From NCBI GenBank assembly GCA_030038475.1, contig JASHOU010000010.1, positions 62,001-126,000 of the forward strand: a DNA stretch of 64,000 nucleotides. The letters run 5' to 3'. The notes beneath the pieces are model-generated. The model was not told the DNA's origin. It did no database searches and saw only the letters and a program-made list of their open reading frames with translations. Source of the DNA: Terriglobales bacterium (GTDB lineage Bacteria; Acidobacteriota; Terriglobia; Terriglobales; Acidobacteriaceae). Made by a program: the position numbers and the translations under genes. Below are positions 1 to 64,000 of this stretch, piece by piece; positions within the stretch are counted from its first letter, which is position 1, and every line of letters begins with the position of its first letter.

Positions 1-1536
<1,536 letters not shown>

Positions 1537-1927
1537 AGAAAAACTCCTGGGTGCGAATTGGTGCCTGCTATTACTTTACTATGTGGGCAGACGAACTATT
1601 GGGTCGGGCGAACCCGGCGAGCGCAGAGGTTGAGTTTTAATTTGAAAAACACGCTGTCGGCAGCTAGCGGCCGGGACATTCCTTTGGGCACTTATCGGCA
1701 CGGCAGTGAAAACCGCGGAAAAACTTTCTGCTGCGGACCGCAAACCTCAGCGGCTGAAGCCGCTTTATAGCCGGAGTGTCCATCGCAGCGGTAAACCGCT
1801 GCGCCACCCAAAATCAGGCGCAACGTCGAGTTTTTCCGCAACCTCTGAAAGCTGCGCCGTTTCAAAACAGGCTCGCCGCAAGGTGTTTCAGCGGCGACTG
1901 AAGCTGTGCAGTTTCAAGACAGTTTCT
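1537..1927. repeat. Intergenic region with two GA/AA-loop palindromes (REP-like)
   Basis: This 391-base gap holds no convincing gene. It contains AGCGGCT-GA-AGCCGCT at 1749-1764 and a perfect 9-bp palindrome with an AA loop, CGCAGCGGT-AA-ACCGCTGCG, at 1784-1803. Both resemble the small palindromic repeats common between acidobacterial genes; a related unit with the same GA loop lies at 8577-8596. They could be remnants of REP elements mobilised by a TnpA-REP transposase or transcript-stabilising hairpins; none of these roles is shown here. Confidence 0.6.
1544..1548 (-). promoter_or_regulatory. Shine-Dalgarno site that sets the typA CTG start
   Basis: Read on the minus strand this is AGGAG, followed by seven bases and then CTG (1536-1534). 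No conventional start codon shares the frame, so this ribosome-binding site is the main evidence that translation begins at CTG. Confidence 0.6.
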
Positions 1928-2296
1928 TTATATTTCCGTCTCAACCTTCTGCCACTGTCCCGCGAGCAAGTTTAGCGGTGACACTTCGATCTTCAGCGAC
2001 CTCAGCCACTCCGCATCTTCCGGGATCGGAGGCGGCAGCTGATCTTCAGCAATTTCACACCACATGGTCGGGTGCATGTACCAGCCAGCGTAATGCTCGC
2101 TGTGTATGAGCCATCCATCCTCGTCGCCGTAGTGTTCCCATTGGTCAGGCGGGCAGCCCCAGGACGACATGGCTGCGCCGATGTGAACCTTTGTGGCCAT
2201 GACCACCTCACGGCCGCCCTTGTTTCGCACCGGCCCTCCACTGATCCACACCACGCGGTCGCGAGGAGCGGTCGAGATTGGTTGCCATTCCCTCAT
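1928..2296 (-). CDS. DUF551-like hypothetical protein
   Basis: 122 residues beginning MREWQPISTAPRDRVVWI, the 'WxPIxTAPxD' opening typical of DUF551 and related small proteins often found in phages or accessory regions. The rest is rich in Trp, His and Tyr (WEHYGDEDGWLIHSEHYAGWY) with no membrane segment or signal peptide. The start is supported by AAAGGT eight or nine bases upstream on the minus strand. It stands alone between typA and another small accessory gene. No biochemical function is known for the family, so the call is a family-resemblance call only. Confidence 0.6.
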   Translation of the reverse strand: MREWQPISTAPRDRVVWISGGPVRNKGGREVVMATKVHIGAAMSSWGCPPDQWEHYGDEDGWLIHSEHYAGWYMHPTMWCEIAEDQLPPPIPEDAEWLRSLKIEVSPLNLLAGQWQKVETEI

Positions 2297-2493
2297 GCAG
2301 GTTACCTTTCTGCGCTCGTTGTCTGTGCGCGTGGCGTCTCTGGCGCTCTTCGTCTTTACACTAGCCGTGCGCCGCGTTCTCGACGAGTGTCAACGGAAAT
2401 ACGATGCAGGCTGACGACACTCGACGAAGGTCCGATGCCCTATATCGGCTTTAGGTGGTCAGTCCGATCGTTCAGTTCTCTTATCGTCGGTTT

Positions 2494-2973
2494 TTATCGG
2501 GCACTTGATCTGGTAGGCAGGCGGCGTTTGCCACGTTGCTGCTGCGCACACGCCTGAATGGTGGGTGGAGGCAGGAGCTTGGGATCGGATGACGAGGGCG
2601 GAGTCGTCTCCGAATCTTGCTTCGGGTTCTTGTTACCGTTTCCATTGCCATGCAGGAGAGCCATGTTTGTGGAGGCGACCTGCATGGCGTAAAACAGGGC
2701 AGTAGCTTCCTTCGGCTCGATGCGGCGATGGAGCATCAGCTCGCAAACCTCGGAGATAGCGGACTGTATAGAGGCGGCGTTCTCGAGTGGAGGGAGATAG
2801 ACATGAGAGGAGCAGCCGTCCTCATTGTTGTTGATGTTGATTGGCGGCGGGCCCATTACCTTGTGATAGTGGCAAAATCGCTCGTCGCGGAGGGCGGGAG
2901 ATGTGCAGGGATCTCCGTTCATTAGTCGTTGTGCGCAAATCTTGACTGGAGGTTTGTCGGAAGAAGATGACAT
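2494..2973 (-). CDS. Cys/His-rich hypothetical protein
   Basis: 159 residues. The N-terminus has a pattern CAQRLMNGDPCTSPAL...FCHYH, i.e. two spaced Cys followed by C-H-x-H, which looks like a small metal-binding knuckle. Proteins with a similar 'G.PC..PA......C..H' opening occur repeatedly in Acidobacteriota as unannotated genes. The middle is helical and hydrophobic (AISEVCELMLHRRIEPKEATALFYAMQVAS) and the C-terminus is low-complexity, rich in Asn, Ser, Pro and basic residues. AAGGAG lies eight bases before the ATG, so expression is likely. Function unknown; DNA or RNA binding through the Cys/His cluster is possible but unproven. Confidence 0.6.
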   Translation of the reverse strand: MSSSSDKPPVKICAQRLMNGDPCTSPALRDERFCHYHKVMGPPPININNNEDGCSSHVYLPPLENAASIQSAISEVCELMLHRRIEPKEATALFYAMQVASTNMALLHGNGNGNKNPKQDSETTPPSSSDPKLLPPPTIQACAQQQRGKRRLPTRSSAR

Positions 2974-2975
2974 TA

Positions 2976-3040
2976 TGATTGCTCCTTGAATGATTGTTAC
3001 TTGATGATTGTTCTTGGCTGATGATTGCTGTTCTTCTTAT
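2976..3040. repeat. TGATTG-rich short repeats upstream of the Cys/His-rich gene
   Basis: TGATTGTT or TGATTGCT recurs about four times at irregular spacing just upstream of the gene that ends at 2494. The copies are AT-rich and degenerate. They could be a regulatory iteron-like array or simply replication slippage; nothing further can be said from the sequence. Confidence 0.4.
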
Positions 3041-3242
3041 TTTGCGTTTTGAAATCTGCTTGTTTGACGGGGTGAGAGTTTCGGCGGGATTTTTGTCCCC
3101 CCTAAGCTGTTCTAATTCCATGACTTAGGTGCAAACTCTTTCCGAGTAAATGATTGCACCGATTGTAGTGCAGTGTCAGTGACGGGTGGAACAGGAAAAA
3201 TGTGATGAAAAGAAGGTATTAGCACGCATTTGGCGGCATAGC

Positions 3243-4204
3243 TTAAGTTCTTGGACAGGCGGTCGGAGGAAAATTTGCTCGGTCTTTCCTCGCGACGATG
3301 GTGGCCTCGTGGGCGGCGTCAGCCTCAAGGATCCGACGTTGCAGGTCGTCGGTTCTTTCCAGCAGCAGTTTACTTTCGGCAATGTCAGCGAAGAACCGCT
3401 CCACGTAAGGCTTAATTGCCTCAAGCACCAGCAGCGCTATCGGTCCGAGGAGGCGTGCATCCCCGGCGAGAACCTAGGTTCGGGGCTGTAGGTATCAGTT
3501 TCCACATTGTGCTCTAGGTGGTTCTTGTACAGGTCAACCCAGGTCCCGTGAACTGCATGGGAGGGAATCCGCTGCATGCTCACGTACTGCTCCTCTCTAT
3601 TGAGGGCCTTCAGACGACTTCTGAGACCGCCTCCCCAGTCGCCATGCCTGCGCGCGGCGTCCTCGATCTTTACGCCTGAAGCGCAGCAAACATCACCTAT
3701 CGACTCTAGCATCCTCCGCTCGATAGGCAGGACTTCGCCGTTGCGGGCCGCCACATTGGCCTGAATGAGGTCGTATAGCTCGCGCTCGGGGCCCAAACTG
3801 AACTCGACGAATTGATCGAAGTATTTGTCATCGCTCGCCCGGATGAGGAACTCAAGATTGATGGCCGACTCCATGATTGAACGATTGAGTGCCGACACAA
3901 CCTCGGCGCGGTCGCCCTTCGCGCTCAATTGGACGACGACCAACATGAATTTACTGATCCTAACAAGCAGTCCCGCACAGATCGCTTGATTTCTGTTCCA
4001 ACCGCCCCTGGCTGTTGATGCCTCGTCCAAGATGTGCGCTGCGAGGTTTACGACGCTCATCGCCTCTTTATATAGCTCGAAGACGATGACGTTCAGCTTT
4101 TCTTCATCGATTTCGCCTGCGATGCCGCTTGTGTCCACTCGGGGGCTGAGCATCTTCTCAAGCGCTTCCGGCGTTCCCTCCGTCATTTCTTCTGGATACA
4201 TCAT
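3243..4204 (-). pseudogene. Frameshifted DUF5677-like protein gene
   Basis: The first open segment (4204 to 3437, 255 residues) carries a helical region of DUF5677 type, with NRSIMESAINLEFLIR and a late HAVHGTW motif. It ends abruptly with HASSDR. Shifting frame near 3465, where the minus strand reads CCGGGG, restores DARLLGPIALLVLEAIKPYVERFF followed by ADIAESKLLLERTDDLQRR and a stop at 3243. This is a natural C-terminal helix pair for the family. One base seems to be missing in a G run, so either the gene is a young pseudogene or the assembly has an indel. Function unknown; relatives are scattered in accessory regions and some are suspected defence or abortive-infection proteins. Confidence 0.65.
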
Positions 4205-4296
4205 CGGATGTGTTACCTCATCCTAAATATATCCCACTTCTACGCGCGCTTGATCCCGCTGTGGCGCCCTTCCGGGTGTGACGTACGCAATACGAA

Positions 4297-5115
4297 TCAG
4301 CACTCGTTGGCAGCATCGGCCAACCCCGCAGCAATTTCTCGACTTAGTTCCGACTTAGTTCTCAGGCGATACCAGAAGATGATCGCGATTAACGAAAACA
4401 TGAAGATGATGGTGGAGATGGCGTTGATCTCCGGGGTGATGCCGCGGCGGAGGCGTCCCCAGATTTCGAGCGGGAGGGTGTTGTCGCGGCCGATGAGGAA
4501 GAAGCTGACGGCGATTTCGTCCATGGAGAGGGTGAAGATGAGGAGCGCGGCGCCGATGATGGAGAGCTTGAGGTTGGGGACGGTGATGCGCCAGAAGGTT
4601 TGCCAGTAAGTCGCTCCTAAGTCGAGCGAAGCTTCTTCCTGGGCGCGGTTGAGTTTCTGCAGTCCGGCGAAGACTTCGGTGGTGGCGACGGAAATGAGCG
4701 CGGTGCCGTGGCCGAGGGTGATGGTTAACAGACTTAGTTTCATGTCGGCTACGCGAAAGAGCATTAGCAACGAAAGTCCGGTGATGATGCCGGGAAGAAT
4801 CAGCGGCAGAAGGACGAGGCGGCGGAAGAGAGCTTTGCCGGGAAATTGGGCGCGGTCGAGGGCCAGCGCGGCAGGGATCCCGAAGACGAGAGCGATCAGC
4901 ATTGCCGCCGCGGCCACTAAAAGACTGTTGAGGACGGAATCCCAGATGGGGCCATCGTTGAACAGGATGCGATACCAGTTGACGGTCAGGTCGTGTGGAG
5001 GGAAGCCTCCGACGCCTTGTCCGTTGAAAGAATAGAGGATGAGGACGGCGATGGGGAGATATAAGAAAGAGAAGACTGCGAGAGCGTGAAGCGTGAGGAG
5101 GCGGGGATTCTTCAT
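4297..5115 (-). CDS. potC: Spermidine/putrescine ABC transporter permease PotC
   Basis: Inner-membrane permease of the binding-protein-dependent transport family. About six membrane segments are visible, starting LHALAVFSFLYLPIAVLIL, and the EAA loop that docks to the ATPase reads EEASLDLGATYWQTFWRITVP. The TLSMDEIAVSFF segment is characteristic of PotC/PotI. The ATG at 5115 (MKNPRLL) is preferred over a GTG at 5133 because GGAG sits seven bases upstream of it. It is the last gene of the potD-A-B-C order read leftward and is separated from potB by about 190 bases of repeats. Known role: one half of the transmembrane channel for polyamine import. Length (272 residues) is normal. Confidence 0.9.
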   Translation of the reverse strand: MKNPRLLTLHALAVFSFLYLPIAVLILYSFNGQGVGGFPPHDLTVNWYRILFNDGPIWDSVLNSLLVAAAAMLIALVFGIPAALALDRAQFPGKALFRRLVLLPLILPGIITGLSLLMLFRVADMKLSLLTITLGHGTALISVATTEVFAGLQKLNRAQEEASLDLGATYWQTFWRITVPNLKLSIIGAALLIFTLSMDEIAVSFFLIGRDNTLPLEIWGRLRRGITPEINAISTIIFMFSLIAIIFWYRLRTKSELSREIAAGLADAANEC

Positions 5116-5305
5116 CGCTGCGCTCCAAAGCACGGGAAAAACGCCTTAAGGCGCCGGTCAAGAAAACAAAATGGGGAGGGATCCTTCGATAGCGCGGAAA
5201 TTCCGCTCCCCGCAACTCTCGCTCCACTCAGGATGACAGCGAGTTGTAGATGATCCGAGTCTAGATCGCCCGATGATCCGATCATTCGATCTCTCGATAG
5301 TTTCT
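5116..5305. repeat. Intergenic repeats between potB and potC
   Basis: Contains a unit running from GGGATCCTTCG (about 5178) to CTCAGGATGAC (about 5228). This resembles a dispersed bacterial intergenic repeat often seen as GTCATCCTGAG...GAAGGATC. It is followed by GATGATCCGA/GATCGCCCGATGATCCGATCATTCGATC words (5250-5300). The same 'CCCGATGATCCGATC' wording recurs at 15220. No gene is visible. Being inside an operon, the block could fold in the mRNA and affect potC output. Confidence 0.6.
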
Positions 5306-6154
5306 TCACGAGAAGCTCCATTTCTTTTCAAGGCGCTCGGAGAGGAAGATCAGAGCTAATACGAGCGCCAACATGCAGAGGGATATAGCGGCGCCGAGGG
5401 GCCAGTTATAGGCGGCTCCGAAGAGGCTGACGACGATGTTCGAGATCATGATGCCGCTCGGACCGCCGAGCAGGAGCGGGGCGAGAAAATCTCCGAGGCT
5501 AAGGACGAAGGCGAAGGTTGCTCCGGCGAGGACTCCTGGGATAGAGAGTGGGAAGATTACTCGCCAAAAGGTTTGCGCGGGAGTGGCTCCGAGATCATGC
5601 GAGGCTTCGACCAAGTTGCGGGGAATGTGCTCGAGCGAGGCATAGATGGGCAGAAAGGTAAATGGAGTATAGATGTGCGTTAAGGTCAGGACGACGGCAA
5701 ATGGGCTGTAGAGCAGAAAATCCAAGGGATGGCTGGTGAGGTGCACATATTGCAGCAGCGTGTTGAGTACACCGTCAGTGCCGAGAATTGTTTTCCAGGC
5801 GTAGGCGCGGACTAAGTAACTTACCCAGAGCGGAATAATGACTAATTGATAGTAAAGATCTTTGCGTCCTCCGGCGTAGAATGAGAGAAAGTAAGCGAGC
5901 GGATAACCCAGTAGCATAGAAAAGAACGTTACGCGGGCGGCGATCCACATGGAGCGGAGTAATGTCTGCCAGTAAACGGGCTTGGTGAGGAGTTCGCGGT
6001 AGTTATCGAGGTTCCAGGAGTGAACGATGGCTCCGGATTCGGAGACAGACCAGAAGCTGTAGCAGAACATCAGAAGATAAGGAACGAGCAAAAATAACGC
6101 GACCCAGACGAGCGGTGGAAGCGTGATGGCGGCGCGATAGACACGGGAGAACAT
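5306..6154 (-). CDS. potB: Spermidine/putrescine ABC transporter permease PotB
   Basis: 282-residue inner-membrane permease. Six membrane helices are visible, beginning LPPLVWVALFLLVPYLLMF, with the EAA loop VEASHDLGATPAQTFWRVIFPLS. FVLSLGDFLAPLLLGGP is a PotB/PotH hallmark. Its ATG overlaps the potA stop by one base (TAATG), so the two genes are translationally coupled. Pairs with PotC to form the polyamine channel energised by PotA. Confidence 0.91.
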   Translation of the reverse strand: MFSRVYRAAITLPPLVWVALFLLVPYLLMFCYSFWSVSESGAIVHSWNLDNYRELLTKPVYWQTLLRSMWIAARVTFFSMLLGYPLAYFLSFYAGGRKDLYYQLVIIPLWVSYLVRAYAWKTILGTDGVLNTLLQYVHLTSHPLDFLLYSPFAVVLTLTHIYTPFTFLPIYASLEHIPRNLVEASHDLGATPAQTFWRVIFPLSIPGVLAGATFAFVLSLGDFLAPLLLGGPSGIMISNIVVSLFGAAYNWPLGAAISLCMLALVLALIFLSERLEKKWSFS

Positions 6155-7284
6155 TATCGGCGATCCTCGGATCTGCGCACGGCGACGGCATCGCCGGTGG
6201 AGAATTCGAACTCAATGTCAGAATTGGAACTGGAGTTGGGCAAGTTGTGGCTAGCGGTGCGGATGGTGAGCATGAGTCCGGCGTCGGTCTCGACGCGCAG
6301 AAGGTCGGTTGCGCCGTGAAAGGCCTGGTCGCGAATAGTGGCGCGGAAACGAACTGCATTATTGCTTGCAGGAGACGAATTACTGACGACCGATGAAGAA
6401 GGGATTAGACGGATGCACTCTGGGCGAAGCGAGAAAAGTGCTGGGCCATCGGTCAGGGAAATGGGCCATTGCAGCGCGCCGCTGGTGGCGATACCTTGGC
6501 GAACTTCGGCGTGGAGTAAGTTTGTGTGTCCGATGAATTGCGCGGTGTAAGAGGTTGCGGGGCGGTTATAAATTTCGCGCGGACTGGCGACCTGCTCGAG
6601 TTCTCCCGAGCGCAACAGCGCGATGCGGTCGGACATGACCATCGCTTCCTCCTGATCGTGGGTAACGAAGATGAAGGTGATGCCGACCTCGCGCTGTAGC
6701 GCTTTGAGCTCGACCTGCATCTGGCGGCGCAGGTTGGCATCGAGCGCGGAGAGCGGTTCATCGAGCAGGAGCAGGCGCGGACGATTGACCAGGGCGCGGG
6801 CGAGGGCGATGCGCTGCTGCTGTCCGCCGCTGATTTTTGAGGGTTTCGATTTCGCGTAGGCCGACATTTTGACTTTGGCCAGCGCTTCGGCGACGCGCGA
6901 TTCGATTTCGGCGGTGGGGCGTTTGGCGATTGCCAATCCGTAGCCGACGTTTTGTTCGACGGTCATGTGCGGGAACAGCGCGTAGTGCTGGAAGACTGTG
7001 TTGACGCGGCGCCGGTAAGGAGGCTGCGTATCGAGACGTTCGCCGGTCATCCAGACCTCTCCGGCGGTGGGCTGCTCGAAGCCGGCGAGAATGCGGAGGA
7101 GCGTGGTTTTGCCGGAGCCGCTCTCACCGAGGATGGTGAGGAATTCGCCTTCGGCGATTTCGAGCGAGATGTCGCGCAGGACAATGTTTTTGCCGAAATG
7201 TTTGGCGACGTTACGGATCGAAAGCAGGGATGTGGCGGCTGGTTCAGTTTTGTTTGAGACTCCCTGTTCCATCATCGTTGCCAT
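6154..7284 (-). CDS. potA: Spermidine/putrescine ABC transporter ATP-binding protein PotA
   Basis: Cytoplasmic ATPase. Walker A is GESGSGKTTLLRILAG, the signature motif ISGGQQQRIALARAL, Walker B LLLLDEPLSALD, and the switch His is in FVTHDQEEAM. A C-terminal TOBE-like domain follows. ATG at 7284 (MATMMEQG, AGGA seven bases upstream) is chosen over an upstream start at 7335. The extra residues read ARTLLSAK and are translated from a dispersed hairpin repeat, not from PotA sequence. That leaves about 376 residues, normal for PotA. The gene follows potD after a 126-base spacer made entirely of repeats and overlaps potB. Confidence 0.93.
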   Translation of the reverse strand: MATMMEQGVSNKTEPAATSLLSIRNVAKHFGKNIVLRDISLEIAEGEFLTILGESGSGKTTLLRILAGFEQPTAGEVWMTGERLDTQPPYRRRVNTVFQHYALFPHMTVEQNVGYGLAIAKRPTAEIESRVAEALAKVKMSAYAKSKPSKISGGQQQRIALARALVNRPRLLLLDEPLSALDANLRRQMQVELKALQREVGITFIFVTHDQEEAMVMSDRIALLRSGELEQVASPREIYNRPATSYTAQFIGHTNLLHAEVRQGIATSGALQWPISLTDGPALFSLRPECIRLIPSSSVVSNSSPASNNAVRFRATIRDQAFHGATDLLRVETDAGLMLTIRTASHNLPNSSSNSDIEFEFSTGDAVAVRRSEDRR

Positions 7285-7311
7285 GCTTTCGTCCTGGCGC
7301 TGGCCACTTTT

Positions 7312-7331
7312 CGCGGACAGGAGTGTCCGCG
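7312..7331. repeat. Hairpin repeat CGCGGACA-ggag-TGTCCGCG
   Basis: Perfect 8-bp inverted repeat with a four-base loop, between potD and potA. In translation it yields ARTLLSAK or WRGHSCPR, peptides that turn up as spurious extensions of many acidobacterial genes, so it is a dispersed element. In this position it can form an intercistronic RNA hairpin. Confidence 0.75.
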
Positions 7332-7340
7332 CCACACTAG

Positions 7341-7410
7341 CCTTACCGCACCTGCCTTACCACACTTGTCTTGCCACAGTTGTCTTGCCACAGTTGTCTT
7401 GCCACACAGG
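7341..7410. repeat. Five tandem 14-bp units directly after potD
   Basis: Units at 7341, 7355, 7369, 7383 and 7397 share the form (c/t)CTT(a/g)CC(a/g)CAc/g-(c/t)TG. Units 3 and 4 are identical (TCTTGCCACAGTTG). The array ends one base before the potD stop codon. It is a young tandem expansion inside an operon spacer and is likely to vary in copy number between strains. Confidence 0.9.
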
Positions 7411-8475
7411 TTACTGGGTGGCTTTGACTTCGTTCCAAATCTCGTTGTACTTGGCGCGGCGCGGGACATTCTGCCAGAAATAGAGGCGCTTCTGGTAATT
7501 GTCCACGTCGTCGAGGTGCAGGTTCTTCACTTCGTCCGGTGTCATGAATTGGGCGGCGTGCGGATTAGCCGGGGTGTACCCGGTCACGTCGGTGACTTGT
7601 TTCTGCGTCTGCGCCTGAATCATGAACTCAAGAAACTTGTAAGCGAGATCTTTGTTTTCGCTGCCGGCGGTGATCATTAGGTGGTCGATCCAGCCGGTGG
7701 TGTTTTCTTTGGGAATGGTTTCGCCGATCGGGAAATTGGCTTTGCGCAACTGATTGGTCATCAGCGGCCAGCCCATGGCGATGACGACTTCGTGATTCTG
7801 AAACAAGTTAGTAAGTTCGCCGCCGGTTGACCAGATCTTGCGAATGTTTGGCTTCAGGGCGATCAGCTTCTTCTTGACGGCGTCGAGTTCTTCGTCGGTG
7901 AGGTTATAAAGATGAGCGGGATCGGGCTTGTCGTAGCCGAGCACCTGCGCGGCCATGTAGACGGTGGAGAGATCGTCCCACACGGAAACCTTTTCTTTCA
8001 GCTTCGGGTCCCAGAAGACGTTCCAGCTGTCGGGCGGCTGCGGGAACGCGGTGGTGTCGTAGATCATGGGATCGGGACCCCACATGAAGGGGACGCCATA
8101 GACTTCGCCTTTCACGCGAACCAGAGACAGCGAGGTGAGTTGAGGCGAAAGCTGGCCATAGCTGGAAACTTTCCCGAGATCGAGCGGAGCGGCAAGGCCG
8201 GAAGTGGCAATCATGGTGGCCACATCGCTTGAGGGCGAGATAATATCGTAGTTACCGGAGCTGCCGCCGCGAAGTTTGGCGACGAGTTCGTCGCTCGATC
8301 CCATGTAAGACGCCGAGACTTTGCAGTGGTTGGCGTCTTCGAACGCCTTGACGTAAGACGGATCGGCGTAGCCTTCCCACACGAGCAGGTTGAGGGTGGG
8401 AGTTTTATGGGAGCAGGATGCGGCGAAGAGGATTAGTAAGAGAGCGAACATTACCAGGATTGGTTTAGGCAACAT
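7411..8475 (-). CDS. potD: Polyamine-binding lipoprotein PotD
   Basis: Substrate-binding component of the PotABCD importer. The N-terminus MLPKPILVMFALLLILFAASC is a lipoprotein signal with lipobox FAASC, so the protein should be tethered to a membrane rather than free in the periplasm. LNLLVWEGYADPSYVKAFED and the GSSDELVAKLRGG segment are PotD/PotF features, as is VPFMWGPDPMIYD. C-terminal ligand-closing residues follow (TGWIDHLMIT, LEFMIQAQTQKQVTDVTGYTPAN). 354 residues, normal length. First transporter gene after the regulator. Whether it prefers putrescine or spermidine cannot be told here. Confidence 0.91.
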   Translation of the reverse strand: MLPKPILVMFALLLILFAASCSHKTPTLNLLVWEGYADPSYVKAFEDANHCKVSASYMGSSDELVAKLRGGSSGNYDIISPSSDVATMIATSGLAAPLDLGKVSSYGQLSPQLTSLSLVRVKGEVYGVPFMWGPDPMIYDTTAFPQPPDSWNVFWDPKLKEKVSVWDDLSTVYMAAQVLGYDKPDPAHLYNLTDEELDAVKKKLIALKPNIRKIWSTGGELTNLFQNHEVVIAMGWPLMTNQLRKANFPIGETIPKENTTGWIDHLMITAGSENKDLAYKFLEFMIQAQTQKQVTDVTGYTPANPHAAQFMTPDEVKNLHLDDVDNYQKRLYFWQNVPRRAKYNEIWNEVKATQ

Positions 8476-8693
8476 TTAGTTATTCTCCCTCGCGAATAAC
8501 AAGCCGAGATGCCGCAAATGTGAAAGCGGGTTATGGGTTCGTCCCTCCGGGACTTGAATCTTCATTGTTTCGCCCTCCCAGCGCTGAAGCGCTGGGCTAA
8601 GCTGTATCGCCCCTTCGGGGCTGGGTTTTCGGTGCGACACCTCATTCTTTCGGCCCCGTTTGACCCTCTCGCCTTCTTGTTGCTTCACACGCC
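8476..8693. repeat. REP-like palindromes between regulator and potD
   Basis: CCCAGCGCT-GA-AGCGCTGGG (8577-8596) is a perfect 9-bp stem with a GA loop, followed closely by GCCCC-ttc-GGGGC (about 8609-8621). The GA-loop form matches the unit at 1749-1764. No gene is visible in this spacer. Confidence 0.7.
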
Positions 8694-9497
8694 TCAAAAA
8701 GTCGGCGGAGTGTTGACCCACAACAGCCAGGTCTCGCTGCGGCCGGGATTTTTCCAGCGATGCGGGGTGGCGCTTTCAAAATAGAAGCTGTCACCGCGCT
8801 TCAGATGGTACTCCTCGCCGTCAAGTGCGATCTTCAACTCGCCGCGCAACACGAAAAGAAACTCCTCGCCTTCATGGGTGTAGGCCTCGCCGCTGCCGGC
8901 TGCCGGTTGGACGCGAAAAAGGTGTGGCTCCATGACTTTGTTACCCCAGGCCAGCAACTCCATGCGCACGCCCGGACCGGCGTCGAGCACTTTGCGTTTG
9001 GGCGGCCGCACCAATCGGGTATTCAATTCGGTGGCATCGAAAAAATCAAGGATGTTGGTGCGGTAGAAGCGTGCCAGCCTGCGCAGAGTTCCGACCGAAG
9101 CGGTCATTTGCGAGCGTTCGAGCGAACTGAGGAAGCCGATGGAAATACCCGCGGCCTTGGCGACCTGAGCGAGACCGAGGCGGCGCTGGGCGCGCAAGCG
9201 GCGCAAGCGAAGACCGATCGTCGTGTTAGCAATTCCGTTGGCGGCGGCAGGTTTGAGGATGCCTTCGCGCTTGAGCATCTGCACAATGGCGGCGGGATTC
9301 AGGCCGCGGACTTTGCGCAGGTAGCGCGCCTTCTTGAGCAAGCGCACGTCGTCGCTGGTGTAAAGGCGATAGCGGCTCTTGCTGCGCTCGGGACGCGCGA
9401 GGCCGACTCGTTCCCAGGCACGGATGGCGGAAGGAGAAATCCCCACCTGGCGCGCTACATCGCCGATTTTGAGATAGACGTGGCCGTCGCTCGGCAT
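8694..9497 (-). CDS. MerR-XRE-cupin three-module transcriptional regulator
   Basis: 267 residues with three recognisable parts. Residues about 8-75 are a MerR-type winged helix (YLKIGDVARQVGISPSAIRAWERVGL...YRLYTSDDVRLLKK). Residues about 93-150 are an XRE helix-turn-helix (LRRLRAQRRLGLAQVAKAAG, GFLSSLERSQMTAS). Residues about 165-265 are a cupin_2 sensor (HEGEEFLFVLRGELKI, GDSFYFESATPHRW). XRE-cupin is the layout of PuuR, the E. coli putrescine-responsive repressor; a MerR domain in front of it is unusual. The ATG at 9497 is chosen because everything upstream in this frame is antisense to the receptor gene. It sits at the head of potDABC and opposite the TonB receptor, so control of this amine locus is likely. 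The inducer is not known. Confidence 0.85.
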   Translation of the reverse strand: MPSDGHVYLKIGDVARQVGISPSAIRAWERVGLARPERSKSRYRLYTSDDVRLLKKARYLRKVRGLNPAAIVQMLKREGILKPAAANGIANTTIGLRLRRLRAQRRLGLAQVAKAAGISIGFLSSLERSQMTASVGTLRRLARFYRTNILDFFDATELNTRLVRPPKRKVLDAGPGVRMELLAWGNKVMEPHLFRVQPAAGSGEAYTHEGEEFLFVLRGELKIALDGEEYHLKRGDSFYFESATPHRWKNPGRSETWLLWVNTPPTF

Positions 9498-9538
9498 GAT
9501 CTGTGAATGGTCGCGCCGCGGGGATGCACTTTTTCCGC

Positions 9539-9593
9539 TTGACAGAAAGCAGCGGAGTCCGTAACCTTGCGCGATTATAGCAAGGTTTATGTT
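9539..9593. promoter_or_regulatory. Divergent promoter region with AACCTTGC-N9-GCAAGGTT operator candidate
   Basis: A perfect 8-bp inverted repeat (9563-9570 and 9580-9587) is centred on a minus-strand TATAAT (9574-9579). TTGCAC lies 16 bases upstream of that -10 box on the minus strand, giving a promoter for the regulator and pot genes. On the plus strand TTGACA (9539-9544), 17 bases, then TAACCT (9562-9567) could serve the TonB receptor; that -10 overlaps the left arm. A protein bound to the repeat would therefore block both promoters. Inference from sequence only. Confidence 0.55.
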
Positions 9594-9651
9594 GCGTGCA
9601 AGCTGAATCGGATCTAACAAATTTGCCCCCCAAGATCTGGAGGATCTGCCT

Positions 9652-12600
9652 ATGCCGTGTGCAAACCAGCAGCCGCCGTCAAAACTCTCCCGGATATCGT
9701 GCTGGCTCGGCGTTTTGAGCCTGTGGTTGATCTGCTCCGCACTCGTGATGTCGCAGAGCACGGGCGGGCGCATTCTGGGTCGCGTAGCGGACCCAAGCGG
9801 CGCCGTGCTGGCGGGGGTAAAAGTCACCATCACCAACGAAGCGACCGGCGTGAGCCGAAGTGTGTTGACCAACGATAGCGGAGACTACGTGATCGTCGAA
9901 GTCTCACCGGCTACGTATACCGTTCAGTATGAGCTGACGGGTTTCAAGAAAAACGTGCAGAACGGGATCATTGTCAATGTCAACCAGGTGTTGACGCTCA
10001 ATTCGACGCTGCAAATCGGCGCCTCGCAGGAGGTCGTAGAGGTCACGACCGAAGCTCCTCAGGTCGATACCACCAGCACGCAGCTCGGGGCTGTGATCAA
10101 CAACCGTTCGGTCAACGAACTGCCCCTGAACAGCCGCGATACTTACGAGTTCCTGCAACTTCAGCCGGGTGTGCAAGGGCAGCTCGGAAACGGCAATGGC
10201 AGCCTTTTTTACGGCTCGCAGGATGTTGGTTCGGTGTCGGTGAATGGCGGCCGCACCCGCGCCAACAACTTCAGCGTCAATGGTGGAGACGCGAACGACC
10301 AGTTCGTGAATTCGCCGACGGTGGAGCCCACTCCCGATAGCGTGGAGGAATTCCGCGTCATTACCAACACGTTCGACGCCGAGTACGGCAGGAATTCGGG
10401 TTCGGTGGTGAACGTGATCACCAAATCCGGAACTAACGGTCTGCACGGCGATGTCTATGAATACTTCCGCAACACGGTCCTGGACGCGCGAAATTATTTC
10501 GACCTGCCGGGACAGGCGCCGCAGTGGAACCAGAATCAGTTTGGCGGAACGCTGGGCGGACCAATCAAGAAAGACCGCACTTTTTTCTTTGGTTCGTATG
10601 AAGGGCGGCGGATTCGGCAGGGATTGACAGGTCAAGCCGTTGCCGTGCCGAGCGGGACGCCGTCGCTGACCTCGCCGACTGGAGAGTTCGCCGGGGATTT
10701 CTCTGGAGCGGGCGGTTTTGCTCCGTTCACATATGGAACAAATGCCAGCAACGGCGCGGGCGGCATTCTCACTAGCACTCCCGGTCCTGGCTATACTCCT
10801 CCTTTTGTGGCCCAAGTACTGGACGGGCGCAACGGCTGCGATAGCGCGTTGTTCCCGGGCGGGGGTACGGTTGCGGGCATTACTCCATTGCCGAGCCCAG
10901 TGAATACGAATCCCCAGCAGTATTACATTCCGTGGGCCAGCGTCTTTGCTAACACCAATGGCGTAATCCCGACAGCGTGTCAGGATCCTGTCGCTTCCAA
11001 CCTGATGCAACAATTTATTCCGGGGGCGAACGTGAACGGCAATAACGTATCCGTGCCAGTGAGCACAGATAATGAAGATCAGTTCACCGTCCGCTTCGAT
11101 CACAAGATCAACGACCGGCAGAATTTTACGGCCTACTATTACTTCAACGACGCGCGGCAACTGCAACCGTTCGATGAATTTGAGGCGGCGGGCGCGAACC
11201 TTCCCGGCTTCGGTAACCTTAACGACATACGTTACCAGCAATGGAACCTGAGCCACACCTGGACGGTCAGCAACGCGGTGGTGAATGAGTTCCGCTTCAC
11301 TTACATGCGAGAGGGGCAACTGGGCTTCCTGAAGCCGGAAACGACGGGCGCAGTGACCGCCTCATGCACGGGAGCGGCAGCAACTTACTGCTTCACCGGA
11401 ACGTCGGATTCCGGCGCGATTACATCGCAGTATGGCACCAGCCCAAAATTGGGAATCACGCCGGGTCTGCCCGCGAGCATCACCGGAGTTCCCTACGTCG
11501 ATATCGGTGGCGGTGCTGTGTTTGGCAACAATTTCGAAGGCACGCTTCCACAGGTCGGCAACAGTTTCCAGTGGTCGGATAACTTGACGTGGGTGAAAGG
11601 CAACCATACCTTCAAGTTTGGCGTCGATGTCCGGCGAGCGCGTTTCGATCAGTACTATTACTTCGACGTCAACGGCGAATTCTCTTTCGACAATTCCGGT
11701 CCAAACGCGATTATCCCTGGGGATGGGGATAACTACGCGGAGTATCTCCTGGGGTTGAACGATACTTACACACAAGGATCGGGACAGCGGGAGGATATTC
11801 GGGGCACGTCGGTGTATCCGTTCGCGCAAGACAGCTGGAAGATCAAGCCGAACCTGACACTCAACTATGGACTGCGCTGGGAGCTGGATACGCCGCTTAC
11901 GGACATCAGCGGACACGTCGAGACCTACCGGCCGGGGCAGAACTCCTCGGTCTACCCATGCGGAATCACGACGAGCGCGCCCTATTGGGAAAACCTGGGG
12001 GTGTCGAATCCAACCTGCGCCAACACGGGCTCGGAGCCGACGGGATTGGTAGTGCCGGGCGATCCTGGCGTTCCCGCGGGAATGACTTCAACTTATTACA
12101 AGGCCTTTGCGCCGCGCGCGGGCATAGCCTACAGCCCCAATTTCAGCGACGGTTTCCTGAGAAAGCTTTTTGGCAACAATGGAGCAACCAGTATTCGCGC
12201 CGGTTGGGGAATTTTCTACAACCCGATAGAAGAACTGGTGCTGGCGCAATTTGGGGCGGAGCCGCCGTTTGGAGGAAGTTCGTCATTGTTCGACACAATG
12301 TTCAACACTCCGTTCGTATACCAGGCGGGAGGAACGGCAGCGCCGAATCCGTTCAACGGCATTATTACGCCGACGAAGGGAGCGCCAACAGACCTGTCGT
12401 TCTTTCGCCCAATTCTGTTGTACGGAGAGTTCCAACCTCACCTGCGCACACAATACACCACGCAATACAACCTGACGATTCAGCGGCAACTTACAAAAGA
12501 TATGATGTTGCAGTTGGGGTATGTCGGATCGCAAGGGCATCGTTTGCTGGCCTCGCATGACATCAATCCGTCGACCCCGCAAACCTGTCTTGATCTTGCC

Positions 12601-13680
12601 AATATTGCGGCGGCCAATCCAAACTATCTGACCGCGGGTAACGGCGGCGCGCAAACGACCTGCGGCCCGTTCGAAGAGGATGCACCTTTCTACATTCCAC
12701 CAGGGACGGTTCTACCCAATGCTTTGCACTTGCCCTACGCGAACTACAACTCGGTCCTGCCGGCGGGCTATACGGTTGGATCCAACGGAATAACTCTGGT
12801 TGGTTTACGCCCTTACTCCTCACCGAATTGCAATCCGATGACGGGCGCCAGCTGTCCGGTAGATGGAATTCCGGTGTTTAGCGATATTTTTGCCGAAGAT
12901 ACCATCGCCAATTCTTCCTACAATGCCTTCGAAGCGATGCTTGAAAAACGTTTTTCTCATGGCTTGCAGTTCCAGGCATCCTATACACTTAGTAAGTCTA
13001 TGGATGATGGATCGACGTTCGAGGAAACGCTGGATCCGTTTAACTACAGGGCGAGCCGCGCGCTGTCGTTGTTTAACTCCCATCAGCGTTTTGTGTTGAG
13101 TTATGACTGGGAGTTGCCGATTCGAAAGCATAATGGTCTTACAGGTAAGTTGACCAATGATTGGGCTATCTCGGGCATTACTCAATTTCAGACCGGTTTT
13201 CCCATTCGACTTGACACCGAAGACGATACGGAACTCATTGCCAGCATCTTCTTTCTTGGAACGGAGGCTCCGAGTTTGGTAGCGCCTTTTCAGAAACTGA
13301 ATCCTCACGACATACTCAACGTTCCGGCGCTCGGAATCTCCTCACCCGGGTACTTTTTCAACCCCACCGATTTTGCAACGGCTGCAACCCCAAATCCGCA
13401 GAATTCTCCGGTTCCGCCGCTCGGCCAGTTCAACAATGGCACGCCGCGCAGTCTCTGTTGCGGCCCTGCGCTGCAGGATTGGGACTTCGCCGTGCACAAG
13501 CAAATCGGAGTGACCGAGAGCACGTATTTCCAGCTCCGGGCGGAGATTTTCAACATTTTCAACCATACCAACTTCTTTAATCCGGACGGTCATTTCTCCG
13601 ACGGTCCGACTGAGTTTGGGCGCGTCACGCAAGCCCAGGACCCGCGGCTGGTACAATTTGCTTTGAAGTACTACTTTTAA
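9652..13680 (+). CDS. Oar-like TonB-dependent outer-membrane receptor
   Basis: 1342 residues. An N-terminal signal region (LGVLSLWLICSALVMS) is followed by a CarboxypepD_reg beta-sandwich (GRILGRVADPSGAVLAGVKV...SGDYVIVEVSPATYTV, about residues 38-115). Next comes a plug domain (about 130-240) and a long barrel ending in QFALKYYF, with the terminal aromatic expected for barrel assembly. GGAGG precedes the ATG. Such receptors import large or scarce substrates and are strongly expanded in Acidobacteriota. Lying at the control region shared with the pot operon and just before amine-degrading enzymes, it may move amine-containing material across the outer membrane; the substrate is not visible in the sequence. 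Members of this group lack an obvious conserved TonB box. Confidence 0.9.
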   Translation: MPCANQQPPSKLSRISCWLGVLSLWLICSALVMSQSTGGRILGRVADPSGAVLAGVKVTITNEATGVSRSVLTNDSGDYVIVEVSPATYTVQYELTGFKKNVQNGIIVNVNQVLTLNSTLQIGASQEVVEVTTEAPQVDTTSTQLGAVINNRSVNELPLNSRDTYEFLQLQPGVQGQLGNGNGSLFYGSQDVGSVSVNGGRTRANNFSVNGGDANDQFVNSPTVEPTPDSVEEFRVITNTFDAEYGRNSGSVVNVITKSGTNGLHGDVYEYFRNTVLDARNYFDLPGQAPQWNQNQFGGTLGGPIKKDRTFFFGSYEGRRIRQGLTGQAVAVPSGTPSLTSPTGEFAGDFSGAGGFAPFTYGTNASNGAGGILTSTPGPGYTPPFVAQVLDGRNGCDSALFPGGGTVAGITPLPSPVNTNPQQYYIPWASVFANTNGVIPTACQDPVASNLMQQFIPGANVNGNNVSVPVSTDNEDQFTVRFDHKINDRQNFTAYYYFNDARQLQPFDEFEAAGANLPGFGNLNDIRYQQWNLSHTWTVSNAVVNEFRFTYMREGQLGFLKPETTGAVTASCTGAAATYCFTGTSDSGAITSQYGTSPKLGITPGLPASITGVPYVDIGGGAVFGNNFEGTLPQVGNSFQWSDNLTWVKGNHTFKFGVDVRRARFDQYYYFDVNGEFSFDNSGPNAIIPGDGDNYAEYLLGLNDTYTQGSGQREDIRGTSVYPFAQDSWKIKPNLTLNYGLRWELDTPLTDISGHVETYRPGQNSSVYPCGITTSAPYWENLGVSNPTCANTGSEPTGLVVPGDPGVPAGMTSTYYKAFAPRAGIAYSPNFSDGFLRKLFGNNGATSIRAGWGIFYNPIEELVLAQFGAEPPFGGSSSLFDTMFNTPFVYQAGGTAAPNPFNGIITPTKGAPTDLSFFRPILLYGEFQPHLRTQYTTQYNLTIQRQLTKDMMLQLGYVGSQGHRLLASHDINPSTPQTCLDLANIAAANPNYLTAGNGGAQTTCGPFEEDAPFYIPPGTVLPNALHLPYANYNSVLPAGYTVGSNGITLVGLRPYSSPNCNPMTGASCPVDGIPVFSDIFAEDTIANSSYNAFEAMLEKRFSHGLQFQASYTLSKSMDDGSTFEETLDPFNYRASRALSLFNSHQRFVLSYDWELPIRKHNGLTGKLTNDWAISGITQFQTGFPIRLDTEDDTELIASIFFLGTEAPSLVAPFQKLNPHDILNVPALGISSPGYFFNPTDFATAATPNPQNSPVPPLGQFNNGTPRSLCCGPALQDWDFAVHKQIGVTESTYFQLRAEIFNIFNHTNFFNPDGHFSDGPTEFGRVTQAQDPRLVQFALKYYF

Positions 13681-13769
13681 TTGCAGTCTTTGTTCGGAAA
13701 ACCGGGCGGTGTTGACCGCCGGGACGAATCTGATGGCCGATCTGGCCTGAGCTTTTTGGAGAAATCACG

Positions 13770-15149
13770 ATGTATCCCGCATTGCAGAAAGAGCTCGACA
13801 CGTTCGAGCGCCGTACGCCGAGGTCCGCCGAAGCGCACAAAAAGAATCTGAAGCGCCTGCCGCTGGGCGTTGCCAGCAATTATCGCGCTTACGATCCCTA
13901 TCCGATCTTCGTCGCGGAAGCGTCGGGCAGTAGGTTCCGCGATCTCGACGGCAACGAATACATCGACCACAACTTGTGTTTTGGGACGTTGATGGCGGGG
14001 CATTCGCATCCGGCGGTGGTCAAGGCCGTCGAAGGCCGGCTGCATAAGGGCACGGCTTACGGCATGCCGCACAACATGGAGTGGGAACTGGCGGAGGAGA
14101 TCTGCACGCGCTTTCCGCTGGAGATGTGTCGCTTCGGCAATAGTGGCACGGAAGTTACCATGCACAGCATTCGGCTGGCGCGGGCGGCGACCGGGCGCGA
14201 CAAGATCATCAAGTTCGAGGGCGGTTATCACGGGCTGCACGATGCGGCGCTGGTGAGTGTGAAGCCGCATCCGCCGAAGGATGACTTTGGAGATGTCGAT
14301 AATCCAAAACCCGTGTCGGCCGGAGCGGGCATGCCGAAAGCGAGTATCGCGAACGTGCTGATTGCGACCTTCAACGACCTGGAGACGGTGGAGCGGCGTT
14401 TTCGCGAGAATCCGAACGAGATTGCGGCGCTGATTCTGGAGCCGATCATGATGAACGTCGGACTCTGCCTGCCGCAGAAGGGATTTCTGGAAGGCCTGCG
14501 CGCGCTATGCGATAAACACGGCGCGTTATTGATCTTCGACGAGGTCAAGACCGGCGCCAAGCTGTGCTGGGGAGGTGCATCAGAATATTTTGGCGTGTTG
14601 CCGGATATGATCTGCCTGGCTAAGTCGATCGGCGGCGGTTTTCCGCTGGCGGCTTTCGGGGCGCATAAGCGCGTCATGGATTTGATTTCCGAGCATAAGG
14701 TATTTCACGGCGGAACTTACAACACGAATCCAATTTCGATGGTGGCCGGGCTGGCGGTCTTTCGCGAGGTACTTACACGCGCGAACTACACTCACGTTGC
14801 CGAGCTCAGTAACAGGTTAGTCGGAGGATATAAGAAGACGATCGCGAAGACCGGCCTGCAAGGATACGTGGCGAGCGCGGGAGCGAATGGCGCTCTGATG
14901 TTGTATCCAAAAGAGGTTCGCAACTATCGCGATTGGCTGGCGATTGACGTGGATCTATGGCGGTATTACTGGTTTGGCATGGTGAACCGCGGCGTGATGT
15001 GCCAGCCGTATTGGTGGGATGAGCAATGGACAATCTCGGTGCAGCACAGCGAGGCCGATATCGATCGGCACCTCGCGGCTTTTGCCGACATTGCCGATTC
15101 GCTCGCCGCCTCGCAGCAGGAGCGCTTAGGAGTGGTAGCAACACACTAA
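13770..15149 (+). CDS. Class-III aminotransferase, glutamate-1-semialdehyde aminomutase-like
   Basis: 459-residue PLP enzyme of fold type I. Visible features are FRDLDGNEYIDHNLCFGTLMAGH, FGNSGTEVTMHSIRLARAATG, the cofactor Asp in LLIFDEVKTG and the Schiff-base Lys in CLAKSIGGGFPLAAFG. It resembles HemL but is longer. HemL itself would normally sit with haem genes; here the neighbours are amine-uptake and GABA genes, so a role as amine or omega-amino-acid transaminase is more likely. Starts at an ATG with GGAG upstream, 90 bases after the receptor stop, so possibly co-transcribed. Substrate unknown. Confidence 0.85.
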   Translation: MYPALQKELDTFERRTPRSAEAHKKNLKRLPLGVASNYRAYDPYPIFVAEASGSRFRDLDGNEYIDHNLCFGTLMAGHSHPAVVKAVEGRLHKGTAYGMPHNMEWELAEEICTRFPLEMCRFGNSGTEVTMHSIRLARAATGRDKIIKFEGGYHGLHDAALVSVKPHPPKDDFGDVDNPKPVSAGAGMPKASIANVLIATFNDLETVERRFRENPNEIAALILEPIMMNVGLCLPQKGFLEGLRALCDKHGALLIFDEVKTGAKLCWGGASEYFGVLPDMICLAKSIGGGFPLAAFGAHKRVMDLISEHKVFHGGTYNTNPISMVAGLAVFREVLTRANYTHVAELSNRLVGGYKKTIAKTGLQGYVASAGANGALMLYPKEVRNYRDWLAIDVDLWRYYWFGMVNRGVMCQPYWWDEQWTISVQHSEADIDRHLAAFADIADSLAASQQERLGVVATH

Positions 15150-15236
15150 TGGGATCGGGTCATCGGGTCATCGGGAATTGAATCCTGAGGGCCTGATAGC
15201 ATAGATGGCCCGACCTCCCGATGATCCGATCACGCG
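15150..15236. repeat. GATCGGGTCATCGGG repeats in inverted arrangement
   Basis: GATCGGGTCATCGGGTCATCGGG near 15153 is mirrored by CCCGATGATCCGATC near 15221, with GGCCTGATAGCATAGATGGCCC between. The same vocabulary occurs between potB and potC. It fills the spacer before the permease and could form a long RNA hairpin. Confidence 0.6.
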
Positions 15237-16652
15237 ATGACTTCTGATGCCAACCAGCCGCACTTAAAACGAGTCCTCGGACGCCGCGATCTGGTGCTGT
15301 TATTTGTCGTTGCCGTCTTCAATCTCAACGTGGTTCCTTCGATTGCGACCAACGGTGGAGTTACGATCTGGTTATGGCTGATTTCGCTGGCTCTGTTCTT
15401 TTGGCCGCAGGGAATCGCTGTAATCGAACTCGCGCACCGTTACCCTGGCGAAGGCGGCGTCTACCTTTGGGCCAAAGAGATGTTCGGCGGTTTTCACGGC
15501 TTCTTATCGGGCTGGTGTTATTGGACGAATAACATGCTTTACGTGCCGACAATCATGCTTTATTTCGTTGGTGTGTCAGTGTTTGTGCTGGGGCCAAATC
15601 ACGCGGCACTTGCCGATAACAAGACCTTTGCTCTCGGGACCTCGGTGATGCTTCTGTTGGCGCTGGCGGCGCTTAACATTGTGGGTCTTGGTGTGGGAAA
15701 GTGGATTAACAATCTGGGAGCGATCGGCACGGGCGTCGCCGCAGCTGTCTTAATAGTTCTCGGCCTGGTTATGACCTACAAGAACGGACTTACTGTTACT
15801 GCGGTTGATTTTCGAATCCCCAACGATCCACATTTTCTTTTGAATACTTTTGGCGTAATCTGCTTCGCCCTGGTGGGTTTGGAACTTGCTTCCATCATGG
15901 GCGATGAGATCAAGGACCCGCGGCGCACGCTTCCGGGCGCAGTCCTTGCGGGAGGCGTAATTTCGGGATTGCTTTATATTGCTGTGACTTTAACGTTGCT
16001 CGTGGCCATTGGCCGCAGTGGCATCGGCGTACTGCAAGGTATCGTGCAGGCGGTGGCAAAAATGGCCGGGCAATTCGGGCTGGCATGGATCATTCCCGCG
16101 TTTGCGTTCATGCTCAGCATTTCCATCGCCGGAATTGCATCGGCGTGGCTGGGCGGCTCGGCGCGGATTCCGTTTGTCGCAGGACTCGACTCGTACATGC
16201 CAGCGTGGTTGGGACGTGTACATCCGAGATATGTGACACCTTATGCGGCTCTAATCGTGCATGTAACGATTTCGATTTTGCTGTGCGTCGTGTTCTTTCG
16301 ATTGTCGAGTGTGCAGGCGGCGTTTCAGACCATGCTGTCGCTGGCGGTGGTGTTACAACTGGTTCCCTATGTTTACGTGTTTGCAGCTTTATTAAAGATA
16401 GCGGTTCGGACGCCGGATGGGGCCGGAGTGTACGGCAGAGCCGTTTTGTTTTTGGCAGGCGCGAGCGGATTGGTCACCACGATTCTGGGGATCGGCTTGC
16501 AGTACTTTCCGCCGCAGTTAGTTACTTCGCTTCATACCTATGAATGGGAGATGGTGGGCGGGACAGTCTTTTTTGTCGGGCTGGCGCTTTTTTTCTTTTT
16601 CGTGTATGGACGGTTGAAGGAACCACAACTGGAATCGGCAAGGCCGACATAG
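15237..16652 (+). CDS. APC-superfamily amino acid/amine permease
   Basis: 471 residues with about twelve membrane helices and no signal peptide. The opening RRDLVLLFVVAVFNLNVVPSIATNGG matches helix 1 of the APC fold with its substrate-binding unwound segment. PGEGGVYLWAKEMFGGFHGFLSGWCYW is the conserved helix 2-3 region, and DEIKDPRRTLPGAVLAGG the conserved cytoplasmic loop after helix 6. Likely a secondary inner-membrane carrier for an amino acid or amine such as GABA or putrescine, complementing PotABCD. It lies between two enzymes of the same predicted pathway. Exact substrate cannot be assigned. Confidence 0.87.
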   Translation: MTSDANQPHLKRVLGRRDLVLLFVVAVFNLNVVPSIATNGGVTIWLWLISLALFFWPQGIAVIELAHRYPGEGGVYLWAKEMFGGFHGFLSGWCYWTNNMLYVPTIMLYFVGVSVFVLGPNHAALADNKTFALGTSVMLLLALAALNIVGLGVGKWINNLGAIGTGVAAAVLIVLGLVMTYKNGLTVTAVDFRIPNDPHFLLNTFGVICFALVGLELASIMGDEIKDPRRTLPGAVLAGGVISGLLYIAVTLTLLVAIGRSGIGVLQGIVQAVAKMAGQFGLAWIIPAFAFMLSISIAGIASAWLGGSARIPFVAGLDSYMPAWLGRVHPRYVTPYAALIVHVTISILLCVVFFRLSSVQAAFQTMLSLAVVLQLVPYVYVFAALLKIAVRTPDGAGVYGRAVLFLAGASGLVTTILGIGLQYFPPQLVTSLHTYEWEMVGGTVFFVGLALFFFFVYGRLKEPQLESARPT

Positions 16653-16700
16653 AGCGAACATTTTCGTTTTGTTTCACGGAAGTTATGTGCTGGAGGAGTT

Positions 16701-18182
16701 ATGCCTGGTGGAGTTACGACTGACGTGAAGACGTATTCGATGCTGATCGATGGCGAGTGGATGGCGAGTAAGTCAGGTAGGACATTTCCTGTGTACGATC
16801 CTTCGACGGAAGAGGTGATCGCGCAGGTTCCCGATGCCAATACGGACGATGTGAACCGCGCGGTTGCGGCTGCCAAGGCTGCGTTTGAAGAAGGGCCATG
16901 GGCAACCACAACTGCGCAGGAGCGAGGCCGCGTTCTTTTTAGATTGGCCGAGAAGATACGCCAAAATCTGCCGATGCTCGCCGAAATTGAATGCCGTAAC
17001 TCGGGCAAGCCGATTGTGGAGGCGGAATTCGATATCAACGATGTGGCGACTTGCTTCGAATATTACGGCGGGCTGGCCACAAAGGTGGTCGGCTATGTGA
17101 ACCCTGTTCCGGACAATGCAATGAGTCTTTCGTTGAAAGAACCGGTGGGCGTGGCCGGTCAAATTATTCCTTGGAATTACCCTTTATTGATGGCTGCGTG
17201 GAAACTGGCTCCGGCATTGGCTGCGGGATGTACGTGCGTGCTGAAACCGGCCGAGCAAACGCCGCTTACCGCGCTTGAAATGGCAAAGTGGTTTGAGGAA
17301 GTTGGAATGCCGAAAGGCGTAGTAAACGTGATCACCGGATTTGGGGAGAGCTGCGGATCGCCGCTGGTGAAGCATCCGGACGTGAACAAGATCGCGTTCA
17401 CGGGATCGGCCGCGGTCGGGAAGATCATCGTGAAAGAGGCGGCCGACACGGTGAAGCGCGTGACGCTCGAATTGGGCGGTAAGTCGCCTAACATCTTTTT
17501 TGCGGATGCCGACTTCGAGGCGGCCATTGACGGAGCGCTGTTCGGCGTCTTCATCAATCAGGGAGAGATTTGCTCGGCGGGAAGCCGTATTCTGGTAGAG
17601 AAGTCGATTTATGGCAAGTTTGTCGATGCCATGGCCGAGAAAGCGAAGAAGATCAAGATCGGTCCGCCGCTCGAACGCGAAACGAAAATGGGCGCTTTGG
17701 TATCAAAAGAGCAATATGACCGGGTGTGCTCCTATATTGAAATCGGCAAGAAAGAGGCGAAAGTTGCGAGTGGAGGCGGCCGCGCGGATAAGTTTACCAG
17801 CGGTTACTATGTGCAGCCGACTATTTTCTATAACGTGAGTAACAATGCGCGCATTGCGCGGGAGGAAATCTTCGGCCCGGTTGCAGCGGTCATTCCATTC
17901 GAAGATGAGAAAGATGCGTTGAAGATTGCAAACGATAGCCCCTATGGCCTGGCTGCAGCGGTCTGGACGCGGGATATTTTCAAAGCGATGCGAACGGTAA
18001 AAGCGCTTCGGACGGGCATTGTGTGGGTGAACCACATGCAGCCGACTTATGTGGAAGCGCCCTGGGGAGGGTACAAACAATCAGGATTTGGACGTGAGCT
18101 TGGGCCGTGGGGCATCGAAGAGTATCTCGAAACCAAGCAAGTCTATATAAATCTGAACGAAGCTCCGATCGGGTGGTACTGA
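16701..18182 (+). CDS. Aldehyde dehydrogenase (aminobutyraldehyde/betaine-aldehyde type)
   Basis: 493-residue NAD(P)-dependent aldehyde dehydrogenase. The oxyanion Asn is in IIPWNYPLLMAAWKLAPALA, the general-base Glu in VTLELGGKSPNIFF, and the catalytic Cys in NQGEICSAGSRILVE; FTGSAAVG belongs to the cofactor site. The residues around the Cys match the betaine-aldehyde/gamma-glutamyl-aminobutyraldehyde group (PuuC, PatD, BetB). In this neighbourhood the best guess is oxidation of 4-aminobutyraldehyde to GABA. Start ATG is preceded by GGAGGA with a rather short spacing. Confidence 0.9.
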   Translation: MPGGVTTDVKTYSMLIDGEWMASKSGRTFPVYDPSTEEVIAQVPDANTDDVNRAVAAAKAAFEEGPWATTTAQERGRVLFRLAEKIRQNLPMLAEIECRNSGKPIVEAEFDINDVATCFEYYGGLATKVVGYVNPVPDNAMSLSLKEPVGVAGQIIPWNYPLLMAAWKLAPALAAGCTCVLKPAEQTPLTALEMAKWFEEVGMPKGVVNVITGFGESCGSPLVKHPDVNKIAFTGSAAVGKIIVKEAADTVKRVTLELGGKSPNIFFADADFEAAIDGALFGVFINQGEICSAGSRILVEKSIYGKFVDAMAEKAKKIKIGPPLERETKMGALVSKEQYDRVCSYIEIGKKEAKVASGGGRADKFTSGYYVQPTIFYNVSNNARIAREEIFGPVAAVIPFEDEKDALKIANDSPYGLAAAVWTRDIFKAMRTVKALRTGIVWVNHMQPTYVEAPWGGYKQSGFGRELGPWGIEEYLETKQVYINLNEAPIGWY

Positions 18183-18263
18183 ACAATGGTGGTTGGTGCT
18201 TAGTGATCGCTAGAACTAGCATGGACTCCCAATAGGAAGTTAGCACTAACTGAGACGTTGATT

Positions 18264-19628
18264 ATGTCTACAATTCAACTACGTACAACTATTCCTGGAC
18301 CGCGCTCGCAGGCTCTGATGAAGCGGCGTAATGCGGCTGTGGTGAAAGGCGCTTATCACGCCACGCCCGTGTTTGTTGCCAAGGCGGAGGGAGCGGTTAT
18401 CGAAGATGTTGACGGTAATCGGATGATCGATTTTGCCGGGGGCATCGGCTGCGTGAATACGGGACATCGCGCGCCGGCCGTCGTCGACCGCATTCGTCGG
18501 CAACTCGACCGATTTTTGCACACGAGTTTCAATGTGCTTCCTTATGAAAGTTACCTGGCGGTTTGCGAGAAGCTGAACGCGCTCGCGCCCGGAAGGGGAC
18601 CGAAGAAGACTCTTCTGGTCAATAGCGGCGCGGAGGCGGTGGAAAATGCGATCAAAATCGCGCGCTCGTATACGAAGCGACAGGCGATCATCAGCTTTGA
18701 AGATGCGTTTCATGGACGCACTTATATGGCGATGGCGGCCACGAGCAAGACGCATCCCTACAAAGCCGGATTCGAGCCGTTTCCGACTGAAGTGTATCGG
18801 GTTCCGTATGCGTACTGTTATCGTTGCTCTTATTCGATGACTTATCCATCGTGCGAAGTGTTTTGCGCACGGCACATTGAAGATACCTTCAAAAGGGTTG
18901 TCGCGGCCGAATCCGTGGCAGCGGTCGTCGTTGAGCCGATTCTGGGCGAGGGAGGATTTGTTACTCCGCCGGCAGAGTTCTATCCAACGCTCGGAGCGAT
19001 TTGCCGCAAGCACCGCATACTGCTGATTGCCGATGAGGTACAAACGGGGTTTGCCCGCACCGGGGCAATATTTGCTTGCGAGCGCCTGGGACTCGAACCC
19101 GATCTGGTCGCGATGGCTAAGTCGCTCAGCGGAGGCTTGCCACTGGCTGCCGTTACGGGACGCGCGGAGATTATGGATACGCCAACCGCCGGACAACTGG
19201 GAGGAACGTTCGGCGGGAATCCTCTGGCTTGCGAAGCGGCGTTGGCGGTGTTCGACATCATCGAAAGAGAGAACTTATGTGCGCGAGCGAATGCACTGGG
19301 AGAGCGCTTCCGCAGACGGGCGGCGAAGTGGCAGGCGCAGTGGGAACTGGTGGGCGATGTTCGCGGGCTTGGCGCCATGCAGGCTCTTGAACTGGTGCGC
19401 TCGAAGTCGAGCCGCGAGCCTGCTGACGCAGAGACGGCGCAAGTGTCGCAATACTGTTATGAGCATGGTTTGGTGACGATCACGGCTGGATCGTACGGCA
19501 ACGTGATTCGCCTGCTCGTGCCGCTGGTTATCACCGATGCGCAAATGGATGAAGGCTTGGATGTGCTGGAAGCAGCGCTGGCCAGTGTGGCCGACAAAAA
19601 AGGCGTCTTGATGGCGCAGCTGACGTGA
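18264..19628 (+). CDS. gabT: 4-aminobutyrate aminotransferase GabT-like
   Basis: Class-III PLP aminotransferase, 454 residues from the ATG at 18264 (a TTG two codons upstream is less likely). FAGGIGCVNTGHRAPAVV, the phosphate-binding VNSGAEAVENAIKIARSYT, EDAFHGRTYMAMAATSK, the cofactor Asp in LLIADEVQTGFARTG and the Schiff-base Lys in AMAKSLSGGLPLAAVTGR match GabT/5-aminovalerate transaminases closely. Expected reaction: GABA plus 2-oxoglutarate to succinate semialdehyde plus glutamate. It follows the aldehyde dehydrogenase and precedes a third aminotransferase. No succinate-semialdehyde dehydrogenase follows in the window. Confidence 0.88.
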   Translation: MSTIQLRTTIPGPRSQALMKRRNAAVVKGAYHATPVFVAKAEGAVIEDVDGNRMIDFAGGIGCVNTGHRAPAVVDRIRRQLDRFLHTSFNVLPYESYLAVCEKLNALAPGRGPKKTLLVNSGAEAVENAIKIARSYTKRQAIISFEDAFHGRTYMAMAATSKTHPYKAGFEPFPTEVYRVPYAYCYRCSYSMTYPSCEVFCARHIEDTFKRVVAAESVAAVVVEPILGEGGFVTPPAEFYPTLGAICRKHRILLIADEVQTGFARTGAIFACERLGLEPDLVAMAKSLSGGLPLAAVTGRAEIMDTPTAGQLGGTFGGNPLACEAALAVFDIIERENLCARANALGERFRRRAAKWQAQWELVGDVRGLGAMQALELVRSKSSREPADAETAQVSQYCYEHGLVTITAGSYGNVIRLLVPLVITDAQMDEGLDVLEAALASVADKKGVLMAQLT

Positions 19629-19678
19629 GTTACGTGTACAGTAGACCAATTCAATAAGTTGTTAGTAAGTTGACTCGT

Positions 19679-21016
19679 ATGACTATTGCTACTATGAATT
19701 CCGCTATGACCGGCCAGGAGATGGTTCAGCTCACCAAGAAACATACTTTGTTCGAGTGGTCGGCGCAGTCGAAGGTCGATCCTATCCCGGTGGCGCGTGC
19801 AAAAGGGATTTATTTTTGGACGCCGGAAGGGAAGCGCTTTATCGACTTCAACAGCCAGTTGATGTCGGTCAACATCGGACACGGCGATGAGCGCGTCATC
19901 CAGGCCATTGTCGAACAGGCATCGGTGCTGACGTATGCCAATCCGTTCATGGCGACCGAGCCGCGGGCGCGGCTGGGCGCGAAGCTGGCGGAGATTACTC
20001 CGGGCGATATCGATACTTTCTTTTTTACCAATGGCGGCGCCGACGCCAACGAGAATGCCATCAAGATTGCGCGCTTTTTCACCGGACGTCACAAGATCGT
20101 TGCGCGGTATCGTTCGTATCACGGCGCGACGGCCGGAGCCGTCAGCCTTACGGGTGATCCACGGCGATGGGCGGTTGAGCCGGGGATTCCGGGCGTGGTA
20201 CATGTACTTGATCCTTATCATGGAATCGAGCGTGGTTGGGAGTCGGCTGAGAGCTCGCTGGCTATGATCGAAGAGGTTATCCAACTGGAAGGACCACACA
20301 CGATTGCAGCTTTTATTCTGGAGCCGGTGACGGGAACCAATGGCGTTCTGGTGCCGCCGGATGGATATCTGGAGGGCGTGCGCAAGTTGTGCGACAGATA
20401 TGGCATTCTGATGATCGCGGACGAAGTAATGTCGGGCTTTGGCCGCACCGGTGAGTGGTTTGCGGTCAATCATTGGAAGGTTGTGCCAGACTTACTTTGC
20501 ATGGCCAAAGGACTTACATCGAGTTATCTGCCGCTGGGCGCAGTCGGTATGAGGCGGCATATCGCAAGACACTTTGACGACAAGGTGTTTTATGGAGGAC
20601 TGACTTACAACAGCCATCCTATGGGCTGCGCGACGGCGCTGGCGACGATTCACGTTTATGAAGAAGATCATCTTATTGAGAATGCGCGCAAGATGGGCGC
20701 AATCATGAAGACGCTGGGCGCGGAGTTACAGGCAAAGCATCCGTCGGTGGGCGCGGTACGTTCGATTGGGTTGTTCGGCATCGTCGAGTTGATCCGGGAC
20801 CGCAAGACGCGGCAACCGATGGCTCCATTTAACGGTACGTCCGAAGAGATGGTTGCGCTGGGGAAATTCTTCCGCGAAAACGGGCTGTACACGTTTGTGC
20901 GCTGGAATACGTTTTTCACGAATCCTCCGCTGTGCATCAACGAGCAGCAGCTGCGCGAGGCGTTTGCGATCATCGATAAAGGACTTGAGATTACGGATCG
21001 GGCGGTGAAGGATTGA
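19679..21016 (+). CDS. Class-III aminotransferase, putrescine/taurine-pyruvate type
   Basis: 445 residues from ATG at 19679. Shows FNSQLMSVNIGHGDERVIQAI, TNGGADANENAIKIARFFTG, RSYHGATAGAVSLTGDPRRW, LMIADEVMSGFGRTGEWFA and the Lys in MAKGLTSSYLPLGAVG. 'AKGLTSxYxPLG' is typical of pyruvate-dependent omega-amine transaminases (SpuC, taurine-pyruvate). It is the best candidate in the cluster for the first step, putrescine plus pyruvate to 4-aminobutyraldehyde plus alanine. It follows gabT by 50 bases in the same orientation. Substrate inferred from context. Confidence 0.85.
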   Translation: MTIATMNSAMTGQEMVQLTKKHTLFEWSAQSKVDPIPVARAKGIYFWTPEGKRFIDFNSQLMSVNIGHGDERVIQAIVEQASVLTYANPFMATEPRARLGAKLAEITPGDIDTFFFTNGGADANENAIKIARFFTGRHKIVARYRSYHGATAGAVSLTGDPRRWAVEPGIPGVVHVLDPYHGIERGWESAESSLAMIEEVIQLEGPHTIAAFILEPVTGTNGVLVPPDGYLEGVRKLCDRYGILMIADEVMSGFGRTGEWFAVNHWKVVPDLLCMAKGLTSSYLPLGAVGMRRHIARHFDDKVFYGGLTYNSHPMGCATALATIHVYEEDHLIENARKMGAIMKTLGAELQAKHPSVGAVRSIGLFGIVELIRDRKTRQPMAPFNGTSEEMVALGKFFRENGLYTFVRWNTFFTNPPLCINEQQLREAFAIIDKGLEITDRAVKD

Positions 21017-21043
21017 ATTTGTCGGCTTGGATTATAAGGACTT

Positions 21044-21439
21044 GTGACTCTTCCGGTTGAGATAAACGAAATTCCAGGTGCAGCGGAGCTTCATAATTGG
21101 TTTGGATATTGGCCTGGCTTTCACGATGCGGAAATTATCGGCTTGCACTTGAATCGCGAGGGAACCTCATCCCTACGTGTTCACACCTGGGAAACGACAA
21201 AGGAAATAGACGAGAAGAGTTACTACGTTCGGGCAAAGCATGTTGTCGTCGAGTTTGTCTTTGAGGGGTTATCGGGTCTCGAGCTGAGTGGCTTCAACCA
21301 TCAAAATGTGGTCTTTGGGCTTGCCATTGAGAAGGCAAATTCCGGCTTCAGGTTGACCCTTGAGAAGTGCTATGGCTTGGCCGGAAACATCGAGGCTGAA
21401 AAGTTGTCGATTCGGATCGTGCCGGGCACTCCTTCATAG
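21044..21439 (+). CDS. Immunity-protein-50-like small protein
   Basis: 131 residues with the N-terminal motif NWFGYWPGFHDAEIIGLHL, strongly like the W-x-FHDAEI opening of Imm50-type proteins, then alternating strands (VVVEFVFEGLSGLELSGF). The start is GTG at 21044 with AAGGA only three bases upstream, so the start is uncertain. No toxin gene, polymorphic-toxin repeat or secretion component lies beside it; it is an orphan between an aminotransferase and a peptidase. Cytoplasmic. Confidence 0.6.
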   Translation: MTLPVEINEIPGAAELHNWFGYWPGFHDAEIIGLHLNREGTSSLRVHTWETTKEIDEKSYYVRAKHVVVEFVFEGLSGLELSGFNHQNVVFGLAIEKANSGFRLTLEKCYGLAGNIEAEKLSIRIVPGTPS

Positions 21440-21490
21440 CTAACTCCAGCTATGTCGTCCGCAGCCGCGGGTCGCGAACGCCGTAAAGAC

Positions 21491-22657
21491 TCACTCGGTC
21501 AACCGGTTGTATTTCTTCAGCACTTCGCGCAGGCGGTCGTGGGGCATGGCGATGACGGTATGGCTGTCGATGCCGGTCATAGTTTCAGCCGCGACCATGG
21601 CGTTGACGACCGCCTCCTCGGTGGCTTGAACGGTCGCGAGGAACAGAGGATCGAGACTGTCGTTCGGGAGCATCTTCAGGTCGTGGATTCCCTTCGGAGA
21701 TGCCGCGCCAGCATTCGCGGTCGAGAAGGCGACGAAAATATCACCGGAGCCGTCGCCCGAGTAACTGCCATTGCGGCCCAAGCCGAGAGAGGCGCGGCGC
21801 GCGATTCGCTTGAGTTGCGTCGGAATGAGCGGCGCGTCGGTGGCGATGACGATAATGATCGAGCCCTCATCTTCTCCGTAGGCTGGGTGCTCGGGAATTT
21901 CTTTGCCGACGGGAACGCCGGCAATGCGCAACTGATCGCGGCGGCCGTAGTTGCATTGCACTAACACACCCACTGTGTATCCTCCGGCTTTTGCGTCGAG
22001 CACGCGCGAAGAGGTTCCAATGCCTCCTTTGAATTCGTTGCAAATCATGCCGGTGCCGCCGCCGACACTGCCTTCTTCCACCGGTCCGGCGTGGGCGGAA
22101 TCGAGCGCGTGGAAGGCGTCTTCGGGCTTCACGTGGAATCCGTTGATGTCGTTGAGCCACCCATCCCAGGTTTCGGCAACCACGGGAAGCGACCACCAGT
22201 AGCCTTCCATGTCAGGCTCGCCGCGCTTTACTTTCCAGGCGATGACGGCGTCGCGAACGACGCCGACGCTGTGCGTGTTGGTGATCATGACGGGGCCGTC
22301 GAGAAACCCGGAGTCTTCGAGCCAAGTGGTGCCGGTCATCTCGCCGTTGCCGTTAAGTGTGAACCATGCGCCGAAAACGGCGTCGGTGGAGGCTTTGCCG
22401 CGCGGAAGAATAGCGGTGACGCCAGTGCGGACGGGGCCTTCGCCGACTTTGAGCTTGCCGCTGCCGGAGATTAGGGTGGTGTGGCCGACTTCCACGCCGG
22501 CAACGTCCGTGATGGCGTTGTTCGTGCCAGGAGTGCCATCGAAGGGGACACCGAGATCGCGCGCTCGGGGCTTGGTTTGCGTGTACGCAGAAAGCGTGAC
22601 AAAAAGAAGAATGCAGCCGAGCGCGGCCGAAAACGCGAGGATTCGAAATCGCATCAT
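21491..22657 (-). CDS. P1-family peptidase (DmpA/L-aminopeptidase-D-esterase type)
   Basis: 388 residues. Signal peptide MMRFRILAFSAALGCILLFVTLSAYTQ, then the family core: ARDLGVPFDGTPGTNNAITDVAGVEVGHTT, GPVRTGVTAI, ITNTHSVGVVRDA, and the autoprocessing/nucleophile region VGGGTGMICNEFKGGIGTSSRV. DmpA-type enzymes cleave themselves ahead of a Ser or Thr that becomes the nucleophile; the GTSS segment is the likely site here. Exported, so it probably trims N-terminal residues (often D- or beta-amino acids) from peptides outside the cytoplasm. Monocistronic. Confidence 0.87.
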   Translation of the reverse strand: MMRFRILAFSAALGCILLFVTLSAYTQTKPRARDLGVPFDGTPGTNNAITDVAGVEVGHTTLISGSGKLKVGEGPVRTGVTAILPRGKASTDAVFGAWFTLNGNGEMTGTTWLEDSGFLDGPVMITNTHSVGVVRDAVIAWKVKRGEPDMEGYWWSLPVVAETWDGWLNDINGFHVKPEDAFHALDSAHAGPVEEGSVGGGTGMICNEFKGGIGTSSRVLDAKAGGYTVGVLVQCNYGRRDQLRIAGVPVGKEIPEHPAYGEDEGSIIIVIATDAPLIPTQLKRIARRASLGLGRNGSYSGDGSGDIFVAFSTANAGAASPKGIHDLKMLPNDSLDPLFLATVQATEEAVVNAMVAAETMTGIDSHTVIAMPHDRLREVLKKYNRLTE

Positions 22658-22691
22658 AGTTTGGTCCGATCAAAGGAAGTTTGGTCCGATC
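22658..22691. repeat. Two copies of AGTTTGGTCCGATC upstream of the P1 peptidase
   Basis: Direct repeats of 14 bp at 22658-22671 and 22678-22691, a 20-base period (about two helical turns), directly against the peptidase start codon. This spacing suits a regulator binding twice on one DNA face, but recent duplication is equally possible. Confidence 0.5.
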
Positions 22692-22827
22692 GCAAAACGT
22701 ACGCGGCAGTATAAAGGATGCGGCATTGGTTTAGAATTCGGCTAACTGAATTGGTTGGGCTCGAAGAATAATCCCGATCAGGAATTGCATCAGGAGATTG
22801 CGTCAGGAAGTTGCGTCAGGAGGTGAC

Positions 22828-23109
22828 ATGGAGAACTGGAAACGCGCGGTGATTGCGGGAGCGGCAGGTACGGCGGCAATTTTGATGTTGAAGGGAAGGC
22901 GTCCGGCGGCGGTGCTGGCGGGAAGCGTGGGGTTGGCGGTGCTGGCGTCGGAGTATCCGGAGCAGTTTACGCGGATTCGCGAAGAGCTGCCTTCGTACGT
23001 GCGGCAGGGAACGCGCTATCTCGATCTCGCGATGAAGCTGGGCCGCAAGATCGAGGAGTTCGCGGAGCAGCGCGTGGCACGGGCGTTTGAAGAGTTGGGC
23101 GAATATTGA
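22828..23109 (+). CDS. Small hypothetical protein with hydrophobic N-terminal half
   Basis: 93 residues from MENWKRAV at 22828, which has CAGGAGGT upstream; a start at 22798 is possible but less supported. The N-terminal half (AVIAGAAGTAAILMLKG, AAVLAGSVGLAVLASEYPEQ) could be one or two weak membrane helices. The C-terminal half is an amphipathic helix (LAMKLGRKIEEFAEQRVARAFEELGE). Three degenerate 13-base units (GCATCAGGAGATT-like) precede it at about 22788-22825. No family recognised. Confidence 0.6.
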   Translation: MENWKRAVIAGAAGTAAILMLKGRRPAAVLAGSVGLAVLASEYPEQFTRIREELPSYVRQGTRYLDLAMKLGRKIEEFAEQRVARAFEELGEY

Positions 23110-23150
23110 GGCAAATGGTTGACGGGGCAGAGCCCCTTCGTCACACAGGC

Positions 23151-23468
23151 TTATTCGATCCCCAGTTGTTTGCGGGCTTCGGGGCTGAGGCGTTCGGGTG
23201 TCCAAGGCGGATTCCAGACCACGTTGACGTTGGCGTTGCGGACGCCGGGGAGTTGCTCGACGCGCGATTTTACCTGCGCACTGATGTTGACATGCTCGGG
23301 ACAGCCTTGCGCGGTGAGCGTCATATCGATGGTGATGTCCTGCTGGCCTTCGGGCACCGGGTCGAAGCGGACGTCATAAATCAGTCCGAGATCGACGATG
23401 TTGACGGGAATCTCGGGATCGTAGCACTGCCTGAGTGCGTTCAAAACGTCGTCCTGGGCGATGGGCAT
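23151..23468 (-). CDS. MIP18/DUF59 family protein, SufT/PaaD-like
   Basis: 105 residues beginning MPIAQDDVLNALRQCYDPEIPVNIVDLGLIYDV, the DPEIPVNIVDLGLIYD motif of the MIP18 (DUF59) family. This is followed by TLTAQGCPEHVNI, with the conserved Cys used in iron-sulfur maturation, and an NVVWNPPWTPERLSPEARKQLG tail. Start chosen at 23468 because AAAGGA precedes it; a longer frame upstream is antisense to the next gene. Stand-alone SufT-like proteins help mature Fe-S enzymes when demand is high. No suf or paa genes adjoin it. Confidence 0.87.
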   Translation of the reverse strand: MPIAQDDVLNALRQCYDPEIPVNIVDLGLIYDVRFDPVPEGQQDITIDMTLTAQGCPEHVNISAQVKSRVEQLPGVRNANVNVVWNPPWTPERLSPEARKQLGIE

Positions 23469-23595
23469 GGGTTTCCTTTGCGGCTCCCGATGACGGAGCC
23501 TCGATATCGATAGCGCTGTGCATATTCTATAGCGAGGGTCTTCTATAGCGAAGGGCATCGATACGAAGGTCTTCTTAGCGAAGGTCAGGCAGAGC

Positions 23596-24315
23596 ATGGC
23601 ATTCGATCGGGAGTTCCAGAAAAAACTGCAGATTTTTCTCGCGATCGCCATTGTGATCGCGGGCGCGCGCGCTGCGTACATCGTTTACGAACGGCATGAC
23701 GCGATGAAGGAGGCCGAGCCCAAGCCGCAAACCGCGCTCAACGCGGATTACTACGTTACTCCGAAAAAACTCCACGCTTACGACCTGAAATCGGCGCACG
23801 AATTGACCGAACAGCCGGTGTGGGTGAAATATGGCTATCAACTTACTTATTACCCGTATGATCGCGAGCGGCGCAAAACCGATTTTGCGAGCGAGACGGG
23901 AACGCTCGCGCCTTTGCAGAAGCTGGCGATTCAGGATGTGGTCGAAGAAGCGGTTCCACACGCAGTGGATACCAAGCAGGTGTTGGCGGTTTTCTCGCTC
24001 GCAGGCAAAGGATATGCGGTTCCGATTGGAGGCGTGATGGGCGAGGATTTCAAGCTGCGCGCCGACGACATATTTTTTCTCGAAGATCCACATGAGCTTT
24101 ACAAGCACTGGCCGGCGGAGATGTGGAAGAAGATCGACGCGCACGAGGTTCAGCCGGGAATGAGCGAACTGCAGGTGAGTTTCGCGATTGGAGTGGGAAG
24201 TTCGGAGGGCGGCGGCGATTATGGTTCTCGAACCCTGCATTATGCGAATGGAGGAAAGCCGTTGGTGGTGACGTTCGAGAATGACAAGGCGGTGGAGATT
24301 AAGGCGGGGACTTAG
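23596..24315 (+). CDS. Membrane-anchored hypothetical protein
   Basis: 239 residues. An N-terminal anchor (LQIFLAIAIVIAGARAAYIVY, about residues 11-31) is followed by a soluble domain with no family I can name: YYVTPKKLHAYDLKSAHELTEQPVWVKYGY, and a C-terminal segment (EVQPGMSELQVSFAIGVGSS, LHYANGGKPLVVTFENDKAVEI) that looks like a SmpA/OmlA-type beta fold with 'GMSEXQV' wording. Upstream lie repeated TCTATAGCGAAGG-like words. Function unknown; an envelope role is likely from the anchor. Confidence 0.6.
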   Translation: MAFDREFQKKLQIFLAIAIVIAGARAAYIVYERHDAMKEAEPKPQTALNADYYVTPKKLHAYDLKSAHELTEQPVWVKYGYQLTYYPYDRERRKTDFASETGTLAPLQKLAIQDVVEEAVPHAVDTKQVLAVFSLAGKGYAVPIGGVMGEDFKLRADDIFFLEDPHELYKHWPAEMWKKIDAHEVQPGMSELQVSFAIGVGSSEGGGDYGSRTLHYANGGKPLVVTFENDKAVEIKAGT

Positions 24316-24414
24316 AGGCGCGGCGTGGACCAGGCGATCAGTGTAACCGCCATGTTACGCAATTGAGGCAACCGCTCGCATGGAGCTAGACCCTCTATTC
24401 CTTCGTTCTGGCTA

Positions 24415-24795
24415 TCAACATTTGCGGTTGCCAAACAACAGATACAAAATCGCCCCGAACAGACCACCCTCGATTATTACGACAGGCATGAACCAAATCC
24501 CGCGCCACTGCGGATAGGCGCGGAGGGCCGCGACGAATACCAGCAAGTGAACGACGAACAGACCTGTGATCGCGAACCAAAAACCCAGCCTATTCCAATA
24601 TATTCTGGATCTCCTAATAGTCACCCAGAAGAGGCCAGTTGTGAACACCGCTAGAGCTAGCCACGCCGATGGAACCTTCGCGCCGTGGCTAAGGACAATA
24701 CAAACAGCGATGACCGCTAGAGCCGCCAGCGCGATTCCGACATACAGAAGAAAACGCTGAACGATCTTCCCCAAGGTCAATTCGTTAGATTGCAT
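24415..24795 (-). CDS. Small multi-pass membrane protein
   Basis: 126 residues with four predicted membrane helices (FLLYVGIALAALAVIAVCIVL; AWLALAVFTTGLFWVTI; FWFAITGLFVVHLLVFVAAL; VVIIEGGLFGAILYLLF), short loops and a cytoplasmic RRSR stretch. No recognised family or motif. It lies beside the left end of the IS1595 element but is not interrupted by it. Confidence 0.6.
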   Translation of the reverse strand: MQSNELTLGKIVQRFLLYVGIALAALAVIAVCIVLSHGAKVPSAWLALAVFTTGLFWVTIRRSRIYWNRLGFWFAITGLFVVHLLVFVAALRAYPQWRGIWFMPVVIIEGGLFGAILYLLFGNRKC

Positions 24796-24850
24796 TTTTT
24801 ACGTTATACGCGAATCGGGTCTCTCCGGTCGAATTCCTCGACTGCTGTTA

Positions 24851-24858
24851 ATAGGCGA
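24851..24858. repeat. Left target-site duplication ATAGGCGA
   Basis: Matches 26782-26789 exactly, directly outside both terminal repeats. Confidence 0.92.
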
Positions 24859-24870
24859 GGTAATTATCCC

Positions 24871-24899
24871 TTGACATCACGTAGTAACGGCGCTACCCT
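24871..24899 (+). promoter_or_regulatory. Promoter built from the left terminal repeat
   Basis: TTGACA (24871-24876, inside the inverted repeat), 17 bases, then TACCCT (24894-24899). The passenger ATG starts eight bases after the -10 box, so transcription would begin at or next to the start codon. No Shine-Dalgarno sequence fits in the gap. Confidence 0.55.
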
Positions 24900-24907
24900 T
24901 CGGCGTT

Positions 24908-25636
24908 ATGAAAGACATGACGCCGGACGGCAGACTCATTCTCATCCGCGTAAAAATTGAGCGGGCCAAGAAGAACCTCACTAATTTGGAGCGGGAACTT
25001 ATTGGATTCGGGCATAAAGAGTTCCACGCGATCACTACCGATCCTGATACGCAGTTTCAACAGTTCGGCAAACATCGCATTCTGCCCTTTGATGCCCTCT
25101 CCGCAGCCGGCGATATCGTCCACAACCTCAGAAGCGCCCTCGACTACCTTGCAAACCAGCTGGTTTGGGTCGGTTCCGGCGAAGAACCCAGTCGGCAAGT
25201 TGAATTTCCTATTGCTAAGGATGCCGCTACTTACGAAAGGGACAAGGCTCGAAAAGTAGAGGGTATGTGCCCCAAAACTGTAAAAGCGATTGATGCTCTC
25301 CACCCTTACAAGGGTGGGAATGACGCGCTTTGGAAAATCCATGCACTCGACAACATCGACAAACACCGTACTCTGTTCACATACGCTCGTGATTGCATGT
25401 TGGTCGCAGACTGGCTCATGGAATATACCGCCGACCCGTTCAACCTCAAAGGAAGCGACCCAGAATTCTCTGGAATCGGCGTCTTTGATGGTGAAGTGGA
25501 GAAGGATATGGAGTTCGAAATTGATGAAGCGGTCAGCAAGGCGCAGATTTCTACGAGTAATGCGGTTCTCCCAACGCTCCATCAGTTGACGGACTTTACC
25601 TGGAAACTCGTCTTGAGTTTTAAGCCGTTCCTCTAG
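24908..25636 (+). CDS. Passenger gene of the IS1595 element, unknown helical protein
   Basis: 242 residues, soluble. Core features are ALSAAGDIVHNLRSALDYLANQLVW (a helix with an R-x-A-L-D-x-L-A pattern), FPI, GMCPKTVKAIDALHPYKGGNDALWKIHALDNIDKHR, and a hydrophobic C-terminus. Proteins with 'HNLRSALDxLA...HPYKGG...LHxLDNxDKHR' recur as unannotated genes in many bacteria. The helical pattern and conserved R/H residues are loosely HEPN-like, but I cannot confirm that. It is carried between the terminal repeats together with the transposase and points toward it. Cargo, accessory transposition factor or toxin are all open. Confidence 0.7.
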   Translation: MKDMTPDGRLILIRVKIERAKKNLTNLERELIGFGHKEFHAITTDPDTQFQQFGKHRILPFDALSAAGDIVHNLRSALDYLANQLVWVGSGEEPSRQVEFPIAKDAATYERDKARKVEGMCPKTVKAIDALHPYKGGNDALWKIHALDNIDKHRTLFTYARDCMLVADWLMEYTADPFNLKGSDPEFSGIGVFDGEVEKDMEFEIDEAVSKAQISTSNAVLPTLHQLTDFTWKLVLSFKPFL

Positions 25637-25753
25637 AGATGACACACCTCCGCCAGTCCGCCGTGTTAGAATTACGGCAGCATGGCGGGCATACGCTCAT
25701 CCCGGCAAGGTAGCAGCGAACGACCCGTTGCGAATCAGGATTTAAAACCGTCC

Positions 25754-25784
25754 CCAGAGGTAGCGGCTAAAATGGCACCTCTGG
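25754..25784. terminator. Hairpin at the convergent ends of passenger and transposase
   Basis: CCAGAGGT (25754-25761) pairs with ACCTCTGG (25777-25784), loop 15 bases. The transposase stop lies in the loop. It could stop transcription from either side; no long T run follows, so confidence is modest. Confidence 0.4.
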
Positions 25785-26732
25785 CGCGGGCGTCATTTGA
25801 GAAGCTTTTGGAACGCGCTGCGAAGCCAATTCAGCAACGCGCTTCAAAAGCGAAGTAAAAATCAAGTTGCCTTGATCCCGCCGGTTGTAGCGATACGAAT
25901 ATTCATCCAAGTAACTCTGCAAATACTTCTTACTCACCTGATGATACACCCCACCAATTCCGCGCTTCACGAGTGACCAGAATCCCTCAATCGTGTTCGT
26001 GTGCACATTGCCCATGACATAGACCTTCTGGGCATGGTTGATGCGCTGATGCACGTAGCCGTGCTCCATGCGATCTATTCCTTCATAAGCCGGGTACTCA
26101 TCTGTGAAAACTGTGCTCTCTGGCAGTATCTTTTCTTCGACAATATTGAGTAAGGTCTGCTTTGTCACATCTAGCGTGGCGCGGGCGAACACTCGACCAC
26201 GGCCTTTACGCTCTGCAATTCCGACCACGGCCGTCTTCACTTTGTCACCGCGCATCGGGCGTCCCTTACCGCCTTTGCGCTTGCCGCCCATGTATGTTTC
26301 GTCCATCTCCACCGCTTCTCCCTCCAGTTGCACATCTTCCGAAAGCAAGGTGCGAATCTGACGGAACATGCGCCAAGCGGTTTTGTAGGTCACTCCGGTT
26401 TCACGCTGAATCTGTTTTGCCGAGATGCCGCAGCGTGTCGAAGCCATCAGGTACATGGCGTAGTACCAGAGCCGCAGCGAAGTGCTGGAATGCTCAAAGA
26501 TCGTTCCAGCCATCGGAGAAATCTGAGTTCCGCAGTGATCGCACGAATACACCGGACGCCCATTGAGACGGTAGTGCTTGCGCTCTTGCTGGCACTTGTC
26601 GCAGTACGTGACGTTGCCGGGGAAGCGTTGCTGCATCAGGTGCGCAAGACAGGCGGCATCGTCTGGAAATTGGCTGTTAAAATCCATGATGGTGTAGCGC
26701 AAGTGCTTTGGAATTGTCTGTCTGCGGTTCAT
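25767..26732 (-). CDS. IS1595-family transposase
   Basis: 321 residues from ATG at 26732. The N-terminal zinc-ribbon pairs Cys in VTYCDKCQQERKHY with SCDHCGTQISPMAGT. A helix-turn-helix follows (SAKQIQRETGVTYKTAWRMFRQI). The catalytic core shows the first Asp in MDETYMGGKRKGG, the second in VFTDEYPAYEG, and HTNTIEGFWSLVKRGI, the Asn/Glu-Lys region of the DDxK/N ISXO2-like domain. No frameshift or stop is seen. The ATG at 26732 is chosen because it lies eight bases after TAAAGT of a strong promoter; an upstream start at 26750 would overlap that promoter. Confidence 0.93.
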   Translation of the reverse strand: MNRRQTIPKHLRYTIMDFNSQFPDDAACLAHLMQQRFPGNVTYCDKCQQERKHYRLNGRPVYSCDHCGTQISPMAGTIFEHSSTSLRLWYYAMYLMASTRCGISAKQIQRETGVTYKTAWRMFRQIRTLLSEDVQLEGEAVEMDETYMGGKRKGGKGRPMRGDKVKTAVVGIAERKGRGRVFARATLDVTKQTLLNIVEEKILPESTVFTDEYPAYEGIDRMEHGYVHQRINHAQKVYVMGNVHTNTIEGFWSLVKRGIGGVYHQVSKKYLQSYLDEYSYRYNRRDQGNLIFTSLLKRVAELASQRVPKASQMTPAPEVPF

Positions 26733-26740
26733 GACTACAG

Positions 26741-26769
26741 ACTTTACCAAATATTCTACGTGATGTCAA
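26741..26769 (-). promoter_or_regulatory. Transposase promoter built from the right terminal repeat
   Basis: On the minus strand TTGACA (26769-26764, inside the inverted repeat), 17 bases, TAAAGT (26746-26741), eight bases, ATG. The geometry is identical to the left end, and it predicts a leaderless or near-leaderless transposase mRNA. Confidence 0.65.
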
Positions 26770-26781
26770 GGGATAATTACC

Positions 26782-26789
26782 ATAGGCGA
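26782..26789. repeat. Right target-site duplication ATAGGCGA
   Basis: Matches 24851-24858 exactly. The 270-odd bases from here to the transketolase stop hold no convincing gene. A short frame reading LRAAVIPTFRKLRVKMGKRG may be a decayed tail of something unrecognised. Confidence 0.9.
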
Positions 26790-27067
26790 TTACACTCACT
26801 GAGAGTTGGCCGCGGCTGGTGGACGCGCTGCGGGCGGCAGTGATTCCCACCTTCCGCAAATTGCGCGTAAAGATGGGGAAACGCGGTCTAAGTGCTGCTC
26901 AGGCGATTGCGGACGAACTCTACTACTTGCGGCGTCACGTAGTTTGGGGGATGGATCGGGAACATGGGGCGATCGATTCCTTCATCCCGACCTCGGTGTA
27001 CTCGTCACCCACGTCGAGCTGCACTGTGCCCGAGAACGCCACCAGCATCTTGATGTCGCTGGAGCCT

Positions 27068-29119
27068 TCAGTGCACAGCAGGTTTCACATCGAGTTGTCT
27101 CAAAGCCCTCTGTCGAACAGCTCTCAGCTCAACGGCTTTGGCCGCAATGTGTTCGGCGCTGACCTCGAATTCCTTGATCAGCTCCCAAGGCGCGCCCGAT
27201 TCCCCGAAACGGTCGCGCACGCCAATAGCGCCTGTGATTACCGGTATGCCGTACAGTTCGCGCGCAGCCGTAATGATTCCGCTGACCCGCCACGCCAAGG
27301 CACCGATCTGGTGCTCTTCTGCGGTGATGATCATGCCGGTTTCTTTCGCGGCGTGGATCACCGCATTTTCATCGATCGGTTTCAGGGTATGCATGTTGAT
27401 GACCCGCGTTTCCCATCCGAACTCCTGCTGAAGAATGTAAGCAGCGCGCATCGCCTCGGGAACCATCGGACCACAAGCTATGATGGTCAACTCCTCCGAC
27501 TCGTTTTCGTATGCAGACGCAAGATAAGTGTCGAATGCGTCCGCAAACTTGTCGCCGGTATGCCGCAACCGGATCACATTCGCCTTCCCGAAGAGAAACG
27601 GCGTTTCCTGCTTGCTGACAATCGGTGTCGCCTCGCGGGCGAAACGCAGATACTTCGGTCCGAAATGTTGCAGTAACAGATAACTCGTCGCTTTTTTCGT
27701 TTCAACGGCGTCGCAGGGGACCACCACTGACATGTTCGGCAGACCGCACATGGCGAACAGGTCTTCGAGCGCTTGATGGGTAGCTCCGTCAGGGCCGACT
27801 GAAACGCCTCCGTGAGCCCCGGCGATGAGCACATTGAAGTTGCCATAACAGACTGAGGTTCTGATCTGATCCAGATTTCTGGCGGCGGCAAATGTCGCGT
27901 AGGTGCCGAAGACGGGAAGCTTGCCTTCCTTGGCTAAACCCGCCGCGGCCGCGGTGGCAGATTGCTCGGCGATGCCCATGCTGATCCACCGCTTTTTGCG
28001 CTCGGGCTTGCCGGCATAGAAATCGCTCAGCGTGATGGAGCTGGAAATATCCAAGCCCAGGCAGATCACACGTTCATCATCCCCATGCTCCGCCAACGCC
28101 CGGCCAAAACCTTTGCGCGTAGGTTCCATCTCGACGTTCATGACGATCTGGCTGTTCCACCAGTAATCGCGAGTGAAGTTCGGCAGTTTTTCATTGAGGG
28201 CATGGATCGCCTGACGCTGATATTTCTCCGCCCGCTCCAGCAGGCTTGCGTAAGGAATTTTTTCGAGCAGCTCAAGTTCGCGCAGCCCTTGGATCATCTC
28301 TTCATAGTTCGGCGCTTTACCATGCCAGCCAGCAACGTTCTGCATAAAGCTGATGCCTTTCCCCTTCACCGTCGTCGCCAGAACTACCAGCGGTTTGCCT
28401 TTACCGGCGTTGCTGGTCGACAGTGCCTCCACAATTTGATCCATGTTGTGCCCGTCGATGCGTAGCGTATCCCATCCGAAGCTTTTGTACTTCTCTTCGA
28501 TCGGATCGATGTTCATCACTTCGGCGACTCGGCCATCGATCTGCAAGCCGTTGCAGTCAACAATCCCGACCAGGTTATCGAGCTTGTAATGCGCAGCTTC
28601 CATGGCCGCTTCCCAAATCTGGCCTTCCTGCTGCTCGCCGTCACCCATAATGCAGAACGTTCGGCACTTTCTGCCGTCGAGTTTGCAGGCAAGAGCGACT
28701 CCCACCGCAATGCTCAGGCCCTGTCCGAGCGAGCCGCTCGATACTTCCACGCCGGGCAGCTTCAGCCAGTGCGGATGCCCTTGAAACGGCGAACCCAGTC
28801 TTCGCAGCAGGGCCACGTCGTCGATTTTGCAGAAGCCGGCGAACGCCAGGCCAAGATAAAGACTCGGCGCTTTATGGCCGGCCGACCAGATAATGCGGTC
28901 ACGCAACGGCCACTCCGGGTTCTCTGGATCGTGATTCGCCACTTTCAGATAGAGAGCAGCGGCGATGTCCATGATCGAGAGAGTGCCGCCGGCGTGGCCG
29001 GAGCCGGCCGCGCACAGGGCAACCAGATCGTAGCCCCGCATCAGATTGGCGGCTTCAGTTAATTCCTCAATCGAATAATCGCGAATAATTTTCCCCGTGA
29101 CAGAATCGAGAAGTGCCAT
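27068..29119 (-). CDS. tkt: Transketolase
   Basis: 683 residues, a full-length fused transketolase. The ThDP/Mg site reads MGDGEQQEGQIWEAAM...NLVGIVDCNGLQIDG. Substrate-channel histidines appear in GSGHAGG, AGHKAP and GHPHW, and SGSLGQGLSIAVGVA is conserved. The Pyr domain begins near RKGFGRALAEHG and includes GIAEQSATAAAAGLA and GAHGGVSVGPDGATHQALEDL; the C-terminal domain ends KPAVH. AGGAGG precedes the ATG. Known role: two-carbon ketol transfer in the pentose phosphate pathway. It lies just after asnA in the same direction with a 53-base gap, so the two may be co-transcribed. Confidence 0.93.
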   Translation of the reverse strand: MALLDSVTGKIIRDYSIEELTEAANLMRGYDLVALCAAGSGHAGGTLSIMDIAAALYLKVANHDPENPEWPLRDRIIWSAGHKAPSLYLGLAFAGFCKIDDVALLRRLGSPFQGHPHWLKLPGVEVSSGSLGQGLSIAVGVALACKLDGRKCRTFCIMGDGEQQEGQIWEAAMEAAHYKLDNLVGIVDCNGLQIDGRVAEVMNIDPIEEKYKSFGWDTLRIDGHNMDQIVEALSTSNAGKGKPLVVLATTVKGKGISFMQNVAGWHGKAPNYEEMIQGLRELELLEKIPYASLLERAEKYQRQAIHALNEKLPNFTRDYWWNSQIVMNVEMEPTRKGFGRALAEHGDDERVICLGLDISSSITLSDFYAGKPERKKRWISMGIAEQSATAAAAGLAKEGKLPVFGTYATFAAARNLDQIRTSVCYGNFNVLIAGAHGGVSVGPDGATHQALEDLFAMCGLPNMSVVVPCDAVETKKATSYLLLQHFGPKYLRFAREATPIVSKQETPFLFGKANVIRLRHTGDKFADAFDTYLASAYENESEELTIIACGPMVPEAMRAAYILQQEFGWETRVINMHTLKPIDENAVIHAAKETGMIITAEEHQIGALAWRVSGIITAARELYGIPVITGAIGVRDRFGESGAPWELIKEFEVSAEHIAAKAVELRAVRQRALRQLDVKPAVH

Positions 29120-29172
29120 ACCGTTCCTCCTGCGCGTCCCTCACGCAAATCGACGAGGCGTCAGCCTGCGTT

Positions 29173-30315
29173 TTACTCCAGAACAAAAATATTCTTCCGT
29201 GCGCACATTTCTTTCAGAATCCTTGGCCACACGGTTACGCTCACTTCCCCGAGATGAGCTTTGCGGAGCAGCAGCATCAGAGTTCGGGACTGGCCGATTC
29301 CGCCGCCGATGGAAAGTGGAATATCACCGGCGAGAATGGCGCGGTGGTACGGCAACCTGAGAAAGTCAAGCTGGTTTGACAGCGCCAGTTGCTTTTGCAA
29401 AGTATCCGCGGTTACGCGAATGCCCATGGAACTAAGCTCATGCCGCCGCTGCGTGACGTGGTTCCATACCAGAATGTCGCCATTCAGCCCGTGCGTATCT
29501 TGGCCCGTCTGACCGCGAGTCTCAGTGATCCAGTCATCGTAGTCGGCGGCCCGCATCTCGTGCGGATAGCCGTCTTTCAGCGGCCAGCCGATTCCGATGA
29601 TGAAGATGGCGGGATATTTCTGCAGGATCGCGGTCTCGCGTTGCTTGCGCGGTAGATCGGGATGCATGTCGAGAATTTCTTCCGCATGCAGGAACTTCAG
29701 TTCTTCCGGCAGATCGGGGAAGCGCGGGTCCTTGAGCTGCGGAAACAATGTCTGGACGAACCGTTCAGCTCCAACCAGCACCTTCCAGATTTTGCTGACG
29801 ACCGACTTCAAAAAATCCAGATTGCGCCGCTCGGCAGTAATGACCCGTTCCCAATCCCATTGATCGACATAGGCGGAGTGGTCGTGGTCGAGAAAATAAT
29901 CTTTACGGACCGCGCGCATGTCGGTGCAAATGCCCTCGCCCACGTTGCAATCGAATTGCTTGAGCGCGATTCGTTTCCATTTGGTCGCTGCTTGCACCAC
30001 CTGGGCGTCGATGGGGTGCTCATCATGATCGTTCGAGATATGGAATTGAATGGGAGTGCGCGAACCATCGCGGTCGAGCATGTCATTGACCCCGCTTTCG
30101 ACATCAACGATCAGCGGGACCTCGACCATCATGAGATTAAGTTCTTTGCAGAGACTGTCTTCGATGTAGCGCTTGACCTGAAAAATGGCTTGCTGGGTTT
30201 CTTTCCGATTTAGGAGTGAGTGGTAATCGTGAGGAAGAATCTTTTCTAATTCTCGATAATCACCGATGCCGGGGCCGGCCAGATCGGCTTGCTTATCGAT
30301 AACAAGCGTGCTCAT
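29173..30315 (-). CDS. asnA: Aspartate-ammonia ligase AsnA
   Basis: 380 residues. Class-II aminoacyl-tRNA-synthetase-like fold with QAIFQVKRYIEDSLCKELNLMMVEVPL, DMLDRDGSRTPIQFHI, VEHDF-type core replaced by CNVGEGICTDMRAVRKDYFLDHDHSAYVDQWDWE, FIIGIGWPLKDGYPHEMRAADYDDW and SIGGGIGQSRTLML. Catalyses ATP-dependent amidation of aspartate with ammonia. Longer than the 330-residue E. coli enzyme because of a leader (ADLAGPGIGDYRELEKILPHDY) and a Pro-rich insert near residue 200 (FPQLKDPRFPDLPEEL). AGGAGG precedes the ATG. First gene of a likely two-gene unit with tkt. Confidence 0.92.
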   Translation of the reverse strand: MSTLVIDKQADLAGPGIGDYRELEKILPHDYHSLLNRKETQQAIFQVKRYIEDSLCKELNLMMVEVPLIVDVESGVNDMLDRDGSRTPIQFHISNDHDEHPIDAQVVQAATKWKRIALKQFDCNVGEGICTDMRAVRKDYFLDHDHSAYVDQWDWERVITAERRNLDFLKSVVSKIWKVLVGAERFVQTLFPQLKDPRFPDLPEELKFLHAEEILDMHPDLPRKQRETAILQKYPAIFIIGIGWPLKDGYPHEMRAADYDDWITETRGQTGQDTHGLNGDILVWNHVTQRRHELSSMGIRVTADTLQKQLALSNQLDFLRLPYHRAILAGDIPLSIGGGIGQSRTLMLLLRKAHLGEVSVTVWPRILKEMCARKNIFVLE

Positions 30316-30418
30316 GGGATCCTCCTCGCAGGCGGAGTCCTCCGGCTGCGCATGAACCGCTAGTTGGAATTACAGTACGATCGTCAGCTCCGGTCTGTGC
30401 GGAAGGTCACATTCCAAC

Positions 30419-30730
30419 GTGAGCAATGGCAGATTCTGTCGAGATCAAACCATTTGTGCGCCGTGGCGGTGTATTGTGCCGAATGTCACAGACAGAACCG
30501 GCCCAAGGCGCAACCATATAAATATAAAGAGTAATGATTCGGGCGGATCAGCGTGTGCCGACTGCACCGCCTTGAACAATGGCAAGTACTTAATGCAGGA
30601 ACTTCCCGAAAATTATGGCATGTACGAGTGCAAGGACGTTAAGGTCTATCCCGTGCCTACGGGTGCGCCGGACACGGCCGTGCCTGACAAAAACAAGAAA
30701 CTTGGGGAGTATTGCCTGGTGGAGAAATGA
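30419..30730 (+). CDS. Possible small Cys-containing hypothetical protein
   Basis: 103 residues from a GTG with no ribosome-binding site. Only the second half looks protein-like: GGSACADCTALNNGKYLMQELPENYGMYECKDVKVYPVPTG, with four Cys, ending GEYCLVEK. The first 35 codons have poor composition, so the real product may be shorter or the gene a remnant. No family recognised. Confidence 0.35.
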   Translation: MSNGRFCRDQTICAPWRCIVPNVTDRTGPRRNHINIKSNDSGGSACADCTALNNGKYLMQELPENYGMYECKDVKVYPVPTGAPDTAVPDKNKKLGEYCLVEK

Positions 30731-30818
30731 AATAGCGTCTGTCGAAGCCTCGGAAGCTTGAGCGTCGTTGACAGATCCGGGCGGTCAGAAAATCACCATA
30801 CGTCAGCGGAGGAAATCC

Positions 30819-32171
30819 ATGGAGCCGTTTCGTCAACATCTGTTCGTTTGTACGCAGGCAAAACCTGAGGGGGTCACTTCTTGCCCGGGCAACGGATCGT
30901 TGCGAATCCTGCAGGCACTGGAACGCGAGTTGGCTGCTCATGGATTGGAGCGCGAGGTTCAAGTCACAACCTCCGGTTGTCTCGGTTTGTGCGATGACGG
31001 GCCGGTGATGATCGTATATCCGGAGGGCGTTTGGTACCGCAAAGTCAGCGAGCAGGATGTTCCAGAAATCGTGAGTTCGCACCTGCAGGAACGAAGGATT
31101 GTGGCGCGTCTCGCGTGGAGAGATGCGCCGGCGATGAAGGCCGAAGCAACCGACCATCACGAGCGTTATCGTGCCATGCTCAAGGCAAAAGACGAGGCCG
31201 GCGTTCTCCCCGACGATATCAATGAAATGATCCGCGCTTTCATGCCCAGCCGCGCTGTCCTTACGGCGCTCGAGTTGAACATCTTTACCGCGGTCGGGCG
31301 CGGCACCTCCGCAGAAAATGTTGCCCGGGAGATCCACGCCGATCCGCGGGCTACAGAGATGCTACTGAACGCGCTGGTCAGTTTGAATCTCCTCGAAAAA
31401 AGAGATGCAACATTTTTCAAAACTCTGCGAAGCGCACGCTTTTTGTCCGAGGATTCGCTCGATAATGCGCGCCCTGCTCTAATGCATATCGCTCATCTAT
31501 GGAATCGTTGGTCAACCTTGACGGATTGTGTCCGCGCTGGGACATCCTCCGCCGGCGGCCGCAGCGAGGAAGACGGCGTGGCCGCTTTCATCGCGGCCAT
31601 GGACCACAATGCGAGAGAACGGACCGCAGGTGTCGTAAATACGATCGGCAAGAATGGAATCCGGCACATGTTGGATTTGGGCGGCGGATCGTCCGCCTAT
31701 TCCATTGCCCTCGCCCGCGCCATGCCTGAGTTGAAATCTGAAATCCTCGACCTGGGCGAGGTAATTCCGCTGACCCAGGAATATGTGCGCAAGGCGGGGC
31801 TCGGCGAGCGTATCAGCACTCGCGTTGGCGACATGCTGCACGATCCCCTCGGCGAAAACTATGATCTGATTCTGGTTTCTGCCATCTGTCATATGTTCTC
31901 TGCGGAAGAGAACCGCGCTCTGTTCCAACGAATCTACAAGGCGCTGGCGCACCATGGTCGCGTGGTCGTGCAGGATTTTATTTTGGAACCCAGCAAGACC
32001 GCACCTCGTCAAGCCGCACTGTTTTCATTGAATATGCTGGTTGGCACTAAGGCCGGCGCCAGCTACAGCGAACCGGAATTTGCAAACTGGCTAAATGCGG
32101 CCGGCTTTTCGGATGTGCGACGAGTCCATTTGCCCGGACCTTCCGGGCTCATGATCGGAACCAGAATTTAG
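30819..32171 (+). CDS. 2Fe-2S ferredoxin-methyltransferase fusion
   Basis: 450 residues from ATG at 30819 (GGAGG upstream; earlier in-frame starts lack one). Residues 1 to about 90 form a thioredoxin-like 2Fe-2S ferredoxin: LFVCTQAKPEGVTSCPGNGS and TTSGCLGLCDDGPVMIVYPEGVWY supply the four Cys. After a linker, about residues 130-200 are an O-methyltransferase dimerisation winged helix (MPSRAVLTALELNIF...LLNALVSLNLLEK). Residues about 265-450 are a SAM-binding Rossmann domain (MLDLGGGSSAYSIALARAMP; VGDMLHDPLGENYDLILVS). Both halves are intact, so this is a true fusion. A redox-regulated or radical-linked methyl transfer is imaginable; no partner gene in the window points to a substrate. Confidence 0.85.
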   Translation: MEPFRQHLFVCTQAKPEGVTSCPGNGSLRILQALERELAAHGLEREVQVTTSGCLGLCDDGPVMIVYPEGVWYRKVSEQDVPEIVSSHLQERRIVARLAWRDAPAMKAEATDHHERYRAMLKAKDEAGVLPDDINEMIRAFMPSRAVLTALELNIFTAVGRGTSAENVAREIHADPRATEMLLNALVSLNLLEKRDATFFKTLRSARFLSEDSLDNARPALMHIAHLWNRWSTLTDCVRAGTSSAGGRSEEDGVAAFIAAMDHNARERTAGVVNTIGKNGIRHMLDLGGGSSAYSIALARAMPELKSEILDLGEVIPLTQEYVRKAGLGERISTRVGDMLHDPLGENYDLILVSAICHMFSAEENRALFQRIYKALAHHGRVVVQDFILEPSKTAPRQAALFSLNMLVGTKAGASYSEPEFANWLNAAGFSDVRRVHLPGPSGLMIGTRI

Positions 32172-32347
32172 TGCGCGCCGTAACAGGAAATGGCTCATCG
32201 CGCAATTCCCAGAATCCGTCCCCTCAACTTCGGAAAACAATTTCCACTACATCAGCGCATGAGGGTTTCCTGGCTCAATGGTGATAATTGTCGCTGCAAA
32301 CATGAGCGAAAGGAGTTACAAAAAAATGTGGGGTGAAGGAGACTACA

Positions 32348-32617
32348 ATGTCTCTTACGACGCTGGGGCAATTCTTGGACAGCAAGCACATCAAGTACAC
32401 CGTGATATCCCATTCGGTTGCCTACACCGCTCAAAGGCATCGAACGCTTACTGCAAGGGCAGGGATTGATCGATATGCTATTGTTGCAGAGAGCGACATG
32501 GTCGATGCCATTGAAAGAGTTGAAGCACTTCGAGCACAGATTGGGCACAATCAGCAGGAATCTGAACCAAAAGTAGTGCAGAATCATGCGCCGAAATCTA
32601 GAGGCAACTTGCAGTAA
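32348..32617 (+). pseudogene. YbaK-like N-terminus joined to an integrase-like tail
   Basis: From the ATG at 32348 (AAGGAG upstream) the first 29 residues, MSLTTLGQFLDSKHIKYTVI plus SHSVAYTAQ, read like the start of a YbaK/EbsC aminoacyl-tRNA deacylase, which should continue for another 120 or more residues. Instead the frame runs into GIDRYAIVAESDMVDAIERV and GHNQQ, which resembles the extreme C-terminus of phage-type tyrosine recombinases ('RYAIVSESDL'). The hybrid is open but lacks either catalytic core. It lies 22 bases before tRNA-Leu. Best read as a deletion/recombination scar; the family assignments rest on short segments. Confidence 0.5.
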
Positions 32618-32639
32618 AGAATAACCTTGCCATCTACAA

Positions 32640-32726
32640 GCCGGGATGGCGGAACTGGCAGACGCAGCGGACTCAAAATCCGCCGGGCTTCGGCCCTTGG
32701 GGGTTCAATTCCCCCTCCCGGCACCA
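32640..32726 (+). tRNA. tRNA-Leu(CAA)
   Basis: 87 bases including an encoded CCA. Acceptor GCCGGGA pairs with TCCCGGC followed by ACCA. The anticodon stem GCGGA/TCCGC encloses CTCAAAA, giving anticodon CAA. The long variable arm (GGGCTTCGGCCC) marks a class-II leucine tRNA, and the T loop reads GTTCAATTC. Complete and probably functional. Its segment from the anticodon loop through the variable arm is duplicated at 36730. Confidence 0.96.
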
Positions 32727-32787
32727 AGTCCAACCCATTCGAGTGACAGCTAGTTAACCGGAGGGATCATAGGAAGGGAAACTGCCT

Positions 32788-32985
32788 TCAACTTCGAAGC
32801 GGATAGGCTCGATTCTGCCCAAACCTCTTTTGCCGTTCTTTCTGCTCACGAACTCCTTTCGCTTTCTCGCGGTGCTGCCTGACTTCGAGTACCGTCATTG
32901 CATCGCGAATATCGGACTGACCAATACCAGGTAGTGCTCGCCGACCGGACCGGGCCTGACTGTTTTTCGTCGCGTTATTCCACAA
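32788..32985 (-). pseudogene. Second integrase-like C-terminal remnant beside tRNA-Leu
   Basis: A 65-codon frame whose last 50 residues (GQSDIRDAMTVLEVRQHREKAKG...QKRFGQNRAYPLRS) look like the tail of an acidobacterial phage-type integrase ('DIRDAM.KLE...FGQ'). No catalytic Arg-His-Arg-Tyr residues remain. Its upstream part runs into the 3' end of the SBBP gene, as if the rest of the integrase had been replaced. Short similarity only. Confidence 0.4.
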
Positions 32986-35900
32986 TTAGAGAAAGCGAGG
33001 TGGAATGCTGGACGCCGTCCGAGGTGCCAATCACCAGGACGGTGTATGTGCCTGCGGGAGTGGAACCGCCAGTCTGCGAGGGCGGCACGTTTGCGCCACA
33101 GGAAGCCCACAGCAGTGTGGCCGCGATCACACCGAGCAGGAGCAGACATCTGCTGCCTCGCTTGCGATCTATTCTGACGCCGAACAGGAACATCCCGAAC
33201 AGGCCCAAGCTTGAAGTAAGAAGCCCCGCTGCGAGCGACGGATTACGCGTGGTTCCGGGAGTTAGTACTTGCGCGCTATTTCCAGCCGTCTTGATGGCGA
33301 CGCTAACGGACGCAGGTTTCGCACCGGGCGTGACCTGCGTGGGGTTGATGGTGCAGGTAGCGGATGCCGGCAGATCTGCACACCTTAGGCTAATTGTGCT
33401 CGGGTGTGTTCCCTCGGCCGAACTGATCGAAAACTGATAGGTCGCGACATCCCCGGGTTGGATTGTGCTCGAACCGCCGGATGCCGGCATGCTGAAGTCA
33501 GCGGCGGAACCGCTCAGGCTGACAGACTGGGGGCTGCCGGCGGCATGGTCAGTAACGCTTAACGTGCCGTTCTGTGAGCCATCTGTTGTGGGCGTGAATG
33601 TAACCTGGATCTGGCAGTTCGAGCCGATTCCAAGCGATGCCGGGCAATTGTTGGTCTGCGCATATTCGCCGGTAACTCCGATATTGCTGATCTCCATGCT
33701 AGCGTTGCCATCGTTGGTTAATGTGACCGTCTGAGGTGAGCTAGTCTGGTTGAGCTGCGTGCCCGAAAACGTCAGGCTTGAGGGACTGAGATTGGCCTCC
33801 GGACCAAAACCGTTCCCTGCCAGGCTGATGACGTGCGGAGAACCTGCGGCGTTGTCTTCAACCGTAATGGAGCCTGATTCCGATCCGGCCTGAGTGGGCG
33901 TGAAGGTTACTGAGAGTGTGCAGTTGCTGGCCGATGCCACGCCTGAACTGCAGTTGTCGGTTTCGGAGAAGTCGCCGGTGACGGTTATGTTGGAAATCGT
34001 CAGGGGCGCACTACCCATATTGCGGAGTAAGGCGATACTGGCCTGGCTGGACGAACCGATCTGAGTGTCGGGGAATTGAATCGACCATGGGCTAATGGCG
34101 ACGGCTGGGGCTACGTCGGTGCTGATCTTGGCAACGAAAGCGTCGTAGCTTCCCCCAGGATATGTGTTCTGTTCGGCCCCGGACATGACGGGAAAGTCCA
34201 AAGAATCTGTGTAGCCAGCGATATAGATGTTTCCGGAAGAATCCAATGCCATTCCACCGGGAAATTCGTCTGCGCTGCCTCCCACAAATGTGCTGAACAG
34301 AAGCGTTCCACCGGTGGGATCGATCTCCTGAATGAAGATGTCCTCTCCACAGGTGTAGGTCTCTATGGGGTTGACGAGCGAATCCGGCGGACCGCCCGAA
34401 GATTGGCTGTAGACATAGGCGTCGGCATTAGAGTCGACAAGCACCGACAGCGGATCGGCGTCAATGCTGGAGGAGAGATAAGTCGAGTAGAGCACGGTCT
34501 CGCCCGTAGGATCAAATTTGCTGATGAATCCGAAGTCGCAACTGGTTTGAGAGGGATCGCAGAGGTTCGGCGTCGTAATCGGAATGGCGTTCGCGCCATA
34601 GTACGCGGTCCCGACAACGTAGGCAGAACCATTCGAATCAAAAGTGATCGCGCTTGGGAATAAGCCTTCGTAACTCGGGGATGTGACGCCGGCGCCATAA
34701 TAAGTTGAGTAAAGTGGGCTGCCAGAGGAATTAAACTTGCCGATGAATCCAACGGTTGTGTTATTGCTCGTCACATTTGTAGCCTGATATGCGTCCGCCG
34801 TTGTCGGAAAATCATAGGTGTTAGTGACGCCGACAACATAGGCGTTGCCACTCTGGTCCACTGCCATGTTGGTGATGACACTAGAGGGAGATGGCCAGCA
34901 AGATCCGCAGCCCTGGGTAATGTTTTGGCTTCCCGCATAGTAGGTGGAATACACCAGCGACGCGCCACCTGCGGCGAACTCCGACAGAAAACCATATTGA
35001 CCGTATTGGTTTCCCTGATTTGGAGAGGCGACAGATTGGTATGCGCTAACCGTGGGAAAATCAGTCGCAGTAGTCCAGCCAGCAACGTATATGTCGCCCG
35101 AGCTATCAAGACCGATTGCATTACCCTGGGTATAAGCGCTGCCGCTTAAATAACTCGAATAGAGGAGTGAGGAACCATCGGTCGAGATTTCAGTAACAAA
35201 TGCTGCCGATGAAGTTGAGGTATTTGTCGATTGATATGGACTAACGGTGGGAAAGTCCGCGGAATAGGTGTTTCCCGTTATGTAAACATCGTTGGAGCTG
35301 TCCAGCGTCAACGCGCTTGAACAATCATAGGAACTGCCGCCGACGTAATCGGCATATACGAGCGTCGATCCGGTGGGATCGAGCTCAGCTACGAAGGCGT
35401 TCAGTCCCGATGGCGGAGGCCCGTTCTGCGAGGCTATGGGAAAATCGATGGAGGCAGAGCAGCCTGTAATGTACGTGTCTCCGGTCGCATCGATGCCGAT
35501 CGCAGCGGCCTGATCGTCTCCCGATCCACCAAGGAACGTACTATATGCCAGCACGGGATCAATCACGAGCGGCAGGGTTTTGTCATACTGACCTATATCG
35601 AAAGACACACGAGTTGAATTCTCGACCGAATAGGATCCAGTAACCGGAGTGCGCATCCCCTGAGATTCCTGGTAGAGAACCGGGGCCTGAAGGCGAAGCT
35701 CGTCATTTCCCTTGCTGAGGACTAGATCGCCGTTGGAAGCAATGCTCAGATGGTCAGCGCTTTTAACATCCAGTTGAATCTGGCTTGGATCCGCCCCCGG
35801 GTTAACGACGAAGTCGTGCTCGACGCGCGACTGATTGCCATAGTAGACGACATCGATTCCAGGATACACGTTCCTATAACGGACCTGCTTGTAAGTCGGA

Positions 35901-36397
35901 ACATTGGTTCGCCACTTCTTCGGATCGTTGCCAATGAAGTAATTAACCTTGCCTGGCAGGAGACCCTCTCCGATTGTCTCCGGATTCTGATTGGCGCCGA
36001 CCAGATTTATCTGGATCGCGACAGGCGAGGCTTCCTTGTTGGGGGAGGCTTTGCCGAGATTTGTCGAAGCAATTGCACTGCTTTGCTTCGGAGCGTCAAC
36101 GGTGGCATTTGTTGCTGCGGTCGATACAACTGACGACCGAAGCGCAAGGATCATTTGGCCGGAAGTTAAAAAGACGGTGTAGCCGGATCCACGGGCGAGA
36201 AATTGCACTTTGCTTTCGGTTTGTCCCTTGTTTACCTCAAAGGCCAATGGGAGCCTTCCAAAGTCCGTTTGCGCCTGGCGGTTGCTTTGGTCTTGGGTTG
36301 CAGTTGGATTCGCGAGAAGGATCTGCGCGAAACACAATGAGCTGCTCCATAGAGCTATCGACACCGCCCAGCCAAACAGAGATTGAAGTCTAATTCT
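32975..36397 (-). CDS. SBBP-repeat / choice-of-anchor-D secreted protein
   Basis: 1140 residues from MRIRLQSLFGWAVSIALWSS (signal peptide ending SLCFAQ; ATG at 36397 preferred over an earlier start at 36442). Residues about 40-270 are the SBBP N-terminal domain (LPGKVNYFIGNDPKKWRTNV, RYRNVYPGIDVVYYGNQ). They are followed by about eight SBBP beta-propeller-like repeats of the form YSTYLGGS..D...ALDSSGN.YI.G.T.S.DFP. Two or three HYDIN/ASH-like repeats follow (FPDTQIGSSSQASIALLRNMGSAPLTISNI), then an Ig-like segment, a membrane helix (LLTSSLGLFGMFLFGV), a second one with a Cys (LLLLGVIAATLLWASCG) and a beta tail. Cell-surface architecture, possibly adhesive. Sits inside the tRNA-Leu duplication. 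Confidence 0.88.
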   Translation of the reverse strand, partial: RIRLQSLFGWAVSIALWSSSLCFAQILLANPTATQDQSNRQAQTDFGRLPLAFEVNKGQTESKVQFLARGSGYTVFLTSGQMILALRSSVVSTAATNATVDAPKQSSAIASTNLGKASPNKEASPVAIQINLVGANQNPETIGEGLLPGKVNYFIGNDPKKWRTNVPTYKQVRYRNVYPGIDVVYYGNQSRVEHDFVVNPGADPSQIQLDVKSADHLSIASNGDLVLSKGNDELRLQAPVLYQESQGMRTPVTGSYSVENSTRVSFDIGQYDKTLPLVIDPVLAYSTFLGGSGDDQAAAIGIDATGDTYITGCSASIDFPIASQNGPPPSGLNAFVAELDPTGSTLVYADYVGGSSYDCSSALTLDSSNDVYITGNTYSADFPTVSPYQSTNTSTSSAAFVTEISTDGSSLLYSSYLSGSAYTQGNAIGLDSSGDIYVAGWTTATDFPTVSAYQSVASPNQGNQYGQYGFLSEFAAGGASLVYSTYYAGSQNITQGCGSCWPSPSSVITNMAVDQSGNAYVVGVTNTYDFPTTADAYQATNVTSNNTTVGFIGKFNSSGSPLYSTYYGAGVTSPSYEGLFPSAITFDSNGSAYVVGTAYYGANAIPITTPNLCDPSQTSCDFGFISKFDPTGETVLYSTYLSSSIDADPLSVLVDSNADAYVYSQSSGGPPDSLVNPIETYTCGEDIFIQEIDPTGGTLLFSTFVGGSADEFPGGMALDSSGNIYIAGYTDSLDFPVMSGAEQNTYPGGSYDAFVAKISTDVAPAVAISPWSIQFPDTQIGSSSQASIALLRNMGSAPLTISNITVTGDFSETDNCSSGVASASNCTLSVTFTPTQAGSESGSITVEDNAAGSPHVISLAGNGFGPEANLSPSSLTFSGTQLNQTSSPQTVTLTNDGNASMEISNIGVTGEYAQTNNCPASLGIGSNCQIQVTFTPTTDGSQNGTLSVTDHAAGSPQSVSLSGSAADFSMPASGGSSTIQPGDVATYQFSISSAEGTHPSTISLRCADLPASATCTINPTQVTPGAKPASVSVAIKTAGNSAQVLTPGTTRNPSLAAGLLTSSLGLFGMFLFGVRIDRKRGSRCLLLLGVIAATLLWASCGANVPPSQTGGSTPAGTYTVLVIGTSDGVQHSTSLSLIVE

Positions 36398-36729
36398 CAT
36401 TGAACTCACGACCTCGACTTGTGAAGTCCGGAATTTCTCCAATTCCCGCGTTCTCGGCTCGAACCGGGGGTGCCCGGCCAGTTTTGTTCCCGCGTAGGTT
36501 GTAATTGCAAGCGTTGCACCATTTCCAAGTCATTGAAAAGATGGGTGATAGCATTGGGATACCGTCCTGATTCTGGACTGGGTGTAAGGAATCTGGACAG
36601 AACCTGCCGAACATCTAAGCGAGCACACAAAACCGGACTGAACAGTTCCTCACAGATTCCACGAAGGGGTCGCCACAACTCTGTGCAACGCAAAGAGAAT
36701 GGATTGTTTGGAAAATGAATGGGTTGGAA
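36398..36729. other. Intergenic region upstream of the SBBP gene
   Basis: No gene, tRNA or clear promoter is visible in these 332 bases. A stretch near 36600 reads CTAAGCGAGCACACAAAACCGG and the block is otherwise featureless; short frames here have no family resemblance. It ends at the tRNA-like duplication. Confidence 0.5.
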
Positions 36730-36758
36730 TCAAAATCCGCCGGGCTTTGGCCCTTGGG
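36730..36758 (+). repeat. 29-bp copy of the tRNA-Leu anticodon-loop to variable-arm segment (att-like)
   Basis: 28 of 29 bases match tRNA-Leu positions 32673-32701 in the same orientation (one C to T change). The identity starts at the base before the anticodon and ends just after the variable arm. It overlaps the end of the hydrolase gene, supplying its last codons and stop. Repeat-to-repeat distance is 4,057 bp. This is the form expected of attL/attR around a tRNA-integrated element. Confidence 0.8.
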
Positions 36759-38067
36759 CCGATTCCGGTTCGAGAGTGCGCACCAGCCAGGGAATGATGA
36801 CCTCTTTGAAGATGCGCGGATCGGGCCAGACTCCGAGTTGCCGGCCGAGGTGACCGCCTGAGGGGTTGATCCATGCAGTCTTCGGCACGTCGCCTTTGCT
36901 GAGCAGCAGGTAGATATCGGAGATGGGAACCTGCGTGTCCTGCACTCCGGCAAGAATGAGCATCGGCGCCATCGGCTTGCCGAGCAGTCCTTGTCGCACG
37001 AGCGACATCTTCGGCAGCACCTCGGCCATTTCGTCGAGTGTATGCACGTTGTCGAAAATCGCCATCAGCGCCGGAACCTGATCGAAAAGATATTCGCGGT
37101 TGCCGAGCAGCGAGTGCATCAGAAAATCCTTTTGGAAGAACTCGTCGACAGGCGGGGATTGCGCGCTCGCTCCCTTCAGCCGGGCGCGCTCCACAATTGC
37201 CATCTTCGTGGCCCAGTACGCGCCCCAACTTACTCCGTGCATGGCGACGCGGTTCTTGTCGATCTCGGGACGGGTTGCAATATAGTCGAGCACGCGCGAA
37301 AGCACACGCTCCGCGTTTTCGCTGACCTTGATCGGATTCTGGCCGGTGCCCGGGCCATCGACCGCGAGATATCCGACGCCGAAAGGCAGGATCGCGCTGA
37401 AGCTTTCGGCAAGATCTTCTTTGCGGCTGTCGAGTCCGTTGACGGCGAACACGAGCGGAACCGGACCGGATGGATTTTTCGGCAGGCGCAGATAGGCGAT
37501 GATCTCTTTGCCTTCGAAGGGAATGCGCACGATTTCCATCGGCGGATCCCAGAAGCGCGCGTGGGCGCGGAAAGCCTCGATCGCCTTTTCGTAGGAGCGA
37601 TGCTTGCCGGGAGAAGCCGGAATCGGCCAGCGTCCAAAGGAATAAAGGCGCCAAGCGCGAATGTAATCGGCATTGGCTTTCGCGGGATCGGACGTTTCCA
37701 GCGACTTGGCTTCGTTCATGTAACGGTCGGCGACAGCCATGAACGCGGCTGCCCACTCGTCTTTATCTTTCGTGTGGACCGATGCCAGTGCCTCGCGCAC
37801 GTCGCCGGGATCGAGCCCGATCAGCGGATACTGGCCGACTTCGGCGCGGCGGATGGCTTCGGTTTTGATTTCGTCGATAGTGCGCTCCTGCTTCTCGACT
37901 TCTTGCGCAAACACTTGCGTCAACAACAAACTACACAACGCCGCGAGCAGGGCCGACTTGATAACTGAGTTTTCAAATGAAGAGTTAGAGTTAATGAATG
38001 GCTTGATGACTAAAAACCTGATGATTCTGGGGTTGAACGCAGAGAGATAACTTGCAGCTATTTTCAC
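36730..38067 (-). CDS. Secreted alpha/beta hydrolase (FrsA/DUF1100-like esterase)
   Basis: 445 residues from a GTG with AAAGGA upstream. The signal region (SALLAALCSLLLTQVFAQ) ends near residue 55. A helical N-terminal half (about 60-165) precedes the hydrolase core. The nucleophile Ser is in AMHGVSWGAYWATK, the acid Asp in LAGVQDTQVPISD and the base His in INPSGGHLG, while PLVFAVNGLDSRKED forms the oxyanion region. This layout is that of FrsA-type esterases and 2,6-dihydropseudooxynicotine hydrolase relatives. The last residues (AQGPKPGGF) are encoded by a tRNA-Leu fragment, so the C-terminus was altered by recombination. Lies downstream of the receptor gene in the same direction, separated by a strong hairpin. 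Confidence 0.85.
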   Translation of the reverse strand: MKIAASYLSAFNPRIIRFLVIKPFINSNSSFENSVIKSALLAALCSLLLTQVFAQEVEKQERTIDEIKTEAIRRAEVGQYPLIGLDPGDVREALASVHTKDKDEWAAAFMAVADRYMNEAKSLETSDPAKANADYIRAWRLYSFGRWPIPASPGKHRSYEKAIEAFRAHARFWDPPMEIVRIPFEGKEIIAYLRLPKNPSGPVPLVFAVNGLDSRKEDLAESFSAILPFGVGYLAVDGPGTGQNPIKVSENAERVLSRVLDYIATRPEIDKNRVAMHGVSWGAYWATKMAIVERARLKGASAQSPPVDEFFQKDFLMHSLLGNREYLFDQVPALMAIFDNVHTLDEMAEVLPKMSLVRQGLLGKPMAPMLILAGVQDTQVPISDIYLLLSKGDVPKTAWINPSGGHLGRQLGVWPDPRIFKEVIIPWLVRTLEPESAQGPKPGGF

Positions 38068-38092
38068 GACCGGAATTTCCTTTCACAAATAT

Positions 38093-38116
38093 GGGGCCGG
38101 AATAAACTCCGGCCCC
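38093..38116 (-). terminator. Hairpin between the TonB receptor and the hydrolase
   Basis: GGGGCCGGA (38093-38101), loop ATAAAC, TCCGGCCCC (38108-38116): a perfect 9-bp, very GC-rich stem. On the minus strand it is followed by ATATTTGTG. It lies 24 bases after the receptor stop and 26 bases before the hydrolase start, so it is either a terminator or an attenuating intercistronic hairpin. Confidence 0.7.
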
Positions 38117-38139
38117 GTCGTGGGCACATGCAACCAGCG

Positions 38140-41100
38140 TTAGAAAGTGAATTTCAATCCCAATTGCACGGCGCGACTGCCACCGGAGCCAATGACCGGA
38201 TTGGCGGCGGCGACATCGGGAGTGGCACAGGCGCATCCGAAGGGCTGAACTGACGGGTCGTTGAATCCGAAACCGTTCTGTCCGCCGTACGGATTGGCGA
38301 GATTGGGATGGTTGAAGATATTGAAGAACTCGGCGCGGAACTGCGCGTGTAATCGATCGCCGAAATGCCAATTCTTGGCCACGGAGAAGTCCACGTCCCA
38401 GAAACCGAGATCCTGAAAGGTATTGCGGCCCATGTTGCCGAATTGGCCGAGCGGCGGCGGAATCATGATAGAGTTGCCCTCGGCATAACAGCCGAAGTAG
38501 GCAAGCGACTCGGTGGACGCGCCGGGAGTTCCGCCGTCCACAGCCAGAGCTTGAGCGTTGCAGGCGGCATTGCTGGTCGGCATGCTGGGGGCGTCGGTGC
38601 CGCCGAAGAATGGAATCCCCGTCGCCGTTGGCTTGAAGTCCTTCGGGTTCCCGTAGAAACTCCACCGGATCGGCGTGTTCGCCGGAGGGCTGACGGGCAG
38701 CGGACCGATGCCGGCCGCATCGGTTCCTTCATCCATAGGACCCCAGGGCTGCGGAGTCTGTTTGGTGATGATGGAGTTCACCTCCCAACCTTCCAGCGTT
38801 TGCGCGTAGCCTTTTTTGCTCGGGATGGCGTAGGTGAGCGAAAGGGTAAATCGCTGGCGAACATCGAAATCGCTGTTTCCATATTCGGCACCAGGGTTGT
38901 AGGCGTTCTGCGGCAGTCCCGAACCGTAGCCGAAATCCCAGTTCGCGCCGACATCGTCGAGCGAATGCGACCAGGTGTAACCGGCGACCATGCTCAAGCC
39001 GTGGAAGTTTCTAGCGTTCAGCGTCACCTGCAGGCCGTTGTAGTTCGATCTGTAAACATTGCCCATCTGGAAGATGTTGAGCAGGTATGGAAACTTGTTG
39101 GCGAAAGGCCCGACTTCCAGTTGGGTTTGGTCCTGGCATGGCGCTCCATTGTTGAGCGTGTTGTTGACGTCGTAGAGGGGTGGGCCGCCGGGAACCGGAT
39201 TGGGTACGAGATTGGCGTTGCACGTAATGATATTGGCGGCGGGCCATCCCGAGCCCACCGGCGGCTGATTGATATCGCGAATGCCGGTGAGATTTCCGCC
39301 ATGGTTGGCGACATAAGCCATTTCGAGCGTCAGGCTCGGAGTAAATGCGTGTTGCATACTCAGCGACCATTGCCAAACGTAGGGAGTTGTCAGGTTGCGG
39401 TCGACAGTCATGATTGGGCACGGGCTGTTGTAGCAATTGACGGTGGGGCTGCCGTAGAGCGGGCCACTGCCTGGATTCCAGGAAATAGGCGTGGGATTCA
39501 AAAAGAAAGGCAGAGAAACGTTGCCGGTGGTGATGGTGCCGCCGGAGGTATTGCCAGACGCATCAATCGGAGCGCCGGTCGGAACGCTGCCTGGGCCAAA
39601 GGCATTGTTGAACGCGATAAACGACTGCCAGTTCACGGTTTCATAAACTAGCCCACCGCCGCCGCGGAGCACGGTTCTTCCCGTGCCGAATACGTCCCAC
39701 GCGAAGCCCACACGCGGGGCAAAATTGGTATGGTCGGGTTTGTAGAGGCTGCTGATTGCGTGGGGGCCGGTGTTCACCTGAACCAAGCCGAAATTTGGGT
39801 CGAAATTTCCCAGCAGATTGTGTTCTTCCTGCGGGACCGAACTGAATTCGTAACGCAAGCCAAAATTCAGCGTCAGACTCCGCGCCACACGCCAGTCGTC
39901 TTGAGCGAAAAGAGAATACGCCCAATTGTGCAGGTGCAAGGTCGGGTTGCCCACCGTCACCGACGCTTTGAACGGGTAGCCTGCGAAGAAATCCTCCAGT
40001 TGAGTCGAGGCGGGATTCAGGATACCGCCCAGGAAAGTGATACTGCCTCGAGCATTGCCGTAGGCTGCGTTCGTGACGTCGTCGTAATGCAGCTCGCCGC
40101 CAAACTTGAAGGCATGCCTGCCCACGGTATAGGAAACATGATCGATAAATTGAGTGATGGAATCGGGGCCCTGAAATTTCGGCCATTTGAAGCCGCCGAG
40201 ACCGGTGAAATATCCTCCGAAGCCAATGCGCGGCAACCCTCCGGTTTCCGGACCGGAGACGCCGGTGTCGAGTCCATAGCTGGATGCGGGCGTGTTGAGA
40301 TCGCCGGGCAACGTTGGCTGGTAGAGACGGTTGTATCCGAAGCGCGCTTCATTCACCCAACGCGCGTTGGGAGTCCAAATCCAGCTTCCACCGGCCACTT
40401 GAGCCCGGGTGTGAATGTCAGAGAGCCACTTTGTTTGCAACTCGGGGAAGTCTTCAACCGTTCCGGTGTTATTTCCGAAGAAGTACATGCCACTTATGTG
40501 GTGATTCCGGCTGAGGTTGACGTCAATTTTGCCCAGCGCATTGTAAACGGTGACATCGTTAGGAAAGCCATTCGAAATGTTGATGTTTGGATTGTTGTTG
40601 GTGGGGAAGCCAGTTCCGTTGCACGTAACGGTCGAGCCTGAGAGTGCACAGCCGGAGATAGTCAAGCTGGCGGGACTGATCGGGACTCCTCCGGCTTGAA
40701 GGTCGGCAATCACATTCGGGATGCTATCGGCGCAGTCGCCGGTGGCAAGAAACAAGCACGTGCCGTTAGTAGGCATCGAGACCATCGACGGGCTGGTGAC
40801 GCCGCCATAGGAATTTCCTACGTCATACATTTGGCCTTCGAAAGCGCCGAAGAAAAAGACCTTGTCTTTGACGATCGGTCCGCCGACACTGCCGCCATAT
40901 TGTTCCAGCGTTCGCGGGAGTTTGGGATTCGGTACGGTGTTGAAGAAATTCCTGGCGTCCATCACGCCGTCGCGGCCAAACGCAAACGCCGAGCCGTGAA
41001 TGCCGTTGGTGCCAGATTTGAGTGCGACGTTCACCACAGCACCCGGCTTCCATCCGAATTCAGCGGGTGGAAGTTCTTCCACGTTGAATTCCTGAATCGA

Positions 41101-41763
41101 GTCGATGGGCAGGATGGTTGCCGAATCTCCAGCTATACCCGCTCCATTGATGATGGCCTGGCCAGAATAGGGTTCGCTATTGAACAAGCCCTCAACGAAG
41201 TAGGCATTGTCCTCCGCGCGCAATCCGTTCGTGCTCGTCGTTGAAAATCCACCGCCCGGATATCGCATGACGCCGGGACGGAGTTGGAGCAGGTTCTCGT
41301 AGTTCCGGCCGTTCAACGGCAAATCGTTGATCTCGGCGTTGCTGAGCGTGCCGCCCAACGTGGCGGAAGTGCTGTCAATCAGCGGAACTTCCTCATTCAC
41401 GACTACGGTTTCGGTAACTTGTCCCGGCGGCAACGAAAGATCGACGCGTGAATCCTCGGCGACTTCGACGAGAATATTGGGACGCTCAACAGTCTTGAAG
41501 CCTTTTGCTTCCGCTCGAACCTTATAGACTCCAGGCTGCAACTCCGGGGCGGCGTAAGTTCCAGAGGCGTCGGTGGCTACGGTTCGAGTCGTACCGTGCT
41601 GCACGTCCGTGATGACAACCGTGGCCCCGGCAACGCCGGCACCGGTCTGATCGCTCACCGTCCCCAAAATTCGCCCAGTAGTAGTTTGGGCAAGCCCAGG
41701 AATCGAAATGGAGAGCACGAGACAGAAGATGCCAATACGAATGCAATTCGACGGAGAACGCAT
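38140..41763 (-). CDS. Oar-like TonB-dependent outer-membrane receptor
   Basis: 1207 residues from MRSPSNCIRIGIFCLVLSIS (signal peptide ending PGLAQ) at 41763; frames further upstream are non-coding. A CarboxypepD_reg domain follows (GRILGTVSDQTGAGVAGATV...SGTYAAPELQPGVYKVRAEAKGF, about 30-110). Then come a plug (EVPLIDSTSATLGGTLSNAEINDLPLNGRNYENLLQLRPGV) and a barrel ending AVQLGLKFTF. Divergent from the FadR-type regulator and upstream of a secreted hydrolase, so it may take up the compound handled by the downstream acid-oxidising operon. The substrate is unknown. Confidence 0.9.
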   Translation of the reverse strand: MRSPSNCIRIGIFCLVLSISIPGLAQTTTGRILGTVSDQTGAGVAGATVVITDVQHGTTRTVATDASGTYAAPELQPGVYKVRAEAKGFKTVERPNILVEVAEDSRVDLSLPPGQVTETVVVNEEVPLIDSTSATLGGTLSNAEINDLPLNGRNYENLLQLRPGVMRYPGGGFSTTSTNGLRAEDNAYFVEGLFNSEPYSGQAIINGAGIAGDSATILPIDSIQEFNVEELPPAEFGWKPGAVVNVALKSGTNGIHGSAFAFGRDGVMDARNFFNTVPNPKLPRTLEQYGGSVGGPIVKDKVFFFGAFEGQMYDVGNSYGGVTSPSMVSMPTNGTCLFLATGDCADSIPNVIADLQAGGVPISPASLTISGCALSGSTVTCNGTGFPTNNNPNINISNGFPNDVTVYNALGKIDVNLSRNHHISGMYFFGNNTGTVEDFPELQTKWLSDIHTRAQVAGGSWIWTPNARWVNEARFGYNRLYQPTLPGDLNTPASSYGLDTGVSGPETGGLPRIGFGGYFTGLGGFKWPKFQGPDSITQFIDHVSYTVGRHAFKFGGELHYDDVTNAAYGNARGSITFLGGILNPASTQLEDFFAGYPFKASVTVGNPTLHLHNWAYSLFAQDDWRVARSLTLNFGLRYEFSSVPQEEHNLLGNFDPNFGLVQVNTGPHAISSLYKPDHTNFAPRVGFAWDVFGTGRTVLRGGGGLVYETVNWQSFIAFNNAFGPGSVPTGAPIDASGNTSGGTITTGNVSLPFFLNPTPISWNPGSGPLYGSPTVNCYNSPCPIMTVDRNLTTPYVWQWSLSMQHAFTPSLTLEMAYVANHGGNLTGIRDINQPPVGSGWPAANIITCNANLVPNPVPGGPPLYDVNNTLNNGAPCQDQTQLEVGPFANKFPYLLNIFQMGNVYRSNYNGLQVTLNARNFHGLSMVAGYTWSHSLDDVGANWDFGYGSGLPQNAYNPGAEYGNSDFDVRQRFTLSLTYAIPSKKGYAQTLEGWEVNSIITKQTPQPWGPMDEGTDAAGIGPLPVSPPANTPIRWSFYGNPKDFKPTATGIPFFGGTDAPSMPTSNAACNAQALAVDGGTPGASTESLAYFGCYAEGNSIMIPPPLGQFGNMGRNTFQDLGFWDVDFSVAKNWHFGDRLHAQFRAEFFNIFNHPNLANPYGGQNGFGFNDPSVQPFGCACATPDVAAANPVIGSGGSRAVQLGLKFTF

Positions 41764-41904
41764 GGTTGACCTCGGAATCCTAATAAGGATGGAGGAATTT
41801 TTCCCCCGGGGCCGCAGCCTCCGCACCGGTATTCGATCGCAAAACTTTGAAAATATCGGGCGTTGGAAGGTATAGCCTTGACGTGGCCTACCCGTCAAGT
41901 AGTA

Positions 41905-41921
41905 TTGTGGTTCGACCACAA
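41905..41921. promoter_or_regulatory. 17-bp perfect palindrome TTGTGGT-TCG-ACCACAA, FadR-type operator candidate
   Basis: Contains TGGT-N3-ACCA, the form used by FadR-subfamily GntR regulators. It lies between the receptor (start 41763) and the regulator (start 42061). A weaker match, TGGTTGGTCCA, occurs at 41990-42000. Two sites in a divergent control region suggest that the adjacent regulator represses both directions. Confidence 0.65.
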
Positions 41922-42036
41922 GGCCATTCACACGGCTGCATCTAGATAGTGTGTGGATGCTGCAGCAATTATGAACGCCGATGGTATAGTGGTTGGTCCA
42001 AAATACCTTTATGGATAACAGGCTTTGACGTTTGGG

Positions 42037-42070
42037 GTGCCCAATGACGGATGGTGCCCAATGACAGATG
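42037..42070. repeat. 17-bp tandem duplication over the FadR-type gene start
   Basis: GTGCCCAATGACGGATG is followed directly by a copy with one change. It creates two ATG codons; only the second (42061) is in the coding frame. Confidence 0.85.
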
Positions 42071-42798
42071 GACCGGCAGATCCGCAAAATGCCACGCTGC
42101 TATACCGAGTCGTAAGGACATCTCGCCTCTATGAGCAAATCGTCCATCAGGTGGAAGACTCCATTCTCAAGGGTCAGCTCAAGCCGGGCGACCAGTTGCC
42201 CGCGGAGCGCGAACTGGCTCTGCGTTTTGGCGTAAGCCGCACGGCGGTGCGCGAAGCCGTGAAAGCCCTGCGCGAGAAAGGATTAGTCGAGGCCTATTCA
42301 GGGCGCGGTACGTTCGTCACGGATGGAACTTCGCAAGCGGCACGGCAATCGCTCGATCTGATGATTCGCATCAACCCGCAAGAGGGTTCGGCGAATCTGA
42401 TCGGGCTGCGGCTGGTGCTGGAGCCGGAGATTGCCGGCCTGGCCGCTTCGCGAATTGAGGAACAGCTGCTGAGCACCATGCGGGAAGCGGTGGCGGTGAT
42501 GGACCGCAGCCTGCAGGATCGGGAGAGCTATATCGAAGCGGATCTGGATTTTCATCTGGCGCTGGCGGAAGCGGTAGGGAATCCGCTGATTCTGTCGCTG
42601 CTGGATTCGATTGTCGGACTGTTGCGCGAGCAGCGCAGCCGCATCTTCAACGTGAGAGGCGGACCGCAGCGCGGGCAGTATCATCACAAACGCATCTTGG
42701 CGGCGATTGAGCGGCGCGACGCGGAGGCGGCACGGGAAGCGATGCGTGCGCATCTGAAGCAGGTGCTCGAGGATTCGTCGGCCGTAGGGAATAAGTAG
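42061..42798 (+). CDS. GntR-family (FadR subfamily) transcriptional regulator
   Basis: 245 residues. The N-terminal winged helix (LYEQIVHQVEDSILKGQLKPGDQLPAERELALRFGVSRTAVREAVKALREKGLVEAYSGRGTFV) is followed by an FCD ligand-binding domain. EADLDFHLALAEAVGNPLI and YHHKRILAAIERRDAEAAREAMRAHL supply the Asp and His residues that bind metal in this group. FadR-subfamily regulators usually sense a carboxylic acid intermediate. It heads the dehydrogenase operon and diverges from the TonB receptor, with operator-like palindromes between. ATG at 42061 is favoured; a TTG at 42025 would add twelve poor-quality residues. Confidence 0.9.
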   Translation: MTDGPADPQNATLLYRVVRTSRLYEQIVHQVEDSILKGQLKPGDQLPAERELALRFGVSRTAVREAVKALREKGLVEAYSGRGTFVTDGTSQAARQSLDLMIRINPQEGSANLIGLRLVLEPEIAGLAASRIEEQLLSTMREAVAVMDRSLQDRESYIEADLDFHLALAEAVGNPLILSLLDSIVGLLREQRSRIFNVRGGPQRGQYHHKRILAAIERRDAEAAREAMRAHLKQVLEDSSAVGNK

Positions 42799-42844
42799 TT
42801 TCGCCTTTCAAAGTGCAAACGCCGATAGCGAAGGAAGTGGCCGC

Positions 42845-43726
42845 ATGGCCAAACTTGGATTCATCGGTCTCGGTGTAATGGGCGGCAACATGGTGGCTCG
42901 GCTGCTCGAGAAAGGGCACACCGTAACCGGCTATAACCGGACGCGATCAAAGGCGCAGTGGTTGATCGAAAAGGGCATGGAGTTTGCCGATTCTCCAAAA
43001 GCTGTGGCGGCAACGTCGGACGTGACCTTCAGCATGGTCACAAACGCCGCGGCCCTTGCGGCAGTGACGGAGGGCACGGATGGACTACTCGCCGGCATCG
43101 GTCCGGGCAAGTTTTACATTGACATGAGCACGGTGAGTCCCGACGCGAGCCGGGCGTTGGCGGCCAAGGTTCGCGTGAAGGGCGCGGATATGGTCGATGC
43201 TCCTGTCTCCGGCAGCGTGATCACGCTGCAGCAAGGCAAGCTGTCTGTGATGGTTGGCGGGCGCAAAGAAACGTTTGAGCATTTGAAGCCGCTGCTGCTC
43301 GATATCGGCCCCAAGGTGACGCACGTTGGCGACAACGGTCTGGCGCTGAGCATGAAAATTGCCGTCAATTTGAACCTGCAAGTGCAGATGATGGGTTTCT
43401 CGGAAGGTGTGCTGCTGGCTGAAAAAAGCGGGATTCCACGCGAGGTCGCAGTCGACGTACTGACGCACAGCGCGGTTGCTTCGCCCATGATTCAATATCG
43501 CGGTCCGTTTGTTTTGCAACAACCGGAAGAAGCCTGGTTCGACGTCAACATGATGCAGAAAGACATGCTACTGGCGATTGAAATGGGCCGCAAGCTGAAT
43601 GTTCCCGTCCTCACGACTGCGCTCAGCAACGAGTTCCTCACCGCCGCACGCGCAATGGGGTGGGAGAAGCAGGACTTCGCCGTTGTCTTCCATGTATTGG
43701 CGCGCATGTCGGGAATTGAAAAATGA
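42845..43726 (+). CDS. Beta-hydroxyacid dehydrogenase (3-hydroxyisobutyrate / tartronate-semialdehyde type)
   Basis: 293 residues. The NAD(P) site is GFIGLGVMGGNMVARLLEKGH, with NRT after strand two suggesting NADP preference. The substrate motif is VDAPVSGSVITLQQGKLSVMVGG and the catalytic Lys is in GLALSMKIAVNLNL. It continues with a normal C-terminal helical domain (WFDVNMMQKDMLLAIEMGRK). Oxidises or reduces a short beta-hydroxyacid such as 3-hydroxyisobutyrate or glycerate-type compounds. GAAGGAAG precedes the ATG. Second gene of the operon; the product could feed the 2-oxoacid dehydrogenase that follows only after further steps. Confidence 0.9.
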   Translation: MAKLGFIGLGVMGGNMVARLLEKGHTVTGYNRTRSKAQWLIEKGMEFADSPKAVAATSDVTFSMVTNAAALAAVTEGTDGLLAGIGPGKFYIDMSTVSPDASRALAAKVRVKGADMVDAPVSGSVITLQQGKLSVMVGGRKETFEHLKPLLLDIGPKVTHVGDNGLALSMKIAVNLNLQVQMMGFSEGVLLAEKSGIPREVAVDVLTHSAVASPMIQYRGPFVLQQPEEAWFDVNMMQKDMLLAIEMGRKLNVPVLTTALSNEFLTAARAMGWEKQDFAVVFHVLARMSGIEK

Positions 43727-43736
43727 GAATGCAAGA

Positions 43737-44726
43737 ATGACAACCACCGTTCGGCAGGAGACTTCGGACAAAGTCGATCTGTGGCTGCGCATGTACCGCC
43801 AGATGGTGGCCATCCGGCAATTTGAAACGGAGGTCAACGAACTTTACACGCGGGCGCTGATGCCCGGTTTGGCGCATCTTTACATTGGCGAGGAGGCAGT
43901 CGCAGTAGGCGTGTGCTCGGCGCTTGAGCGCACCGATTACATCACCAGCACACATCGCGGTCACGGACATTGCCTGGCAAAGGGCGCTTCTCCCGACCGG
44001 ATGTTCGCTGAACTGTTGGGCAAGGAGGCCGGCTACTGCAAAGGCAAAGGCGGTTCTATGCACATTGCCGATCCAGCCACGGGAAACCTGGGAGCGAACG
44101 CGATTGTGGGCGGCAGCGCCGGCATTGCGACGGGTGCGGCATTCGCGGCACAGCGGCTCGGCAATGGTCGGGTGTCGGTATGTTTCTTCGGTGAAGGCGC
44201 ACTCGGCCAGGGCGTGTTGTATGAAGTAATGAACCTCGCCCAGCTTTTCAAGCTGCCCGTGATTTATGTGTGCGAGAACAATCTCTACAACGAATACACG
44301 CACTATTCCGAAACGACTGCCGGAGAAATTGTCGCGCGCCCAGCCGCATTCGATATTGAATCGGTCACCATTGACGGGCAGAATGTGCGAGTCGTGAATG
44401 AATTTGCGCAGATCCTGGTCGACCGCGCGCGGCGCGGGGCAGGTCCTGCGTTTCTGCTGTGCAATACTTACCGTTATCACGGGCATCACGTCGGCGATAT
44501 CAATCGAGAGTATTACCGGTCGAAGCAGGAAGAACAAATCTGGAAGAGCGAACGCGATCCGATCGTCAATTTTGGAAAGGTGTTGATCGAACAGAAGATC
44601 GCGGATCAGGAGGCGCTCGACGGCATACAAAAAGAGATCGAAGCGCAGATGAAGCAGGCGGTCGCGTTTGCTATCTCAGCGCCGTATCCGGATGTCGATG
44701 AAGTCGAAGAGGACGTGTATGCCTGA
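43737..44726 (+). CDS. 2-oxoacid (pyruvate/acetoin) dehydrogenase E1 alpha subunit
   Basis: 329 residues from ATG at 43737; a longer frame starting inside the previous gene is rejected. Features: MYRQMVAIRQFETEVNELYTRALMPGLAHLYIGEEAVAVGVCSAL, STHRGHGHCLAKGA, GKGGSMHI, the ThDP motif FFGEGALGQGVLYEVMNLAQLFKLPVIYVCENNLY, and RYHGHHVGD. The first motif has GEG where GDG is usual; a Glu here is tolerated in some AcoA-type proteins. With E1 beta it decarboxylates a 2-oxoacid or cleaves acetoin. Overlaps E1 beta by eight bases. Confidence 0.9.
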   Translation: MTTTVRQETSDKVDLWLRMYRQMVAIRQFETEVNELYTRALMPGLAHLYIGEEAVAVGVCSALERTDYITSTHRGHGHCLAKGASPDRMFAELLGKEAGYCKGKGGSMHIADPATGNLGANAIVGGSAGIATGAAFAAQRLGNGRVSVCFFGEGALGQGVLYEVMNLAQLFKLPVIYVCENNLYNEYTHYSETTAGEIVARPAAFDIESVTIDGQNVRVVNEFAQILVDRARRGAGPAFLLCNTYRYHGHHVGDINREYYRSKQEEQIWKSERDPIVNFGKVLIEQKIADQEALDGIQKEIEAQMKQAVAFAISAPYPDVDEVEEDVYA

Positions 44727-45726
44727 AAACCATCTTCCCGCGCAAAACGCCCGTGAACTGACTTTCGCGCAGGCGATTCGCGAAGCCCTGGCCGAGGAGA
44801 TGCGCCGCGATTCCACCGTTTGCATTTTGGGCGAAGATGTGGCCGAGGCTGGCACACCGTTTAAAGTTCTCTCCGGTTTGTTGGAAGAATTCGGCAGAGA
44901 CCGCGTGTTCGATACGCCGATCTCCGAAGCCGGTTTCACCGGTCTGGCGGTGGGCGCGGCTATGGCTGGAATGCGGCCGGTGGTGGACATCATGTTTGGC
45001 GACTTCGTCACCTTGACCATGGACCAGATGGTGAACCAGGCCGCGAAGATCTACTACATGTCTGGCGGGGCGTGGAAAGTGCCAATGGTGATGCGCACCA
45101 CGATGGGCGCGACGCGACGCTCGGCGGCGCAACATTCGCAGTCGCTGCATGCTTGGTTCTGCCATATTCCCGGATTAAAGGTCGTGCTGCCTTCGACGCC
45201 TTACGATGCCAAGGGATTGCTGAAGGCCGCGATTCGCGACGAAAATCCCGTCGTTTTTTTCGAAGACAAGATGATGTACAAACTCAAAGGTTTGGTGCCG
45301 GCTGACGATTACACTGTGCCTCTGGGTGTGGCGGATGTGAAGCGCGAGGGCGACGACATCACGCTGATTGCCACGAGCAGCATGGTACAGGTGGCGTTGG
45401 GCGCGGCAGTGCTACTCGAAGAAGTTGGGATCAGTGCAGAAGTAGTCGATCCGCGCACCATGTGGCCGCTCGACGAAAAGACTCTGATTGAATCGGTGAA
45501 GAAGACATCGCGCGCCATTGTTCTCGACGAAGGTTATGAGCGCTATGGCGTGACCGCGGAACTTGCTGCGGTGATTGCCACCGGCGCATTCTACGATCTG
45601 GACGCTCCGGTCAAGCGCATGGGCGCGATGCACGTTCCGATTCCATTTTCGCCGCCTTTGGAGGATGCTACCGTACCTACGGAACAAACCGTGTTTGAGG
45701 CGGCACGCGCGCTGTGCGGTCGGTGA
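44719..45726 (+). CDS. 2-oxoacid (pyruvate/acetoin) dehydrogenase E1 beta subunit
   Basis: 335 residues from ATG at 44719, inside the end of E1 alpha. Features: LTFAQAIREALAEEMRRDSTVCILGEDVAEAGTPFKV, DTPISEAGFTGLAVGAAMAGMRPVVDIMFGDF, QAAKIYYMSGG and QHSQSLHAWFCHIPGLKVVLPSTPYDAKGLLKAAI, closing with DEGYERYG and an NAD-independent C-domain. Forms an alpha2beta2 heterotetramer with the preceding product. Clear translational coupling. Confidence 0.92.
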   Translation: MPENHLPAQNARELTFAQAIREALAEEMRRDSTVCILGEDVAEAGTPFKVLSGLLEEFGRDRVFDTPISEAGFTGLAVGAAMAGMRPVVDIMFGDFVTLTMDQMVNQAAKIYYMSGGAWKVPMVMRTTMGATRRSAAQHSQSLHAWFCHIPGLKVVLPSTPYDAKGLLKAAIRDENPVVFFEDKMMYKLKGLVPADDYTVPLGVADVKREGDDITLIATSSMVQVALGAAVLLEEVGISAEVVDPRTMWPLDEKTLIESVKKTSRAIVLDEGYERYGVTAELAAVIATGAFYDLDAPVKRMGAMHVPIPFSPPLEDATVPTEQTVFEAARALCGR

Positions 45727-45739
45727 AAGGGAGATTGTT

Positions 45740-47083
45740 ATGGCTCTGCCAACTTACGGAACGATGGCAGTCGATTGGGAAAATCGGGTCGATTTCGATC
45801 GCTTGCGCCGCGAACGCCTGGCGCGCGCCAAGGATCTCCTCGCGAAATCGGAGATGGGCGCGCTGTTGTGTTTCGACATGAATAATGTCCGCTACCTCAC
45901 CGCAACCCACATCGGCACCTGGGCGCAGGACAAGGCGAACCGCTTCACGCTTCTTCCGCAAAACGACGAGCCAATTCTCTGGGATTTCGGGTCGGCGGCG
46001 AAGCATCATCAATTGCATTGTCCGTGGCTGGGCGAGCGCTCGCGCGCCGGTATCTCGATGCTGCGCGGCGCTATGACCCCAGAGATGGGCCGCGCCGAAG
46101 ATGTAGCCAGAAAGATTCGCATTGAACTGGAGATGCGCGGCTTGCACAAAGAGCCACTGGGCATCGACATCATTGAACTTCCGGTGCTATTCGCTCTGCA
46201 AAAAGAGGGAATCAAAGTCGTCGACGGGCAAGCGCTCATGTCGGAAGCGCGTGTCATCAAGACGCGCGACGAAATTACGCTGCTGAATATGTCCGCCATG
46301 ATGGTCGATGCGGCTTATGACGAGCTTTATCGTGCGATGAAGCCGGGGCTGAGCGAGAACGAAGCAGTGGGACTAGTGAGTAAAGTTCTCTACGATCTCG
46401 GTTCCGAGTATGTGGAAGCAGTGAATGCGATCTCGGGGGAGCGCTGCAATCCGCATCCCCACGTTTTTTCCGATCGCGTGCTGCGCCCCGGAGACCCTGT
46501 GTATTACGACATTCTCCACTCTTACATGGGATACCGCACCTGCTATTACCGCTGCTTCACCATCGGATACGCGTCGCACGCGATGAACGACGCGTATAAA
46601 CGTTGCCGCGAGTATCTCGACGCAGCGATTGAACTGGTGCGTCCGGGACGCACCACAGCGGAGATTGCGGCGGTGTGGCCCAAAGCGCAGGAGTTTGGTT
46701 TTCCGAACGAGGAAGCGTGCTTTGCTCTGCAATACGGACACGGCATCGGCTTGGCGATCTGGGAAAAGCCGGTGATTAGCCGCCTGGTTTCGTTCGAGCA
46801 TTCCTGCGAGATCAAGCCGGGCATGGTTTTCGCACTCGAAACTTTCTGGCCTTCGACCGACGGCTGGAGCGCGGCGCGCATCGAAGAGGAAATTGTCGTC
46901 ACCGAAACCGGGCACGAGATCATTACGCGGTTCCCGGCAGAAGAACTTCTGGTGGCTGGCAGGCATTATTTCACGGTCGACGGTCCACTGCCCGCGATTC
47001 GAGAGACGGAATCGAAACCAAACACTCGTGTGCGCGAGATGATCGAAACCAGTTCCCGACAAGAGCGAGTCATCGTAGGCTAA
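45740..47083 (+). CDS. M24-family (creatinase/prolidase-like) protein with altered metal site
   Basis: 447 residues from ATG at 45740, 13 bases after E1 beta. Creatinase-like N-domain (ALLCFDMNNVRYLTATHIGTW, PILWDFGSAAKHHQLHCPWL) and pita-bread C-domain. Of the five usual metal ligands, Asp257 (YYDILHSYMG), His334 (YGHGIG), Glu367 (FALETFW) and Glu382 (RIEEEIVVT) are present. The second Asp, expected eleven residues after the first, is Cys268 (GYRTCYYRCF). The N-domain wording recalls DddP (DMSP lyase) and creatinase rather than prolidases, so the reaction need not be peptide cleavage. Encoded inside a 2-oxoacid dehydrogenase operon, which is unusual for a peptidase. Substrate unknown. Confidence 0.85.
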   Translation: MALPTYGTMAVDWENRVDFDRLRRERLARAKDLLAKSEMGALLCFDMNNVRYLTATHIGTWAQDKANRFTLLPQNDEPILWDFGSAAKHHQLHCPWLGERSRAGISMLRGAMTPEMGRAEDVARKIRIELEMRGLHKEPLGIDIIELPVLFALQKEGIKVVDGQALMSEARVIKTRDEITLLNMSAMMVDAAYDELYRAMKPGLSENEAVGLVSKVLYDLGSEYVEAVNAISGERCNPHPHVFSDRVLRPGDPVYYDILHSYMGYRTCYYRCFTIGYASHAMNDAYKRCREYLDAAIELVRPGRTTAEIAAVWPKAQEFGFPNEEACFALQYGHGIGLAIWEKPVISRLVSFEHSCEIKPGMVFALETFWPSTDGWSAARIEEEIVVTETGHEIITRFPAEELLVAGRHYFTVDGPLPAIRETESKPNTRVREMIETSSRQERVIVG

Positions 47084-47130
47084 AGATCCAACCGAGCAGA
47101 ATCATTCATTGGATGAACAAAACTTAATGT

Positions 47131-48354
47131 ATGGCAATTAGTGTGGTTATGCCCGCGCTCGAAATGGCCCAGGAAACTGGCAAACTGATTTCGTGGCTGA
47201 AAAAGGAGGGCGACGCGGTTGCAAAAGGCGAGCCGCTGCTGGAAATCGAAACCGACAAAGCGGTGATGGAGATCGAGTCGCCGGGCGATGGCGTGCTCGC
47301 CGGAATCAAGGCCGAGGCCGGAACAGAAGTGCCCGTGGGCCGGACGATCGCCTGGATCGTGAATCCCGGAGAAACTCCGCCGGCAGATGACATTGCCGCG
47401 GCCTCGGGAAGAAAAACGACGATTGCCGCATCTTCTGCGGCGATATCGGCCGTTGAAACGATTTCAGCGTCATCGCCGATCCAGCCGATAAAGATTTCGC
47501 CCAAGGCGCGGCGTTTGGCCAGCGAACGTGGCGTCAACCTTGCCGACGTGCGAGGATCGGGCGCAGGTGGAGAAATTCTCGCTTCCGATATTTTCGCGGC
47601 TGCGGAGGCCAAAGCCGGAGCATCGCGAGGAAATGAGCTAGCGCGAGAAGCGGGCGAAAGGAGCTCCGTCGCGCGTCTCATGGCAGAACGCACCACGCAG
47701 AGCTGGACAACAATTCCTCATTTCTTTGTCACGCGCGAAGCGGACGCAGGCGCTCTCAACCGAGCGCGGCAGCGATTTCGCAACGAGATTGAAGAATCTC
47801 ACGCGGCCAAACTCACGCTCAGCGATCTGTTGATAGCGCTGGTGGCTCGCATTCTCAGAAAGCATCCTCGCTTCAACGCAAGCTGGACCAGTGAGGGGAT
47901 CCGTGCCAATGACGATATCAATATCGGGTTGGCAATAGCAGTCGACGATGGAGTTGTCGCGCCGGTAATTCATCACGCCGATAAAACCGAACTAGCGGAG
48001 ATTGCCGCGCAACGGCGCGATCTGATCGAACGGGCGCGCGCCGGTAAGTTGCGCCCCACGGATCTCGCGGGCGGAACTTTCACCATCAGCAACCTCGGCA
48101 TGTTTGGAGTTGATGCCTTCACCGCGATCATCATTCCTCCCCAGGCGGCGATTCTCGCAGTGGGAGCAATTATCGATCGAGTCGTCCCGGTTAATGGCCA
48201 TCCTGCAGTTCGTCCCATGATGACGTTGACGCTTTCGGTCGATCACCGCGTGGTGGATGGCGCGCGTGCGGCGGAGTTTCTGCGCGATCTGGTCGAGGCC
48301 ATCGGCAATCCACAGGCATACCTGGACGCGCGTGCTGGCGATTTCCGTGCATGA
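47131..48354 (+). CDS. 2-oxoacid dehydrogenase E2 (dihydrolipoamide acyltransferase)
   Basis: 407 residues. One lipoyl domain (residues 1-78, lipoylated Lys43 in IETDKAVMEIESPG), an Ala/Ser-rich linker, a peripheral subunit-binding domain (SPKARRLASERGVNLADVRGSGAGGEILASDI) and a catalytic domain. That domain shows IPHFFVTREAD, GGTFTISNLGMFGVDAFTAIIIPPQAAILAVG and the active-site His in SVDHRVVDGARAAEFL. Transfers the acyl group to CoA. No E3 lipoamide dehydrogenase follows, so the complex must borrow one. The M24 gene between E1 and E2 is the odd neighbour. Confidence 0.93.
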   Translation: MAISVVMPALEMAQETGKLISWLKKEGDAVAKGEPLLEIETDKAVMEIESPGDGVLAGIKAEAGTEVPVGRTIAWIVNPGETPPADDIAAASGRKTTIAASSAAISAVETISASSPIQPIKISPKARRLASERGVNLADVRGSGAGGEILASDIFAAAEAKAGASRGNELAREAGERSSVARLMAERTTQSWTTIPHFFVTREADAGALNRARQRFRNEIEESHAAKLTLSDLLIALVARILRKHPRFNASWTSEGIRANDDINIGLAIAVDDGVVAPVIHHADKTELAEIAAQRRDLIERARAGKLRPTDLAGGTFTISNLGMFGVDAFTAIIIPPQAAILAVGAIIDRVVPVNGHPAVRPMMTLTLSVDHRVVDGARAAEFLRDLVEAIGNPQAYLDARAGDFRA

Positions 48355-49241
48355 TAACTCTCTTCTTTCAAATCAAGCAGGCAATCGAAGAGAAAATCAT
48401 CATCTTGGCTATTCTCGTCGTGCGTCTGTTCGCAAAGATTCCCCTGCGTCTAGTCACGAGCCCGCTGCTCGGGCTGCTGATTCTGTCGGCACTTTCTCTG
48501 CCGGTGATGGCGCAGGGAGGGCCGCCGTTCATCACTAACGACCCTGGTACTCCCGGCGACGGCAACTGGGAGATCAACGTCATGACTTATGCCGAGCGCC
48601 ATCCCACCGAGCGCATCTTCAACCCCGGCGTGCTGGACCTGAATTATGGCCTTGGTCCGCGTATTCAGCTCACCTATGAGGTTCCTTACCTGATTGTCGG
48701 CACCGACGGCGGTCCCACTCGCACCGGCCTGGGCAAGTCGCTTCCGGGCGTGAAGTGGCGTTTTTACGACAGCGATAAGAAAAGACTCTCGTTCTCGATT
48801 TTTCCCCAGCTCGAGTTCAACAATCCCACGCATTCGTTGCAGCGCGGACTCGTGGATTACGGCACCAGATTCTATCTTCCCATCGAGGCCTCGAAGCAGA
48901 TCGGGCCGCTGCAGGTCAATCCCGAAGTTGGCTACATATTTGCCAACCACACCGGCGCGGCGTGGTTCTCGGGTTTGGTCGTGCTGAGAGAAGTCAACAA
49001 ACGCATGGAGCTGGCGGGTGAACTTTATAACCTCGCCAATACCGATGGCTCCAACCACTGGGATACCTGGGATGCAGGTGGCCGTTACACGCTGGGAGAG
49101 CATTTCATCCTGCTGGTGATGGCCGGCCGCAGCTTGACCCGGCCTTCGCTCAGTCAGCCCGATTTTTTTGGATACGCCGGGATGCAATTCCTGTTCTCCA
49201 TGAAACACAAGAAAGACAAAACGGCCGAAACCAATCCGTAA
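48351..49241 (+). CDS. Predicted outer-membrane beta-barrel protein
   Basis: 296 residues, its ATG overlapping the E2 stop (ATGA). A long N-terminal hydrophobic region precedes a cleavage-like LSLPVMAQ at about residue 55, so the true start may be later. The mature part shows alternating strands typical of MetA-pathway/phenol-degradation barrels: PFITNDPGTPGDGNWEINVM, VLDLNYGLGPRIQLTYEVPYLI, LPGVKWRFYD, ISIFPQLEFNNPT-type strands, and a C-terminal strand MQFLFSMKHKK. Could be a porin for the operon's substrate. Family assignment is moderate. Confidence 0.65.
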   Translation: MITLFFQIKQAIEEKIIILAILVVRLFAKIPLRLVTSPLLGLLILSALSLPVMAQGGPPFITNDPGTPGDGNWEINVMTYAERHPTERIFNPGVLDLNYGLGPRIQLTYEVPYLIVGTDGGPTRTGLGKSLPGVKWRFYDSDKKRLSFSIFPQLEFNNPTHSLQRGLVDYGTRFYLPIEASKQIGPLQVNPEVGYIFANHTGAAWFSGLVVLREVNKRMELAGELYNLANTDGSNHWDTWDAGGRYTLGEHFILLVMAGRSLTRPSLSQPDFFGYAGMQFLFSMKHKKDKTAETNP

Positions 49242-49268
49242 CTGAAGAGATGCAACGGCGGGATGATT

Positions 49269-49736
49269 TCACTGACTCACTGCCAAAAGAGCATCGGCGA
49301 CGAGCTTCTTTGTCCGTTCGTCCATTTCTGTTTGCCCGGCGTTGACGCTAATCCCTTGGGCTAAACGCTTGTTCTTAATTCCGATATATACGGCGCTGTA
49401 GGGAGTATCGCCGAGATTTTCCACCTTATGCTTGAAGGGCGGAAACCAACGGCTTTCGCCTGCCTTGGCAAACACTTCCTGTGTTTTGCCATTTTCGTCG
49501 GTGAACAGCAGATGCGCGCCAGTGAGAACCACGACAACACCTCCCGGATGCGAGTGCAGGCTCGACTTGTCATGCGGTCCATAGTGGACATTCACCACCT
49601 GCACATATTCGTTCTCGAATGCCAACTTATAATGCGTGGGCTCAACTTTGGTGGGATCCTGCGCCACGGTTACGGCGCAGAAACTCATACTCAACAGCGC
49701 AGCGCTGAACATTCGAACAGAGGAAGATTTCTTCAT
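49269..49736 (-). CDS. Secreted cupin-domain protein
   Basis: 155 residues. Signal peptide MKKSSSVRMFSAALLSMSFC...VAQ. The cupin core has HYGPHDKSSLHSHPGGVVVVLTG, with His-x-His metal ligands, and GESRWFPPFKHKVENLG with the second motif. Convergent with the barrel gene. Exported small cupins are common in Acidobacteriota; the substrate cannot be told. Confidence 0.8.
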   Translation of the reverse strand: MKKSSSVRMFSAALLSMSFCAVTVAQDPTKVEPTHYKLAFENEYVQVVNVHYGPHDKSSLHSHPGGVVVVLTGAHLLFTDENGKTQEVFAKAGESRWFPPFKHKVENLGDTPYSAVYIGIKNKRLAQGISVNAGQTEMDERTKKLVADALLAVSQ

Positions 49737-50103
49737 TAGATGCGCCCTCGGTGCTTAGCCCAAGCTTACCCGGCTCAGCACACTTCAACCATGAAAAGGT
49801 GGGATTGGACCAAGATAGTAAGAAGGAGCTATCGTGCTCAAAAAGCGGCTTCGCCAGTCCAGTTCCGTTTCTACTCCCGGTTGCTTATCCTTTTGATCTA
49901 CGCATGTTCTTTGCGGCGACTGGTTGGCGAACGGCTTCGACTGGATGTCGCGTGGGGTCAGCCACGTTTTGATTGCGTCATTTTTGCGTTGGGTTTGCAT
50001 TCGTCATCATCGTGAATCTCGGACCCATGGATGCCGCGCCAGTTTGCAACTCCCTTGCGATAAAATCTCCAGACGCCGTACCGATGTTCTGCATCGCGGT
50101 AAA
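49737..50103. other. Intergenic region without a supported gene
   Basis: 367 bases. Short open frames exist on both strands but show neither ribosome-binding sites nor recognisable composition. No palindrome or promoter stands out. Confidence 0.5.
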
Positions 50104-50883
50104 TCAGTTCTTGGTTCTCCGCAGAGAGTCAGCCAATACCTGCGGTTCAGTGACACGGAGAACCAGTTGTGTCCCGCTGCTCAGGTGCACGTTCTCTCGG
50201 GTTGAGCTGATTGCAGAACTTTGGGCGGTGTGGCTGAGCGAAATCCCTTTCATTCCGATCACGCCCTGTCTACTGGGTTCCAGTAATCGCGCTGCGTCTC
50301 TGGAGGAACCACCGCTGTTTGCCGGTTCATCCGCACCAGCCCCCGCATTTGGCGGAGTAAGGGAGCCGGGAAATGCGCTCCCTAAGGTGCGCCTCATCTC
50401 ATTCCTTCCGGGCGCTGATTGTGGTCCCACCGTCTCCGGCCCCGCTATGTCACCGATGGCCTCGTTACCCTGGGCAATTCGCACTCCAACCGCCTGAATC
50501 GAGGCTTGCAGCGGAACTTCGCGTCCGCTTTTCAAAAGAAGGCGATCAAAAGCGATCTCCACCATAGACTCAGGTGCCTGCTTGGTTCGTGCTTTGGCAT
50601 TGCCTACATGCCCGACAATTTTCGTGCCTCTCGGAATCACGATTTCCCCGTGCGATAACACATCCATCGTCACTCTGGCATCGATCTCGTCGCCAGCTCG
50701 GGCTTTTCTGGCATCGATGGACTTGGACAGCTCGGCCACAATAACGCCGCCGACTGCAACCTGACCCGGTGGCATGGATGCGGGGTTTGCGCTCTGCGAT
50801 GTCGCTGGCTTTTGAATCAAGGCCATCGCCGTGGCGGCAATCAACGAAACCAGCATACCTCTCCTGGCCATATTCCCTCTCAT
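50104..50883 (-). CDS. Exported TrbI-like hypothetical protein
   Basis: 259 residues. Signal peptide MRGNMARRGMLVSLIAATAMALIQKPATSQ, then AVGGVIVAELSKSIDARKARAGDEIDARVTMDV and GEIVIPRGTKIVGHVGNAKARTK, a double-psi/TrbI-type beta domain as used in surface 'pilot' proteins. A glycine- and serine-rich linker follows, and a second short beta piece (LSSGTQLVLRVTEPQ). The 'IPRGTKIVGHV' wording recurs in acidobacterial secreted proteins. AAGGAA precedes the ATG. No conjugation genes adjoin it, so a conjugative role is unlikely. Confidence 0.7.
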   Translation of the reverse strand: MRGNMARRGMLVSLIAATAMALIQKPATSQSANPASMPPGQVAVGGVIVAELSKSIDARKARAGDEIDARVTMDVLSHGEIVIPRGTKIVGHVGNAKARTKQAPESMVEIAFDRLLLKSGREVPLQASIQAVGVRIAQGNEAIGDIAGPETVGPQSAPGRNEMRRTLGSAFPGSLTPPNAGAGADEPANSGGSSRDAARLLEPSRQGVIGMKGISLSHTAQSSAISSTRENVHLSSGTQLVLRVTEPQVLADSLRRTKN

Positions 50884-51210
50884 CCGGAATTTCCTTCTTG
50901 GCCTTGTTCACCACGAAACAGGGGTAAGTTTACACCCATTTCCTCTGGCGGCTGGCATCATGAACAAGATTGGTAGTGGGTCAGTTTGACCCACTACCAC
51001 AAGATTTCATGCAATGGCACCGGGCTGAAACGATTTCTGAAATTTGCCTAACCTTTGCTCCACGCCGCTCATGGGCAAGATCTCGATCTTGTTCACGGAG
51101 CAACGTTCGCCGAGCAACCGGCATAGCTAACCATCCTCAAGTTATCCGATAACCATGCCGATATATCAGTTCGTGTGACGCTCCGTTCTAGCGTTAGGCG
51201 GGCACAATTT
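50884..51210. other. Intergenic region with a 13-bp perfect palindrome
   Basis: 327 bases without a supported gene. At 50971-50999 TGGTAGTGGGTCA and its exact complement are separated by GTT. The hairpin lies about 88 bases upstream of the leftward gene ending at 50104. Could be a dispersed repeat, operator or terminator-like structure. Confidence 0.65.
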
Positions 51211-51672
51211 ATGCGTTCACTTTCTATCGTTACCCTCATTTTCGTGTTATTGGGGGGCGCCTATGCCGACCCGTCCGCTCCGCCGCGCGCGGACCATGTC
51301 CTCGGACGGATCATTGCCGATCGAACAGTTATCGGCTCTGTCGCTGATATCGCCCAGCGATACGAAGGCGATGCACCCGTAACTATCCTTCAGATTCTTG
51401 AGTTCGCCACCGACATGGCTCCCCAAGAGCCCCATTTGTTGCAAGTTCGCTTGTGTGGGGCTGATGCATTTGAGTCTTTCGTGCACACCAACGTCACTTT
51501 GGTCTACAAACTCGCCAGTCCCAGCCGGGCAACCGGCTGCCTCAGCCTGACGCACATCGAGTCGTGGCAGGACAACGGTCCAGAGCAAAATCTCTTTTCT
51601 CAGTCCCAGCCAAAACGGAACATACAACTTGAAAAAAACATTCGAAGCATTATTCATCACACTACTAACTAG
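51211..51672 (+). CDS. Small exported hypothetical protein
   Basis: 153 residues from MRSLSIVTLIFVLLGGAYA (signal peptide; the ATG at 51211 is preferred over a GTG at 51175). Mature segment: VLGRIIADRTVIGSVADIAQRYEGDAPVTILQIL, two Cys (RLCGADAF, ATGCLSL) that may form a disulfide, and a basic C-terminus. No recognised family. Confidence 0.6.
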   Translation: MRSLSIVTLIFVLLGGAYADPSAPPRADHVLGRIIADRTVIGSVADIAQRYEGDAPVTILQILEFATDMAPQEPHLLQVRLCGADAFESFVHTNVTLVYKLASPSRATGCLSLTHIESWQDNGPEQNLFSQSQPKRNIQLEKNIRSIIHHTTN

Positions 51673-51759
51673 TGTTTGTCTCGCCACAACCGCAAGAGAC
51701 AACCTTGTTAGTGTTTAGCGTTGAAAAGGATGGCGAACCTCTTTCGCAGAAAGTGTTGC

Positions 51760-52443
51760 CTAGAGAACGGCTGACATGCTCGTTCCCGCTGCTTCAAACA
51801 CCTCCGCCGCTTCCTGCTCCGCGATCGGTATGAATACTCGCAAGACATCCGGGTCGAACTGCGTTCCGCCGCTGCGAACGAGGCGCGCAATCGCCTCTGG
51901 GTGCGGAAGCCCCTGCCGGTAGCAACGGTTGGAGACCATCGCATCGAAAGCATCGATAACTGAGATAATCCGCGAAACCATGGGAATGTCATTCCCTTTG
52001 AGCCCGGCCGGATAACCGGACCCATCCATGCTTTCGTGGTGGTGCAAAGCGTAGAGACTTGCTTCCTCAAGCCCAGGGAACAATCGCAGAATTGACCAAC
52101 TATACTCCGGATGGCGGTTGATGAGCGCGCGCTCTTCGATCGTCAATGGACCCGATTTTTTCAGAATCGAGTCTGGCACGCCGACCTTGCCAATGTCATG
52201 CAGCAACGCGGCGACTTCCACTTGGTAAAGGCGATTCTCGGGAATCTCTATCTTCCGCGCCACCCGCAACGCCCATTCTGCGAGCCGAGTACTGTGTACG
52301 CCAGTGTTGAGATCTTTCAGGTCGAGCATCTGGTTGAAAGCGCAAACCAGAGAATTGCGAAAGGCCAAATGCTGCTCTTCCAGCTCCTTGACGCGCAGCG
52401 TTAGACCAGGCGCATCCTGAATCAGATTTGAGATCGCCGCCAT
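51760..52443 (-). CDS. HD-GYP domain phosphodiesterase
   Basis: 227 residues: a short N-terminal helix, then the HD-GYP domain. Metal ligands appear in NTGVHSTRLAEWA (His50), ALLHDIGKVGVPD (His82, Asp83) and INRHPEYSW, and HHHESMDGSGYPAGLKG contains the GYP signature (143-145). Domains of this type hydrolyse cyclic di-GMP or cGAMP. No receiver or sensor domain is attached. The gene begins 30 bases after the subtilase stop and is the last gene of the long minus-strand run, so it may be part of that module. Confidence 0.87.
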   Translation of the reverse strand: MAAISNLIQDAPGLTLRVKELEEQHLAFRNSLVCAFNQMLDLKDLNTGVHSTRLAEWALRVARKIEIPENRLYQVEVAALLHDIGKVGVPDSILKKSGPLTIEERALINRHPEYSWSILRLFPGLEEASLYALHHHESMDGSGYPAGLKGNDIPMVSRIISVIDAFDAMVSNRCYRQGLPHPEAIARLVRSGGTQFDPDVLRVFIPIAEQEAAEVFEAAGTSMSAVL

Positions 52444-52473
52444 GTCGTCGCTGCTCGCACTCTCTGTGCTGGA

Positions 52474-53799
52474 TTACAGCGCGAGACGGCAGGTTAGAAG
52501 TGCCTGATAAGTATCCAGACGTCCCCATCCTAGATTCAGATTGTCGATGAAATGCGCATCGGCCAAGCCAGTAGGAATACTCGATACGGAGCAGTTGCTG
52601 TTGTTCCCCAACATGAGCGCCGCAGTGCCAGCTACGAAGGGAGTGCTGAACGAGGTGCCCCATCCGGCGGCCCAGGTTCCCCAGGGGTAAGTTGTGACCA
52701 CCCCTTCTCCCGGCGCAGCCATGAATACTGGAGGCACGCCGTAATTCGTAAACGTGGACTGGACATCGGTATTCGAAGTGGACGCAACGTCGATCACTCC
52801 AGGGAGTCCGCCCGGATAAACCATTATGTCCTCGCTGTCATTTCCAGCCGAGGCGACCGAAATTACCCCCTTACTGTTCGAATACTTGATAGCAGTTGCG
52901 AGCTCCTGCGAGTAACTTGTGTAATTAAAGCTCATGTTCATTACATTGGCACCGTTAGCCACGGCGTAGTAGATGGCGCGCAGAATGTTCGAGTCGTAGG
53001 CAGTGCCGTCCGAAGTGAACGCTTTGAGCGGCATGATACTTGCCTCGGGCGCGACTAGGTGTACGATTCCCGCAGTCATAGTTCCATGTCCGAAGTCTGA
53101 ATACGAGCTGCCATCGAGCACCGCGACCGTGCGCTGATCCAGCACCGCGACCGTCCGCTGGTCCAGGGTTGCAGGCTGGGCATCACTCATGTCGGGAGCG
53201 GCTGGAGCGCCGTTCATTTCTGAACCGCCGCTGGTATTGGTTGTGAAGTCATAGCCGTCGACCAGAACACTTTGCAGCACTGGGTTGTTGGGATCCACGC
53301 CCGTGTCGATAACTGCAACTGTCGCGCCGGCGCCGGCGACGTTAAATGTCGACTGTGTTTGCGCGGTTCGCACTAACTCGTTCGCGGGCTGCACCAGGTA
53401 AGCTTGCCAAACGGTTGCGCCGTAGTAAGACGTCGGGGTCTCATCCGTCAGGTACGACGCATCGGAGTTTGACTCCGGCTGCTGCTGAGACACCACTTGA
53501 TCGATTTCGACATCGACGATGCCAAGATCTTGGCTGATTTCGAGCAGGTCGGTGACCGGATTCAGAATGGCAGGGAAAGTCACCAAAAATAACTGGCCGT
53601 TCGGGTCGCCAAGGCTTTCCACGACGGTGCACCCGGCCAATAGACAGGTCAGGTTCAGACCCGGCAGCCCTAGCGAATCGCGCACAATCACGCGAGTTTG
53701 CGCTTGCATAGCCGGCGCGCAAAAAGCAGTCACCAACAGAAGCAAGCAAGGCATTATGCCCGCACGCCGAATGTTAAAATTAGACTTTAACTCACCCAT
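52474..53799 (-). CDS. Secreted S8 (subtilisin-like) serine protease
   Basis: 441 residues from MGELKSNF at 53799. Signal peptide ends near MQAQ (residue 34). A short prodomain-like region (VIVRDSLGLPGLNLTCLLAGCTVVESLGDPNGQLFLV...VDVEIDQVVS) precedes the catalytic domain. The triad is Asp165 (VAVIDTGVD), His238 (GHGTMTAGIV) and Ser383 (GTSFSTPFVAG), with the oxyanion Asn in SAGND. Just before His238 the octapeptide DQRTVAVL is repeated head to tail. No membrane anchor. Lies between the anti-sigma-like gene and the HD-GYP gene; predicted to act outside the cell or in the periplasm. Confidence 0.9.
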   Translation of the reverse strand: MGELKSNFNIRRAGIMPCLLLLVTAFCAPAMQAQTRVIVRDSLGLPGLNLTCLLAGCTVVESLGDPNGQLFLVTFPAILNPVTDLLEISQDLGIVDVEIDQVVSQQQPESNSDASYLTDETPTSYYGATVWQAYLVQPANELVRTAQTQSTFNVAGAGATVAVIDTGVDPNNPVLQSVLVDGYDFTTNTSGGSEMNGAPAAPDMSDAQPATLDQRTVAVLDQRTVAVLDGSSYSDFGHGTMTAGIVHLVAPEASIMPLKAFTSDGTAYDSNILRAIYYAVANGANVMNMSFNYTSYSQELATAIKYSNSKGVISVASAGNDSEDIMVYPGGLPGVIDVASTSNTDVQSTFTNYGVPPVFMAAPGEGVVTTYPWGTWAAGWGTSFSTPFVAGTAALMLGNNSNCSVSSIPTGLADAHFIDNLNLGWGRLDTYQALLTCRLAL

Positions 53800-53918
53800 T
53801 GCTTTCCCCTTTTGGACCTTGTTCCTGGTCGTCATTTTAGGATTGATTCTTTGCCACTTGCCACTTACAGCTGTACTCTCTCTGGAGTAACTCCCGTGGT
53901 TTCTTTGGTCATTCATTG

Positions 53919-54542
53919 TCAGTTACCTCTATCTTGCAGGGCCAGCGGAATCCGCACTGCATTGCGGTCCTCCGCCTTAACCGACAGCCATAGATCGTCT
54001 TTCGTTTGATACTCAAGTTGAAATTCTCCTGAAACACTGACGGGCGCTGTCGCGACCAGTCGGTGTTGTATTGTCGACAACTCGACGCTGGCCTTGTCCT
54101 GCAGGGCCCGCACTGCTTTTTTGTCGAACACTTGGCCTATGATATGAAGCGCATTCGATTGTGCGCCACGACCTAGCCGTAGATCTACGGTCAGGCCCTC
54201 GGCCTCGTAAACCATCTGCCAGGTATTCAGCGCGCCGCTGCGCACTCCTGCAGGCAGCGGTTGTGCCAAACTGTCAAAAACCAGATTAGCGACGGTCCAG
54301 TCCCTCTGAGGCTGATCTGTACGTGTGTTCTCAAAGGCAAGCTTCACCAGACGCACCAGATTTTCCGGCGGCGCATAGCCCATTTCTTGGACTGCCATTC
54401 TTCCCACCCGGCCCCAGGCGTCGTAAGCTGTCTTGCACTGCAGACAATCAGCAACGAGATGAGCGTTGATACCGTCGCCAACCTTTGGAGCCATTACTCC
54501 ACGAACAAAATCAACCCACGATTGTTCGGAAAAATGCTGCAT
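53919..54542 (-). CDS. Anti-sigma-like zinc-finger protein
   Basis: 207 residues. N-terminus SEQSWVDFVRGVMAPKVGDGINAHLVADCLQC carries an H-x4-C-x2-C zinc-knuckle pattern like the HC2/ZAS region of anti-sigma factors. A helix follows (ENLVRLVKLAFEN), then a C-terminal beta-rich domain (VYEAEGLTVDLRLGRG, LHIIGQVFD, VSVSGEFQLEYQTKDDLWLSVKAED). No membrane segment, so if it is an anti-sigma factor it is cytosolic. It lies after the TPR-CHAT gene in a run that starts with a sigma factor. Role inferred from motif and position. Confidence 0.6.
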   Translation of the reverse strand: MQHFSEQSWVDFVRGVMAPKVGDGINAHLVADCLQCKTAYDAWGRVGRMAVQEMGYAPPENLVRLVKLAFENTRTDQPQRDWTVANLVFDSLAQPLPAGVRSGALNTWQMVYEAEGLTVDLRLGRGAQSNALHIIGQVFDKKAVRALQDKASVELSTIQHRLVATAPVSVSGEFQLEYQTKDDLWLSVKAEDRNAVRIPLALQDRGN

Positions 54543-54663
54543 CTCTGTCCTCTCATTTGGGGGAGGGCATTAGAGCTAGTACGTCGAGCGTATCTTCTAT
54601 AACTATCGCCAGGGATGAACTGGCCCTTACTACAAAAGGGATCGCAGGGGCCAAGAAAATACA

Positions 54664-54690
54664 GGTAACCGGTAGGAAAGTACGGTTACC
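54664..54690. terminator. GGTAACCG / CGGTTACC inverted repeat after the TPR-CHAT gene
   Basis: 8-bp perfect stem, 11-base loop, in the 149-base gap after the CHAT stop. Can form an RNA hairpin; no T run follows on the minus strand, so attenuation or processing is as likely as termination. Confidence 0.4.
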
Positions 54691-54691
54691 G

Positions 54692-57565
54692 TTACTCCTT
54701 TCCGATCAATAAGAAAGGAGCCCAATGGTAGGGATGGGGCCGCCGTTGCCGCAGCCTGATGGAGGCGCTTTGCAGCGCTTCCGCCTTCGGCAGTCCAGTT
54801 TGGAGTTCGCCATAAAAGTCGATCATAAATTCCTTAGTGCTGTCGTCATCGACGTCCCACAAGCTCAAAATCAGCGACTGCGCTCCGGCTTGCAGCAAGC
54901 CGCGGACCAAGCCCATCAATTCGTCACCGGGCGTAACCACGTTCAACCCGGTGGCGCAACCGCTTAGTACCACCAACTCAGCCGGCAGTCGCAGATGAGC
55001 CATGTCATAAAGGCTAAGATAGGAATCTCCCAGACGAATCGAGGAAAACATCGGGTTATCCTGGCGAAAATACCCGTGCGTCGCAATGTGTACGATTTTG
55101 CTGCCTGGCCCGTGGCTTTTCAGAACTGCCGAGGTTGCATCGTCCCCGACAAATAGTCTGCTGTTGGGCAAGATTTTGGATACTGCATCTACCTCCGCAA
55201 GAATAGCGGGTGTTCGCTCATCAGCCACGCCCAGGATTAGCGAATCACGGATTAGCGAATCGCTACTCGTGTTGAGGTGTTTCCTTTGGCAATGACCATA
55301 CACGCTGGCACTCGGCGCGTAGGAGACGGAAAATTGATCAACTAAGTATGAATTCCCATCATATAGAGCGTGAAACGGAACGTAATGCAGCAACCCATGC
55401 TGTACAAACACTATATGCCGTCCGTCGAGCATATCCCGGACAGGCGCGACTAACTCTTGATACAAACTCTGTAGGTGTGCCTGTGTCGATTCGAGTAGGG
55501 ACTGGCTGAAGATTTCCACATATTGGGGATCAAGGCGGAATTTCGACATCTGAAATTGCAGCAACTGCAGCAGCTTTTGAATTCGCGACTGCAGCGTGAC
55601 TGGACAGATGTGAAGTCTATCGCGCGTCAGCACGCAGGCCACGATGCGATCGTGTGTGCAGAAAAACTCGAGCAAAACGGTGTCCGCGGGAAGGACCGAA
55701 CGAATCTCCTCTAATGACATGGCGGAGGGAACCTGCAATCCCGCTTCATTCGCTTCCGCAACACTCGCTTGCTTGACCGCCCGCATCAAGTCCGACTCTC
55801 GCGATCGGGCCTGTCGTTCGAGTTGCTCGACCCTCTCCCGCGATCGCCCTTCCGGCCGCAATTGTTCGCGCTCGATCAGGTTGTAATACCAGTTCAGTTC
55901 CTCGCGGAGGTTGCGGATCGAACGCACGAGTTCGCTTTGTCCGGGATCGGCCGCGCTCGGAACGTGCACCGGGTGGTTTAGAACATCCATCAACGTCCGC
56001 GATTTGGCTTGTTCGATGTAGGTGAACGCCTCTGCGAAGCCGTTCTGACGTCGAAGACAAATGTCTACCAGGCTTTCGTATACTTCGAGTTTGTTTTCGA
56101 AGAAAGCAATCTTGAGTTCTTCTCCGCGCAGGCTGCTGCGCAGGCGCTCGATTGCTGCACGCGCATGGCAGTAAGACTCATAGGCCGCATCTTCATTTCC
56201 AGTGATTCGCTCCACTTCGCCCATCACAAACTCGGCTTGATAGAGAAGCGTCGGCGAATCCAGATTTGCCAGTTCCCTGAGGGCCGCCGCGCAGTGTTGT
56301 TTTGCCAGAGCTGTGTCGCTCAGCCGCAGGGCAATGCGCGCCAGCAATAGTTCGGCTAGAATTGCTTTGCCACGCATCGACGAGGTTCGGAAAAATTGAT
56401 GTGCTGCCGCACCAAGTCGTCGAGCCTCAAATAAGCGTCCTTCCGTGAACAGTACCAGCGCTTGATAAAGATCAATCAGCGAAGGCCAAACCTGGTTCTG
56501 GTCACGAACAAACGTCTTTTTTGCCAAACCAAATAGCTTGACAGCCTCAAACGCCTGCCCTTGACGGCTTGCCGCGATAGCCGAAAACCCCAGTGCTTTC
56601 GCTGCTTCATAACCAAAGCCGAGTTTCTCGAAACTTTCATGCGCTGTCCGACCCAGTTCGTCGGCCTCGCCGTTCAAATTCAGTTCGAGATAGATTTCTG
56701 CCATGTCCAGATTGCAGAGGGCGAGCTGATAAGGGTCGTTCGCTTTCTTGGCGCTCGAAGATGCATCGCGAAGCATTTGAATCGCGCGCCCGTATTCTCC
56801 GCGCAAGAAATATAAGTAGGCAATGTTGTAATCGGCATAAGCGACCAGAATCGGCATGTCCTTCTGCTCGCAGTGCCGTCGCGCGACCTGGTGGAGCTCC
56901 AATGCTTTGGGAAAATCGTTGAGACTGATGTGGCACAGCGATAAATTGCTCAGAACCGCCGCCAACCCTTCCGCATCGTCGTGGGCGAGCATTTGTTGGT
57001 ACGCGCGTTCGTAAAGGGCAAGCGCTTCGGTGAACCGGTCCTGCCGGTGGTAGATGTTTCCAATGTTGATTTCCAGGCGAGCGAGCCGTCGCGCATTGCC
57101 CTGTTTTCGAAAAATCTCGCCGGCGCGCTCGCCCGCGGCCAGTGCCTGATCGTATCTGCCGAGCAACAGCAACGGCTGAATCGATCCGCTCAAAGTCCGC
57201 GCTAGTTCAGCCTTGTCGCCCGTTTGCTCAAATAGAGCGATCGCCTTTTCGTGCAGTTGAACGGCCTCCAAATGTTCATCCAGCGCATACATGGCGTTGG
57301 CTTTTGCCCGAAAGCTTCGGGCAATCAGGCTCGGAGTGCCAAGCGTTTGGGCAACATCCAGCGCCGCGTCCGCCAGTCGCTTCGCCCGATTTGTATCGAT
57401 ACGAACTTCTTGCCAGACTTTTTCGGTGAGCGTTGTTACGATTTCATCCCACGCAATCGTCGAGCATTCCGCGATCAACTGCGCTCGGCTCAAGGCATCG
57501 TCCAGCGCCAGCAGACGCTCAATGGCCGCGTCCGATTCGGTCTTTAAAACCGGCTGGACGCTCAT
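54692..57565 (-). CDS. TPR-CHAT caspase-like protease
   Basis: 957 residues. About residues 40-480 are ten or so TPR-like helix pairs (EHLEAVQLHEKAIALFEQTGDKAELARTLSG, YDQALAAGERAGEIFRKQGN, DRFTEALALYERAYQQMLAHDD). A coiled segment follows around 530-610. The C-terminal CHAT domain (about 640-957) has the catalytic His830 in IVHIATHGYFRQ and Cys870 in ELVVLSGCATGLN, followed by GDELMGLVRGLLQAGAQSLILSLWDVDD and a terminal PYHWAPFLLIG. CHAT proteins are caspase/separase relatives, and the TPR part usually senses a partner. Its start overlaps the sigma factor stop by one base. Cytoplasmic; no signal peptide. Confidence 0.92.
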   Translation of the reverse strand: MSVQPVLKTESDAAIERLLALDDALSRAQLIAECSTIAWDEIVTTLTEKVWQEVRIDTNRAKRLADAALDVAQTLGTPSLIARSFRAKANAMYALDEHLEAVQLHEKAIALFEQTGDKAELARTLSGSIQPLLLLGRYDQALAAGERAGEIFRKQGNARRLARLEINIGNIYHRQDRFTEALALYERAYQQMLAHDDAEGLAAVLSNLSLCHISLNDFPKALELHQVARRHCEQKDMPILVAYADYNIAYLYFLRGEYGRAIQMLRDASSSAKKANDPYQLALCNLDMAEIYLELNLNGEADELGRTAHESFEKLGFGYEAAKALGFSAIAASRQGQAFEAVKLFGLAKKTFVRDQNQVWPSLIDLYQALVLFTEGRLFEARRLGAAAHQFFRTSSMRGKAILAELLLARIALRLSDTALAKQHCAAALRELANLDSPTLLYQAEFVMGEVERITGNEDAAYESYCHARAAIERLRSSLRGEELKIAFFENKLEVYESLVDICLRRQNGFAEAFTYIEQAKSRTLMDVLNHPVHVPSAADPGQSELVRSIRNLREELNWYYNLIEREQLRPEGRSRERVEQLERQARSRESDLMRAVKQASVAEANEAGLQVPSAMSLEEIRSVLPADTVLLEFFCTHDRIVACVLTRDRLHICPVTLQSRIQKLLQLLQFQMSKFRLDPQYVEIFSQSLLESTQAHLQSLYQELVAPVRDMLDGRHIVFVQHGLLHYVPFHALYDGNSYLVDQFSVSYAPSASVYGHCQRKHLNTSSDSLIRDSLILGVADERTPAILAEVDAVSKILPNSRLFVGDDATSAVLKSHGPGSKIVHIATHGYFRQDNPMFSSIRLGDSYLSLYDMAHLRLPAELVVLSGCATGLNVVTPGDELMGLVRGLLQAGAQSLILSLWDVDDDSTKEFMIDFYGELQTGLPKAEALQSASIRLRQRRPHPYHWAPFLLIGKE

Positions 57566-58179
57566 CAGAAGCCTCTCTTTTCCAAGTGCTTCTTGAGATA
57601 GGCCAGGCAGCGTCCGCGAATCGCGCCAATCGATCCCTTCGCCATGCCCAGCTCCTTCGCAACATTCTCGTAGGGTCGCGGAGGAATTTCGAAAAAAAGC
57701 AAATGAACCATCCGCTCACATCTCTCGGGCAGCTCTACAATGGCATCGCGGAGCATCTGCTCTTGTTCGAGTTGCAACAGCATTTGCTCAGGAAGGTCTT
57801 CACTGTGGCTGGCAGGCAGCGCGGCATTGCTCTCGGCAGCTTCTGGTGTAAGCTCAACCAGCCGTTCCCCGTCACGTTGGTGGTGAAGGCATTTGTGATA
57901 GCAGACCTGCATCAGCCATTTTGGCAAAGCGCCGTGTTCGCGAAGTCGCGGCAGTTCCGAAAGCAAATCCACACAAACTGATTGAAAAATGTCCCCCGCA
58001 TCCTGATACATCCCCAGCTTGATTGGAATCGAGTAGATCAGATTCTTGTACTTGTCGATCAGCGCTGACCATGCCTCCTGATCACCCTTAAGGCAACGAG
58101 CGATCAGCTTTTCATCGGAGAGACCGCCCGAAGACTGGACCGGCTTTTCCTTCTGCCGTCCTGTTGCTGTTCCCGTCAT
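57565..58179 (-). CDS. ECF-like sigma-70 family RNA polymerase sigma factor
   Basis: 204 residues. Region 2: ARCLKGDQEAWSALIDKYKNLIYSIPIKLGMYQDAGDIFQSV. Region 4: LPERCERMVHLLFFEIPPRPYENVAKELGMAKGSIGAIRGRCLAYLKKHL. Regions 1 and 3 are absent, as in ECF sigma factors. Its ATG overlaps the stop of the peptide-binding protein gene (ATGA) and its stop overlaps the TPR-CHAT start, so it is translationally coupled on both sides. Likely directs polymerase to a small regulon, perhaps including this run. Confidence 0.9.
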   Translation of the reverse strand: MTGTATGRQKEKPVQSSGGLSDEKLIARCLKGDQEAWSALIDKYKNLIYSIPIKLGMYQDAGDIFQSVCVDLLSELPRLREHGALPKWLMQVCYHKCLHHQRDGERLVELTPEAAESNAALPASHSEDLPEQMLLQLEQEQMLRDAIVELPERCERMVHLLFFEIPPRPYENVAKELGMAKGSIGAIRGRCLAYLKKHLEKRGF

Positions 58180-59951
58180 CGCACTCCTGCGTTCTGCGGA
58201 GCCGAGCTGCGCACATAAAGCTCATCCGCGTTCCATAACGTATAGGGATCGAGCACAGCCGGATGGAAATTGCCGACGCGCACATTCGCGCCAGCCAGAA
58301 TGTTGGGCGTTCCCAAAAAGACGAAAGGAAGATTATCGGAGATAAGTTGCTGCGCGCGATCGTATAACTGCTTTCGCTTGGCATAGTCGAGCGTGACCAT
58401 CTGTTGTTGCATAAGTTGGTCGAGTTCACGCTCCCAAGCTGTCGCGGGCTCGGTTTCGTTGAGATGCCACAAGTGTGAAGTTCCGTTGAAGGTCCACACG
58501 TTCATCTCCGGATTGGGGTCTGCATCCCCGCCACCGAGCCCCATGATTGCGGTGTCATAATCGAAGGTCTGAAATATGCGGTCAATCATCGCGCGAAATT
58601 CGAGCGGAACAACATGCACCTGCATTCCGAGATGCGAGAGATCGTCTTGCACTAGAGTTGCCATCTTCATGCGCTGGCTGTTCGAGGAACTGGTGACAAT
58701 CGAAAACTCCACGGGCCGCCCCGCCGCGTCTACTAACAGCCCCGCGGGATTCCACGAATATCCCGCTGACTTCAGCAACTGTCTTGCAGTTTCCAGCGAA
58801 CGCTGTGGATGCGGCAGATTCTGATCGACCCAGAGTTTGTTCCCCGGACCGACGTTTCCCCACAGCGCCGCGCCGCGTGATCCATACACCAGGCGCACGA
58901 TGGATTCGCGGTCAACCGCTGCTGAGATTGCTTGTCGGAATTTCAGATCGCGAAACCACGTCTGCTTGCGCGCAACTTCGTCGAGTTTTTTGCCGCTCAG
59001 ATCGTTAAGGTTGAACAGCAGGAAGTTGTATTCCAGGCTCGGCCCCATATCCGCCAGCTGCGAATCCATGCGGGATTTCTCGCGCACGAGAAGGTTGTAA
59101 TTTTCTGCGCTGAGCCGGCTGATCATGTCGGTCTCGCCCGCTTCGAATCGCATCACTTGCGCGTCCTCGGTGCCCACGAATAGAAATGCGAGTTCATCAA
59201 GATAAGGCAACCGCCGATTCTCGGCGTCAACCTTCCAATAGTAGGGATTGCGTTCCACCACGATTTGTTGGCCGGGAGTGTATTGTTTGAGTCGAAAAGG
59301 GCCCAAGCCGGCGATCTCGCCCGGGGCGACGTTCAAACCCCATGTCTGCGCGAAATGGCCCTCACGGTACGGCTTCTCCAGCAGATGTCTCGGAAGCATG
59401 GCCAATCCATCAAACAACCTTTCACCCGCGGCATAGGGACGCGGTAAGACGAACCGTACCGTGTATTGGTCGAGTTTTGTAACTTGCATCGGCTTGCCGT
59501 CGATGATGAGCAGATCCCGCTGCGGCGAATCGACCGCCTCATCCATGTAGACCTTGAAAGAGAACAACACGTCGTCCGCGTCGAAGGGATACCCGTCAGA
59601 AAAGCGAATACCCTTGCGGAGTTGCAGGGTAAACGTCTTGCCGTCGGCAGACATTTTCCATGATTTCGCGAGCGCCGGTTCGGTCTGCTGCGTCGATCGG
59701 TTGATGTCGATCAAGTCTGCCATAAGTCGCCCGATCACCTCGCGTGACACCGCATCCGTGGCAGTAACGGGATTAAGCGTCTTGGGTTCAGAACGTTGCC
59801 CAATCGTCAGGTGTCCGCCGTATTGGCCGGAGACATCAGCGTCGCGTGCGAGTTCTTCGCCTGGTTTTGCCGCTTCTGGAGCCGGCGCGGCCGCGAAGCA
59901 GATGCCTGCGAGCAGGCACACGTGTAGGGTTAGGTGAGCGATCAGCTTCAT
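58176..59951 (-). CDS. Peptide ABC transporter substrate-binding protein (SBP family 5)
   Basis: 591 residues. Signal peptide MKLIAHLTLHVCLLAGICFAAAPAPEAAKP. Family core: GQYGGHLTIGQRSEPKTLNPVTATDAVSREVIGRLMADLI, PALAKSWKMSADGKTFTLQLRKGIRFSDGYPFDADDVLFS, GPFRLKQYTPGQQIVVERNPYYWK and FRQAISAAVDRESIVRLVYG. OppA/DppA-like periplasmic receptor for di- or oligopeptides. Lies 28 bases after the OppC-like gene and overlaps the sigma factor gene by four bases. Confidence 0.9.
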   Translation of the reverse strand: MKLIAHLTLHVCLLAGICFAAAPAPEAAKPGEELARDADVSGQYGGHLTIGQRSEPKTLNPVTATDAVSREVIGRLMADLIDINRSTQQTEPALAKSWKMSADGKTFTLQLRKGIRFSDGYPFDADDVLFSFKVYMDEAVDSPQRDLLIIDGKPMQVTKLDQYTVRFVLPRPYAAGERLFDGLAMLPRHLLEKPYREGHFAQTWGLNVAPGEIAGLGPFRLKQYTPGQQIVVERNPYYWKVDAENRRLPYLDELAFLFVGTEDAQVMRFEAGETDMISRLSAENYNLLVREKSRMDSQLADMGPSLEYNFLLFNLNDLSGKKLDEVARKQTWFRDLKFRQAISAAVDRESIVRLVYGSRGAALWGNVGPGNKLWVDQNLPHPQRSLETARQLLKSAGYSWNPAGLLVDAAGRPVEFSIVTSSSNSQRMKMATLVQDDLSHLGMQVHVVPLEFRAMIDRIFQTFDYDTAIMGLGGGDADPNPEMNVWTFNGTSHLWHLNETEPATAWERELDQLMQQQMVTLDYAKRKQLYDRAQQLISDNLPFVFLGTPNILAGANVRVGNFHPAVLDPYTLWNADELYVRSSAPQNAGVR

Positions 59952-59979
59952 AAGACACCCCGTACCCCACAGAACTTTG

Positions 59980-61008
59980 TTAGGTTAATGAAGATTCTAA
60001 CCGGGAATGAAATACATCAGCGAGGGAACTATAGAGTACCGAAGTAACAACAAGAGCGCCGGCTGGGGCCAGCAGCCATGCATAAGAAACCAGGATGCTG
60101 TATTGCTGCAGAGCGCCAAGCATGTTACCCCAGCTGGGTATGGGCTCAGTAACTCCGAGCCCGAAGAACGAGAGCATGACCTCCGCAGCAATATAACGCG
60201 GAACGAGCAGCGCCGCCTGGGTCAGCAGCAAGCCGAAAGTTTCCGGCAATATGTGCCGTCGCAGCACATAGAAGTCGGATGCGCCAAAGCCACGCGCCGC
60301 CAGAACGTAGTTGCGGCTTCGTAAACTGAGCACTAATCCTCGAATCAACCTGGCCGGTCGGGCCCAGCCAATCATGCCAATGACGCCGGTCAATAAGAAA
60401 AAAGTTTCGATTGCACTCAGATGCAATGGCAAGAACGCCCGCAAGCCAAGCAGGAAGTAAAGCCACGGCAACGACAAGAACAGCTCTGTCACGCCCATCA
60501 GCGACTCGTCAACCCAGCGCCCGTAGTATCCCGCAATAACTCCGAGAATGCATCCCAATAAAAGCGCGATCAACGTTGCCGTGATTCCGGCTGCGACCGA
60601 AATCTGGCCGCCATACAAAACGCGAGAGAATTCATCGCGTCCGTAACCGTCAGTACCCCAAAGAAAAATTCTCCCCGGCTCGTCGACGCCAAACAGATGT
60701 AGCGACGTTTCGTAAATGCCCACTAGTTTGTAACTTGAACCGCGTACAAAAAAATGCAGGGGATATTCAACGCTACGAGTCTCACTGTAAGCGCCAGGTT
60801 GATTACTGCTCGTGTTAGCCGTCCAGGCATACACAAACGGACGAAGATGAAACCCTGAGGCGTTTATAAAATGCAGTCGCGTCGGCGGAGCGTATGGCTG
60901 GTCACGGTTTTGGCTGGCAGCATCGTAGGGCGCGAAAAATCCGGCAAACAACAAGACAAGATGCAGTCCTACGATCACCGCAACCAACGCCAACGTCTTA
61001 GTCCGCAT
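59980..61008 (-). CDS. Peptide ABC transporter permease, DppC/OppC type
   Basis: 342 residues from ATG at 61008 (GAAGG upstream). An N-terminal helix (LALVAVIVGLHLVLLFAGFF) precedes a periplasmic insert of about 90 residues. The transport domain has GTDGYGRDEFSRVLYGGQISVAAGITATLIALLLGCILGVIAGYY and the EAA loop AARGFGASDFYVLRRHILPE. The ATG lies within the end of the OppB-like gene (11-base overlap). Partner of the next permease. Confidence 0.9.
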   Translation of the reverse strand: MRTKTLALVAVIVGLHLVLLFAGFFAPYDAASQNRDQPYAPPTRLHFINASGFHLRPFVYAWTANTSSNQPGAYSETRSVEYPLHFFVRGSSYKLVGIYETSLHLFGVDEPGRIFLWGTDGYGRDEFSRVLYGGQISVAAGITATLIALLLGCILGVIAGYYGRWVDESLMGVTELFLSLPWLYFLLGLRAFLPLHLSAIETFFLLTGVIGMIGWARPARLIRGLVLSLRSRNYVLAARGFGASDFYVLRRHILPETFGLLLTQAALLVPRYIAAEVMLSFFGLGVTEPIPSWGNMLGALQQYSILVSYAWLLAPAGALVVTSVLYSSLADVFHSRLESSLT

Positions 61009-61975
61009 TCGTACCTTCTCTGCGAATGCGCGGGTCAAATGCGAGCAGCATTACGTCGGCAACGAGATTCCCGCCTACCATGAATAACGCCGAGAACATA
61101 ATTCCGCCGATCACTAGATATAGGTCGCGCGATAGTGTAGCTTCTAGAATCAGCGGCCCTAATCCAGGCCAACCGCATACAACCTCAACCAATAGCGATC
61201 CACTGAGCAGGCCAGCCAGAGAAAATCCTAGTAGCGAAATAGCGGGATTAGCCGCCGCGGACAACGCATGACGAAACAAAAGCCTAGCTCGGCGGATTCC
61301 AAATCCGCGCGCGGCATGCACATAGGGAGCGTCTAATGCCTCAACCATACTGGCGCGAATGTGCCTGACAATCACGGCGCTTTCACAAACGGCAAGAATA
61401 AGCACCGGCAACGCCAGATGCCGCGTGAGGTCCTGCAATTTCGTCCACTCGGAAAGTCCGTCGAAGTCGGTCGACGTCATTCCGCCTATAGGAGCCAATC
61501 GCCAACGAACTGCGACCGCCAATACCGCCACGGCAATCACCAACTCCGGAACAGATATGACAAATGAACTCGCCAGAGTAACCGTCTTATCTAACAAACC
61601 TTCTCGCCAATTTGCAGTCCACACGCCCAACGGAACGGAAATAAACCAGGTGAGAAGCAGTGCCGTGGTTGTCAGCAACAGAGTGTTTTGCGTCCGTTTC
61701 CACAGCAACGGTGCGACCGGCATGTTGTAGGCTATCGAATACCCAAAATCCGCATGCAGCGCCGATTTCATCCACCGCCCATATCTCACTGCGAGCGGCT
61801 GGTCCAATCCGTAATGCGCGCGCAGCGCCGAAATCGTTTCCGGAGAAATCTGCGGATTCAACCGCATTTCGTCAAAAAAACTGCCCGGCGCCATTTCTGT
61901 AAACAGAAAACAAAGCGCCGATACTCCGGCCAGCAACAGGATCGCTCGCAGCAGTCTTTGGCCGACGTAAATCAC
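60998..61975 (-). CDS. Peptide ABC transporter permease, DppB/OppB type
   Basis: 325 residues: first helix RLLRAILLLAGVSALCFLFTEMAPGSFF, LRAHYGLDQPLAVRYGRWMKSALHADFGYS (the conserved OppB periplasmic loop), and the EAA loop AARGFGIRRARLLFRHALS. Ends REGTNAD. The start overlaps the upstream ATPase gene by four bases. Confidence 0.91.
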   Translation of the reverse strand: MIYVGQRLLRAILLLAGVSALCFLFTEMAPGSFFDEMRLNPQISPETISALRAHYGLDQPLAVRYGRWMKSALHADFGYSIAYNMPVAPLLWKRTQNTLLLTTTALLLTWFISVPLGVWTANWREGLLDKTVTLASSFVISVPELVIAVAVLAVAVRWRLAPIGGMTSTDFDGLSEWTKLQDLTRHLALPVLILAVCESAVIVRHIRASMVEALDAPYVHAARGFGIRRARLLFRHALSAAANPAISLLGFSLAGLLSGSLLVEVVCGWPGLGPLILEATLSRDLYLVIGGIMFSALFMVGGNLVADVMLLAFDPRIRREGTNAD

Positions 61976-62874
61976 CCTTGTGCTCCCACAGCAGCCGCGA
62001 ATTTCGCTGTAGCTAGCTTTGCCGAAACCAGCTGTTTCTTTGTTGCCGCCTCGCTCGGGTTTAAAATGATTTGTTGGGTCGGGCCAATTTCCACGATCCG
62101 CCCTCCGGACATAACTGCGATTACATCCGCTAAATGCACTACTAGTGCTAGATCGTGAGAAATCAGGAGATAAGTCAGTTGATGCGCTTCTTGCAAATCG
62201 AGTAATAAGTTGGCGATTTGGGCCTGAGTCGACAAATCCAATCCACTGAATGCCTCATCCAGCACCAGTAACTGAGGGCGCAAGACAAGTGCACGCGCCA
62301 GCGCCAGCCGCTGGCGTTGCCCCCCGCTGAAGTGAAGGATCGATCGATCCATCCAATCCGGAGAAAGACCGACTTCGGCCATCAAAGTGCGGACCAGATC
62401 GCGACGATCTTCTCGTGTGTAGCCAACTTGGCCGCTTTGGCGACCTATAATCGTCGGTTCGCTAATGATCAAGGGTTCTTCGATGACTTCCCGCGCCGAG
62501 AATCGCGGGTTCATCGAGGTCACAGGGTCCTGAAAAACCATTTGGATGCGCGAGCGAAAAGGAGCCAGTTCGCTGGGATGAAGCTGTGCGATGTCGGTCC
62601 CTCCGATCAGGATTTGGCCAGAGTCCGGTCGTTCGAGTCGCGCCACGCATCGTGCCACGGTGCTCTTTCCCGATCCAGACGCCCCGACCAATGCTAGAGT
62701 CTTCCCATGCTGAATCTCGAAATCAACATCGCGGACAGCGGTAATCGACCTGTCCTTCTGCCAGAGACTACCCCGCGCATATTTCTTACAAAGGCCGCTT
62801 GCGCACAAAAAGCGACCAATGGGCTCTGGTTCATTGCCACGGTTAGCTGGAGAGTTAGTCGACATGCTCCCCAT
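61972..62874 (-). CDS. Peptide ABC transporter ATP-binding protein, DppF/OppF type
   Basis: 300 residues. Walker A GASGSGKSTVARCVARLE, signature FSGGQRQRLALARAL, Walker B LLVLDEAFSGLD, and SHDLALVVHLADVIAVM. Shorter C-terminus than OppD. The start overlaps the stop of the preceding ATPase gene. Confidence 0.92.
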   Translation of the reverse strand: MGSMSTNSPANRGNEPEPIGRFLCASGLCKKYARGSLWQKDRSITAVRDVDFEIQHGKTLALVGASGSGKSTVARCVARLERPDSGQILIGGTDIAQLHPSELAPFRSRIQMVFQDPVTSMNPRFSAREVIEEPLIISEPTIIGRQSGQVGYTREDRRDLVRTLMAEVGLSPDWMDRSILHFSGGQRQRLALARALVLRPQLLVLDEAFSGLDLSTQAQIANLLLDLQEAHQLTYLLISHDLALVVHLADVIAVMSGGRIVEIGPTQQIILNPSEAATKKQLVSAKLATAKFAAAVGAQG

Positions 62875-63859
62875 ACTTGAAACAATTCACGTTTGCCAAC
62901 GGCGCTGGCATGAACTCTGGGGGATAACGTCGCGAACAAACGTCCATCCTTTCGCAGCAACGCGGCTCAAACCTGCAGCCAACCGGAAGGCTCGTGGGAT
63001 TCGGAGTTTCGCCATCGATCACCGGGAGTCGCGCGCTCTTTGCCGCTCCGGTAACCACTGAGGACGTCGCTATCCGGACCAGCGCTTGAGTATAAGGATG
63101 CAGCGGCCGGCCGAAGATCACGTCGGTGCTGGCGACTTCGACGATGCGGCCTGCATACATAACGGCCATACGATCCGCAAATCCGGCAAAGAACACTGGA
63201 TCGTGGCTGATCGCCAGAATCGCTGTACCGTGTTGCCGCCGAATCTGCGACAACAGCGTTACAATCTCCGCCTGCAGGGACACGTCGAGTTCGCTGGTTG
63301 CTTCATCGGCGATTAATAGAGCGGGCCTGCACGCTACGGCCTGCGCAATGGCAATCCGCTGGCGCTGGCCTCCACTGAGTTGATGAGGATAAGTGGAGTA
63401 AATTTCTTGTGGCTCATTGAACCCAACCTCACGAAGTAAATCTAGGACCCCTTGTCGGCGTTGCTGAGTATTGAGTGGCAGATGAGACCGCAGCACTTCA
63501 CTGACTTGTGAGCCGGCGGTCATTACCGGATTGAGTGCAAGAGCCGGATCCTGCGGAATCAGCGATATCTCTTGGCCGCGGATCGCACGCAAATCTCTTT
63601 CGGGCAAACTCAACAAATCGCGGCCGCGAAACAGGATGCTCCCATCCTCACATTTTGCCTGCGGTGGCAGCATCTTTAACAACGCGCTTGCCAGCGTGCT
63701 TTTGCCGCAACCAGATTCTCCAAGTATTCCGACTACTTCTCCCGAGCAAATGTCTAGGCTGACTCCATCGAGGGCGCGTACTGGATCGCCGTTCGCAGGG
63801 AAATATGTAACCTTTAGCTCGTGGACCTGAAGTAAGTATTTGTTGGAGTTATCCACCAT
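62855..63859 (-). CDS. Peptide ABC transporter ATP-binding protein, DppD/OppD type
   Basis: 334 residues from ATG at 63859 (a TTG at 63871 is less likely). Walker A GESGCGKSTLASALLKML, signature LSGGQRQRIAIAQAV, Walker B LLIADEATSELD. The C-terminal oligo_HPY region (GRPLHPYTQALVRIA...LPVGCRFEPRCCERMDVC) has the Cys cluster that ligates a 4Fe-4S centre in some relatives. First gene of the twelve-kilobase minus-strand run. Confidence 0.92.
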   Translation of the reverse strand: MVDNSNKYLLQVHELKVTYFPANGDPVRALDGVSLDICSGEVVGILGESGCGKSTLASALLKMLPPQAKCEDGSILFRGRDLLSLPERDLRAIRGQEISLIPQDPALALNPVMTAGSQVSEVLRSHLPLNTQQRRQGVLDLLREVGFNEPQEIYSTYPHQLSGGQRQRIAIAQAVACRPALLIADEATSELDVSLQAEIVTLLSQIRRQHGTAILAISHDPVFFAGFADRMAVMYAGRIVEVASTDVIFGRPLHPYTQALVRIATSSVVTGAAKSARLPVIDGETPNPTSLPVGCRFEPRCCERMDVCSRRYPPEFMPAPLANVNCFKYGEHVD

Positions 63860-63943
63860 ACACCAACCCAATCAAATCTTACTCATAATGTCTGGGCTTG
63901 AAAAAACGCGGTGGAACCACGACCAAAGTTTCGAGTGAGTCGA

Positions 63944-64000
63944 ATGGAAAACAGAGATTCGTTGGGTTATCACGATGCGGGCGAGTGGCCTCTACTCAAA
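63944..64000 (+). CDS. Possible start of a gene running off the right edge
   Basis: Nineteen open codons, MENRDSLGYHDAGEWPLLK, divergent from the peptide transporter. No clear ribosome-binding site. Too short to identify. Confidence 0.25.
   Translation, partial: MENRDSLGYHDAGEWPLLK

Follow-up and report, generated by a model that had tools for sequence, protein, structure and literature searches.

A putative CHAT-controlled sigma factor switch genetically joined to an oligopeptide-type importer in Acidobacteriota

Several described systems come close to the locus analyzed here. The ECF54 sigma factors (Huang 2015; Casas-Pastor 2021, cited in PMC8999054) have genes neighbored by those for CarboxypepD-like, subtilase, and CHAT proteins; that review describes them as lacking an anti-sigma factor and mentions neither an importer nor an HD-GYP enzyme. 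In Craspase (Csx29, Csx30, and CASP-sigma; PMC10028731), a TPR-CHAT protease is encoded with an ECF sigma factor and an inhibitor, and Csx29 has been shown to cut a sigma inhibitor. RRNPP systems with Opp import (e.g., Rap/Phr; PMC10569065) pair an Opp importer with a TPR protein. ABC importers of the Opp/Dpp/App kind consist of two permeases, two ATPases, and a solute-binding protein (SBP) of family 5. The transmembrane anti-sigma factor DdvA of Myxococcus xanthus (PDB 8rot, 8rw5, and 8rlz) is a single membrane polypeptide in which a ZAS domain of the anti-sigma type and a CHAT-like TPR part together serve one sigma factor. With ECF54 loci, Craspase, and DdvA this close, the original prediction went too far in knowing of no described system with this gene order: the core of the gene set is known already, and it is the coupling to an importer that appears to be undescribed.

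The locus lies in a 64,000-nucleotide stretch (the window) of a Terriglobales bacterium (contig JASHOU010000010.1), where ten genes follow one another on the minus strand in the order OppD-OppF-OppB-OppC-SBP-sigma-TPR/CHAT-ORF207-S8-HD-GYP:

62855..63859, minus strand: OppD-like ATPase with an oligo_HPY C-terminus (PF00005 1.7e-30, PF08352 4.4e-15; ATG start at 63859)
61972..62874, minus strand: OppF-like ATPase (PF00005 7e-33; start at ATG 62865 or 62874)
60998..61975, minus strand: OppB-like permease (PF00528 1.6e-32; GTG start at 61975)
59980..61008, minus strand: OppC-like permease (PF00528 1.4e-24; ATG at 61008, giving an 11-nt overlap as in homologues)
58176..59951, minus strand: SBP, solute-binding protein family 5 (SBP_bac_5; PF00496 3.7e-80)
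57565..58179, minus strand: ECF-type sigma factor (TIGR02937 2.9e-20; family alignment)
54692..57565, minus strand: TPR-CHAT caspase-like protease (PF12770 7.8e-64; family alignment)
54634..54665, minus strand: promoter-like motif CCTGTATTTTC-N14-CCCTTTT upstream of ORF207, a candidate sigma target
53919..54542, minus strand: ORF207, with a ZAS anti-sigma domain and an Ig-like/CarboxypepD_reg domain, a probable anti-sigma factor
53840..53895, minus strand: second conserved element, 5' of S8 (TTAC-N4-GTAA, followed after some 22 nt by a TAGACT-like box)
52474..53799, minus strand: secreted S8 subtilase (PF00082 2.1e-32; probable start at 53799)
51760..52443, minus strand: stand-alone HD-GYP phosphodiesterase (PF13487 4.1e-43)

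As originally predicted, the genes from OppD to CHAT overlap or nearly touch, and the binding-protein gene overlaps the sigma gene by four bases (ATGA); the sigma and CHAT genes overlap by 1 nt. These junctions are kept in seven complete blocks, where the SBP/sigma overlap is 4 nt (0 in one) and the sigma/CHAT overlap 1 or 4 nt. Through these overlaps sigma-CHAT is not set apart from the importer genes in the block, and the separate sigma-CHAT unit that would have told against the prediction is not seen. S8 and HD-GYP do follow CHAT on the same strand, as had been noticed, with ORF207, which had been missed, standing between CHAT and S8. The single transcript envisaged for the whole block probably spans OppD to CHAT only, because a 149-nt gap with a conserved promoter-like motif follows CHAT. 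This two-box motif, TATATTTTT-N14-CCCTTAT, is found upstream of ORF207 across gene orders and phyla. Its exact dyad occurs in 23/37 loci, whereas in shuffled sequences even the best dyad reached no more than 5; the motif is also present before ORF207 in two sigma-ORF207 pairs without CHAT and Opp (L041 and L042). When a matrix was built from loci with one gene order, it gave strong hits before ORF207 in 18 of 51 cases of the other order (shuffles, 1.4%), and before the other genes in 0/38, 2/52, and 1/34. In the window's genome, the motif occurs twice, each time preceding an ORF207 copy, and nowhere else; therefore, ORF207, S8, and HD-GYP probably form a second unit under the control of sigma. 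The block would, on this sequence evidence, probably comprise two units, Opp-SBP-sigma-CHAT for sensing and ORF207-S8-HD-GYP for response, with the motif as a candidate target of the locus sigma factor. S8 carries a promoter-like element of its own (53840..53895). Upstream of OppD, no shared motif stood clearly above shuffles, and the gaps of the block gave no Rfam match to known RNA elements.

The neighborhood conservation proposed as a check on the original prediction was found: all ten genes occur together in 13 Acidobacteriota loci. In one CHAT clade, sampled as 53 rows of which 48 could be evaluated for importer linkage, the importer is linked in 43, so that importer, sigma factor, CHAT, and secreted subtilase recur as a conserved unit and the importer is usually, rather than never, adjacent. 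With some 4 SBP5 genes in a genome of 4-6 Mb, a randomly chosen gene would have one no more than 7.5 kb away in about 1% of cases; the linkage exceeds this chance expectation. It also survives rearrangement of the locus (L044, L176, L177, L187, L199, and L210). In L047 and L079, the OppD/OppF genes near sigma-CHAT come after a mutase-like gene in a housekeeping neighborhood and were judged incidental. Among 40 loci sampled evenly across the phylum and found by sigma alone, ORF207 and CHAT each lie near sigma in 34, S8 in 32, the importer in 13, and HD-GYP in 1. The core of sigma-ORF207-CHAT-S8 occurs in Acidobacteriota, Chloroflexota, Actinomycetota, and others, with all four genes found in Actinomycetota, whereas none of the loci seen in Chloroflexota, Actinomycetota, and Planctomycetota carries the importer. 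The core therefore works without the importer, and peptide input cannot be general. Rather than being integral to the system, as had been supposed, the importer was added, like HD-GYP, to an older core. Cyclic-dinucleotide turnover, predicted as part of the answer, does have its enzyme in the block; it is at most a local output, because HD-GYP linkage is confined to part of the family.

Since the importer-less core is widespread, CHAT must elsewhere respond to something other than peptides, and it is possible, if doubtful, that in the present clade too CHAT senses some other stress or envelope signal, the importer and the secreted protease sharing a regulator as two nutritional functions. S8 plus Opp would make a sensible feeding pair, and in L176 the Opp genes sit downstream of ORF207-S8 and the motif, as a passive target would. 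Such a target is expected behind the motif with S8, however, and most loci have the importer genes on the 5' side of sigma, overlapping it, as part of the unit that is without the sigma-type motif.

By domain search, the Opp/Dpp set at the locus is complete (two permeases, two ATPases, and SBP_bac_5), and it departs from other importers of this kind in being joined by gene overlap to the sigma-CHAT pair. Proteins of SBP family 5 also bind nickel, sugars, and other ligands, which raises the alternative that a non-peptide compound (a metal chelate, sugar, opine, or cell-wall fragment) is imported and is itself the signal. An alpha-galactoside-binding protein is indeed among the structures near the SBP, and in NCBIfam the SBP scores about as well against nickel families as against oligopeptide families, always under cut-off. 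We nevertheless consider a non-peptide ligand unlikely: among solved structures, the oligopeptide-binding protein AppA (1xoc, 2.5e-34) comes nearest, OppD carries an oligo_HPY domain, and the secreted protease with which the importer is paired points to peptides. Within the block, SBP conservation is 63%, against 48% for the ATPases; this was dropped as a sign of a fixed ligand, because another Opp system of these genomes, used as a control, shows a similar tendency. The gaps of the seven blocks hold no conserved small ORF that might be a cognate peptide (pheromone) gene.

The inhibitor of the switch is probably ORF207, which from its sequence would be both the anti-sigma factor of the locus and the substrate of CHAT, an identity that appears not to have been described before. 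By profile and motif, it has a ZAS domain with the zinc ligands His28, Cys33, and Cys36 intact, and its profile finds anti-sigma domains in four different solved structures (RsiW 1e-3, RslA 1e-3, DdvA 4e-3, and ChrR 6e-3). The predicted structure has four helices and a beta sandwich, and no transmembrane segment was found, consistent with a soluble protein; Foldseek and VIA matches of the whole protein cover the common beta sandwich only and are uninformative on the ZAS part. CarboxypepD_reg is a regulatory-like, non-catalytic beta domain. From fold and linkage, ORF207 would grip sigma through its N-terminal ZAS domain. It matches the N-terminus of DdvA, and the locus CHAT matches the DdvA body; what is one membrane polypeptide there is divided here between two soluble proteins encoded by separate genes. 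In L041 and L042, where no CHAT is nearby, ORF207 must be controllable by other means. The locus sigma factor, which in NCBIfam is assigned to sigma70-ECF only, matches ECF54 by gene context, in its neighboring CHAT, subtilase, and CarboxypepD-like genes. A sigma factor directly under proteolytic control, with no anti-sigma factor, is what PMC8999054 states for ECF54, and ORF207 would then be a carboxypeptidase-like accessory. Several Actinomycetota homologues of ORF207 do appear to have lost the anti-sigma part, yet the window-clade protein differs from that account in its ZAS domain, with intact zinc ligands and matches to solved structures, in a CarboxypepD_reg domain that is not catalytic, and in proximity to sigma in 34/40 loci, as the locus does in the overlap of its Opp SBP gene with the sigma gene; we regard this reading as improbable.

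The predicted structure of CHAT (model m5224d12ffd65) has Csx29 as its best fold match (3.8e-15); His830 and Cys870 of its active site are invariant in the family alignment and aligned with the catalytic His and Cys of Csx29. The TPR region weakly matches RapJ (1.1e-6). An apparent CHAT-ORF207 fusion in L177 was rejected, the ORF reading across a scaffold gap of N. S8 has a signal-peptide-like N-terminus and, by inspection, an Asp/His/Ser triad. HD and HHExxDGxGYP motifs are visible in HD-GYP, the nearest solved structure of which is the 3'3'-cGAMP-specific phosphodiesterase 3 (5z7c, 4.1e-35). Unlike Craspase, the locus has no Cas7-11 or CRISPR, its inhibitor is of a ZAS/Ig-like type not described for Csx30, and its presumed input is an importer rather than a target RNA. 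The Csx29 fold and a PADLOC subtilase model matching S8 might recall a defense module directed, like type III-E CRISPR, against invaders, but this is highly improbable, given that the ten genes are all accounted for with no cas gene among them, that the subtilase has an export signal, that no role in defense is known for the importer or HD-GYP, and that the PADLOC matches are generic only.

Taken as a whole, an ECF54-like, CHAT-controlled sigma switch with a coupled peptide importer is a model to which we give an even chance. The ZAS domain of ORF207 would hold the sigma factor inactive; the Opp importer would deliver a ligand recognized by the TPR superhelix, activating the TPR-CHAT protease, which, by analogy with Csx29-Csx30-CASP-sigma, would cut ORF207 and free sigma. 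Free sigma would then transcribe from the two-box motif upstream of ORF207, yielding new anti-sigma factor as negative feedback and secreted subtilase, along with HD-GYP in the window's clade. Products of the secreted protease are plausible importer substrates and may close a peptide-scavenging loop. More specifically, and only tentatively, imported peptides would themselves bind the TPR superhelix, with CHAT cutting the zinc-finger anti-sigma factor and the secreted protease being turned on, a diderm counterpart of RRNPP systems. Those systems act by direct DNA binding, in contrast to the proteolysis proposed here, where a CHAT protease, with a sigma system as its target, would take the place of an HTH regulator or phosphatase as effector and no cognate peptide gene accompanies it.

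These findings suggest that Craspase-style control, in which a TPR-CHAT protease, a sigma factor, and an inhibitor act together, is perhaps one particular form of a switch that is far more widespread among bacteria. For a sigma group described as having no anti-sigma factor, they provide candidates for both an inhibitor and a promoter and, for one branch, a concrete candidate input in the form of a peptide importer to which the switch is genetically coupled. Many soil Acidobacteria have this importer tied to a CHAT protease, a sigma factor, a probable inhibitor, and an exported protease, an arrangement which suggests that imported peptides may flip the sigma switch through cleavage of the inhibitor.

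The block comprises ten minus-strand genes (63859 to 51760; domains assigned with Pfam and NCBIfam), encoding OppD, OppF, OppB, OppC, and a binding protein (SBP), which together form an importer, followed by an ECF-type sigma factor, a TPR/CHAT protein, ORF207, a secreted S8 subtilase, and an HD-GYP protein. With gene starts checked against upstream stops and homologues, the genes from OppD to CHAT overlap or are separated by short gaps, SBP and sigma sharing an ATGA and sigma and CHAT overlapping by 1 base; the original prediction had claimed this tight packing and the SBP-sigma overlap. All the genes that it named are present, but it overlooked the 207-codon ORF207 in the CHAT-S8 interval (53919-54542, minus strand) and the 149-nt gap ahead of it. 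Its observation is thus confirmed, and its interpretation, a loop in which exported protease releases peptides that are imported and sensed, is supported only in part.

Sigma homologues were sought in 61 related genomes and their neighborhoods read; the complete block recurs in four further genomes within the genus and in two more genera belonging to the family, amid differing flanking genes. When about 85,000 species genomes were scanned with a CHAT profile, 80 named loci emerged, and conservation of the neighborhood across Acidobacteriota, proposed earlier as a check, is seen in the 13 loci in total that keep all ten genes. The sigma profile alone, run against 396 evenly sampled Acidobacteriota genomes, finds the sigma family in 47. 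Within 7.5 kb of sigma, ORF207 and CHAT are each found in 34 of the 40 neighborhoods read and S8 in 32, with the three together in 30; 13/40 have the importer and 1/40 HD-GYP. At one locus (L074), the CHAT-ORF207-S8 module stands in tandem copies on one contig, and at another (L045, 7780-9246), a response-regulator gene sits between CHAT and ORF207.

Adjacency of the importer, whose consistent lack in homologues was to count against the coupling, is seen in 43 rows of a 53-row Acidobacteriota clade of the CHAT tree (SH-aLRT 96), which has just 5 evaluable rows without it. Three more importer-linked rows (L187, L199, L210) belong to another Acidobacteriota clade, whose gene order is sigma-ORF207-CHAT-S8. 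Chance linkage within 7.5 kb is ~1%, estimated from about four SBP5 genes per genome. Chloroflexota and Actinomycetota loci have that same order with no importer; the importer is therefore a later addition to an older core. The linkage outlasts rearrangement:

L044: SBP 3' of HD-GYP, permeases divergent
L177 and L199: importer divergent from sigma-CHAT
L176: ORF207-S8 relocated upstream of OppD

ORF207 is likely an anti-sigma factor. Searched against the PDB, a 53-member profile hits anti-sigma domains from RsiW, RslA (3hug), DdvA, and ChrR at E-values of 1e-3 to 6e-3; each match is weak taken singly, and the assignment draws on four separate structures matching the same residues together with the near-constant linkage to sigma. 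A His-x3/4-Cys-x2-Cys motif is found in 55 of 71 family members, and the family has no membrane segment outside one outgroup; zf-HC2 is matched by 7 members and CarboxypepD_reg by 18. The AlphaFold model (pLDDT 89) places four helices at the N-terminus and also contains a beta sandwich. Ahead of ORF207 in five Chloroflexota CHAT loci (L109, L112, L114, L115, L123) comes a divergent protein of 235-289 aa that is sigma-like but escapes the sigma profile.

The sequence CCTATATTTTT-N14-CCCTTAT recurs 5' of ORF207, with an exact dyad TATTT-N16-CCCT in 23/37 loci (best dyad in shuffles, ≤5). It also precedes ORF207 where sigma and ORF207 form a pair with neither CHAT nor Opp. Trained on sigma-CHAT-ORF207 loci and applied to the other gene order, a matrix finds it before ORF207 there, Chloroflexota included, but almost never in front of sigma, CHAT, or S8. 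Across seven genomes, 8/8 matches with ≤1 mismatch sit before ORF207, and the window's genome has just two matches at ≤2 mismatches, both before ORF207 copies. Since sigma and ORF207 alone are common to all motif loci, the simplest reading is that the motif is the promoter used by sigma itself, whose regulon would extend little beyond this module. It was looked for 5' of OppD and not found. The second pair in this genome (L042, contig C129, 8879-10387) has its own motif copy and adjoins hybrid-kinase and response-regulator genes, with no CHAT, S8, or importer nearby, an arrangement repeated in another genome of the genus (L041). A different conserved element precedes S8 (53840-53895): a TTAC-N4-GTAA inverted repeat and, about 22 nt further downstream, a TAGACT-like box, which together resemble an activator site and a -10 box.

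The original prediction knew of no described system with this order; the core in fact matches the gene context of ECF54, whose loci, according to a review, carry carboxypeptidase, subtilase, and CHAT genes (PMC8999054), and the Actinomycetota loci here show that context. No description was found in the open-access literature of the extension by importer and HD-GYP, of an anti-sigma identity for the carboxypeptidase-like protein, or of the promoter motif. The review proposes control of ECF54 by proteolysis without an anti-sigma factor (PMC8999054). Three Actinomycetota ORF207 homologues (L235, L236, L237; 154-179 aa) appear to keep the C-terminal region alone, with the anti-sigma part lost, and such shortening may be why ECF54 was so described.

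The CHAT model combines a long TPR superhelix with a CHAT domain, in which the catalytic H830 and C870, aligned with Csx29, are invariant in the family. Its leading full-length fold matches are Csx29, separase, and the anti-sigma factor DdvA, the rest of whose body, beyond the anti-sigma region matched by ORF207, resembles this protein. Csx29 cuts Csx30, an inhibitor of an ECF sigma factor (PMC10028731). The gene content and its conservation are established, as are the catalytic residues, the resemblance of ORF207 to zinc-binding anti-sigma (ZAS) domains, and the motif; beyond them, we propose that ORF207 would inhibit sigma until CHAT, activated by the importer's ligand, probably a peptide, cleaves it, and that sigma would then read the two-box motif, with ORF207, S8, and HD-GYP being made. 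The nearest solved relative of SBP is AppA, a kinship that supports peptide import, short of proof. No cognate peptide gene is present in the block; hence, the signal is more likely to be a general one for scavenging than a dedicated pheromone.

Follow-up and report, generated by a model that had tools for sequence, protein, structure and literature searches.

In type III-E CRISPR systems, the TPR-CHAT protease Csx29 relieves the inhibition of CASP-sigma by cutting Csx30 within a small flexible loop that belongs to the C-terminal domain of Csx30 (PMC10028731). Release of a sigma factor triggered by a cytoplasmic protease has so far been described with CRISPR sensors, namely Csx29 and CalpL. 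We have analyzed a stretch of 64,000 nucleotides from a member of the Terriglobales (contig JASHOU010000010.1; hereafter the window), in which genes for an ECF-type sigma factor, a TPR-CHAT protease, and a zinc-binding protein of the anti-sigma type lie in a row. The whole is probably best explained as a stand-alone sigma switch under the control of a protease. We found no description of this gene set in the open-access literature.

Organization of the locus

The genes of the module, the predicted promoter, and the neighboring genes are as follows, from the lowest coordinate to the highest.

51760-52443, minus strand: HD-GYP-type phosphodiesterase (PF13487, E 4.1e-43), conserved at the same place in most loci of the window's class
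52474-53916, minus strand: S8 subtilase with a signal peptide, probable output gene (PF00082, E 2.1e-32; hydrophobic N-terminal segment)
53919-54542, minus strand: zinc-binding anti-sigma-type protein, 207 aa (ZAS helical domain, G99-x-R101-S102 loop, C-terminal beta-sandwich)
54634-54665, minus strand: predicted sigma promoter, CCTGTATTTT-N15-CCCTTTT (-35-like 54656-54662, -10-like 54636-54640)
54692-57565, minus strand: TPR-CHAT caspase-like protease, 957 aa (PF12770 and TPR; His830 codon 55076-55078, Cys870 codon 54956-54958)
57565-58179, minus strand: ECF-type sigma factor (sigma2 and sigma4), 204 aa (TIGR02937, profile matches, alignment)
58176-59951, minus strand: peptide-binding protein (SBP) of an Opp/Dpp-type ABC transporter (PF00496, E 3.7e-80)
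59980-61975, minus strand: two Opp/Dpp-type permeases, 59980-61038 (PF00528, E 1.4e-24) and 60998-61975, both with syntenic orthologues
61972-63871, minus strand: two Opp/Dpp-type ABC ATPases, 61972-62874 and 62855-63871 (ORF sequences; generic ABC-ATPase matches)

The initial annotation of this DNA had recognized the sigma, CHAT, and zinc-finger reading frames, and it was right about the place and strand of all three. Base 57565 is indeed common to the sigma and CHAT genes, as the reported one-base overlap implies, and the sigma reading frame also shares 4 bases with the SBP gene. The trio stands as first drawn; left out of that unit were the S8 and HD-GYP genes downstream, the Opp genes upstream, and the promoter-like element at ∼54634-54665. 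The likely start codon of the subtilase lies at 53799, and the HD-GYP gene is presumed to be the last of the output transcript in the window's class. No membrane-like segment was found in the sigma factor, the protease, or the zinc-finger protein of the window, in keeping with the earlier description of the last as soluble.

The sigma factor and the TPR-CHAT protease

The sigma factor scores 72.6 bits against the sigma70-ECF model TIGR02937, above the ECF threshold of 42.9. It is conserved in the alignment of orthologues, and the best profile matches of its family are the ECF structures SigH, RpoE, and SigW.

The protease scores 216 bits against the CHAT model PF12770 (cut-off 24; E 7.8e-64), with TPR repeats N-terminal of this domain. 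Both catalytic residues, previously noted as intact, are present within the fold, as is characteristic of the CHAT family: H830 and C870 are invariant across 23 orthologues and are kept in 122 of the 123 members of a wider CHAT set that cover those positions. The sequence predicts a caspase-like protease with a conserved catalytic pair. Among solved CHAT/C50 structures, only that of Csx29 and, weakly, that of separase match the family. One CHAT homologue, at L144 9896-12748 (a Thermoanaerobaculia bacterium by title), has Gln and Ser in place of the catalytic His and Cys and is probably inactive; neither a sigma nor an anti-sigma gene adjoins it.

The zinc anti-sigma-type protein

Searched alone, the product of 53919-54542 matches no Pfam or NCBIfam model, and its identity was therefore built from relatives. 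In an alignment of 21 orthologues, M1, H3, H28, C33, and C36 are invariant, which is the ligand pattern of zinc anti-sigma factors. The H-x4-C-x2-C motif seen at the outset is H28-x4-C33-x2-C36, to which the invariant H3, absent from the initial annotation, is now added; relatives have either H-x4-C or the standard H-x3-C spacing. When orthologues are scanned singly, 6 of the 21 match zf-HC2 (best 6.4e-5), and matches to NCBIfam anti-sigma and RsrA models and to RsrA/ChrR-type profiles are also obtained. The family profile compared with the PDB retrieves RsiW and an RskA-type complex (E about 0.035). The family has the helical domain, the N-terminal His, and the H-x3/4-C-x2-C motif of a ZAS domain, so that the proposed anti-sigma protein does belong to the zinc anti-sigma kind. 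Its C-terminal half matches carboxypeptidase-regulatory-like beta domains in 11 of the 21 orthologues, and an AlphaFold model (mean pLDDT 83, lower at residues 91-110, about 71) has four helices followed by a beta-sandwich. Judging from its sequence and that of its relatives, the product is a real anti-sigma-type protein in which a zinc domain is fused to a beta-sandwich, and it would bind and inhibit the neighboring sigma factor.

We claim no fold relative for this protein. Foldseek and VIA-align match the model only with common beta-sandwich arrangements, such as the MG domain of alpha-2-macroglobulin and glucuronidase (best Z 8.5), in comparisons that barely test the zinc domain. When the family profile is compared with solved structures, anti-sigma factors are found and the Csx30 chain is not among the matches, a result that concerns profiles and not folds.

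In up to a fifth of the wider anti-sigma family, either the zinc ligands or the region that would hold them is missing, and the sigma-binding part is therefore not uniform across the family. At L087, L091, L092, and L093 the N-terminal domain is truncated or replaced and has no zinc ligands; the trio and its promoter element are still kept there, as is the G-x-R-S loop. One genome (G228, loci L069, L073, and L081-L084) holds about nine matches to the anti-sigma family, several in complete sigma/anti-sigma/CHAT sets, which is a lineage expansion. A response-regulator-like reading frame directly precedes the anti-sigma gene at L034 7780-9246 and L074 7251-8639.

Conservation of the gene set

Conservation of the trio had been named beforehand as a check on the initial annotation, and this check was strongly passed. 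Among 75 unique related CHAT genes (duplicates removed, 3.5 kb of flank required on each side), 60 are accompanied by both partners on the same strand and 15 are without one or both, and an S8 subtilase gene is also present at 53 of the 60 complete trios; these counts are not unbiased frequencies, because similarity to CHAT or to the anti-sigma protein was how the loci had been collected. The partners travel together, in two gene orders and in at least four phyla. The loci come from Acidobacteriota, Chloroflexota, Rubrobacter (Actinomycetota), and, in the less complete form of anti-sigma plus CHAT, Planctomycetota; the search of wider phyla used the CHAT alignment as its query.

Within the window's class, most loci, with CHAT identities as low as about 50%, keep the order Opp transporter, SBP, sigma, CHAT, anti-sigma, S8, HD-GYP. 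When the whole phylum is searched with the anti-sigma family, the set turns up in many more families, usually in the order sigma, anti-sigma, CHAT, S8. The search with the CHAT alignment also brought in genes from unrelated CHAT groups (e.g., L186, L187, and L198), and these have neither partner adjoining.

A probable promoter with a fixed spacer

The gap between the CHAT and anti-sigma genes is unconserved except for a bipartite element, CCTATATTTT-N15-CCCTTATT, whose 15-base spacer is exact in 12 of 12 aligned loci and whose consensus is RTATTTT-N15-C(C/A)CT(T/G). A looser pattern, (GTMTTTT or ATATTTT)-N15-CHCTK, was counted across 140 loci with spacers of 8 to 22. It occurs at 56 unique sites when the spacer is 15, as against 2 to 7 at every other spacer, and 47 of the 56 lie outside the loci from which the element was derived. 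A weight matrix made from the 12 loci recovers the element upstream of anti-sigma genes in held-out loci, including those of CHAT-less paralogous sigma/anti-sigma pairs (L061 and L062).

A first tally of 59 sites, duplicates included, placed 39 before anti-sigma genes, 7 before S8 genes, and 13 before neither. Some of these 13 fall inside over-extended anti-sigma reading frames; others lie, mostly at a distance of 82 to 127 bases, ahead of the start codons of genes whose exported products have a signal peptide and repeats or Ig-like sequence. The S8 genes that bear the element themselves are found in seven related loci. At L205, L214, L216, and L229, exported proteins of one family, with proline/threonine/serine-rich linkers, have the element, also at sites unlinked to the module, and these are likely surface proteins of the sigma regulon.

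Genome-wide, the regulon was searched with strict patterns, which miss degenerate sites. The window genome has only two exact sites, both before anti-sigma genes and one of them at 54634-54665; all exact matches in genomes of the window's class likewise precede anti-sigma genes, and none occurs in seven control genomes that lack the module. Unlinked sites were found before an S8 gene in G172 and before members of one surface-protein family in G201 and G336. The pattern read backwards gives 0 to 5 matches per strand and genome, and isolated single matches in other genomes are therefore not to be trusted. The second sigma/anti-sigma pair of this family in the window genome (L061, G000:C129:74000-88500, at 6879-8423) has the element; it lies near sensor kinase and response-regulator-like reading frames, with no CHAT or S8 gene beside it.

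The element is probably the promoter of the module's sigma factor, to which only location and co-occurrence tie it and by which it would be read. Its place before the anti-sigma gene ties the sigma/anti-sigma pair together. Since it sits after the CHAT gene and before the anti-sigma gene in the window's class, sigma and CHAT are probably made there with the Opp operon, on the input side, and the anti-sigma, S8, and HD-GYP genes are probably the output of the sigma factor. Where the genes stand in the other order, the element precedes CHAT, which is then an output too. The layout in the window's class, with CHAT beside sigma on the input side, favors CHAT as a regulator, which in other lineages is possibly self-reinforcing as well. 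Sigma, anti-sigma, promoter, and S8 output are well supported as a regulatory unit. To this extent the circuit drawn initially holds; it did not include what the sigma factor probably switches on, namely a secreted subtilase and surface proteins.

The gap between the anti-sigma and S8 genes holds a second conserved, palindrome-like element, TTAC-n-GTGTAA, at 53863-53891 of the window and in several orthologous loci (e.g., TTACACGTGTAA, L025). It is possibly the operator of another regulator.

A candidate cut site

Among 115 anti-sigma family members compared, all 112 that cover the position of Arg101 have Arg there. The surrounding motif is G-x-R-[S/G]; the loop that holds it joins the first strands of the beta domain and is modeled with lower confidence, and members without zinc ligands still carry the residue. 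CHAT proteins fall among the separase-like peptidases of clan CD, and cleavage after Arg is a property of several of these. Asp907 of CHAT is nearly invariant in the family, with Ser at that place in the Csx29 alignment; by analogy with separase, it may be the acid of an S1 pocket with a preference for Arg. From these alignments we tentatively nominate the bond after Arg101 as the one that CHAT may cut, a choice that could well prove right. The same Arg is also kept in anti-sigma genes with no linked CHAT (L061, L062, L063, L065, and L074), and may therefore serve some other function or be a target in trans. Invariance alone does not tell whether a residue marks a cut, takes part in binding, or supports the structure.

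Proposed mechanism and alternative explanations

At rest, the ECF sigma factor would be bound in the cytoplasm by the zinc-finger protein and so kept inactive. CHAT would be activated when its TPR domain senses a signal inside the cell, and it would then cut the anti-sigma protein, probably after Arg101, in the loop that joins the zinc domain to the beta-sandwich. The freed sigma factor would then read promoters of the RTATTTT-N15-C(C/A)CT(T/G) type. In the window organism these would drive the anti-sigma gene, for negative feedback, and with it probably the HD-GYP gene and that of the secreted S8 subtilase. Other lineages would add further S8 genes and genes for exported surface proteins to the regulon. 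Cleavage of the anti-sigma protein by CHAT would fit all of the findings, including the invariant Arg loop, and we regard proteolytic release of sigma by CHAT as the most likely mechanism and a fairly probable one.

It is rather unlikely that the pair is instead a conventional one, with redox or metal release at the zinc site as in RsrA/ChrR, and that CHAT is a co-regulated effector acting on other proteins. The HHCC zinc site with its RsrA/ChrR-type profile matches would suit such a switch, as would the output position of CHAT in the other gene order and the L061 and L062 pairs, which share the promoter with no CHAT beside them. However, in the window's class the element comes after CHAT, which is probably made with sigma and not as an output. 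Moreover, where the zinc ligands are gone, the trio persists with its promoter and Arg loop, for which a zinc switch offers no explanation.

The signal might be a peptide: the subtilase would release peptides, the Opp transporter would import them, and the TPR domain of CHAT would bind them and operate the switch, by analogy with Rap/RRNPP regulators. The SBP and Opp genes, with S8, stay near the trio in most loci of the window's class despite rearranged order (e.g., L030, L035, and L063, the last with anti-sigma, S8, and the whole Opp set in a row), and the TPR region of CHAT matches Rap phosphatases. These TPR matches are generic, however, with GPSM2 and designed TPRs scoring far higher. No pro-peptide gene was identified, and inspection by eye of the interval between CHAT and the anti-sigma gene revealed no conserved pheromone reading frame, the conserved part being the promoter element. 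Because in other families and phyla most loci have no Opp genes, a peptide imported by Opp is not the general signal, and we consider peptide sensing unlikely as an explanation of the module. For the window's class itself, imported peptides are suggested by the presence of the Opp transporter and a secreted protease next to a TPR protein.

CHAT proteases act in CRISPR immunity (PMC10028731; PMC11229360), and the locus could be imagined as a defense or cell-death module in which phage infection activates CHAT and the sigma response forms part of immunity, as in Craspase. PADLOC matches the S8 gene with generic subtilase models of defense libraries and gives generic matches for the ABC ATPases, but it returns no specific defense match in the operon. 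Reading frames, family profiles, and PADLOC agree that the operon encodes no Cas7-11/gRAMP or other Cas protein, as had been noted initially. The window genome has a Cas1-family match on another contig, and no Cas1 match is present in 11 of 18 module-bearing genomes. The genes that accompany the module are instead those of nutrient transport and of secreted or surface proteins, with promoter sites in front of them, all of which makes a defense role very improbable. That the genes are chance neighbors with no functional link, for which nothing was found beyond the small size of a single locus, has a negligible probability and is refuted by the conservation analysis, with the same set at 60 of 75 unique loci in two gene orders and unrelated CHAT genes without it.

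Comparison with known systems

The initial annotation drew a parallel with type III-E systems, which stands as an analogy only. Membership is rejected: CHAT scores 45.9 bits against the Csx29 model NF041237, whose cut-off is 300, and no Cas gene is linked. The module resembles Craspase in outline, yet it is not a member. Both encode together a TPR-CHAT protease with the His/Cys pair, an ECF-type sigma factor, and a partner that inhibits sigma, and the cut in a flexible loop of the inhibitor, known for Craspase (PMC10028731), is predicted here. In contrast to Craspase, the module has neither Cas7-11 nor crRNA, its CHAT protein falls far below the Csx29 cut-off, and its inhibitor is a 207-aa zinc anti-sigma protein with a beta-sandwich and not Csx30. 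Its predicted output is a secreted protease and surface proteins, and the set is conserved across several phyla.

Two further CRISPR-linked cascades are alike in part, by the account given in PMC11229360. In CalpL-CalpT-CalpS of type III CRISPR, a cytoplasmic protease cuts an anti-sigma factor and frees the sigma factor, as we propose here, but CalpL is a Lon protease with a SAVED sensor for cA4, unrelated in fold and in signal. In the SAVED-CHAT cascade, a CHAT protease starts a proteolytic response, as ours would; that protease is described there as carrying SAVED for cA3 instead of TPR, and as rare and linked to CRISPR or CBASS.

The class I zinc anti-sigma factors RsrA, RsiW, and those of the RskA type share with the inhibitor the ZAS domain with H-x3-C-x2-C and are found by its profile matches. 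In the module, however, this domain is fused to a beta-sandwich and not to a membrane helix and is paired with a CHAT protease; unlike classical RseA and RsiW systems, the anti-sigma protein of the window has no membrane segment. The EACC2/caspase systems, as Kaur et al. (2021, PMC8195603) present them, also place bacterial caspase-like proteins near ECF sigma factors and TPR proteins. Their constant domain is caspase and not CHAT, they have TRADD-N and EACC2 parts, and that account, as far as it could be compared, describes no zinc anti-sigma or S8 set. HetF of Anabaena, a putative CHAT-TPR protease with a regulatory role outside CRISPR, is according to PMC8406250 membrane-anchored and concerned with cell division and heterocyst development, with no sigma/anti-sigma partner among the features given there.

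It is quite possible, though we offer this as a tentative view, that a widespread CRISPR-independent class exists in which cytoplasmic TPR-CHAT proteases cut dedicated zinc anti-sigma factors at one invariant Arg, so that a sigma factor with a promoter type of its own turns on secreted proteases and surface proteins, with Craspase as the CRISPR-guided version. With the module come a candidate substrate and a site where it may be cut, together with the sequence of a promoter and a predicted regulon. If the proposal is true, some of the TPR-CHAT proteins that abound in soil bacteria would gain a role. A CRISPR-free set conserved in several phyla would also generalize the circuit of protease-triggered sigma release and suggest a possible source of the CRISPR version.
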